Source: a virus
Virus record (IMG/VR): IMGVR_UViG_3300033150_001399
Span: 1 to 34,072 of that record
Direction: 5' to 3' (one strand)
Length of the DNA stretch: 34,072 nucleotides
The notes below the pieces were generated by a model. It saw nothing but the letters and a program-made list of their open reading frames with translations. It made no database searches and was not told the DNA's origin. How positions within the stretch are numbered: position 1 is the first letter of the stretch; each line of letters begins with the position of its first letter. Made by a program: the position numbers and the translations under genes. This document shows, piece after piece, positions 1 through 34,072 of this stretch.

Positions 1-108
1 GTAGGAGATCTCTTGCTCCTTTTACTGAATAGAGATGATCCAAAAGAGATTAAAGAATCTTCTATAAAGTATCTTAAGGCCATTCAAGAATTGGTAGAGA
101 AGTTATGA
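1..108 (+). CDS. C-terminal fragment of a small protein, cut by the window edge
   Basis: An open frame enters from the left edge and stops at TGA 106-108, leaving 35 residues. They are mostly charged and helical, with a Leu-rich start (GDLLLLLLNRDD) and a Lys/Glu-rich end. The stop overlaps the next start in an ATGA (105-108), the coupling seen repeatedly in this operon, which supports it being a real gene end. The family cannot be told from this fragment. Confidence 0.5.
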   Translation, partial: VGDLLLLLLNRDDPKEIKESSIKYLKAIQELVEKL

Positions 109-278
109 AAGATATTATTGCCGATATAAAAGAAATTCTTGATGCTCTTTGGAAAGTTGAACATGAGATCAGCAAGCTTCCTTGGTCAAAAAGATCCAAT
201 AAGCTGGACCTTGTAGAATATCATCTAAAGCTTGCAAGAAACCTACTGGAGGAGGCGATGGATGAGCAAAAGAAATGA
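105..278 (+). CDS. Small charged helical protein, 57 aa, unknown function
   Basis: ATG at 105 overlaps the upstream stop (ATGA) and the frame runs to TGA 276-278. The product is short and amphipathic, with a Leu/Ile heptad-like pattern (IIADIKEILDALWKVEHEI) and no Cys or membrane segment, so a small helical or dimerising protein is likely. Its 3' end contains the ribosome site of the next gene (GGAGGAGG at 248-255) and overlaps that gene by 17 bases. No family is recognised; the gene rests on overlap geometry and protein-like composition. Confidence 0.5.
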   Translation: MKDIIADIKEILDALWKVEHEISKLPWSKRSNKLDLVEYHLKLARNLLEEAMDEQKK

Positions 279-624
279 AGATGAAATCCTGAAGGCTATC
301 GACGGCTCGATCCGCAAATGGGAAAAGATCGCATTCGAGGGAGGAATACAGAGAAATTATTGTGATTATGAGTTTGCTCTATGCAGACTTTTTATTGATG
401 GCGATTGTTGGGAATGTCCAGTCGTAAAATATAATCAAACCTTTGGATGTCGAGAATATCCGTTCGGCTCTTGGGCTTGGCATTTCGATTATCAACATCC
501 GATTCTTCTCCCATTTAGACAAGTTGTATGCTCTACCTGCGAAAATCTCGTCAAAAAGCAAATTAAGCTTTTGTATAAGGTCAAGCAATGGTGGATTGAG
601 AAAGGAGAAAAACATGCCTTGTAG
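262..624 (+). CDS. Small Cys-rich protein, putative metal binder, 120 aa
   Basis: The start at 262 is chosen over an in-frame ATG at 232 because GGAGGAGG at 248-255 lies 6 bases upstream of it. The protein has a basic helical N-terminus, then a Cys/Trp-rich middle (CRLFIDGDCWECPV, then a Cys before REYPFGSW) and a further CSTC motif. Six or seven cysteines in short spacings suggest a zinc-binding fold in the cytoplasm. Phages of many hosts carry small proteins with this DCWxCP pattern, but none I recall has a known function. The 3' end overlaps the next gene by 11 bases. Confidence 0.75.
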   Translation: MSKRNEDEILKAIDGSIRKWEKIAFEGGIQRNYCDYEFALCRLFIDGDCWECPVVKYNQTFGCREYPFGSWAWHFDYQHPILLPFRQVVCSTCENLVKKQIKLLYKVKQWWIEKGEKHAL

Positions 625-922
625 AATTTGTGGCCGTCGTAGTTGTATCGAAAGTTTTCATTCAATGGAGGAACAAGAAATGTCCGAGAAAGAAGAAATC
701 AGCCGTCAAGATCTTTACCGAGAGATCCAAATAATGAGAGTGAGCATCGATGCGATTCACGACAAGATCGGAGAATTGCGAGAAAAGTTCGAGTCTCTTC
801 GAGATTCCGCGAGCGAGTTCTATCACGAATTAGGCGATCTGGATACGGAAGTTCTTTCGGTCTTGATCGATTTTCGTAAAGAAGAAGAGAAACTGAGGAA
901 GGAGAAGAAAGATGAGCCTTGA
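614..922 (+). CDS. Small coiled-coil protein with N-terminal Cys motif, 102 aa
   Basis: The best start is ATG 614, with AAAGGAG six bases upstream at 602-607. It gives an N-terminal CxxCG-type motif (CRICGRRSC) followed by a long charged helix with heptad character. An in-frame ATG at 680 also has a good ribosome site (GGAGG at 668-672) and would give a form lacking the Cys motif, so two products are possible. The helical part (residues about 25-100) is rich in Glu, Lys and Arg and probably oligomerises. It overlaps both neighbours by about 10 bases. Function unknown. Confidence 0.7.
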   Translation: MPCRICGRRSCIESFHSMEEQEMSEKEEISRQDLYREIQIMRVSIDAIHDKIGELREKFESLRDSASEFYHELGDLDTEVLSVLIDFRKEEEKLRKEKKDEP

Positions 923-1235
923 TTTCTACCTAACCGCCTTACGAAGAACGGAAGTCTTCTCCGGAAACGTTACTCATAATCTTGGAGAAATGGCAAAAGC
1001 GGCCGGAATCTATCGATGCCTATGGCGTCCGCAAGAAAATGGGTATCAATATGCAGAAGAAATCATTGAACCCCTTGAAAAAGGTCTGGCGCTTCTCAGA
1101 AGTGATCCAGAACGATTCAAGAAGTTCAACCCTCCTAACGGCTGGGGTAGTTACGAAGTCCTTGTGCATTTTGTAGAAAACTGTCTACAAGCATGTAAAG
1201 AAAATCCTGACGCTGAAATCACAATATGGAAATGA
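912..1235 (+). CDS. Conserved phage protein of unknown function, 107 aa
   Basis: AAGGAG at 899-904 precedes ATG 912. The protein reads SLDFYLTA, then VFSGNVTHNLGEMAKAAG, CLWRPQE and NPPNGWGSYEVL, ending DAEITIWK. From memory this is a compact family common in unrelated phages and prophages, with conserved NxTHNL, LWRP and NGWGxYE motifs; no function is established that I know of. It has no membrane segment or signal and is probably a small cytoplasmic protein expressed with its neighbours. Family recognition is by eye only. Confidence 0.85.
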   Translation: MSLDFYLTALRRTEVFSGNVTHNLGEMAKAAGIYRCLWRPQENGYQYAEEIIEPLEKGLALLRSDPERFKKFNPPNGWGSYEVLVHFVENCLQACKENPDAEITIWK

Positions 1236-1250
1236 AAGAAAGAATATAAA

Positions 1251-1439
1251 ATGAGCAAAGAATTCAGGAACACAGATCCTCTGATGCCATGGAATGACCC
1301 TGGAAGTAAAAACGATCTTTCTAAACCTTGGAATAATCGCTTCTATCAAAATGATCCTTTCGCGCCGTGGAATAATCGTGGAGCGAGCCATTCAGATTAC
1401 GAACGATGGATGAAAGAGCATGGGTATTACACCTATTAA
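1251..1439 (+). CDS. PWN-repeat microprotein, 62 aa
   Basis: This short protein is built from three copies of a (N/D)D-(P/L)-x-x-PWN unit: DPLMPWN, DLSKPWN and DPFAPWN, about 14-16 residues apart, then a charged, Tyr-rich tail ending GYYTY. Low complexity and high Pro/Trp/Asn content argue against a globular enzyme; a peptide that binds a repeated partner surface is more likely. I recall similar DPFAPWN repeats in small phage proteins without known function. The ribosome site is weak (AAAGAAAG, 8-15 bases upstream). Confidence 0.7.
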   Translation: MSKEFRNTDPLMPWNDPGSKNDLSKPWNNRFYQNDPFAPWNNRGASHSDYERWMKEHGYYTY

Positions 1440-1454
1440 CGAAAGGAAAAGAAC

Positions 1455-1877
1455 ATGCTTAGCCAAAGAGCCTTTCACGCCGTAGGGCAAGCCATTACAT
1501 TTCTATCAAGAATGGAGGAGCTTCTTGATAATCAATTGAAAGAAATTGATTCTGTGATGCATTCATTATGGATTCATCCAGGCTTTCAAGTCTTCCGTAT
1601 TTGGCTGGCTGAAGTTCGAGAGCAAACAGATATATTACGATATCGGATAAGAGGGCGTCGCCATGACATGGAGGCTCAAGTAAACAAGCCTCTTCAAGGA
1701 GTATTTAAGGATCATCTTTACTACATCTGGATGGAGTGTCCGAAATGCGGATGGAGATGTAGTAAAGACTTCTGGGGTGACTGCGACCCTCTTCTCATCT
1801 GTAACTGCGGAACGCTATTCAAGAAATTCAAACGCATAACAACGGAACCGGTAGAACGAAAGGAGACCGAATCATGA
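1455..1877 (+). CDS. Helical protein with C-terminal zinc-ribbon-like motif, 140 aa
   Basis: AAAGGA at 1443-1448 precedes ATG 1455. Residues 1-85 are helical and charged with regularly spaced Leu/Ile. Residues about 95-120 form a ribbon-like pattern: CPKCGWRC followed 16 residues later by CNCG, the spacing expected for a four-Cys zinc site. The last residues are Lys/Glu-rich. It may bind nucleic acid or another protein, but nothing fixes a target. The stop overlaps the next ATG (ATGA 1874-1877), indicating coupled translation. Confidence 0.75.
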   Translation: MLSQRAFHAVGQAITFLSRMEELLDNQLKEIDSVMHSLWIHPGFQVFRIWLAEVREQTDILRYRIRGRRHDMEAQVNKPLQGVFKDHLYYIWMECPKCGWRCSKDFWGDCDPLLICNCGTLFKKFKRITTEPVERKETES

Positions 1878-2173
1878 AAGAAGACAAACCGAATTGTTAT
1901 GAGTGTAAGTGGAGGGCTCCGCTTCCCGGGAACGCACATTCAGAGTGTACACATCCAGCAACAAAAGAAACTCTTCCCTCTGATCGGTTGAGGCTGTTTG
2001 TTATACTTCGAGCGGAAATGGATGTAATAGCCGCTGAAAAGCTTAAAATTAAAGCTGATCCTCACGGAATAAAGAACGGTTGGTTTGCTTGGCCTTGGAA
2101 TTTCGATCCCGTATGGCTTGAGGCTTGTGATGGATTTGAACAGATCGATGAAAGAAAGGAAAAGAAAGAATGA
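1874..2173 (+). CDS. Conserved small Cys-motif phage protein, 99 aa
   Basis: It starts in an ATGA overlap with the previous gene. The N-terminus has CYECKWR, then SECTHP, which with the later ACDGFE Cys gives a probable metal site. The C-terminal half contains HGIKNGWFAWPWNFDPVWLEACDGF; its GxxNGWFxWPxNFDPVWL core is, from memory, highly conserved in a family found in many phages and prophages. No enzymatic motif is visible. The stop overlaps the following lipoprotein start (ATGA at 2170-2173). Function unknown. Confidence 0.8.
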   Translation: MKEDKPNCYECKWRAPLPGNAHSECTHPATKETLPSDRLRLFVILRAEMDVIAAEKLKIKADPHGIKNGWFAWPWNFDPVWLEACDGFEQIDERKEKKE

Positions 2174-2628
2174 AAATGTTGATCTCTCTTTTGTTTGTCT
2201 TTGCATCTGGTTGCGCTTCTATCGTGAGTCACGCCAATTATCCGGTAACGATAGAAACATTCCCGAAAGGGAAAGAAGTTTCTCTTGTAGACAAGTATGG
2301 TCGGACCATGTACGAAGGAAAGACGCCGACGACATTGACTCTTCCAGCAAGCACCGGATTCTTCGGTCCCGCCAGATATACGCTTTCGATCTTGGAAGAA
2401 GGAAAGCCCGTGGCAAAGCAACAGTTTTCCGCGACCCTCGATCCGTGGTATGTAGGGAACATTCTTTTCGGTGGATTAATCGGGCTTCTGCTTGTCGATC
2501 CTGCTACAGGCGCGATGTGGAAACTGAATGATCATGTCTTGATCGGAACAAACAAGAGCCGACGAAAGGTAAAGATCAGCGATCTTGATAAGAAGCCCTG
2601 GGAAAAAGAAGGAGAAACCGTCTTCTGA
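2170..2628 (+). CDS. Predicted lipoprotein, 152 aa, PEGA-like
   Basis: The first 14 residues form a lipoprotein signal (basic KMLISLLFVF core, then ASG before the invariant Cys 15), so the mature protein should be lipid-anchored in the envelope. A beta-rich segment resembles PEGA/carboxypeptidase-regulatory modules (ETFPKGKEVSLVD, then TPTTLTLPASTGFF). Next comes a Gly-rich hydrophobic stretch (VGNILFGGLIGLLLVDPATGAMW) that I recall in a group of Gram-negative lipoproteins. In a phage, such a protein could alter the host envelope or block superinfection, but this is inference. AAAGGA lies about 10 bases upstream of the start. Confidence 0.8.
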   Translation: MKMLISLLFVFASGCASIVSHANYPVTIETFPKGKEVSLVDKYGRTMYEGKTPTTLTLPASTGFFGPARYTLSILEEGKPVAKQQFSATLDPWYVGNILFGGLIGLLLVDPATGAMWKLNDHVLIGTNKSRRKVKISDLDKKPWEKEGETVF

Positions 2629-2639
2629 AAGGAGAAGAA

Positions 2640-3092
2640 ATGAAAGTCGCATATGTCTCAGGACGTTACAACGCTCAAAACCATGATGAGCTCATTCACA
2701 ATATCATCCTGGCCAGAACTCTCGCACATCATCTCTGGCAACAAGGATGGTCTGTGATATGCCCCCATATGAATTCCGCGCTTATGGGGGGAGTCGTTCC
2801 GGAAGAACAGTTTCTCGAAGGATATCGCGAGCTCGTGAAGCGTTCGGATATGCTCGCCCTTCTTCCTAATAGTGCGGCCTCTAATGGTGCTATGGCCGAG
2901 CTTGCTACAGCTATCTTGCTTCGCAAAGAGATCCGCACATATCGCTTGACTCCCGAGGGATGGCGATATTCCCCTTGGCCCGAATTTCCCGAAACCCCCA
3001 ACTTTTCTATTGAAAACGAAGAAAGAGATCCCGAAAATGAAGATGAAGTCGAGCCTCAGCAGGAAGGAGAATCAGATGAGGATAAGGTTTAG
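2640..3092 (+). CDS. DUF4406 / nucleoside 2-deoxyribosyltransferase-like protein, 150 aa
   Basis: GGAG lies six bases before ATG 2640. Residues 1-110 have a Rossmann-like pattern: VAYVSGRY at 4-10, ARTLAHHLWQQGWSVICPH, then a short strand DMLALLPN at 70-77 and SNGAMAE at 81-87. Glu87 aligns with the catalytic Glu position of the 2-deoxyribosyltransferase superfamily. DUF4406/DUF1937 proteins of this type are common in phages and are thought to act on nucleotides or their derivatives; the substrate is unknown. The last 40 residues are acidic and low-complexity and overlap the next gene by 17 bases. Confidence 0.75.
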   Translation: MKVAYVSGRYNAQNHDELIHNIILARTLAHHLWQQGWSVICPHMNSALMGGVVPEEQFLEGYRELVKRSDMLALLPNSAASNGAMAELATAILLRKEIRTYRLTPEGWRYSPWPEFPETPNFSIENEERDPENEDEVEPQQEGESDEDKV

Positions 3093-3525
3093 CAGAGTCT
3101 TAACTATTATTCTTGCCGGAATGCTTGTCTTCGGGGCGGCGCTCCCCCCGGGGACTCCCGCGGCTGGTTCCGGGACCGAGGCTGATCCTTGGGTCCTTCC
3201 TCGTTCAGAAACCGTTAAACTGATCTGCGATCCCTACGAGAATATCGCCATTGCGACAGCCACCGTGGAGATCGTCCCTGTGAGCGCCTCTGGGGCCCCT
3301 TCCGGCGAGCCTAAGACGATCCATAGGGAGATCCATGCCAAACCGGGAGAATCGATTGTAGCCCCCCTCTGGGCCGATATAGAGGGAATCTCAGACGGCC
3401 GGTACAAACTGAAGGTTAAAGTCGTCTCTGAAGCCCTTGTCGAGTCGGACTGGACCCCTTGGTATTGGATGATTAAAGACTGGCGAAAACCCGAGGCACC
3501 TGGTGGTTGCGCCCTACTCCGATAG
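3076..3525 (+). CDS. Secreted Ig/FN3-like protein, 149 aa
   Basis: The start at 3076 is chosen over an upstream in-frame ATG because AAGGAG ends 7 bases before it and it gives a clean signal peptide: basic MRIRFSR, then a hydrophobic stretch to about residue 30, with a likely signal peptidase I site near PAAGS. The mature part is beta-rich with a single-sandwich pattern (YENIAIATATVEIVPV, then SDGRYKLKVKVVSEA and SDWTPWYW), as in fibronectin III or similar domains. It is more GC-rich than its upstream neighbours. It probably acts in the periplasm or at the surface; the partner is unknown. Confidence 0.7.
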   Translation: MRIRFSRVLTIILAGMLVFGAALPPGTPAAGSGTEADPWVLPRSETVKLICDPYENIAIATATVEIVPVSASGAPSGEPKTIHREIHAKPGESIVAPLWADIEGISDGRYKLKVKVVSEALVESDWTPWYWMIKDWRKPEAPGGCALLR

Positions 3526-3543
3526 CCTTTTCTGGGGGATTCT

Positions 3544-3957
3544 ATGGGGCTCTTAGACGAGTTCAAAGACGAAGCCTTAGTCCGAGACCTGTGCGAAAGA
3601 ATCGCCACAGAAGCTATCCTCTCGGCCCGACAACGGCTCATTCAAATCATGACCGATCAGATCCATTCTTATGTTAAGTCCCTACTTAACACTTTGACCC
3701 GGATTCATGATCTTGAGGAGAGTGAAATTCCGGCCTATCTGAATACGATCCTGAGAAAAGCGAAGACGAACGGAGGCATCACCCTTGATGAGATCAAACG
3801 CCATGCCGTAATCGGAGCCCTCCAGAGACACGGGGGGAATAAAATGCGAGCTGCAAAAGAGCTCGGTATCAACGTCAAGACGCTCTACAATCTCATGCGC
3901 CGTTACGATAGCGGTTTTGAAATCGGAGTTGTGGTAAAAGAAAACAAACAGGAATGA
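3544..3957 (+). CDS. Fis-type helix-turn-helix DNA-binding protein, 137 aa
   Basis: GGGGG upstream can serve as ribosome site for ATG 3544. Residues 1-80 are helical and may dimerise. Residues 84-121 (IKRHAVIGALQRHGGNKMRA, then AKELGINVKTLYNLMRRY) match the C-terminal Fis/NtrC DNA-binding domain: an N-terminal helix with IxxALxxxGGN, then AAxxLGIxxxTLYxxMRRY. No AAA+ or receiver domain precedes it, so it is a stand-alone DNA binder, plausibly a phage transcription regulator or nucleoid-type protein. It sits near the end of the plus-strand operon, about 600 bases from the convergent boundary. Confidence 0.8.
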   Translation: MGLLDEFKDEALVRDLCERIATEAILSARQRLIQIMTDQIHSYVKSLLNTLTRIHDLEESEIPAYLNTILRKAKTNGGITLDEIKRHAVIGALQRHGGNKMRAAKELGINVKTLYNLMRRYDSGFEIGVVVKENKQE

Positions 3958-4035
3958 AAAGCGCGCTCGGTCCTACCCATAAATCCTTTTATGCGAAACG
4001 ACCAGACCTTACCGACAAACTCCAGAGAAGAGAAT

Positions 4036-4110
4036 ATGACTCCAACAAAGGCGAAACTAACACCCTGGTACCCCTGCCCGTTCAAGCCGAGCGCGCCATT
4101 TTTTCAATGA
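4036..4110 (+). CDS. Possible micro-gene or remnant with LTPWYP...KP motif, 24 aa
   Basis: A short frame (ATG 4036 or 3991, stop 4108-4110) encodes a peptide containing KLTPWYPCPFKPSAPF. I recall a widespread phage protein family beginning LTPWFPxxxKPVRxGVYE. This peptide resembles that start but stops where the family continues, so it could be a truncated remnant or a real micro-protein. AGAGAAG seven bases upstream of 4036 is a weak ribosome site. The overlapping frame from ATG 3954 looks less protein-like. Confidence 0.3.
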   Translation: MTPTKAKLTPWYPCPFKPSAPFFQ

Positions 4111-4134
4111 GATTTCATTCGAAAGGAGGCAGGC

Positions 4135-4338
4135 ATGTTTTATGTTCTGAGCGGAATCGGCGGAGTCTTCCTGGGATTCCTGATCGCGTCTTTGATTGCG
4201 ATTCGGAAAGTTACTGAACTCGAAGAAATTATCGAAACCCTTCTGGTGCAGAACGAACATTTGAAAATGGATAATCGCCGCAAAATGGAAGAACAGAAGC
4301 TTAGAGAGCAAATCCAAAAAGAGGATTGCTCAATCTAA
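4135..4338 (+). CDS. Membrane-anchored coiled-coil protein, 67 aa
   Basis: A strong ribosome site (AAAGGAGGCAGG) precedes ATG 4135. Residues 3-23 are one hydrophobic segment with a GxGGxxxGFL pattern, suitable for an inner-membrane anchor. The rest (residues 27-60) is a charged coiled coil (VTELEEIIETLLVQNEHLKM), cytoplasmic or periplasmic depending on topology. The size and plan resemble i-spanins and small membrane regulators, but no specific family is recognised. It is the last plus-strand gene, followed by a candidate structured RNA and a terminator. Confidence 0.7.
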   Translation: MFYVLSGIGGVFLGFLIASLIAIRKVTELEEIIETLLVQNEHLKMDNRRKMEEQKLREQIQKEDCSI

Positions 4339-4347
4339 AAGCAAAAT

Positions 4348-4437
4348 CGTTCCGTCTTCGGCTGGGTAGCTTGTGTAATCACCGAAAGGCCAATCCGTAG
4401 AAACGCAATCTGAAGCCGAAGGTCGAAGACGATAACG
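4348..4437 (+). ncRNA. Candidate structured RNA domain at the 3' end of the plus-strand operon
   Basis: Arms 4348-4360 and 4424-4437 pair as CGTT plus CGTCTTCG with CGAAGACG plus AACG (12 base pairs, one small internal loop). Inside lie a GNRA-type hairpin CC-GAAA-GG (4382-4389) and CGT-AGAA-ACG (4396-4405). A competing helix, CTTCGGCT (4356-4363) with AGCCGAAG (4414-4421), reuses five bases of the closing stem, so two exclusive folds are possible. I recognise no known riboswitch. It could be a 3'-UTR-derived RNA or an mRNA-stabilising element. Folding was done by eye. Confidence 0.4.
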
Positions 4438-4444
4438 TAAAAAT

Positions 4445-4503
4445 GCCGCGACCAGTCCTCGCGAGATCCGACAGAACGAGGAAAGGTTCGCGGCTCTTTT
4501 TTT
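4445..4503 (+). terminator. Intrinsic terminator of the plus-strand operon
   Basis: GCCGCGA-CC (4445-4453) pairs with GG-T-TCGCGGC (4485-4494), nine base pairs with one bulged T. A second helix, TCCTCG (4456-4461) with CGAGGA (4477-4482), stacks above it, and CTCTTTTTTT follows at once (4495-4503). This is a textbook rho-independent terminator about 110 bases after the last plus-strand stop. It protects the convergent minus-strand genes from read-through. Confidence 0.85.
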
Positions 4504-4636
4504 GAAAAAAGGCGGACGGTTACAAAATGTTCGATTGGGAGTCAAACAGCTTCTGTGTGGGCCACATCAACCACGTAACTCGCGTTTAGGGGACAAAACA
4601 TCAGTTAAGGTTGAAAAAAATAACCAACCGCCCGCC
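4504..4636 (-). ncRNA. Candidate structured RNA and terminator at the end of the late operon
   Basis: On the minus strand GGCGGGCGGTT (4636-4626) pairs along all 11 positions with AACCGTCCGCC (4521-4511), including one G-U wobble, and TTTTTT follows (4510-4505). On the plus strand the same position is an A-C mismatch, so the helix favours minus-strand transcription. The apical part is 104 bases and contains a GGTTG/CAACC hairpin with a T-rich loop and TGTG-GCC-CACA. It begins 11 bases after the last minus-strand stop (4647) and is either a terminator with a large apical domain or a small RNA with its own terminator. Confidence 0.4.
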
Positions 4637-4646
4637 TTACTGTTCA

Positions 4647-4853
4647 TTACCGCTTGGACTTGGATTTCGAGTTCAAGAGTCCGGTAAGACCATCTTCAAG
4701 AGCGATCGTACCTGAGCCGCCGATTGCAAGAATTACGATCTTGTTTATAGCCTCTTCGTCAAGACCGATTACATCCTTGAGCGCTACGAGGATTATAGCG
4801 ACAAGAAGCATAAGAAATTTGCGTCCGCCGATTTTGTTGAGAATCTCTTTCAT
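4647..4853 (-). CDS. Holin-like small membrane protein, 68 aa
   Basis: AAGGAAA precedes the start. The layout is a basic start (MKEILNKIGGRKF), one strong membrane segment at about residues 13-28 (FLMLLVAIILVALKDVIG), a charged turn, a second hydrophobic stretch at about 36-58 (INKIVILAIGGSGTIALEDG), and a Lys/Ser-rich tail. Two segments, small size and a basic tail fit phage holins, and the GRKFLM start with GLDEE before the second segment is common among holin-like proteins. It is the last gene of the minus-strand operon, next to a lipoprotein. No endolysin is adjacent, so the role is inferred from topology. Confidence 0.65.
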   Translation of the reverse strand: MKEILNKIGGRKFLMLLVAIILVALKDVIGLDEEAINKIVILAIGGSGTIALEDGLTGLLNSKSKSKR

Positions 4854-4868
4854 TTTGGGATTTTCCTT

Positions 4869-5180
4869 TCAAGCAATCATGTTCTTTAGAATCGACAAGC
4901 CGATTTGTGCCGCCATGGCGAGGGCTTGGGTGAGTACTTCACTTGAGGCTCTACTCGTAGCGATAGCGTGCTTTGCCGCCAAGAGTTGCGCTTGAGCCTT
5001 CAAATGCTTCAAGTTCCGCTTGGCTTCCTCGTCATCGCTGTTATGCGCCATACGAAGGTAAAGGGCGAGATCTTTTGCCATATCCCCGGCATACTCTTCC
5101 GCTGATTCTTCGGCCGCACCGAAAACTTCTTTGATAAACGAGGAGACGATATCTTTGATCTGGTCTTCGAATTTGTTCAT
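4869..5180 (-). CDS. Helical phage protein next to the holin, 103 aa, unknown function
   Basis: All-helical and Ala/Glu/Lys-rich, with no membrane segment until a mildly hydrophobic C-terminal helix (AMAAQIGLSILKNMIA). It overlaps the upstream lipoprotein gene by four bases (5177-5180). From memory, similar short helical proteins accompany holin-like and lipoprotein genes in phages of Gram-negative hosts; their job is unproven. A cytoplasmic partner of the lysis proteins or a small virion protein are both possible. Confidence 0.65.
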   Translation of the reverse strand: MNKFEDQIKDIVSSFIKEVFGAAEESAEEYAGDMAKDLALYLRMAHNSDDEEAKRNLKHLKAQAQLLAAKHAIATSRASSEVLTQALAMAAQIGLSILKNMIA

Positions 5181-5416
5181 TTCTTCTTTGCCTCCTCAAT
5201 CGTTTCGGTAAGGATCTTGGCCGTACGCAAGCGGGTAGCTTTAGAAGATTCAGCAAGATTGGGATCTGCTTTTACGTAGGTTTCGTATTCAGGACCGATG
5301 ACAGACCATGCCGAATCCACCGCAGAAACGAATTGCTTATTGACTGAGCAACTCGATGCGGCGCTCACAAAACAAAACAACGCAAGGGCCAGAAAAACAT
5401 ACTTCAGGAGTCGCAT
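5177..5416 (-). CDS. Small lipoprotein, 79 aa, possible outer spanin
   Basis: The start at 5416 is preferred over 5431 because GGAGG lies eight bases upstream and the signal then begins MRLLKYVFLALALFCF. The lipobox-like SAASSC would place the lipid on Cys 23, giving a mature protein of about 57 residues. The mature part (AVDSAWSVIGPEYETYVKAD, then SKATRLRTAKILTETI) fits a phage lipoprotein group with a YxxYVxADPxL core that I recall near holins. Size, lipid anchor and neighbourhood fit an outer-membrane spanin, but no inner partner is proven. Confidence 0.7.
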   Translation of the reverse strand: MRLLKYVFLALALFCFVSAASSCSVNKQFVSAVDSAWSVIGPEYETYVKADPNLAESSKATRLRTAKILTETIEEAKKK

Positions 5417-5430
5417 AAAGAAGTCCTCCA

Positions 5431-7536
5431 TTATTGGGGTGGATTGCGTTTAGGCGGAACGAGCCTCTCTAACAGATCTTTTTGGCGGCGCTTTCTACGC
5501 TTAGAAGTATCATAGGCCGGATCAACCGGATAAGCAATTCCTCCAGCATTAGGCCACCGCGTATTCGGTTGATCTATCGACCATTGATCCGCACCTATAT
5601 CCCAAGGACCACAAGGCGGACGAGTCGTGCCGTCAATGTCATCCGTAATGGGAAAATCAATATCCCCAGAGAGATTCACGCCTTGTTTTGAAACCGCAGT
5701 ATACGGATTCACGAGATGAAAATCGTTATTGTCGTAGTCGACAAAAAGATCGTCTGCATCCACGCCTGAAAGATCTACATCATTGGAACCGGGAGCATCA
5801 CCGGTGTCTGAAGCGTTGTTTGTGGAGGCAGCGTCGAAGGTGCCCGCGAAACCGTCAACAGAGTCAAAAACAAGACAATTCTTAGCTATTATTGAGCTGC
5901 CAACAGCATCTCTAATTCCAGTTGCAGCCCCCACAGAAGTAAAATTATAAACATAAGTTATAATAGATCCTGTACCACTGAGATAATTCCTAAAACCATA
6001 TCCAGCAAAGGTAACTGCAATGCAATTACTGAAATATGTCTTGATAGTCACACCATCAGTAGTATTGTATGCATAAAAAACCCAAGGAGTTAGGCCGCTA
6101 CCAGACAGTTGACCAAAACAAGAAGAAAAATAAGTTTCTGTACTATTAGCATAAAAAGCTTTTAGGGTGCCTGTTGTTCCAGACACTTTAACGGCAATAT
6201 GGGCTACAGATACATAGGGAACCAATATAGCAAAACCGTTTGTTCCACTAACCTCTATCCTATACACATTCCCCGAACTGGGCCAAACAACCTTGTGTCT
6301 GTATGCTTCTTCGACGTCTATCGTAATGTCATGCGTCGAATCGGTAGTCTGGCCTGAGATGGTGACGGCTGTCGTATCTGAGCTTCCATTCGTACACCGA
6401 CACCAACACGTCCGGGTCTCGTCATAGGTGACAAGATCGGCATCACCTCCGAAGTTGGCCGCTTCAGCTGCGTTGAGCGACGTATAATCCCCCGTGCCAC
6501 CCGGGTCAACATATACCACTCTACTCTGAGTCTGAAGCTGGAATGCGCCCACGTCGAAGTTAATAGAAGCCGACCTGGAGTTACCCAAGATATCATCAGT
6601 AACCGCCAAATCCCCATCCGAGTACAGGTTGGCTCCCGCCCTGTAAATGGGTGAATCGTTGGCACTCACACCATTAGGGGCTTTCGGGCGATAGTCATCG
6701 TTATCGGGATCGGCGAAGATATCGGAGGCGGAGTAGGAGGAAAGAGCTATCGCGTTGGAGCCAGGAGCGTCATCGTAATCTGAAGCATTATTAGTAGAGG
6801 AGGCGTCAAAGGCACCGGAGAAGCCATCTGTGTAACAGTCAAAAGTAATGCAATTTTTAACCGTGAGCGTAACAGAACCAGCCAAAAGTATAAAGCCATA
6901 TGAATTTCTTATGGATACGCAGTTATAAATAAACAAGTTTAATGCGCTGCCTGTATTTGAATATCCCACGAATCCGTAATTGCCTGCATTTGCTCCCATA
7001 TTATAGGCAATGCAATTTTTGAACTTTATGGTTTTTGTGCCCGCGCTTGTATTATTGCGTCCATAAAATCCTCTAATTGATGTTAACGACCCTACGTTTT
7101 GAGCGACAGCCACACAATTATAAGCTATATTATTGTCTCCTTGTAAATAAAAAGCATATTTATTTATTCCAGATGGTGTAATTCTTACAAGAAAATAGCC
7201 TATTTCCACATATGCTGTGTCTGATGTAATTGCAACTAAACTTACATCCATCCGATACACATTCCCACTATCCACCCATTTGCCTGAATGTCGATAGTCG
7301 GAATGCACGCTAATCGTAATATCATGGGTGGAATCGGTCGTCCATCCGCTGATTGTTACTGGTGTCGTATCCGCTGCTCCGTTGGTGCATTTGCAAGTAC
7401 ATTCGATGTACTTATTCTGCGTAACAAGATCTTCGTTGCCAGCGCCAAGCGTAAAAGCCCCTGCTTCGGCTGCGTTAAGGCTCGTGTAATTCCCAGTGCC
7501 GCCAGGATCAACAACACAAGTTACGAGATCTGCCAT
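5431..7536 (-). CDS. Tandem beta-helix tail spike, 701 aa
   Basis: The protein is two homologous beta-helix modules in tandem: residues 1-339, starting DLVTCVVDPGGTGNYTSLNA, and about 340-655, starting VVYVDPGGTGDYTSLNAAEA. Each has a Cys pair, a TISGxTTDSTHDIT segment, YRH-(x)-W-(x)-SGNVYR, right-handed beta-helix coils of Asn/Ser/Val, then TDDI and a DxGA anchor. A Lys/Arg-rich tail follows. The same module begins the 1206-residue protein at 17612-21232. Such helices form trimeric spikes that bind or cut surface glycans; no catalytic residues are identified. No signal peptide is present. A partner-like small gene lies just upstream. Confidence 0.8.
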   Translation of the reverse strand: MADLVTCVVDPGGTGNYTSLNAAEAGAFTLGAGNEDLVTQNKYIECTCKCTNGAADTTPVTISGWTTDSTHDITISVHSDYRHSGKWVDSGNVYRMDVSLVAITSDTAYVEIGYFLVRITPSGINKYAFYLQGDNNIAYNCVAVAQNVGSLTSIRGFYGRNNTSAGTKTIKFKNCIAYNMGANAGNYGFVGYSNTGSALNLFIYNCVSIRNSYGFILLAGSVTLTVKNCITFDCYTDGFSGAFDASSTNNASDYDDAPGSNAIALSSYSASDIFADPDNDDYRPKAPNGVSANDSPIYRAGANLYSDGDLAVTDDILGNSRSASINFDVGAFQLQTQSRVVYVDPGGTGDYTSLNAAEAANFGGDADLVTYDETRTCWCRCTNGSSDTTAVTISGQTTDSTHDITIDVEEAYRHKVVWPSSGNVYRIEVSGTNGFAILVPYVSVAHIAVKVSGTTGTLKAFYANSTETYFSSCFGQLSGSGLTPWVFYAYNTTDGVTIKTYFSNCIAVTFAGYGFRNYLSGTGSIITYVYNFTSVGAATGIRDAVGSSIIAKNCLVFDSVDGFAGTFDAASTNNASDTGDAPGSNDVDLSGVDADDLFVDYDNNDFHLVNPYTAVSKQGVNLSGDIDFPITDDIDGTTRPPCGPWDIGADQWSIDQPNTRWPNAGGIAYPVDPAYDTSKRRKRRQKDLLERLVPPKRNPPQ
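5575..6519 (-). repeat. Second copy of the DPGGTG beta-helix module
   Basis: Residues about 340-655 of the 701-residue spike repeat the plan of residues 1-339: the DPGGTGxYTSLNAAEA opening, a Cys pair, TTDSTHDIT, SGNVYR, a beta-helix, and TDDI ending in DIGADQ. The match is clear at protein level and weaker in DNA, so the duplication is not very recent. Confidence 0.75.
6520..7536 (-). repeat. First copy of the DPGGTG beta-helix module
   Basis: Residues 1-339 of the spike, ending at a TDDI...DVGAFQ anchor. It shares its opening and DST/SGNVYR landmarks with the second copy and with the N-terminus of the DUF2460-spike fusion at 20240-21232. Confidence 0.75.
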
Positions 7537-7554
7537 CTCTTTCTCCTTCTATTC

Positions 7555-7938
7555 TCAGCCGGTCGCAATTTCTCCACCATCTTCTTCATCCGGAATCGTT
7601 TCTTTTGGCTGCCAATCTTTTCCTTGATCGCTTACCGCAAGAGCGAATTTCGAATGATCCACCTTCACCCTTATCTCTTTGTCAAGACTTGCTTGAACCG
7701 AAGCATCAAGCTTCGTCTTGTCTATGAGAGCGCGGCTTTTATGCCCACCATACTCCAGCCATTCTTTCGGAAGGTCCGCAATTTTCTTCCCATCAATGCG
7801 AATCACGTGAAACGTCGGAGGGCATTCCGCTGATCCCCAGACGCAAGTCTCAGTGTCTTCACATTCCTTAATCGCTACAATCGTTCCGGCTTTTCGATCG
7901 GTTCCGTCTTTTGCAAGCACAAGAATTTCAACAGCCAT
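7555..7938 (-). CDS. Small spike-associated protein, copy 2, 127 aa
   Basis: It begins AVEILVLAKDG and is paralogous to the protein at 9400-9777: MAVE(L/I)L(I/V)LA, a WG motif, PPxFxVIRI and LE(F/Y)GGHxSR align in order. It lies directly upstream, in transcription order, of the tandem beta-helix spike, just as its paralog lies upstream of the 7943-9403 beta-helix protein. A role as spike adaptor or assembly factor is inferred from this repeated pairing. I recall related small proteins among phage tail genes, without a known function. It has no signal or membrane segment, and an acidic C-terminus. Confidence 0.7.
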   Translation of the reverse strand: MAVEILVLAKDGTDRKAGTIVAIKECEDTETCVWGSAECPPTFHVIRIDGKKIADLPKEWLEYGGHKSRALIDKTKLDASVQASLDKEIRVKVDHSKFALAVSDQGKDWQPKETIPDEEDGGEIATG

Positions 7939-7942
7939 TGAT

Positions 7943-9403
7943 TCAACCTCCCATTGTCTCGTATCTTATCTTTGCGGGAATCGTGTTGGCTCCAAACGTT
8001 ACAGGAAATCCGAATGGAGGCCAAGGAAGTGCACCGAAATAGTCTGGCGTAGAAGAATAGAAATATCCGTCTTCCGGCGTGCCCGAACTTTCTCCTGTAA
8101 GAAAACCAGACGGCCGCCTGTTGGAATACCTCAGTAAGTTTTCCACCGAAGCTTCTACGTTAAAATCCTGATAATCATGCGCCAGATCATTCGAAAGAAA
8201 GTTCTGGTAATGACTATAGTCTTTAACATCAATATCTTTTGATTCGATGAAGTTCCGTAAAAACGTGTTGCCCGGACCGGAAGGTCCCCAATATCCAGCG
8301 TTGGAAACGTATTGAATATGATTCCCCTCGTAGAGATTCATAAAAGGGTAGAAGCCATGGAGTTCAAGATCAGTAGAGAACCAATAACTTCCGCCTACGT
8401 CTCCATAAGGGTCACGGGAATAATTGTATGCAAAGACGCACCCATTCGTTCCCACCTGGACAAGGAAAGCATGGCGAAGATGATTGGCGATACAATCTTC
8501 CACCAAGCAATCGGTAGTGTGGGCGTACATATTAAAACCATAACCGCAACCGCCTTCATAACGATCCGCATGATGAACATAGCATGATCTCACAGTGATG
8601 TTCATCGCACGGCTATACTCAAAGTGATTATTCACACAGTTATAGCTTTCAATGCGTAAAGCCCAGCAATTCCGAGCATACTTGAAACGGATATTCGAGC
8701 TTCCGTAATCCGTCGCATTCGTATCCGTGCGCTCGATTTTGAAATCCTCAAACCCAACGTCTTCGACCATACCAAGGCGTCGGGCTTTTGGGTTCCTTGC
8801 GGAATGGAAATCGATATGTAAAGGGCGATCGATTGAAAGCGTATTTCCATTGATGGCAGTAATCACAGCAAGTTGACCGACCGCCCCTATCAGCGATGAA
8901 GAAGCCCAGTTATTATTCCATCCGCTTTCCCATTCCGATTTCGTATACATGAGATCCGCGTCATTCTCCTCTTGGATCTCAACCACGTCGCCAACAGAAA
9001 AAGAGGAGGCGCTTGAAACCGTAAATCCCGTATCATCTTTTTGTGGACTCCCTGATACGGAAACCATACTTCCTTCGTCGTATTTAACGACATCGAAACA
9101 TGGGGCTTTAGCGCCTCCCAAGTCAAAGGAAAGGAGGGTGTTGTCTGAGCCGCATCCCCTCAAACAGACGTTCGAGGGCAAAATCAATTTGCTTGTGATT
9201 TTGTACTTTCCGGGCGGAAATATAATGGCAGTGCCGTCAGCCGCCGCCGCAATGGCGTTCTTGATCGCCGTGGTGTCGTCGTGGACCCCATCCCCTCGTG
9301 CACCATGATCCCGGACATTCTCGCCAGCGGGATAGTACGGAATTCCGCCTTCCCGGCCGGCATTGGTCCAGTCTATCCGATAAGCAGAGGGAATAAGGCT
9401 CAT
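7943..9403 (-). CDS. Pectate-lyase-like beta-helix tail spike, 486 aa
   Basis: Residues 29-50 (VRDHGARGDGVHDDTTAIKN) are the signature opening of the pectate lyase 3 / glycoside hydrolase 28-like beta-helix family, in many phage spikes that bind or cleave capsule or O-antigen. Then come IIFPPGKYKITSKLILPSNV and long beta-helix coils rich in Asn, Ser, Tyr and Cys (NITVRSCYVHHADRYEGG). No catalytic residues can be assigned by eye. The start overlaps the upstream small gene (ATGA 9400-9403), so the pair is co-translated. It probably works at the tail tip or as a side spike. Confidence 0.85.
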   Translation of the reverse strand: MSLIPSAYRIDWTNAGREGGIPYYPAGENVRDHGARGDGVHDDTTAIKNAIAAAADGTAIIFPPGKYKITSKLILPSNVCLRGCGSDNTLLSFDLGGAKAPCFDVVKYDEGSMVSVSGSPQKDDTGFTVSSASSFSVGDVVEIQEENDADLMYTKSEWESGWNNNWASSSLIGAVGQLAVITAINGNTLSIDRPLHIDFHSARNPKARRLGMVEDVGFEDFKIERTDTNATDYGSSNIRFKYARNCWALRIESYNCVNNHFEYSRAMNITVRSCYVHHADRYEGGCGYGFNMYAHTTDCLVEDCIANHLRHAFLVQVGTNGCVFAYNYSRDPYGDVGGSYWFSTDLELHGFYPFMNLYEGNHIQYVSNAGYWGPSGPGNTFLRNFIESKDIDVKDYSHYQNFLSNDLAHDYQDFNVEASVENLLRYSNRRPSGFLTGESSGTPEDGYFYSSTPDYFGALPWPPFGFPVTFGANTIPAKIRYETMGG

Positions 9404-9777
9404 TTAGGCACCTCTCGCGATAAAGCCTCCACATCGGCTTGTTTAAGCCACGTAGGGCCCCTATCTACGGCTTTTGACGTGACCTCCGATAGTTGGACCG
9501 TATGACGCCGAGATCGCCGAAATGCGGCCTTCTGGCGCTCAGAAAAGCGGTCCAGCTGAACGAGGGTCCGGCTGTGATGTCCTCCGAACTCCAGGAATCG
9601 AGGATCAAGGTCCTTTTTCATGATTCCCGGAATCCGGAGTATCACAAAATGCGGCGGCCCTTCGTCCCGTCCCCAGGAGATCTCTTGACCGTCCGGGGCC
9701 TCCTTAACGCATATAACGGCCCCACGGCGTCTTCCTCCGCCTCCGTTGTTGGCAAGGATCAGAAGCTCAACCGCCAT
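9400..9777 (-). CDS. Small spike-associated protein, copy 1, 125 aa
   Basis: The start is placed at 9777 (MAVELLILANN), where GGAGG lies nine bases upstream and the alignment with its paralog at 7555-7938 begins; the longer in-frame extension is Arg-rich and unlikely. Landmarks are a Gly/Arg-rich turn, ISWG, PPHFVILRIPG and FLEFGGHHSR. The C-terminal half is basic where that of its paralog is acidic. Its stop overlaps the start of the beta-helix spike in an ATGA. GC content is visibly higher than in the other copy, suggesting separate origins. Confidence 0.7.
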   Translation of the reverse strand: MAVELLILANNGGGGRRRGAVICVKEAPDGQEISWGRDEGPPHFVILRIPGIMKKDLDPRFLEFGGHHSRTLVQLDRFSERQKAAFRRSRRHTVQLSEVTSKAVDRGPTWLKQADVEALSREVPK

Positions 9778-9952
9778 TCTGAACGGCCTCCTGGGGCCTC
9801 TGAGCCCCTTCTGAGCGCTGTCTGAGAATCTCTTCCCATTCAGCATCCGTAACGAGCCTCGTCGAGCCGTCCGGGTTTTGGACCCGAATTCGACCATCGG
9901 GGGCCCGGACTACCGCAATGCCCCCGAACTTTCGTTTGGGACTGTCCGTCAT
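9767..9952 (-). CDS. Small charged protein, 61 aa, unknown
   Basis: GAGGTG precedes two adjacent ATGs (9955 and 9952); spacing favours 9952. The product has a short beta-like core (GGIAVVRAPDGRIRVQNPDG) and a Glu/Arg-rich helix (LVTDAEWEEILRQR). It overlaps the downstream small spike-associated gene by 11 bases and shares its higher GC content, so it may belong to the same imported block. No family is recognised. Confidence 0.55.
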   Translation of the reverse strand: MTDSPKRKFGGIAVVRAPDGRIRVQNPDGSTRLVTDAEWEEILRQRSEGAQRPQEAVQNGG

Positions 9953-9968
9953 CATATCACCTCGTGCG

Positions 9969-10346
9969 CTACGCGTTAACCGTCACAGTGAGCGAGGATA
10001 CGCCCACGGTATCGCCGGACGATATCACAAGAGAGCTAATCTGGAAATCAGCCGATGAGTCTGTTGCGATCGTACATTGCATGATCTCGTTTTCATCTCG
10101 ATCTTGGATTGAAACGTGATCAATAGTCCCGCCGGTCGCCGAAGTGTCGGACGTAATCGAGTTTGCGGTTGCCGTTCCGCTGGCCGCAGACCCAAAAGCG
10201 GGATTCGACATAGCGCAAGTCGCAACCTCAGCATTCGCCGAAGTCTGAAATTCAATTTGTCCTGCCGAATTCGTAGATCCGGAATCGATCAGATCTACAA
10301 TCGCATCACACGCTGCGTTTCGAGCACTGGTTGAAAGAGTCGCCAT
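9969..10346 (-). CDS. Small Ala/Ser/Thr-rich tail-region protein, 125 aa
   Basis: The sequence opens ATLSTSARNAACDAIVDLID, a helix I recall at the start of a small phage family found beside tail-fibre genes. A beta-rich, low-charge body follows (ANSITSDTSATGGTIDHVSI) and ends in a strand pair VISSGDTVGVSSLTVTV. The composition suits a virion surface or decoration protein. It lies between the tail fibre and the first spike cassette. The exact role is unknown. Confidence 0.65.
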   Translation of the reverse strand: MATLSTSARNAACDAIVDLIDSGSTNSAGQIEFQTSANAEVATCAMSNPAFGSAASGTATANSITSDTSATGGTIDHVSIQDRDENEIMQCTIATDSSADFQISSLVISSGDTVGVSSLTVTVNA

Positions 10347-10356
10347 CTTTTACCTC

Positions 10357-11163
10357 CTAAAGAACTACGATGAAACGTCTTGATACAGTTTCTCCTCCGG
10401 GATTAGAGTAAACTTGAATCTTCCATGTATATGTTGCAGAAACGCTCGGAGTATAAGTAGCAACAGAAATAATATTTCCTCCTGCGCTTCTTTCTGAAAC
10501 GACTTCATTGGTATCGCACAAAACCTTATATTTTGGCGTTGACCACGTTGATGTCACCTGAAATCCATAAAGAATAAGCTTTTTTTCTCCACTCCACGCC
10601 CAAACATCAGTAGAAGCAATGTCCTGATATGAAGTCGTTGTGCTCATATCAGCCCAAGTTTCATCAGCATCCCAGTGTTTATTCTCAAGCGTTCCGCCGC
10701 TGGCGACATAAAGCAATGTATTTGCGGTGTCCCCAGAAGCAATTAAATCCTTCCAGTCAATATGAGAATCAGTAGGATCGCTTCCGTCGTGATCATGCTG
10801 TTGAATGAGCGTATCCACGTAGCTCTTGGTCGCCACATCTGATGTCGCATCCGGAGAACCAACATTCTTCAACTGATGGCCCCCGCAATAAAGATCACCC
10901 GTAAGCGGATAAGAAGAACCCGCCGATCGTGGCAGAAGTCCACCATAATCACTCGTTACGTCAAAAAGCTGCTTCCAGTCAGAACCATCATATTGCCAGA
11001 GAGTCGTATCCGTAGTCCTGAAGAAAAGTTGTCCTGCAACAGGAGACGTTGGAAACGTAGTCCCGCTGAAGGAACTTTGAAGAGCCTCAAAATTCTGATT
11101 AATCGGCTCTCGTGAATTCTGAAGTGACCAGCTTCCTACAATGTCATACCAAGTCTGACTCAT
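10357..11163 (-). CDS. Tail fibre protein, 268 aa
   Basis: The N-terminus (MSQTWYDIVGSWSLQNSREP) is followed by FRTTDTTLWQYDGSDWKQL and then the typical fibre motif YPLTGDLYCGGHQLKNVGSP with ATKSYVD, found in many phage fibres where it forms a trimeric shaft. A His-rich HDHDG segment, often a metal-binding turn in fibres, comes next. The C-terminal part (STWSTPKYKVLC to SRRFIVVL) is a beta-sandwich-like head, probably the receptor-contact domain. It directly follows the J-like tip gene, three bases from its stop. Confidence 0.85.
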   Translation of the reverse strand: MSQTWYDIVGSWSLQNSREPINQNFEALQSSFSGTTFPTSPVAGQLFFRTTDTTLWQYDGSDWKQLFDVTSDYGGLLPRSAGSSYPLTGDLYCGGHQLKNVGSPDATSDVATKSYVDTLIQQHDHDGSDPTDSHIDWKDLIASGDTANTLLYVASGGTLENKHWDADETWADMSTTTSYQDIASTDVWAWSGEKKLILYGFQVTSTWSTPKYKVLCDTNEVVSERSAGGNIISVATYTPSVSATYTWKIQVYSNPGGETVSRRFIVVL

Positions 11164-11166
11164 TGC

Positions 11167-14100
11167 TCAATATCCTATTGCAGTCCAATCAATTGTACCG
11201 GCAACCTGTGTGCCCGAACCATTAAAATATCTCACAAGCGCTTGAGTTGAAGATACGGAATCTACAACCACGTTATCACCAGCCGAGCCTCCGTGAGGAA
11301 TTGCCGAAAAACTCGGCGTCACATTGAAAGAAGAAAAGCTTATGGTTGTCTGCCCACTCGCAGCGATAGAAACATTCGTTCCTCTCTCAACGGTCTCAGG
11401 AGGATCAATCTGCGTAAGCATATTCGTAATCTTGCCGCCATAAGCAAGAGATACAATTTCAATCGTCACTCGAAACTGGAAATATCGTCCGGAATAATAC
11501 CCGGCCTGAAACGTCTGATAAGAACCGAGATTTCCGGATGTGTCTCCATACCTGAATTCGATTGTCTTCGTAATCTTCGGAGAATCATCCAAGGCTTCCC
11601 AAGTAAGATTTGCAGCCGTATCGCTGTCCCAAGAAAATGTGGCCTCGTCCCAAGTCGGAGAAGCCGTATTTTGTTCCGCGGTAACAGCACAAGTCACATA
11701 TGCATTAACCGAAGCGCCAGCATCAATCTCAGGAGTCTCATACTTCCCGCTCAAATAATTGCTATCAAGGGCAAGCTCTGAACCGTCAACATGCATAAAT
11801 GTTTTTGTGCCGTCCCAACCCTCGGTTACTTCATTGCGGGTTACGACAATATTTTCTCCCGGACGGTCCGGAACCGACTCCTGAACGGATGCAGCATTTT
11901 CGGAATAGATCCCGGAACGGTTCAAAGCCTTTACCATGAACCAACGATTCCCCGGTTGAAAATCACTGGTTACGATTTCAGTTCCAAAAACGATTGAACC
12001 AAGCCTGGTGGCTTCCGGCCACGAATTCTGATCGCTGTATCGGACTTCGTAACCAAAAAGATCCCGCGCATCTACGGCTTCCCAACGAATAAGCAAAGTT
12101 TCCCCGAACCGCGAAATTGAGATTGAAGAGACATCAGGAGGCCGTTCCGTTCTTCCCTCAACGGTAATTGTAGACTGAGGGGCCACGTCCGGACTTCGTT
12201 TTCCTCCATAAGGATTTACGGACACAACCGCAACATCATATGTTGCGTCTTCTCTGAGAACCCCCTGAAGCACGAAATGAAGCCCTTGAGATGATCCCGC
12301 AAACAACCAATTCTCCTGATCATGTTCGCGATAGTAGACATCGTAAGAGGCAGCACCAAGCGCCGCAGACCAAGTCACATCAACTACGCTTTGAACCGAA
12401 CCATCTTTCATGACTTGCGCTCGCTCCGCCAGCATAAGACCGGAAACGTCTTCCGGCATCTGGCGAGGATCGCTCAATTGAGAGTAGGAAATCTTTGAAA
12501 GCCTCAGTGTAGAATCATCGTAAATGTCTTCTTGATATTCTACGGCTTCGATTTCACATTCCATATCCCCGGTCCGCCGAATCTGGGTCACAAGAAAAGG
12601 CTTTGTAACCGTACTGGTAGGCCCCACAACCCAGACTTCATCTGGATACGGATTTCTTGTCCATCCGGAAACTGTAAGCGTTTTTGTAGGTCCCGGATTA
12701 TTGATCACGGTCTGCGTCTCAATCGTATCATCCTCGTGTCGAATCGTGACTTGATATGTCGTCCCTTCTTCTAATGTCACTTGTCTGTCGAGATTGATCG
12801 AAGTCGGAGTTCCAGTCACAACGCGCCCAGCCGCCGTTCCCCATTGAGGAACATCATGCTGAACAAGGATAACGTCATAAGGCTCACAGGCCACAGCATC
12901 GATTCCAGTCTGGAATTTTACGCTTTGAGTAACATACCGGTTCTCTTTCGCTTTGAATAACGCCAGACGATAAGCCTCTGAAGGACGCGTTATGCCATAT
13001 CCTTGAATCGTCTTTCGACGATAAGGTTCTCCAGCCTCCATGTCGGGATCTACGAAAACAGCATAATCTTGCTCGTAATCGTTCTCTTCGTTAAGAAATT
13101 GAACTTCCCAATAATTCGCATCCGTAGCCGGGGCCCTATAGCTTGCTGAGAACGAATCTTTTACGATATTGCTTATCGCAAAAAGCTGAACCGCAGACTG
13201 TGGCCGCTGCCATGCGACTCGAATTTTATCTCCCTGTTTCAATAGGATCGCACGATAATTCGCAAGGAGCTTCAGAACGGAATCCCATGCCGGATTTCCC
13301 GCATCAAAGACCCCATCAAATCGAAAACGACGATGTGTCTCATTGTGGCCATCATTGACTTGTTCATTACAGTAAGAAGCAAAAGAGATAAATGAATCAA
13401 GATCAATCTGGTCGGAATCAATGTAATTACCGAGCCCCCAGTGATCGTCCGTCAAGATATCATAAACGACCCAAGCGGGATTATTCGTACATTCTATGCT
13501 ATAGGTGTCGCTGTCTGAGAAAGAAAACTCGGAAACGCGCACCTGAAGGGGTGTTGAAGATCCGTTTTCATCATAAAATGCTATTCCGACATGATTGGTG
13601 TCTTCCCAGAAAATCGTCTGAGAGTAATTTCCTCGTTGAGTCCAAGTGCTTCCATCTTCCGACGTATAAAGGAAAAAGGAAAGCCCGTCCTTGACGATTC
13701 TCAAGTAATAGAAACTGGGACTTCCGCTTACCGCAAAGGTCTGATCCGCATAGGCTGGATATCCAGTTCGGAATCGCCATTTGATCGTCCCGCCGTCATT
13801 GACTATTCCTATTTGAATACCGTCGTTCACAACATCCGGCGGCTTCGCGACCAGATCGACACCTTGTCCATCCGACATGGAAACAGCCTCAACTTTCACG
13901 CTTACGTCCATGTCATCAAGATAAAGCGAAGTCCTCCAACCGATTTTTTTGTAGACAAATGGACCACTTACATCGCTTGAAGAAAGATCATAAGACGTTG
14001 CATCGTCAGTCGTGTGCTCAAAGAAAAGAGTTCGAGGCGAAATTACGTGCGTCTTGCACAAAGCGGCATGACTCATACGCTGTGCATACCAGCCCCACAG

Positions 14101-15339
14101 CTTCTTCGTATAATCGTTTTCAAGAAAATCCTGTTGAGTATCAGCTCCGAAATCGTCGCCAGGCTGATATACTGTACATTCTTTCCCATGAACGATACTT
14201 GTAATGGTCGGAAGCTTTCCATGAAGCTGTTCCGTTGCAAGAGCCTTGATTCCGATACAAGCGATTCCGTTGTTGGCGACATCATCAAGTGTAATTTCAT
14301 TGACGCCGATCAAATAAACCGTAGAAACGTGAAACGCGTCATCGTCTTCGGTAATGCGAGTAATAGAAAACTCGTATTGAGCAGCGTCAAGCCCTCGAAT
14401 TTCAGCAATCGCGTTGTATTGCGATCGAGTCATAGCTGAAATCGTTTTTGTTCCCCATGTCGTCCAATCGGTAGCGCCGACTTCACGATATTTGATTTCA
14501 ATTGAAATATTGTATTGCTGAATGTCTCCATATTGGCCTTGCCCAAAAAGACCGGAGGGGAACCGGAACAGAAGGTCTACCGCTTGCACCTTTGACGTGG
14601 TCGTATAGGTATATGAGGAATTGTAAGCGAGTTCGACATTCTGAGGCTTACCATCAATGGAATCATCGAATCCTTCAATTACGGATTGATTCCATTCGCC
14701 CATTCGTAGATAAACTGTCGTGTCGGCATACAAACCGGCAGAATTGTTGTTGATCTTCAGCGTCGTTGGAATCTCGTCTCCAGTAAGAGCATCTTCCGCT
14801 TGAGGGATTCCACAAATGGCGTTTATCGGACCCGCACAAATTCCCAAAAGCTCGTAAAGAGCATGATGGTCGTCTGCAAGCACTTTTGTAAAAGAGCTGA
14901 GAACCTGTCCGCCGACTTTATGTCGTCCGTAAACAATCGGAATGATTGCGCCGTTGTGCGTTGTGTTCTGAATTCCGTCCCAACCATATGTGGGAGAGTT
15001 CTCGGAATTATCAAAAAGCTTCTTATTCGGGGTAGGAGTTAGAGCCCGAATGGCAAAAGAAACAGCCGTGCTTGCAGCAAAAATAATGAGTCCGGTTAAA
15101 AAGGCACCGAGACCCGAAGGAAGGACCCGAATTGTAACCTGATCGTAATTGTCGGAAAAAATGTAGGAACGCAAAAACTCCTGGGTTTCCTTAATAGGCT
15201 TGCCCCGATGAATTACCTGTACGGATAACCCCTCAAACCGATTGCCGACGACATCGCTTATGCATTGGCCGACTGAAGCCCGATAAACGACTTTCGCGCT
15301 TGTGTTAAAAATGTCGGGAATTACTGTAACAGTCGGCAT
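11167..15339 (-). CDS. J-like tail tip / host-specificity protein with inserted lectin-like domain, 1390 aa
   Basis: The start at 15339 (MPTVTVIPDIF) is preferred over the 46-residue Cys-rich extension because GTGGGGG lies 7 bases upstream and homologous proteins begin this way. A hydrophobic stretch near residues 88-112 (LGAFLTGLIIFAASTAVSF) is typical of these proteins. The core contains PIVYGRHKVGGQVLSS and, near residues 620-700, NPAWVVYDILTDDHWGLGNY, as in phage lambda J and GTA tip proteins. A beta-sandwich of about 160 residues (about 450-613) is inserted between. Two fibronectin III domains lie near 963-1060 and 1061-1150, with a C-terminal FNVTPSFSAIPHGGSA segment. It forms the tail-tip baseplate and contacts the host. 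Confidence 0.9.
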   Translation of the reverse strand: MPTVTVIPDIFNTSAKVVYRASVGQCISDVVGNRFEGLSVQVIHRGKPIKETQEFLRSYIFSDNYDQVTIRVLPSGLGAFLTGLIIFAASTAVSFAIRALTPTPNKKLFDNSENSPTYGWDGIQNTTHNGAIIPIVYGRHKVGGQVLSSFTKVLADDHHALYELLGICAGPINAICGIPQAEDALTGDEIPTTLKINNNSAGLYADTTVYLRMGEWNQSVIEGFDDSIDGKPQNVELAYNSSYTYTTTSKVQAVDLLFRFPSGLFGQGQYGDIQQYNISIEIKYREVGATDWTTWGTKTISAMTRSQYNAIAEIRGLDAAQYEFSITRITEDDDAFHVSTVYLIGVNEITLDDVANNGIACIGIKALATEQLHGKLPTITSIVHGKECTVYQPGDDFGADTQQDFLENDYTKKLWGWYAQRMSHAALCKTHVISPRTLFFEHTTDDATSYDLSSSDVSGPFVYKKIGWRTSLYLDDMDVSVKVEAVSMSDGQGVDLVAKPPDVVNDGIQIGIVNDGGTIKWRFRTGYPAYADQTFAVSGSPSFYYLRIVKDGLSFFLYTSEDGSTWTQRGNYSQTIFWEDTNHVGIAFYDENGSSTPLQVRVSEFSFSDSDTYSIECTNNPAWVVYDILTDDHWGLGNYIDSDQIDLDSFISFASYCNEQVNDGHNETHRRFRFDGVFDAGNPAWDSVLKLLANYRAILLKQGDKIRVAWQRPQSAVQLFAISNIVKDSFSASYRAPATDANYWEVQFLNEENDYEQDYAVFVDPDMEAGEPYRRKTIQGYGITRPSEAYRLALFKAKENRYVTQSVKFQTGIDAVACEPYDVILVQHDVPQWGTAAGRVVTGTPTSINLDRQVTLEEGTTYQVTIRHEDDTIETQTVINNPGPTKTLTVSGWTRNPYPDEVWVVGPTSTVTKPFLVTQIRRTGDMECEIEAVEYQEDIYDDSTLRLSKISYSQLSDPRQMPEDVSGLMLAERAQVMKDGSVQSVVDVTWSAALGAASYDVYYREHDQENWLFAGSSQGLHFVLQGVLREDATYDVAVVSVNPYGGKRSPDVAPQSTITVEGRTERPPDVSSISISRFGETLLIRWEAVDARDLFGYEVRYSDQNSWPEATRLGSIVFGTEIVTSDFQPGNRWFMVKALNRSGIYSENAASVQESVPDRPGENIVVTRNEVTEGWDGTKTFMHVDGSELALDSNYLSGKYETPEIDAGASVNAYVTCAVTAEQNTASPTWDEATFSWDSDTAANLTWEALDDSPKITKTIEFRYGDTSGNLGSYQTFQAGYYSGRYFQFRVTIEIVSLAYGGKITNMLTQIDPPETVERGTNVSIAASGQTTISFSSFNVTPSFSAIPHGGSAGDNVVVDSVSSTQALVRYFNGSGTQVAGTIDWTAIGY

Positions 15340-15728
15340 CGATATGCCCCCACAATATGATTCGCCAACTTCGCAAGAGGCGTAGCAATAACTCCTTGCT
15401 TGTGGACAGCATGAAGGACTCTTCCGCCTGGAATTACGATTCCGCAATGGGAAGCAAGCCCTTTTCGTTCCATCCAATAGGTGACAACATCATGCTCTTG
15501 TATCGTTCCGATCACCTTCTCCCATTCTTCGCCATGAAGCTTTTCAAAAAGATCCTCGTCCTCCTTCAGGCAAATATTCTCGAAATCGGAACAGCATCCG
15601 CTGATAGGATCTCTGATCTTTATTCCCATGTCATGAAAGTAAAGAAGAACCAATCCAATACAGTCGATTCCTTTCTCGTCTCGGCCGCCGTATTGAAAAG
15701 GAATTCCAAGATATTTTTCAAATCCCAT
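15321..15728 (-). CDS. Tail-associated NlpC/P60 murein peptidase, 135 aa
   Basis: The catalytic triad of the NlpC/P60 family is visible: Cys23 in GIDCIGLV, His94 in SHCGIVI and His106 in LHAV. The opening GFEKYLGIPFQYGGRDEKGI is typical of the phage tail branch of the family (GTA gene 14 type). It cuts peptide cross-links in peptidoglycan during DNA entry and is carried at the tail tip, not used for lysis. It sits between the hub and tip genes, overlapping both (10 and 19 bases). Three extra cysteines (45, 46, 53) lie in a loop. Confidence 0.9.
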   Translation of the reverse strand: MGFEKYLGIPFQYGGRDEKGIDCIGLVLLYFHDMGIKIRDPISGCCSDFENICLKEDEDLFEKLHGEEWEKVIGTIQEHDVVTYWMERKGLASHCGIVIPGGRVLHAVHKQGVIATPLAKLANHIVGAYRCRLLQ

Positions 15729-16938
15729 AAAGCCTCCCGGAAGGCAATGCGGGGAATCCGCCGAATCTCAAAGTATTATGATGAGCACGGCAACCATTCG
15801 GACCGTCAAGGGTGTAATCGCAAGTAGGCTGCCCATCATTCGTTCCGGAAAAATGCTTGAATGAAAAAACTCCGCTTGCTTCATCGTTATCGGTCGAAAC
15901 GCCAAAGCCGACCCGGATATAGGTCCTTAAATCAATTCTGGTCAGTGAGCCTAATTCCGTCCAGTTCGAATCATCTTCAGCATATGAGCTGTAAGCCGTA
16001 ACGATCCCTTGTTCTATCTTGATTCGCCATGATCTACGAAGATTGCCGGTCCCAATGGTCGTCGTAGTCGAATTATTGGTAGATTCAAACCGCAAGTCTC
16101 CAGAATCGGTTGTCCGGATACAAACCCAATCAGTAGGATAATCTTCTTTCTTCGCGACGAGGAAAAACGCAGAATAAGCCCCAATACTCCAAGAAGAGAG
16201 CGTCGTCCATAAATCAATATCTCCGTAAAGATCTTTCCATATGATCGGAGCATGAACATAGGAGCCCGTAAATCGATATGGCCCTCCGCTGGCCGCTTGG
16301 ATCGTCAGCTCTCCTTCATTGGTAATGTTAATGTCGGCTGTTTCGACGTTAACGCTGTTTATGATTGACCAGCCGTTTCCTTTTTCTCCGTCTCCACCAA
16401 CCTTGAGATTGACTGTAGAAGTCTCTCCGAAATTGTCTTCAGGAAAACCGCATCGGTCATCTTTGTAAACGAATCTGCACTTATCACGAATAAATCTTTG
16501 CCAAGGGAACTGAAGCATGAAAAGATCTTCGTGTCCCAATTCAAAAACGGCAACCTGTGCCGTAGTTTCTATGTAATTGATGCGATACGTAAAAGACAAA
16601 ACGTCGCTGGTTACGTCAAGATTTCCCTTGTGAATAAGATAAATGTTAACAGTTCGGCCGAGAAGATTGGTATTCTCGACATACGCAGACACAACCCTCG
16701 TCACATTGGATACGCTTATTCTCAAATCCGCAAGCGGACGATCTATCGACTCAGATACCGGTTCTATTATTGCCGGGAAAGCTTCCCACGTTTGATTGTT
16801 CCATGAAACATCTTCCGGAAAAAGCGCCAGCCGCCAAGTCGTATCGTCATCAACTTCAATCGCCAAAAGAACAATCCACGGCTGATCCGCATAGAGCTTG
16901 TTCTTCTCAAGAATAAGTTGCGGATTCAGCGTTTTCAT
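15718..16938 (-). CDS. gpL/DUF2163-like tail hub with inserted lectin-like domain, 406 aa
   Basis: Residues 1-165 match the hub N-terminal domain (WRLALFPEDVSWNNQTWEAF, PLADLRISVSNV, EDLFMLQFPWQRF). Cys154 and Cys163 (8 residues between) plus Cys373 and Cys383 (9 between) match the four-Cys pattern that coordinates a [4Fe-4S] cluster in lambda gpL, and the C-terminus NTLRFGGFPALP fits that family. In gpL, as I recall, the two Cys pairs are about 20 residues apart; here 209 residues intervene, with a concanavalin/DUF1349-like beta-sandwich pattern. The start overlaps the DUF2460 stop (ATGA). It probably forms the trimeric hub under the tail tip. Confidence 0.85.
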   Translation of the reverse strand: MKTLNPQLILEKNKLYADQPWIVLLAIEVDDDTTWRLALFPEDVSWNNQTWEAFPAIIEPVSESIDRPLADLRISVSNVTRVVSAYVENTNLLGRTVNIYLIHKGNLDVTSDVLSFTYRINYIETTAQVAVFELGHEDLFMLQFPWQRFIRDKCRFVYKDDRCGFPEDNFGETSTVNLKVGGDGEKGNGWSIINSVNVETADINITNEGELTIQAASGGPYRFTGSYVHAPIIWKDLYGDIDLWTTLSSWSIGAYSAFFLVAKKEDYPTDWVCIRTTDSGDLRFESTNNSTTTTIGTGNLRRSWRIKIEQGIVTAYSSYAEDDSNWTELGSLTRIDLRTYIRVGFGVSTDNDEASGVFSFKHFSGTNDGQPTCDYTLDGPNGCRAHHNTLRFGGFPALPSGRLYGI

Positions 16939-17615
16939 GCAAACACCTCTTCAACCTCAAACGTCACAAGATAAACGTTGCTTAATCTTTTGGTTACAGA
17001 AACATTCTTGCCCTTCAAACGTACGAGAGCAGTTTCCGAAAGCGTGTTTTCCGTAGGCAAAGAATCTCCGCTCGTCGAATATCCGCTCGTAGGTTCGGTC
17101 CAAGTTCCCCAGGATTCCGCAATTAGATTCTGCCGATACATCGTATCCGGCGCCGTACCGACATAAACAAAAGCATAATCCACATTCTCGGGAATTTCTC
17201 GAACCTGTACCGTCAAAAGCTGTCCATTCGTAAGCGCAAGCGAATCGTAATTGTAAGAAGCGGTTGTTTCACCGGAAGTCGTGTACCACGTATATCGAGC
17301 ATAGAGCGTCCGGGAACCCAATGAGCCACCGAGAGCATATCCAAGAATGGGGGCCTTATAGGGCCGCGGAACCTTATCCGGAAGGGTCACGTAAAAAGCA
17401 TCCGCCGGTCCTACATGATCTCTCAGAAAAGCGACAATTTGTTCAGCCTCATCAGAACTCGCGGCGTGCCATTGCAAGACCCAGCTGCGACGAGCCTTCG
17501 GCCAACGCGGTCGCGTTTGAGCATCTCCATTCTCAAATACGGTCTTTATTGTTGAGAAATTGGATTTCTCGGCAAGCGCATATTGTGGCGTTACGGGAAG
17601 CGTATCATAACTCAT
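16935..17615 (-). CDS. DUF2460-like distal tail protein, 226 aa
   Basis: This is the distal tail position in GTA-type order, between the tape measure/spike gene and the hub. Landmarks are YDTLPVTPQYALAEKSNFST, TRPRWPKARRSWVLQWHAAS, EAEQIVAFLRDHVGPADAFY, then an inserted YTWYTTSGETT...VYVGT segment and the final SVTKRLSNVYLVTFEVEEV. DUF2460 proteins form the ring joining tail tube to tip. A paralogous domain with the same insert is buried in the 1206-residue protein upstream (residues about 400-622). Start and stop both sit in ATGA overlaps. Confidence 0.85.
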   Translation of the reverse strand: MSYDTLPVTPQYALAEKSNFSTIKTVFENGDAQTRPRWPKARRSWVLQWHAASSDEAEQIVAFLRDHVGPADAFYVTLPDKVPRPYKAPILGYALGGSLGSRTLYARYTWYTTSGETTASYNYDSLALTNGQLLTVQVREIPENVDYAFVYVGTAPDTMYRQNLIAESWGTWTEPTSGYSTSGDSLPTENTLSETALVRLKGKNVSVTKRLSNVYLVTFEVEEVFA

Positions 17616-20600
17616 GATGACAACCTCCCCACTTCAATTTCACCGATGTAACATTGCGATCCGCCTTGAACGGTAGACACATAAAAACGAACGTATCTTG
17701 CTGTAACCGATGACGAAAACTTATAGATAAACGGTGATCCATAAGTATCATTCGTCGTCATGATTCGCGTCGTCCAAGAACTCTTGTCATTTGAAGTATC
17801 GATATGGATATCTTTGGGGTTATAGCTTTCCGAATCCGCCCGGGGATACATGATCACATAATCGAAACTTGTCGAAAGCCCCAGATCCAAAATGATCCAC
17901 TCGTTGGTTCCACTGGTTGTAGGCCCCCAGCCTGTATATTTACAGCCATCAACCGCTTGACTGGAGTTAGATCCACTGGAGACGCTATCCACGGTCGGAT
18001 CAAGTCGCAACCATGCCGGGGAATAAACCGGAATGAAATCCACGCCATAGTTTTCGATCAATAGGGGATCGAAGTCTACTCCTTCCGCCTCATACCCGGC
18101 TACACTTCGAATTGTCGCCAGATCAGAAGCGGTATTGCTGGTGTATTCATCTTTGTACCAATACGTGGGACCATTGCCGCATTGGCGATACATGTTGTAA
18201 TCAATAATGATTGCGTTTCCAAGATTCGATGTATCTTCATGAAGATAAAAGTCACCTCCCCGGCCGGACTTAAAAACGTTATATCGAACCCGCACAAAAT
18301 CCGAATACCCGCCCTCGATTGCAAGCTCAATCGCTGAATGGACAAAATCGGAAATCACATTATTCTCGATATCGTTCCATTCATCCGAACTGCCCCTTGC
18401 GCTTCGCAGATATATCCCTCGTTCGCAATGATAAGCACAATTATTTTTGATCTTGCAGCCGCGAGCGTACCAATCAACGGCAAATCCTACGCCGCTCACC
18501 CATACGACGTTATTCGTAAATTCGTTGCCGCTGCCATATTGATCTTTGAACGCCTTATCACGAATGAAATAGGCATCGTTGTTGTGAATCGTCGCGTTCT
18601 TGCAATACTCAAGAAAAATAGCCGAGGAAAGATAACTGCCCGTAATTCGATAAAAGGTGCAACCACTTACTTCATGATCGACTCCAGTTACGTACGCGTC
18701 TCCGTTTTTGGTTCCCTTTAAATGGACTCCATAAAAGTCACAATCATAGATTTCGCAATTCTTGATCGTTATTCCGGAACATTGATATGCATAAATTCCA
18801 GCATCTCCGGCTGTGATCTTGAACCCATCGATAGTTACGTTATCTCCGGTAATGTATATGCCATTCGTGGCGGTTGTAGAGATCGTAACATCATCAAACG
18901 TCTTCAACGTAACGTAATTGACGGGAATGGAGAGCGATTCATTGTAGGTTCCGGCTGCTACGGAAATCGTATCGAATTCGGTAACTACCGTAAGCGCCTT
19001 TCCGATAGTCTTGAACGGATGGTCTTGATCTCCGGAATTGGAATCTGAGCCGGAAGTGCCGTCAACATACCAATTGCCGGTTACGGAAGCAGAAGCCGTT
19101 CCCGAAACTTCGATTTCTCCTGTCGTAATGGTTCCGCTTGCTGACACGAAACCGCCGCAAGTCCCGCTTACAGTAACGGTTCCGGTTGTAATCTCTCCGA
19201 CGGCATGATATCCGGAAACCGACGCAGAACCTGAAACCGTCACATTTCCAGTCTCGATAGTCCCTATGGCATTTCGAGCAAGAAGCGCCGCCGTTCCAGA
19301 GACCGAAACAGACCCAGCCGTAATCGCACCGCTTATCGTCACGGTACGTTCGGTCTGCGGATAAAGCTCTTCAAAAACAGCTTCAAGCGTATATCGATCC
19401 TGAGCGTCTTTTGTGATTAGAGCCGAGTCTTCCGCAAAATGAACGAAAACGGTTTCCGAAAGAGTATTCTCAGAAGGAGGGCTTGCTCCGGAAGACGAAT
19501 ATCCTCCGGCAGGCTCCATCCATGTTCCTCCGGTATTGGTAATCGGAGTATCCTGTTTGTAAAGAACCGAAGAAGAAGGTCCGACGTAGACCCATGCCTG
19601 CTCTACATTGGGAGGAAATTCCGGAACGGTCACCTGAAGGCGATGATAATCGGAAAGAGCAAGGCTGGCCTTTTCAACCGAAATCGTCGTTTCTCCGGCC
19701 TCTGAAGCCCACGTATAGCCAGCATATACGGTTCGAGACGTAAGAATGCTACCTTCCGTGGAAGTTACTTCAGGCGCGGAATACGGCCGAGCGAGTTCGT
19801 CTACGGCATTGAAATAGAAAGGACGAGCGGGGCCGACATGATCTCTGAGGAATGCTCGGAAGATTTCTGCTTCGCTTTCCGTTGCCGGAAATATCCTGAT
19901 TTTCCATGACCGTCTCGGTTTTCTGCGCCTGGCTCGTGTTTGGATCGGCCCCGCTTCCGATTGGCTCTCGACTACATCCCAGTCAAACGATTCCTGAACC
20001 GAGAAGCTGGGATTCAAGGGGAAAGTATCATATTCTTTCTCTACGGTGACTCGTTCCCATGTTGCCGTTCCGGAAACCGTGAAAAGATCAAAGATAACCG
20101 CGCCTGTAGCCCCTTGCCGGGAAATACTGGCTGTCCCGGAGACCGAAACTTCCCCCGTGTAGATCGTTCCCGAGGCGTTTGCGCTATCCGGTTGGGTACA
20201 GACTCCGTCAACGCTCACAGAAGCCGTCACAACGGCCCCAGAAGCGAGCCTGAGCTCGTCGGCACCGATATCCCAGGACCCGCTCGAAGGTCGCGAATCA
20301 CCGTCTATATCGTCCGTTATGGCGATATTGCTGTCGCTATAGAGATTCCCTCCGGCATCATAGATCGGAGATGTCGTCCCGAGGACCCGAAAATCGTCTC
20401 CTGAGTAATCTTTAAAGATCTGAGAGCCTGCATACGAAGAAAGGTTGACTCCATTGGTTCCGGGAGCATCATTCTGATCTGAAGCGCAAGAGTCGCTTGA
20501 GGAGGAGAAAGACCCACTTCCGGATGTTTGGAAACCATTGGTCGTTCCAAAGACCACGACGTTTTTCGCCAAAGTCGTTCCGTACCTGGCAAGAACGCCG

Positions 20601-21232
20601 TTGTAGCAATCCGCAGCCGTACAGGCCGAAATGTAGGCCGTAATGCCGTCTCCAGAAACAATATATCCGGCATGGGTAGAAGCGGAAGAAGCGTTATACG
20701 CGATACAGTTCCAGACCTTATGCCATGGTCCCGAGCCGGTCGGATTGTTTTGGATATAAAATCCGGCGCAATAGATATATGAGGAGCCTCCGTTGACAAC
20801 ACCCAAGCAGTGATGGGTTTCGCAATAGCGGGCCTTCATCCAGATTGCAGAAGCGTAATCCGCAGTAGGAGCGATTCTGGCCGCAATCCATTCAATCACC
20901 GTATAGTTCATGAACGTTTTAAGGGCTACCGAGCCGCTTACGTCCAGACGATAGATATTTCCACTCGGCCAGATTCCATGATGCCGATAACCGGTTTCAG
21001 CATAAACCCATGGATAATAAGAAGAGTCGCTTGAAGTCCAGCCGGAGATCGTGCAGGAAGTCGTATCAGCCGCACCGGTAGTTGCACGACATTTCGCTAT
21101 TGCTCTTTGATTTTGACCGACACAGTCCCCATAATTACCGACACCGCCGTAAGCAGCTTCCCAACTCGAAAGAGAAGAGTAATCATATCCGCTTCCGCTT
21201 CCGGTATCGATAATCTTTATGAGATCGGCCAT
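17612..21232 (-). CDS. Giant DUF2460-spike fusion, 1206 aa
   Basis: Order by residue: 1-324 beta-helix module of the DPGGTG/TDDI/DIGADEL type, also present twice at 5431-7536; about 325-397 three VSGTA repeats; about 400-622 a DUF2460-like distal-tail domain (TRARRRKPRRSWKIRIFPAT, FRAFLRDHVGPARPFYF); about 625-720 four more VSGTA repeats; about 722-1075 a second beta-helix opening WYVDGTSGSDSNSGDQDHPF; about 1079-1200 an F5/8 type C (discoidin) sugar-binding domain (VDGCKYTGWGPTTSGTNEWI, SVTARYVRFYVSTVQGG). The DUF2460 domain should place the protein at the distal tail ring, with spike domains projecting from it. It starts two bases after the tape measure stop. Confidence 0.85.
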   Translation of the reverse strand: MADLIKIIDTGSGSGYDYSSLSSWEAAYGGVGNYGDCVGQNQRAIAKCRATTGAADTTSCTISGWTSSDSSYYPWVYAETGYRHHGIWPSGNIYRLDVSGSVALKTFMNYTVIEWIAARIAPTADYASAIWMKARYCETHHCLGVVNGGSSYIYCAGFYIQNNPTGSGPWHKVWNCIAYNASSASTHAGYIVSGDGITAYISACTAADCYNGVLARYGTTLAKNVVVFGTTNGFQTSGSGSFSSSSDSCASDQNDAPGTNGVNLSSYAGSQIFKDYSGDDFRVLGTTSPIYDAGGNLYSDSNIAITDDIDGDSRPSSGSWDIGADELRLASGAVVTASVSVDGVCTQPDSANASGTIYTGEVSVSGTASISRQGATGAVIFDLFTVSGTATWERVTVEKEYDTFPLNPSFSVQESFDWDVVESQSEAGPIQTRARRRKPRRSWKIRIFPATESEAEIFRAFLRDHVGPARPFYFNAVDELARPYSAPEVTSTEGSILTSRTVYAGYTWASEAGETTISVEKASLALSDYHRLQVTVPEFPPNVEQAWVYVGPSSSVLYKQDTPITNTGGTWMEPAGGYSSSGASPPSENTLSETVFVHFAEDSALITKDAQDRYTLEAVFEELYPQTERTVTISGAITAGSVSVSGTAALLARNAIGTIETGNVTVSGSASVSGYHAVGEITTGTVTVSGTCGGFVSASGTITTGEIEVSGTASASVTGNWYVDGTSGSDSNSGDQDHPFKTIGKALTVVTEFDTISVAAGTYNESLSIPVNYVTLKTFDDVTISTTATNGIYITGDNVTIDGFKITAGDAGIYAYQCSGITIKNCEIYDCDFYGVHLKGTKNGDAYVTGVDHEVSGCTFYRITGSYLSSAIFLEYCKNATIHNNDAYFIRDKAFKDQYGSGNEFTNNVVWVSGVGFAVDWYARGCKIKNNCAYHCERGIYLRSARGSSDEWNDIENNVISDFVHSAIELAIEGGYSDFVRVRYNVFKSGRGGDFYLHEDTSNLGNAIIIDYNMYRQCGNGPTYWYKDEYTSNTASDLATIRSVAGYEAEGVDFDPLLIENYGVDFIPVYSPAWLRLDPTVDSVSSGSNSSQAVDGCKYTGWGPTTSGTNEWIILDLGLSTSFDYVIMYPRADSESYNPKDIHIDTSNDKSSWTTRIMTTNDTYGSPFIYKFSSSVTARYVRFYVSTVQGGSQCYIGEIEVGRLSS
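17615..17995 (-). other. F5/8 type C (discoidin)-like domain of the fusion protein
   Basis: Residues about 1079-1206. The pattern VSSGSNSSQAVDGCKYTGWG, then NEWIILDLG, SFDYVIMYPRADSESYNPKD, TARYVRFYVSTVQGG and IGEIEV is the F5/8C/CBM32 fold found in carbohydrate-binding domains of bacterial surface enzymes and some phage spikes. It is the C-terminal domain of the fusion, so it probably touches host glycans. Confidence 0.75.
19065..19350 (-). repeat. VSGTA repeat array, 4 units, C-terminal side
   Basis: About 22-residue units of the form (G)xIxTGxVxVSGTAxxxxxxAxG: AITAGSVSVSGTA, TIETGNVTVSGSA, EITTGTVTVSGTC and TITTGEIEVSGTA. They link the DUF2460 domain to the second beta-helix and look like short beta-strand linkers. 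Confidence 0.75.
20041..20257 (-). repeat. VSGTA repeat array, 3 units, N-terminal side
   Basis: Three units (VVTASVSVDGVC, TIYTGEVSVSGTA, AVIFDLFTVSGTA) between the first beta-helix and the DUF2460 domain, built like those on the other side. Confidence 0.7.
20240..21232 (-). repeat. Third copy of the DPGGTG-type beta-helix module
   Basis: Residues 1-330 of the fusion align in landmarks (DTGSGSGYDYSSLSSWEAA, CTISGW, YRH, IYRLDVSG, TDDI, DIGADEL) with both modules at 5575-7536. It is the most diverged of the three copies. Confidence 0.65.
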
Positions 21233-21233
21233 A

Positions 21234-23081
21234 TTACGCCAGTCCTCTCACGGTTGACCGCATATCAACACTTTGACGCATTGCGTTTTTCACAATCTCT
21301 TCGATCTTCCTTTTTCGTTCTTCGAGCATTTGATCAAAAGAACGAGCATCCGCAGCCGTTATGTTCATGTTGACCGTAACATTCCCAGCGCCGCCTTTGA
21401 GTTCTACTGGCACACGGCCGCTTTTAAGAGGGATTATCGCCTCTGGTCCCGATTCTCCCACAAGCCCAAAGTGCGGCCTTGTAATGATTCCCCCTTCGGC
21501 ATGTGTAGGATATCCGCCACCCGTAATTCGTGCTGGGGAAAGACGCGCCACCGCCGCGTTCGTCGCTCCTTTGGGTCCAGGAAACAATGCCGAAAAAATT
21601 CCGCTGAGCATCATTTGTGCAGCAAGCCGAGAAAGCATTCTTGCGATATCCGTCAAAAACGATCGCATATAATCCTTAAACGATTTCATTTTTCCTATCA
21701 TGGCATCAAAGAAAACCGTAGATATCGTTTTCTCAATTGCCTCGAAAGCTTGCTGAAAAGAATCGCTCATGATTTGCGCTGTGGAACCAAGCATGTCTTT
21801 ATAGTTTAACGCCGCCAGTTTTAATGATTCCCACATCTGAGCAGCGCCTCTCGCACCTTCGGCATGCGCTTCTTGAACAACCAGAAGGTTGTCTCTTACT
21901 TGATAAAGCGCATCTAAATAGATTCGGGCTTCTTCCGCAGACATTCGCCATGGTTCGGCGGACCCAAGATATTTTGCCCGCACGACATCAACCCAAGTCC
22001 TGCTTGTCCAATCCATTTCGCCTGGAGGATGCAATCCGGTTGCTTGTGGACGCCATCCGGCACGAGCTACCGGTGCAGGCACGGAAACTATTCCGGCAGC
22101 TCGGCGTTGCGCCAGTCTTCTTCCTCTGGTTTGACGATAAAGACGACTGCTGATCCAGCGGCCTCGTGATTCTAAACGGCCCCAAAGATAACCAAAACTC
22201 TGTCCTGTTCTTCTAAGTCCTTCTTCAAGGTCATTAAATAGTTGCGCAACACCAGTAATAATATATTCAAGAGAAGGCTTGATCTCTTTAAAGGTCTGAC
22301 TTAAACCCGTTGCAAGATCTTTCAAAACGGGCCGCAATTTGTCCGCTAAAAGGTTATAGACATTTTCTATGTTTGCCCCAAGTTCTCCCCATGCGTTGGC
22401 AGCAAGATCCACATCCTTTCCAAGGCTTGCCATCTTTTTTCGCATGGCTTCCCATACAGCAGCTTTAAATGCTTTGCGTCGTTCCATTTGCGAAAGCTGA
22501 GAAACGGCTTTACCTACAGAACGCGCATATTTTTCGTTTGCATCTTCGGCTTTAACAATAAGACCGATATTGTCCAACCATCGAATCGATTGTCGGCCGA
22601 TACCGAGAATGAGAGAATCCATGGCGCGCTTAAGGTCTACACCCATTGCTTGACCAAGACGACGCGCTGCTTGCGTAACTTGAGCAAATTCTTCAGGCGT
22701 TTTTGCAACTTGAAGCAGAAAAGCATTATTCGCCTGCTTCATGAGCTCAAAATCAGAGAGCATTCCCCGAGAAGCTTTCTTCATGGCGGCAAGGATTTTA
22801 TTTGAATCCTGCCCAAAATTCTGTGCCATGCTTTGAAAGCCTCTTCGAATCGCTTCAATCTGAATCCCGGTTTGGACAAAAGCCTTACCGGCCCGCATAA
22901 GTCCGTAGAAAATGAAGCCGCGAAGAATATTGCGAACGTCCGTAATCGCTCTTCCCAAACCGAAGAAACTTGCGCGCATTTTTGCGCTGCTTCGCCTGAC
23001 GGTATCCGAAAGCTTCTGAAAGCGATTCGTGAAAAGATCTTTCAGCTTTACGACAATCGAAAGAACCGGTTCACCTGGCAT
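21234..23081 (-). CDS. Tape measure protein, 615 aa
   Basis: A long, mostly helical protein with amphipathic coiled-coil segments (residues 1-300) and hydrophobic stretches near 48-62, and a C-terminal EGGIITRPHFGLVGESGPEA-type motif that is highly characteristic of tape measure proteins. It runs down the tail lumen and sets tail length; by the usual rule of about 0.15 nm per residue the tail would be near 90 nm (inference). It follows the chaperone fusion with an 11-base overlap, the standard siphophage order. Confidence 0.9.
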   Translation of the reverse strand: MPGEPVLSIVVKLKDLFTNRFQKLSDTVRRSSAKMRASFFGLGRAITDVRNILRGFIFYGLMRAGKAFVQTGIQIEAIRRGFQSMAQNFGQDSNKILAAMKKASRGMLSDFELMKQANNAFLLQVAKTPEEFAQVTQAARRLGQAMGVDLKRAMDSLILGIGRQSIRWLDNIGLIVKAEDANEKYARSVGKAVSQLSQMERRKAFKAAVWEAMRKKMASLGKDVDLAANAWGELGANIENVYNLLADKLRPVLKDLATGLSQTFKEIKPSLEYIITGVAQLFNDLEEGLRRTGQSFGYLWGRLESRGRWISSRLYRQTRGRRLAQRRAAGIVSVPAPVARAGWRPQATGLHPPGEMDWTSRTWVDVVRAKYLGSAEPWRMSAEEARIYLDALYQVRDNLLVVQEAHAEGARGAAQMWESLKLAALNYKDMLGSTAQIMSDSFQQAFEAIEKTISTVFFDAMIGKMKSFKDYMRSFLTDIARMLSRLAAQMMLSGIFSALFPGPKGATNAAVARLSPARITGGGYPTHAEGGIITRPHFGLVGESGPEAIIPLKSGRVPVELKGGAGNVTVNMNITAADARSFDQMLEERKRKIEEIVKNAMRQSVDMRSTVRGLA

Positions 23082-23768
23082 TTTTATCTCTTTCGTTCTT
23101 TGCCGCAGAAACTATACAAGCGGCACGATAAAAAGTATTTGCTTGATCCAATGCCCCGCCCGGATCTGGCCATGCCCCTATTTCGACAAGAGAAGTCAAT
23201 TGCACGATCAAAAGATGTCGTTTGGTTATTAAGGCATAAGGACATCGTTTGATCCATTCCCCATCGTCGCCGAGCTTGTACCAATACTTCCGATCGGTTG
23301 CTTCTTCCTTGCAACCTCGTTTTCTTCGTTCTTCCGGAGAACATGTGCGGCAGTCGTAATCCTTGAAAACTCCTTCGGACACGGCTACCGCGATTTTCAG
23401 TTTTTTGCTTCTCGGCTATCAATGTTCGACATCGTCCAAATAGCATTCGCAAGTTCGGTGCGAACCGCAGTCGGAAGTCTCTCAAGACTCTTGTCTGATA
23501 CTCGCCCGTTGGGATCGGTAATGAACGGAACCTCTTGTCCTTCTTGATCTTTAAGGTTAGACCATCCGCAAAGGCCATATCGAATGACTCGATAATTAAA
23601 TGTCCCTACGGGATAACCCGATGCTTCGAGCGAATTTCCGATAAGATCTTCAATCTCTATCGTCTCTCTAAGAGAAAGCGGACGTAACTTGAAAATCGTC
23701 GGACTTTCCGATCCCCGTTCATTCTCAAGAATGTATTCTCTGACTTCTTTCGGCGAGATGGCAATCAT
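23071..23768 (-). CDS. Tail assembly chaperone G-GT fusion made by -1 frameshift, 232 aa
   Basis: The frame from 23768 would stop at TGA 23397-23399, but AAAAAAC (23406-23400) lies just before it in the correct X XXY YYZ phase. A -1 slip there reads on through LKIAVAVSEGVFKDYD to 23071 with no stop. G-GT chaperones made this way coat the tape measure during tail assembly in many long-tailed phages. The added T domain has a four-Cys pattern (CRTC, RGCK, RCPY). A GTG (23382) downstream is probably not a true start. Confidence 0.85.
23397..23768 (-). CDS. Tail assembly chaperone G, unshifted product, 123 aa
   Basis: MIAISPKEVREYILENERGS, then FKLRPLSLRETIEIEDLI, FNYRVIRYGLCGW and the end SREAKN match the pattern of G-type chaperones. 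Most ribosomes should stop here and a minority shift into the fusion, giving the high G to GT ratio tail assembly needs. It lies just downstream of the tail tube gene. Confidence 0.8.
   Translation of the reverse strand: MIAISPKEVREYILENERGSESPTIFKLRPLSLRETIEIEDLIGNSLEASGYPVGTFNYRVIRYGLCGWSNLKDQEGQEVPFITDPNGRVSDKSLERLPTAVRTELANAIWTMSNIDSREAKN
23400..23406 (-). promoter_or_regulatory. -1 ribosomal frameshift slippery site AAAAAAC
   Basis: On the minus strand the heptamer A AAA AAC (23406-23400) is phased with codons GCA AAA AAC and is followed at once by TGA. About six bases past the stop, CGCGG-TAG-CCGTG can fold into a short hairpin that may stimulate slippage. The downstream frame is open and protein-like. 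Confidence 0.85.
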
Positions 23769-23792
23769 TGTCGGATCTCCTTTCTTTTGCCA

Positions 23793-24749
23793 TTACGAAT
23801 GAGTTATAGTGAGTTCGTCATCACCGCTGTCGCCACGCAATTTAAACGTGATGGCATCGGTCATGACCGAATCACGATCCCCAACGTCAAGTCCCACAAC
23901 CTGAAACTTCGGAGCAGAAAAGGAAAGCTTGTTTCCGGTTGAAGAGCCAACATCAAACGAAAAAGATCCGGTCGTAGGCGTCAACATGTGGGAATACCAA
24001 TCCTGCGTCGCCACGAGTACCGCATCGGGATCGATACTGCCTCCCGGATCTCGTCCTGTTATGACGGCATAGCTCAAACCGGTTGAAGCATTCGCGTTTT
24101 CTCTAAGTACAACATCGTTGTTGAGATCAATGGTAAGCGCCGAAAGCACGGCAGTCGAATATGAAGATCCGAAATTCCAAGTCACATTTCCGTCATACCA
24201 AGGGACGGGAACGGTTGATTCATAAGTCGGAGAAAGTTGAGTTCCGTCGCTTACGCCGCTATAGATTCCGGAAAAGGTGAAGTTCGCATAAGAGACGTTA
24301 TTCGCATTGAACTCAAAAGAAACCGAGCCTCTCGCCCCATACATTTTGTGGATTCTGGTGTTCGAGCCCGAACCAGTGTAAACCGCGATCGTCAAGGTGT
24401 CCGTATCCGCGTCATTGGTCTCAGGAGTATAGGTCACGTCAGAAGCCCCTACGGTTTCCGAGAATCCACATCCTTTGAGAAAAACTCCCCAGGAAGGAGG
24501 CGTCGTATCGGTGCCGGAACCCTTGAGTTCCGCCCGGAACGTTATCGTTGCAATCCGAGCGCCGGGAATCGACTGCAAGGTCGAAATATTATCCCGCAGA
24601 GGGTTACGCGGGACTTCTTCCGGTGCAAAAGAAAAGGTTACGTCCTCGACCAGAATGCCGGCGTCACTTGCGGAAAGCGTTTCCGCCGTTCCCTTGGTCG
24701 ATTCGACTTTTGCCGCTAAGACTTTTTGTCGAGTAAGAATTACAGCCAT
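23793..24749 (-). CDS. Major tail tube protein, 318 aa
   Basis: The N-terminus LTRQKVLAAKVESTKGTAET is the usual opening of this tail tube group. The body is a beta-rich tube fold: VEDVTFSFAPEEVPRN, RIATITFRAELKGSG, ARGSVSFEFNANNVSYANFT, and the end FKLRGDSGDDELTITHS. It polymerises into hexameric rings. The position, after the tail terminator and before the frameshifted chaperones, is the standard siphophage order. Confidence 0.9.
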   Translation of the reverse strand: MAVILTRQKVLAAKVESTKGTAETLSASDAGILVEDVTFSFAPEEVPRNPLRDNISTLQSIPGARIATITFRAELKGSGTDTTPPSWGVFLKGCGFSETVGASDVTYTPETNDADTDTLTIAVYTGSGSNTRIHKMYGARGSVSFEFNANNVSYANFTFSGIYSGVSDGTQLSPTYESTVPVPWYDGNVTWNFGSSYSTAVLSALTIDLNNDVVLRENANASTGLSYAVITGRDPGGSIDPDAVLVATQDWYSHMLTPTTGSFSFDVGSSTGNKLSFSAPKFQVVGLDVGDRDSVMTDAITFKLRGDSGDDELTITHS

Positions 24750-24763
24750 CGTTTATTCTCCCA

Positions 24764-25213
24764 TTAAACAGCCGTGTAGGGGTCTCCCCACAAGTGACGG
24801 TATTTGACAAGAACCTCTAAAATACACGTCCCGAGAGGCTCCAGATCTTCATTCAATTGATCTTCGATTGATACGATTCTTGTATCGACTGCGAGTCCAC
24901 CTCGCGTAATATCGCTTAGAAGGGCCTTAGTTACATCCGCAGCAATATCGTGAACCGCTTTCATAAGATTCGAATAGTCCTCAACGACGCATCCTACCAT
25001 TACAGTTAAGTTGCATTCGGTGACGCTGTTCGTACGATCCTCTTTTGTTTCCCGACCGGTCATTAAAAAAACAAGATCGCGTTGAGCATCGGAAACCGGT
25101 AGGGCGGAGCTTGATACTTTTCGGACATTCCGATTATATCCGTTCGCAACCGTAATGTTCTCGATTGCGCTTACCATATCGGAAACGATCTGAGTTTTGA
25201 TCGTATCAGCCAC
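24764..25213 (-). CDS. Tail terminator-like protein, 149 aa
   Basis: IKTQIVSDMVSAIENITVAN, then VFLMTGRETKEDRTNSV and LTVMVGCVVEDYSN, ending in a beta-strand EVLVKYRHLWGDPY, follow the layout of gpU/Gp37-like tail terminators, which cap the tail tube at the head end. It overlaps the upstream minor virion gene by eight bases and precedes the tail tube. Assigned by position and fold pattern; identity is weak. Confidence 0.65.
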   Translation of the reverse strand: MADTIKTQIVSDMVSAIENITVANGYNRNVRKVSSSALPVSDAQRDLVFLMTGRETKEDRTNSVTECNLTVMVGCVVEDYSNLMKAVHDIAADVTKALLSDITRGGLAVDTRIVSIEDQLNEDLEPLGTCILEVLVKYRHLWGDPYTAV

Positions 25214-25811
25214 CCTTTACCACCTTCTTGTATTTTTCGGCCAAAATGTCGCGTAAAGCGGTTATCTGCTCGCGAACCGTCTCCCTGAATCTCAAACGCG
25301 GCGGAATATGTACGCTTTTCCTCAAAAGGAACCAAGGCTGAAAATTTTCTCCCTCCTGGCGGCCGAGAAGAAGAGAGCCTTTTTTGCTTCTCTTTATCCT
25401 CCAGTTTCCCGAAGGAAGCGTCTGCCGGAGCGGAGAAGAATAAAGAGGATTTCCTTTCGCATCCGTAGCCGGAGTCCCCTTCAGGGGAATCGCAAGCATT
25501 TTTGCGTTTTTCGGGGTAATCGTCGTATCATATTCATGCGTCGCGGCATAAATGACATGTGTATAAAGCCGAGTTCTTAGAGTATCAAATGTTTCTCCAA
25601 GTTCTTGATGCCTCCAACCGCGATTAAGCTGACCGGTTCGGACATTCAATCCGGGCCGTCCAAGGTTTCGAGATACGACCACGGCCAACGTCTGCGCCGC
25701 CCAATCCCCAAGCCCTCTTTTGCTGATAGGAACCATCATAGACCGCATTCGTTTCAGCGTTTTTTCAAGCTGTTCTTTCGCGATCTTTATTTCTATTGCT
25801 CGATCGGCCAT
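25206..25811 (-). CDS. HK97 gp10-like head-tail / tail completion protein, 201 aa
   Basis: A helical N-terminus (IEIKIAKEQLEKTLKRMRSM) is followed by VRTGQLNRGW, VIYAATHEYDTTITPKNAKM, a Gly-rich loop and the final SVHIPPRLRF with a helix. This matches the minor tail completion family (gp10-like, also related to Mu gpG) present between connectors and tail genes. Its role is neck or tail completion. Confidence 0.7.
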   Translation of the reverse strand: MADRAIEIKIAKEQLEKTLKRMRSMMVPISKRGLGDWAAQTLAVVVSRNLGRPGLNVRTGQLNRGWRHQELGETFDTLRTRLYTHVIYAATHEYDTTITPKNAKMLAIPLKGTPATDAKGNPLYSSPLRQTLPSGNWRIKRSKKGSLLLGRQEGENFQPWFLLRKSVHIPPRLRFRETVREQITALRDILAEKYKKVVKGG

Positions 25812-25815
25812 TTCA

Positions 25816-26400
25816 TCACAGCATCGGCACCTTATAGGTGTCGAGAACCTCTTTTGTTTCCGTCAACCATTTCGCGCCAGTGATAAAAGATACTGAACCG
25901 GTCTGGGTATTAATGGCAGTATCGCCGATATGCCGCTTGTTCTTGAAGTAATAAGCAACCTGGCGGGCAACCGCATTCGCGATATCCGGATAATTCGTTT
26001 TGAATTCCGAAGTATCCGCGCCCATGCCGCCGGTATATTCCACCTTGAGGGCTTTCCAGCCTTCAACCAGAACATATTTGTTGATGTAGATCTGTCCTCG
26101 ATCATCATTGGGACTGAAATAATCGGTGGAGATTTCCGTATCCGATCCATATTCCCAATCCGGATCATTATAGATGTGCGTTATGGACGAAAGCGGAAAC
26201 GCTGACAACTGGAACACTTCGGAATCGACCTCAACATCAAAATATTCTGTGTAACTTCCCGTCGTCGCGTTGCGTCCCATGTAGCGTTCCGCTTCCGCCG
26301 ATACCGCATCTATAAGATCATTCAACTCGTCATCATACGCCAGTTCCGACGTTTCGATTCCGAGAAGCGTTTTCACATCGGCAAGCGCGCAAAGTTTCAT
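25816..26400 (-). CDS. Head-tail connector, gp6-like, 194 aa
   Basis: The opening LCALADVKTLLGIETSELAY, then DELNDLIDAVSAEAERYMGR, is the helical start of the gp6/YqbG-like connector family. A middle beta region (VFQLSAFPLSSITHIYNDPD) and a C-terminal helix with VARQVAYYFKNKRH follow. These proteins form a ring beneath the portal as the head-tail adaptor. It directly follows the small 26403-26684 gene in the head module. Confidence 0.8.
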   Translation of the reverse strand: MKLCALADVKTLLGIETSELAYDDELNDLIDAVSAEAERYMGRNATTGSYTEYFDVEVDSEVFQLSAFPLSSITHIYNDPDWEYGSDTEISTDYFSPNDDRGQIYINKYVLVEGWKALKVEYTGGMGADTSEFKTNYPDIANAVARQVAYYFKNKRHIGDTAINTQTGSVSFITGAKWLTETKEVLDTYKVPML

Positions 26401-26402
26401 CG

Positions 26403-26684
26403 TTAATAAGCCCTATCCTCCGGAGGCTCGGCAAAAGCTCTTGGAAACTTAGGGGGTCGCCCACGCTTTCGTCTCGGAGGATCTTTTTCTTCCGCAGTTT
26501 CAGATTCTTCGGCCGGCGGCTGCTTTTTTGTTTCCTCGACCTCCTCAACCATCCAATGATAGGGTTCGACTTCGGCATCGGTCGCCGTAAAAACCGAACC
26601 GGCTTCAAGATAAATGTTATTTGCCCGGTCTTTGGGAAACATGAAGCCACCACGCACTTTCCATTTTTTCTCTTTGGTCGTCAT
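26403..26684 (-). CDS. Small protein after the capsid gene with basic GRPPK motif, 93 aa
   Basis: The start at 26684 is preferred because AAGGTGG lies five bases upstream; a longer in-frame form begins at 26711. The first half is globular (WKVRGGFMFPKDRANNIYLE, then AGSVFTATDAEVEPYHWMVE), a layout common for small proteins between capsid and connector genes. The second half is acidic, then RRKRGRPPKFP, which resembles an AT-hook core (GRP flanked by basic residues). The role is unknown; head completion or DNA contact is possible. Confidence 0.6.
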   Translation of the reverse strand: MTTKEKKWKVRGGFMFPKDRANNIYLEAGSVFTATDAEVEPYHWMVEEVEETKKQPPAEESETAEEKDPPRRKRGRPPKFPRAFAEPPEDRAY

Positions 26685-26730
26685 AAGCCACCTTTTTATT
26701 CTTTCGAACATCGGATCTCTAAGAGGCTCG

Positions 26731-26776
26731 TATCCCGAGGAGGGATAGGGGAGCGGGATCCCACATTTCCCTCCCC
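26731..26776 (-). other. Hairpin pair between capsid and downstream genes
   Basis: On the minus strand GGGGAG pairs with CTCCCC (complements of 26776-26771 and 26753-26748), and TATCCC-TCCTC-GGGATA follows (26747-26731). No U-run follows, so these are more likely RNA-processing or 3'-end-protecting structures for the abundant capsid message than terminators. Confidence 0.45.
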
Positions 26777-26795
26777 GGGAAACGATACCTCAAAC

Positions 26796-28094
26796 TTACG
26801 TTGTCGAATCGCTGATGAGACAAACAGCCGTAGGATGACGAACTCCGACATCCACGGTATACGTCGCCTTCACTTCGATCAGATTCTTGGCCCAGGCGTC
26901 TCCACCGACATCGGTCGCTTCGACTTCGATTCCACCCCACTCGCACAGAATGATATCGGTCATCTTCACAAGGAAGATGTTCGCGAGATCCTCTCCCGTG
27001 CCTTTGGTGTTATCGATCGCCACCTGAGTCGAGAGATAAACCGGGAAGCCGTAAAGCTTCATGGCCTCGGTCAACTGTTGGCTCGGATTGAAAACAAAAT
27101 GATTGTCTTCGCTGTTAACCGTGAGCTGCGTGATCCCCCACCACGTTCTGGGGTTCATGACCCACACGACTCCGTCCAGAGGAACATCATCCTCCTGGAG
27201 CTTGTAGAGCATTTCCCTCAACTTGTCGAAGGTGATCGCGCCGCCGTTGGTTCCGATCGCCACAGTGTTGATTCCGGCCGTTGAGGCCATGCCGGTCGGT
27301 TGCGAGTTCGAGCCCGTTCCCTCAAGCATGGCGTCGTCAACCGCACGAGCAAGTTTCTGAGCGATATCCTGACGAACGATCTGTTCCGCCGCCCCCTGAC
27401 TGGAACGAACCAGGAACCTCGAAAGCTGAGTCCTGGCAACACACCAGTGCGGAGTCAACTGGAGTTGAGCCGGGGTCTGGTCGGAAGCAGTGATCGTCGC
27501 GTTCTGATCCACCCAGTAAGCGGTCGCCCCTGCGGTGATCTTCGGAATGTTTACCGGCGAACCGGTGGCCTGAAGCACCTTGCAACCGGCTTTACGGCAA
27601 ACGATTTGAGCCGCGAAATAGTTGATGAACTCTTCAGGCAGAAACTCGGCATCCACCCAGTAACCGCCGCCGGACCCGGAAGCCCATGTGAGCGCCTTCT
27701 GTTGCGACGCCTCCCATGCGGCTCTCTCGTACGGCGCATGTTTCCAGTCACCGGTTTTCTGCGCCCAAAGAAACCTTACAAAAGAGAACTCATTCTTCGG
27801 CACTTCGCGGTCACGCTGAACCTTCTCGTTCAGTTTCGCGTTGAACTCCTTGATGACCTCTTCGTAGTTGCTTTCGTCGATTCCGCGGCCGTAGATCTTT
27901 TCCTTTTCTTCTTCCTTGACGTCGGGTTCCGGAAGAATGTGAGCGGCATCCTTCCGAAGCTCCTTGACTTCGTCAACAATGGCCTTGGTCTTCTCTTCCA
28001 CCGCGGTAGCGATAAGTTCCGCAAGCTGCTTCTGTCCGAGCTCTACAATCTCGGGCTCTTTCTGCTCTTCCTTTTTCTTTTCTTTTTCTTCCAT
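26796..28094 (-). CDS. Major capsid protein, HK97 fold, 432 aa
   Basis: Residues 1 to about 135 are Lys/Glu-rich and helical (a delta or scaffold-like domain, probably removed by the protease). The HK97 fold follows: WVDAEFLPEEFINYFAAQIV, VNIPKITAGATAYWVDQNAT, LTPHWCVARTQLSRFLVRSS, GTGSNSQPTGM and VVWVMNPRTWWGITQLT. It builds the icosahedral shell. It lies between protease and connector genes, as expected. The ATG is preceded by a weak AGGAG-type site. Confidence 0.92.
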   Translation of the reverse strand: MEEKEKKKEEQKEPEIVELGQKQLAELIATAVEEKTKAIVDEVKELRKDAAHILPEPDVKEEEKEKIYGRGIDESNYEEVIKEFNAKLNEKVQRDREVPKNEFSFVRFLWAQKTGDWKHAPYERAAWEASQQKALTWASGSGGGYWVDAEFLPEEFINYFAAQIVCRKAGCKVLQATGSPVNIPKITAGATAYWVDQNATITASDQTPAQLQLTPHWCVARTQLSRFLVRSSQGAAEQIVRQDIAQKLARAVDDAMLEGTGSNSQPTGMASTAGINTVAIGTNGGAITFDKLREMLYKLQEDDVPLDGVVWVMNPRTWWGITQLTVNSEDNHFVFNPSQQLTEAMKLYGFPVYLSTQVAIDNTKGTGEDLANIFLVKMTDIILCEWGGIEVEATDVGGDAWAKNLIEVKATYTVDVGVRHPTAVCLISDSTT

Positions 28095-28106
28095 CGAAAT
28101 TTCCTC

Positions 28107-29348
28107 CTAAGAGAGTTTTACTTTGAACGTCGGATCTCTTTCGCGCTTGATACGAAAAACCATTCCCTTTTCGCCTTCCTCTTCCGAAGTTTCCGCATTC
28201 TCGGAAGTTTCGGGTTGCGCACCCTCTTCGGGCGTTTCCGCATTCTCCTCTTCCGGTTGCGCTTCGGTTTCGTCCGGCGGTTCAGGACCTATTTCTTCCA
28301 GTGCTTCTTCAAATTCCTTTTCGTCTTCCTCAAAAAGATCCGCAATGTCCGTTGAGGCGTCCGGATCAAAGTATCTATCCACCCATCCTTCCCAATCCTT
28401 CAAATTCAGCTCTTCATAAAGATCGAACTCCGAAAGAGTTCGTTCCATCTCTTTCAAAGAATCCTTATGCGCCTTGACCCAGGCTTTTGCTTTTTCCACC
28501 GTCCACCCATCATCCTTCGGAAACCTCAAGGATTGAATCGTCATGGTGTCTTCACCCTTGAGCTTCCCCATGATTGCAATGACCTTCGGCTTCTTCTTCT
28601 GTATGGTGACCCGCCTGAAGGTTCCGTCCTTAAAAAGCTTAGGATCACGCACACGATACTTAATCTCTTTCCAATCCGGTTTGTCTTCCCATCCGGGTTT
28701 CGTAATGACTTCTTTTTCTTTCAGCTTTTCGAGAATCCGTCTCGTCGTATCGATCGCCTTACTTGCTTTTGTCACATAATATTCCGTAAGCGCCACGTCG
28801 AGTTCTTTGGGAACGGAGATTTCCCCCTTCTGTTTTGCAGCGATAAGGGCTTCGGGATTCGCAGGAACCGGAACCACGCTCAATTCCAGGAGTTCCTTTT
28901 TCTTGAAGATCTTTCCCGGACGGATATCCGGTTTATCGTTACTTTTTTCTTTGTCATCCTCTTCTTCTTCAATCCATTGAGATTCGTGACTTTGAAATCC
29001 TACGGAAACCGCGTTGACAAAACCCCGTTTCACGAGTTGATAGATCTGTTCCGCTTTGGGGTTTGCATCTCCCGGCGCGAACTCCACCTCAAAAGCCCAT
29101 CCCTGTTTTCCTTCTTCGACTTCTTCTTTTTTGATCTTCAACGTACGTCCGATCGGAGGCTGGGAGTAATCATGCGCCCAGAGCACGATGGGATTTTTCC
29201 GGTATGCTTTGAAATCCCAACCGCTCAACGGAATTTCATCACCCATACGATCGCGAACGGCGGTAGTCCCGATGAATTTAATTACACGGGAATCATCATC
29301 CGCCTTTTTGATCTTGGTGAAAATCGTCGCATATTCACGAGTTTCCAT
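28107..29348 (-). CDS. HK97-type prohead protease with C-terminal extension, 413 aa
   Basis: The start at 29348 (METREYATIFTKI) is preferred because GGAGG lies five bases upstream. Peptidase S78 features are His59 in LWAHDYSQPPIG and Ser115 in GFVNAVSVGF, followed by KELLELSVVPVPANPEALIA. It cleaves capsid and scaffold domains in the prohead. Residues from about 170 add a domain with YRVRDPKLFKDGTFRRV and WTVEKAKAWVKAH, then an acidic Pro/Glu-rich tail (about 320-400), which may be the scaffold or an autocleaved linker. It overlaps the upstream gene by 14 bases. Confidence 0.85.
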   Translation of the reverse strand: METREYATIFTKIKKADDDSRVIKFIGTTAVRDRMGDEIPLSGWDFKAYRKNPIVLWAHDYSQPPIGRTLKIKKEEVEEGKQGWAFEVEFAPGDANPKAEQIYQLVKRGFVNAVSVGFQSHESQWIEEEEDDKEKSNDKPDIRPGKIFKKKELLELSVVPVPANPEALIAAKQKGEISVPKELDVALTEYYVTKASKAIDTTRRILEKLKEKEVITKPGWEDKPDWKEIKYRVRDPKLFKDGTFRRVTIQKKKPKVIAIMGKLKGEDTMTIQSLRFPKDDGWTVEKAKAWVKAHKDSLKEMERTLSEFDLYEELNLKDWEGWVDRYFDPDASTDIADLFEEDEKEFEEALEEIGPEPPDETEAQPEEENAETPEEGAQPETSENAETSEEEGEKGMVFRIKRERDPTFKVKLS

Positions 29349-29679
29349 CTGTGCCTCCATTGTCTTTCCAAGCAATCAGATCATCGAGCTTTTGAGTCTG
29401 AATGGCGATCTCGGTCTGAAGTTTTGCAAACGCCTTGAAAAGTTTTCCGTTGCTGTCGGAAATCTCTTTCATGAGCTGGTGAAAACGTCCGTCTTGTTCT
29501 TTCCGGCAGTCGATATACTGTTGTCGGAAAGAGCTCCATTCGGAATCATGCTTCCGCTTAAGGTTCTGCAATTCAGTTTCTTGTCGTTTGATTTTCAGTC
29601 GCATTTCTACCCACGAACCGATTACCGCTGCCAAAAGTAAGACTAAACCCGCTAAAGTCTGTATATCCTGAAGTTGCAT
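29335..29679 (-). CDS. Membrane-anchored coiled-coil protein, 114 aa
   Basis: Residues about 7-23 form a hydrophobic anchor (LAGLVLLLAAVIGSWVEM) followed by a long charged coiled coil (LKIKRQETELQNLKRKHDSE, then KLFKAFAKLQTEIAIQTQKL). It lies between the portal and protease, with its start overlapping the portal stop (TAATG). Holin-type or membrane scaffold roles are possible; no family is recognised. Confidence 0.65.
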   Translation of the reverse strand: MQLQDIQTLAGLVLLLAAVIGSWVEMRLKIKRQETELQNLKRKHDSEWSSFRQQYIDCRKEQDGRFHQLMKEISDSNGKLFKAFAKLQTEIAIQTQKLDDLIAWKDNGGTDGNS

Positions 29680-31739
29680 TATTCAACTGGAATCGCCTTA
29701 CACCTACAGTTAATCACTTCTTCCGGAGGACCTTCGACATCCCCCGGATACATGCAGCCGTTCGGGAACTGTTTCCCAACCGGCCACGGCCCGAGTCCCA
29801 TCATTTCGATATGGGAATCACGTGTACGTTCGTCAAGTGCTGCAATCCACTGCTGCATCTTCACGCCTGCGAGCTTGAAGCTCTGATATTCAAACCCGTT
29901 GCTCGCTTGTGCGGTTTCCGTTCGTGCGATTCTCAAAGCCCGTTTACGGTCTCCCGCCACAAGTGAAACCAAAGATTCCTGAAGCTCCTGAAACGTAGCT
30001 CCGGTCTCTTTCGCCTTGATCAACGCCGCCCGCACCCGTTCCCTCAAACCTCCGTTTACATGCTCTACGACTTTTATCACCTTGGTTTTGAGGAAGTCCG
30101 CGATTTCGGGTTGTTTAGGATCAAAGGAAAAGCTTATCCCCACTCCCATAAGATCTTCTTCGATCAACGGCCCCATTGCGGCCGCAACGGAGATATAATG
30201 TTTTTCCGCGATCTTCCCGAGCTTCTCATCAAACTCTTTCGGAAGATCAAACATACTGTCGGGAAAGTTTACGATATCTTCTCCATACGTTTCCTTTCCA
30301 CGTCCCAGCATCATGAGAAAGAAAGACCGCACCTTCTGTAAGTACGTTCTGATTTTCCCGGCGAAACTTTTTTCGGGTTTGGACATCTTCTGAATCCACG
30401 GCCCCATGATATCGAAATGTTCCTGGGAGTCGGGGATTACGGTTCGTTTCGAGGGTGCCGTAAGCTGTCCTTTAATCGGAACCGGCAGAACCTTTGATCC
30501 GTTTCCTCCATCCTGAATCGAGGGAATTACTTTCGGCCGATCCGTTACGGGAAAAAGATTTATCGGCAAGTATCCGACATCACCGCCTTCAACCTTCGGA
30601 AGCCCCAAGTTCAAAACTTCATTTATCACGTTCAGGGGGACGCCCATCTTGAAGAGTTTTTCCGCTCGTTCGATTTTTGCGTCTTCGTCATCCTTGAGAG
30701 CCTCGATATTCGAAAAATCAAAAGCGCCCCAAGTTCTTTCACCGTCATAAGGAAGGAAAAACTGCGCTCGAAGAGTATCCTCGATCAACCTCAGTATAGG
30801 TTTTATGGTTCCTTCCCAGTACTGACGCTGAACCCCTTTTGCAACGGCCTTGTGAACACGATCGAAGACACCGATTTCAGACGGGGGTACGTGGAACACG
30901 GCACAAATCTCTTCACGACTCATCTTCCGCTGTTCCACGAACTGCATGTCGATATAAGAGATCTTTATGGGGTCGTATTCTATGTCATGCGGAAGCACGA
31001 GAAGCCTGAAGGCTTTCCGCGTTCCCATATATTTCGATTCGAATTGCGTACGGTATTGTTTTATTTGTTCCGCCGTAGTGGGGTGTTGAATCTTCATGAC
31101 GCCGCCGGGGACGCATGAATTTTCAAAGAAGGCCCGGTTCATAATCTGCGCCAGCCAATCCTGTTCGGCGCCGGCACGCGCGGCTTCCATGGGAGCCATT
31201 CCCCAGAATTCCGAGTAGGGATTGAAGATCTGAAACCAGGCCACCTGAAAAGATTCAAGCCGCATGGTCTGGTTGCTGCTCCCCAACCTGAATTCCCAAT
31301 GTTCGATTTCCCGGGACCCCGGTTTAAAAACGGGTTTGAATCTATCTTTTCCGAAAACATATATCCCCATGGGCTCCTGGTTCGGCCGCGTACGCTCCAT
31401 CACCCACAAGGCGTTTCCCTGCAACATAAGATATGTCGCCGTGGCCTCCCAAAGGTGGTACCGCGTCCAATAAGGGTTCGGTCGATTGAAAATCTCATAA
31501 AGATCTCCCTGCTCCACCTTCCGCGGATCATCTCCCGATCCCTGGTAAAGGACAAAAGGTACCGAAGCCACACGCGTCGCTATAGATCTCACACACGCAT
31601 AAACCCAAGCATGCTGCGCATAAGGCTGCTCAAGGGGTTTGTCCGGAATATTCAACCGGGCAAGCGCCCAGTCCCGTTGAAACGGAGTATAGAATTTTCG
31701 GCGGGAAGAACCGAATAAACGCCGAAAGATATTCACCAT
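29679..31739 (-). CDS. Portal protein fused to a MuF-type head morphogenesis domain, 686 aa
   Basis: Residues 1 to about 400 are an HK97-type portal: YAQHAWVYACVRSIATRVAS, WVMERTRPNQEPMGIYVFG and MSREEICAVFHVPPSEIGVF. From about 560 the sequence switches to a MuF domain: RVRAALIKAKETGATFQELQ, RIARTETAQASN, ERTRDSHIEM, MYPGD and the C-terminal PEEVINCRC. In SPP1-like phages portal and gp7 (MuF) are separate, so the join is notable. It forms the DNA gate and helps early head assembly. The start overlaps the TerL stop. Confidence 0.85.
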   Translation of the reverse strand: MVNIFRRLFGSSRRKFYTPFQRDWALARLNIPDKPLEQPYAQHAWVYACVRSIATRVASVPFVLYQGSGDDPRKVEQGDLYEIFNRPNPYWTRYHLWEATATYLMLQGNALWVMERTRPNQEPMGIYVFGKDRFKPVFKPGSREIEHWEFRLGSSNQTMRLESFQVAWFQIFNPYSEFWGMAPMEAARAGAEQDWLAQIMNRAFFENSCVPGGVMKIQHPTTAEQIKQYRTQFESKYMGTRKAFRLLVLPHDIEYDPIKISYIDMQFVEQRKMSREEICAVFHVPPSEIGVFDRVHKAVAKGVQRQYWEGTIKPILRLIEDTLRAQFFLPYDGERTWGAFDFSNIEALKDDEDAKIERAEKLFKMGVPLNVINEVLNLGLPKVEGGDVGYLPINLFPVTDRPKVIPSIQDGGNGSKVLPVPIKGQLTAPSKRTVIPDSQEHFDIMGPWIQKMSKPEKSFAGKIRTYLQKVRSFFLMMLGRGKETYGEDIVNFPDSMFDLPKEFDEKLGKIAEKHYISVAAAMGPLIEEDLMGVGISFSFDPKQPEIADFLKTKVIKVVEHVNGGLRERVRAALIKAKETGATFQELQESLVSLVAGDRKRALRIARTETAQASNGFEYQSFKLAGVKMQQWIAALDERTRDSHIEMMGLGPWPVGKQFPNGCMYPGDVEGPPEEVINCRCKAIPVE

Positions 31740-32932
31740 ACATCAATCTCCGAAGGCAACGACGGAGGCTGAATCCCCGCCGCGTTCACCACTGCGTCAA
31801 CCTGATCATCATGAAGCTTCCCGGAACCATCAAACGAACATAACTCGTCCAAAAAACCATCCGTCCATGACGCACGCTTGATAAAAACCTTTCCCGCTTG
31901 CGCACGCGACGCAAAAGGCAACGCCACCGATAACTTGTCCGCAGTCCGGTGCACCGGGAGTATCGCATACCCCACCAACTGAGGCTCCCTCCAAAGCTCC
32001 TGTAAAGCACTCAACTGAAAAGCGTTCTTCTCCACCGCAATATGACACTCCACCCCATCACGCTGCGCCGTCTTGATGATCTCCTTGCGCGCGTCCGGCC
32101 ACTCCCACTTCCCCCTAATCACATCCAAAACCCAAACATCACCATCACGCGTTATCCCAACCTTCACACCACACGTGTAATCCGCCTTAACCCTTACACT
32201 CAACGCTAAATCCCAACCCCGAGTCACCTGCACAAACTCATCAGGCACCCCATCCGTAACCTTGAACCACCGCCGCTGAAATAACGCACCCTCCGGGTCC
32301 ACAAACTCCCCACCTATCTCCTGCTTCCCAAACCAACCCACCCCATACTCCCTCTCTATCGCCTCCTTGAAATCCTCCCCCAAAAACGGATTGTCAAACA
32401 TCGAAGCATGCACAAAATGCCAGTGCCTCGCCCCCTTGCCCTCCCTCAACCGGTATATCCAATGAGACTTCCCCCGAGGCGTCGTCGTAATCCACGCCTT
32501 ACCTCCCCTACCACCCTCACGTAACGTCGCCACCAATACCCTCCACACATACTCATCACATAACGCCGCCTCATCCAACCAAAAAAAACTCAAATTCAAA
32601 CCCCTCAACCGGTCCGGCCTGTCCGCACTGCGAAATATCACCGAACTCCCGTTCACAAACTCCGCCCGCAACGCCGCCTTGTTAAAACTCTCCACCACCG
32701 GTCCCGCCAACTCCCTAAACGTCGGCAATATCACGTCCTGTACCATCACATACGTCGGCGCCACCACCGCCCCACTACACCTACCCCTACCCAACTCTAT
32801 CAAACTCGCTAAACATCCCGCCCACGTCTTACCACTACCCCTCCCTCCTATATAAGCCCTCCTCACAGCAGAACTCTCCAAAAACTCCCGCTGCTTCTCC
32901 GATACCTCACAATGACGTCGTAATGCGATCAT
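31733..32932 (-). CDS. terL: Large terminase subunit, 399 aa
   Basis: ATPase: Walker A GGRGSGKT at 29-36, Walker B FFWLDEA with Asp120/Glu121, and the coupling motif TTTP at 149-152. Nuclease: Asp241 in GWDLALS, Glu301 in AVEKN, and Asp375/Asp376 and Asp379 in HDDQVDA. It packages and cuts DNA. Codon use is odd: TTG, AGG, GTG, GCG and AGT dominate, unlike the adjacent portal gene. The start lies in an ATGA overlap with a weak upstream frame. No helicase-like extra domain is visible. Confidence 0.95.
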   Translation of the reverse strand: MIALRRHCEVSEKQREFLESSAVRRAYIGGRGSGKTWAGCLASLIELGRGRCSGAVVAPTYVMVQDVILPTFRELAGPVVESFNKAALRAEFVNGSSVIFRSADRPDRLRGLNLSFFWLDEAALCDEYVWRVLVATLREGGRGGKAWITTTPRGKSHWIYRLREGKGARHWHFVHASMFDNPFLGEDFKEAIEREYGVGWFGKQEIGGEFVDPEGALFQRRWFKVTDGVPDEFVQVTRGWDLALSVRVKADYTCGVKVGITRDGDVWVLDVIRGKWEWPDARKEIIKTAQRDGVECHIAVEKNAFQLSALQELWREPQLVGYAILPVHRTADKLSVALPFASRAQAGKVFIKRASWTDGFLDELCSFDGSGKLHDDQVDAVVNAAGIQPPSLPSEIDVW

Positions 32933-33085
32933 GAAAAAACCTTAATAGAGGGAGAAGGAGGAGAAGATAGGGGGCGTAAAGCCCTAAAAGCAAATTCGAA
33001 ATTTAGGATTTCGGGCTCGCTTGCCGTCAAACGCCCGAGAGGGCCCCATTTTGGCCACATCTCCCCCCGGCCTATGTCTTGGGTA
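32933..33085 (-). other. Inter-terminase spacer with weak open frame and hairpins
   Basis: Between the small ORF stop and TerL lie 153 bases. A frame whose TGA overlaps the TerL ATG encodes a low-complexity Pro/Ser-rich end and looks non-coding. Two features stand out: a hairpin TAGGGC-TTTAC-GCCCCCTA and an AT-rich AAATT-CGA-AATTT palindrome. These could be regulatory or packaging-related; neither is proven. Confidence 0.3.
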
Positions 33086-33259
33086 TCATCCGGCCGACGT
33101 TGCGAAATAGGCCCCTTCTCGCGCCTCCTCGAGCTTGTGGTCTTTTGGGGGAACGGCCAGGTTGGCCGGAATGTCGGTTCTCTGGAAGAATTCGGTTTTT
33201 TCCTGGTCAAGTTCCCGTATTCTTAGGTTTGGGGTTGCCGGATCGATCCTGGTCGCCAA
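33086..33259 (-). CDS. Unannotated 57-aa protein between the terminase genes, TTG start
   Basis: On the minus strand a frame opens just after a TGA and starts at TTG 33259, overlapping the 3' end of the small-terminase gene by about 50 bases and stopping at TGA 33086-33088. It reads MATRIDPATPNLRIRELDQE, KTEFFQRTDIPANLAVPPKD and HKLEEAREGAYFATSAG, a normal, charged, non-repetitive composition, unlike the competing frame at 33208. It has no visible ribosome site. A frameshifted extension of the small terminase is an alternative. Confidence 0.5.
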   Translation of the reverse strand: MATRIDPATPNLRIRELDQEKTEFFQRTDIPANLAVPPKDHKLEEAREGAYFATSAG

Positions 33260-33641
33260 TCACGAAGGGTTCAGCCGCTTTGATCGGCACGATGGCCGTC
33301 GGCTTGCGGGGCTCGATTGGTATGGTCGCCTTGACGCTATCACTGAGGCGCGATCCGTTGCCCACGGTCTCGCCGGCAGTCTCAAACGCGATTTCCCAAG
33401 AATCCGTTTGCCGTGTTTCCAGCTTGTCCGGAACCTTCCCGTCTACGCGGTTCCACACTTCGATAAAGAATTGAAACTTCCCTTCGTGGAAGGCTTTGAC
33501 CGCAGCGTTTAGGGCGATCCGCATGAACGCCTCACCCCGAGTACGGCCAGGATGGGCCGGATCCTCTTCGGCCAGGATGTCCCTCAAGATCTGCGTCAAG
33601 CTGATCCGCGGCTTCTTTTTCTTCTTCTCGTTCTTCGGCAT
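33207..33641 (-). CDS. Probable small terminase / DUF5681-like protein, 144 aa
   Basis: Residues 12-75 contain RISLTQILRDILAEEDP, GEAFMRIALNAAVKAFHEGK and EVWNRVDGKVPDKLE, which match DUF5681-like proteins encoded beside large terminases and thought to be small terminase subunits. An N-terminal Lys-rich run suits nucleic-acid contact. The start at 33641 lies only a few bases downstream of a consensus-like promoter, so translation may be leaderless. The gene is first in the minus-strand operon. Confidence 0.65.
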   Translation of the reverse strand: MPKNEKKKKKPRISLTQILRDILAEEDPAHPGRTRGEAFMRIALNAAVKAFHEGKFQFFIEVWNRVDGKVPDKLETRQTDSWEIAFETAGETVGNGSRLSDSVKATIPIEPRKPTAIVPIKAAEPFVIGDQDRSGNPKPKNTGT

Positions 33642-33649
33642 ACTTCCAC

Positions 33650-33678
33650 GATATAACCGCTTTCTATCGCATAGTCAA
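33650..33678 (-). promoter_or_regulatory. Sigma-70-type promoter for the late operon
   Basis: On the minus strand TTGACT (33678-33673, -35) is separated by 17 bases from TATATC (33655-33650, -10, 4 of 6 consensus). The expected +1 is near 33643, two bases before ATG 33641, suggesting a leaderless or nearly leaderless transcript. The weak GTGGAAG just before the ATG could still act as a partial ribosome site. Confidence 0.6.
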
Positions 33679-33771
33679 GGATTTTCTTAACATTGCAAGG
33701 ATGGGGGGGGAAGATGGGTGACGGTTAGGATTTTCTTCACTTCCCCTTTTCCCTAAAATTTTTCTACTCTT

Positions 33772-33795
33772 CTCTGTTTTTTCCTCTGTTTTTTC
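33772..33795 (+). repeat. 12-base tandem direct repeat
   Basis: CTCTGTTTTTTC occurs twice in perfect tandem (33772-33783, 33784-33795) within the polypyrimidine tract. Confidence 0.8.
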
Positions 33796-33889
33796 CTGGG
33801 CTTTTTTCTAACTTCCCTTTCGGGATTCTTTTTTCTCTTCTCTTTCCAGAGTACTTTTCATCTAGTTCTCTGATTTTTCTTTCAGTTCT

Positions 33890-33910
33890 CTTTACTCTTT
33901 ACTCTTTACT
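33890..33910 (+). repeat. Three tandem CTTTACT units
   Basis: The 7-base unit CTTTACT occurs three times without interruption (33890-33896, 33897-33903, 33904-33910), followed by a partial copy (CTTTTCT). Being seven bases long, it puts stop codons into every frame of the complementary strand. Confidence 0.85.
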
Positions 33911-34072
33911 CTTTTCTTTTTTTTGTTCTCGTCCTTATCGGGTTTTATGTCTCCTTACGGTTTCCAAGCATAATAACCCCCCTTACTTGTCCCCCCCTTT
34001 TTTCGTTGGTTCATCGGTTTATGTACTGTGTGGTGGATATGGGGTTGTATGGGGCCCCTTCCCGGCCGGTTG

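Follow-up and report, generated by a model that had tools for sequence, protein, structure and literature searches.

A distal-tail-like domain embedded between spike modules in a phage protein encoded beside a plain copy of the domain

How a phage might hold its spikes on the tail end is the question raised by one gene in the IMG/VR virus record IMGVR_UViG_3300033150_001399, of which we analyzed a stretch of 34,072 nucleotides (hereafter, the window). A preliminary description had placed at 17612–21232 a protein of 1206 residues with an embedded DUF2460-like distal tail (Dit) domain, and had proposed that spikes would thereby be fixed covalently to the tail ring rather than by adaptors. The coordinates and the length were correct, and the gene lies on the minus strand. 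This gene (hereafter, the fusion), its parts and its neighbours are as follows.

5431..7536, minus strand: P0006, 701 aa, two tandem copies of the N-terminal module of the fusion
11167..15477, minus strand: central fibre J-like protein, 1436 aa
15321..15728, minus strand: NlpC/P60 peptidase, 135 aa
15718..16938, minus strand: hub protein of the Phage_tail_L / phiJL001 Gp84 N-terminal type, 406 aa
16935..17615, minus strand: plain DUF2460-like Dit P0002, 226 aa, overlapping the end of the fusion by 4 bases
17612..21232, minus strand: complete gene of the fusion, 1206 aa, starting with ATG and following the tape measure gene directly
17615..17998, minus strand: F5/8C (CBM32-like) module, residues 1079–1206 (PF00754; Foldseek)
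17999..19078, minus strand: right-handed beta-helix, residues 719–1078 (PF13229; VIA Z)
19079..19351, minus strand: linker 2, residues 628–718, short repeats
19352..20038, minus strand: DUF2460-like Dit domain, residues 399–627 (sequence and fold matches)
19466..19804, minus strand: Ig-like mobile insertion domain within the Dit, residues ~477–589
19922..19975, minus strand: putative hub-facing loop, residues 420–437, in which F425 and W436 of the plain Dits are lost (alignment; loop role from PMC10721106 and PMC11445458)
20039..20242, minus strand: linker 1, residues 331–398, repeats of ~21–22 residues, low model confidence
20243..21232, minus strand: N-terminal spike module, residues 1–330, probable beta-helix (homology to P0006; repeated strands in the AF2 model)
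21234..23081, minus strand: tape measure protein, 615 aa (PHROG tape measure matches)

The fusion is an oversized second copy of the ring protein, in which two spike modules and a sugar-binding module are joined in one chain. The operon runs in the order tape measure, fusion, Dit, hub, NlpC/P60 and J, and the fusion occupies the place between tape measure and hub by which Dit genes are recognized. Among the other proteins of this operon, the hub protein (406 aa) is about twice as long as the 209 aa hub of one relative (L012), and in the relative P0012 a DUF1349 match falls within the extra part of the hub protein. By eye, one stretch of the J-like protein resembles this extra domain of the hub protein.

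We aligned residues 401–624 of the fusion end to end with P0002 (44% identity, E 2e-54), and the DUF2460 profile PF09343 found both proteins (E 3.4e-7 and 24.3 bits in the plain copy, E 5.3e-4 and 13.8 bits in the fusion, both within the virus record itself). Because neither copy reached the gathering cut-off of this profile in Pfam (30.4 bits), both are called DUF2460-like here. Structures were compared with an AF2 model of residues 399–626, built from an alignment of 16 sequences (mean pLDDT 86). The top solved matches of this model were Dits, with Z scores of 8.9–11.8; the best were lambda gpM (11.8), T1 (11.7) and RcGTA (10.6), followed by T5 pb9 (10.1), R4C (9.4), chi (9.1) and JBD30 (8.9). 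Most of the Dit domain was also modelled confidently in the full-length protein (mostly 70–96). These results support a predicted Dit or tail-tube beta-sandwich fold for the embedded domain.

The YTW...GETT...VYVG insert noticed earlier in both copies is present in the fused and the plain Dit at the identical position. The insert alone (model residues ~79–191) matched the SPO1 capsid and phicrAss001 muzzle proteins, and the domain was also found in Bacillus phage tail proteins and in bacterial proteins. A scan of genome contigs returned only proteins with this shared insert domain, none of which were Dits. Because the insert occurs in these phage and bacterial proteins, we regard it as a mobile domain and not as one specific to DUF2460. 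We also considered whether the fused Dit might be translated separately in the window; in codons 371–406 no start codon was found except the TTG for L406, which lies inside the domain, and the domain is accordingly not evidently made alone.

The domain had been described as flanked by a beta-helix on each side, with an F5/8C domain at the end, and this layout was upheld for the C-terminal half and is probable for the N-terminal half. The C-terminal helix matched PF13229 (E 1.2e-17) and, with VIA Z scores of ~27–30, alginate epimerases, lyases, other beta-helix enzymes and phage tailspikes; residues 719–1078 thus form the right-handed beta-helix that marks tailspike depolymerases. Matches to this helix took up the whole list of solved folds, with none for the N-terminal module among those listed. 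The terminal module matched PF00754 (E 3e-17); its closest matches were CBM32 and chitosan-binding modules, one of the latter with a Foldseek TMt of 0.67. In the full-length AF2 model, confidence was high (mostly 70–96) for the second helix as far as residue ~960 and for most of the F5/8C module, the stretch from ~990 to 1070 was of low confidence, and both linkers were low (mostly <60). The N-terminal module yielded no Pfam match; it is homologous to the two halves of P0006 (39% and 34% identity) and was modelled by AF2 as repeated beta strands (pLDDT ~65–89), which makes a beta-helix probable. It recurs at about 80 loci on viral contigs, mostly at the N-terminus of a protein. Polysaccharide of the cell surface or capsule would be bound, and perhaps cut, by the modules.

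We then asked whether the fusion occurs elsewhere. A tblastn search of 50,697 phage records gave no match to the fusion (P0001), and viral contigs scanned with P0001 or P0002 as single sequences gave none either; alignments were required, and the relatives described here come from alignment-based scans of viral contigs, all of the phages being metagenome contigs. The same layout, a fusion followed by a plain Dit (225–229 aa), was found on four further contigs that represent three further lineages, giving four lineages with the window: L019 (fusion of 1198 aa; L003, L007 and L022 are the identical contig), L005 (1523 aa, with two N-terminal modules), and L009 and L010 (1256 aa; near-identical contigs from two different metagenomes). 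In five other lineages (L006, L008/L011, L012, L013 and L015), the tape measure gene is followed directly by the plain Dit. Because the site occurs with and without the fusion, the latter behaves like an accessory gene confined to one position; all four fusion lineages retain the plain Dit beside it.

Another gene of the L019 contig (L019:300-3884, plus strand; 1194 aa) consists of an N-terminal spike module, repeats, a second module, further repeats and a C-terminal tail terminator domain; the terminator match, at residues 1046–1194, is the only one in this contig. Directly upstream of this terminator fusion stands an 884 aa protein (L092:3104-5758, plus strand), which is composed mostly of copies of a 21-residue repeat around one module of the N-terminal type.

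Selection on the parts of the fusion was estimated from L009 and L010, a single pair with few substitutions, for which dN/dS was lowest in the fused Dit domain (0.023, from 14 synonymous and 1 nonsynonymous substitutions), followed by the plain Dit (0.061) and the other folded domains (~0.09), and rose to 0.78 in linker 2. By these values, no part of the fusion is better conserved than the ring domain, which is under strong purifying selection. The fused copies differ from the plain copies at two positions: F425 is present in 10/10 plain Dits and W436 in 9/10, whereas both are missing from all 4 fusions. The plain Dits form a subgroup, defined in this analysis, with the loop signature F-x-x-G-x2-Q-x5-W, which is absent from all four fusion lineages; all plain relatives, the plain copy of the window among them, have its F-x-x-G part. 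By alignment, both positions probably lie in a hub-facing loop. In lambda, the E-loops of gpM face the hub ring and adopt two conformations for threefold symmetry (PMC10721106), and in JBD30 long Dit loops face the hub (PMC11445458).

Taken together, the Dit fold, the purifying selection and the tail-tip operon make covalent attachment of the spikes to the ring the best reading. The fusion is probably a paralogue of the Dit, decorated with covalently attached spikes, which makes up the tail-end ring together with the plain Dit. The interpretation in the preliminary description is thus partly supported, by the fold, the selection and the operon, and we infer from these that the fused copy would be present in the virion as a member of the ring. 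Absent from that description were the constant presence of a plain Dit beside the fusion, the lost loop residues and the mobility of the insert. The central domain of the fusion would occupy ring positions between the hub and the final ring of the tube, the two spike modules and the carbohydrate-binding module would thus be held on the tail tip in a single chain that includes flexible repeat linkers, and the plain Dit, with its standard hub-facing loop, would complete the ring. In the arrangement we favour, a single hexamer would be built from fused and plain copies in alternation, three of each. In JBD30, each chain contains two Dit domains and three chains build a ring that bridges the six-fold tube and the three-fold hub (PMC11445458); the proposed 3:3 ring would be the two-gene counterpart of this trimer. 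Such a mixed ring, with three plain and three spike-armed subunits, and more broadly a lineage of phages in which one spike cassette is added to proteins of the tail ring, as the terminator fusion of L019 would exemplify, is a tentative and somewhat doubtful proposal. A 3:3 ring does not directly supply the trimers that spike modules usually form in phages. Moreover, the fusions lie on one side of a branch in the best tree with weak support (42/71), and the lost loop residues would equally fit a fused copy that makes no hub contact, in a stacked ring, or one positioned outside the ring.

The first of these alternatives, in which six fused copies would make a hexamer of their own, with the final tube ring on one side and a plain-Dit hexamer on the other, and would display six spike arms, agrees with the gene order from tape measure through fusion and Dit to hub, read as placement from top to bottom, and with the loss from the fused copy of the residues that would face the hub. 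We consider it rather unlikely, because no tail tip with two Dit rings is found among the described siphophage tail tips surveyed, whereas a single ring shared by two Dit domains has a solved precedent in JBD30.

The second alternative is that the fused domain is an anchor docked outside the ring or tube and not a ring subunit, as with TspA of RcGTA. Both TspA and the Sf11 tailspikes bind Dit externally (PMC13420450, PMC12724387), and the loop signature is lost in the fusions. However, the domain is homologous to Dit over its full length, no other part of the fusion is as constrained, and a whole ring fold has no obvious use in docking, so that this possibility appears unlikely. Still less probable is that lysis frees the modules as enzymes that are soluble or loosely bound, with the Dit domain as a passenger: TspA has a loose attachment and is active in free form (PMC13420450), but the Dit domain is under purifying selection and has been retained in four lineages, which makes this reading highly improbable. 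Finally, an assembly chimera, which the preliminary description had named as a possible refutation, or a recent accidental fusion is ruled out by the same architecture on independent contigs, namely in three other lineages at 32–37% identity, one of them on two separately assembled contigs from different metagenomes.

Large appendages on Dits are already known, and the fusion varies that theme. The earlier statement that no described phage has this arrangement was too strong in kind, because evolved Dits (evoDits), Sf11 gp17, JBD30 gp49 and a protein of Klebsiella phage N133 precede it. In phages of lactic acid bacteria, the carbohydrate-binding module (CBM) is inserted within the evolved Dit itself. 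The fusion resembles the evoDits of Gram-positive siphophages in carrying carbohydrate-binding modules in a Dit chain; however, the CBM of an evoDit lies inside one Dit, whereas here the F5/8C module (residues 1079–1206) is outside the Dit, a paralogue has spikes and CBM added at its two ends, and the phage keeps a plain Dit as well. Evolved Dits with CBM inserts are reported (PMC10688798).

In JBD30, gp49 combines N-terminal domains with two tandem Dit domains and forms a trimer (PMC11445458). The fusion is similar to gp49 and to the chi protein in placing a Dit fold in a larger protein with extra N-terminal domains, but gp49 has two non-identical Dit domains in one chain of ~560 residues, whereas here the second Dit is a separate, adjacent gene and one of the two is decorated. 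KPNN133_028 of Klebsiella phage YMC16/01/N133_KPN_BP (1175 aa) is likewise encoded directly after the tape measure gene and has ~740 residues ahead of its Dit part, with JBD30/chi Dit matches from residue 742 on. In that protein, however, the Dit part forms the C-terminal third, Pfam finds neither a beta-helix nor F5/8C, and, unlike for the fusion, no separate plain Dit is annotated beside it. Two large BFVD matches (1227 and 1256 aa) gave low TM-scores of 0.29 and 0.33, one over 113 columns only; the large BFVD matches included N133 and BcepNazgul.

Spikes on a tail-tip Dit ring are also known from Sf11, where the Dit, gp17, has 457 aa (PMC12724387), but the P22-like tailspikes of Sf11 are separate trimers attached noncovalently through a helical adaptor on Dit. 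RcGTA likewise carries beta-helix spikes at the level of Dit, although TspA is a separate, detachable protein bound noncovalently. No plain Dit accompanied by a decorated paralogue with spikes on both sides was found in the phage records, the PDB matches or the literature searched.

These results suggest an adaptor-free route by which a phage may acquire polysaccharide-handling spikes: the ring protein is duplicated, a plain copy is kept for assembly, and modules are added to the other copy. The loss of the loop residues provides a sequence signature that separates decorated from plain Dit copies, and the passage from the six-fold tube to the three-fold hub at the tail end becomes testable in a new setting.
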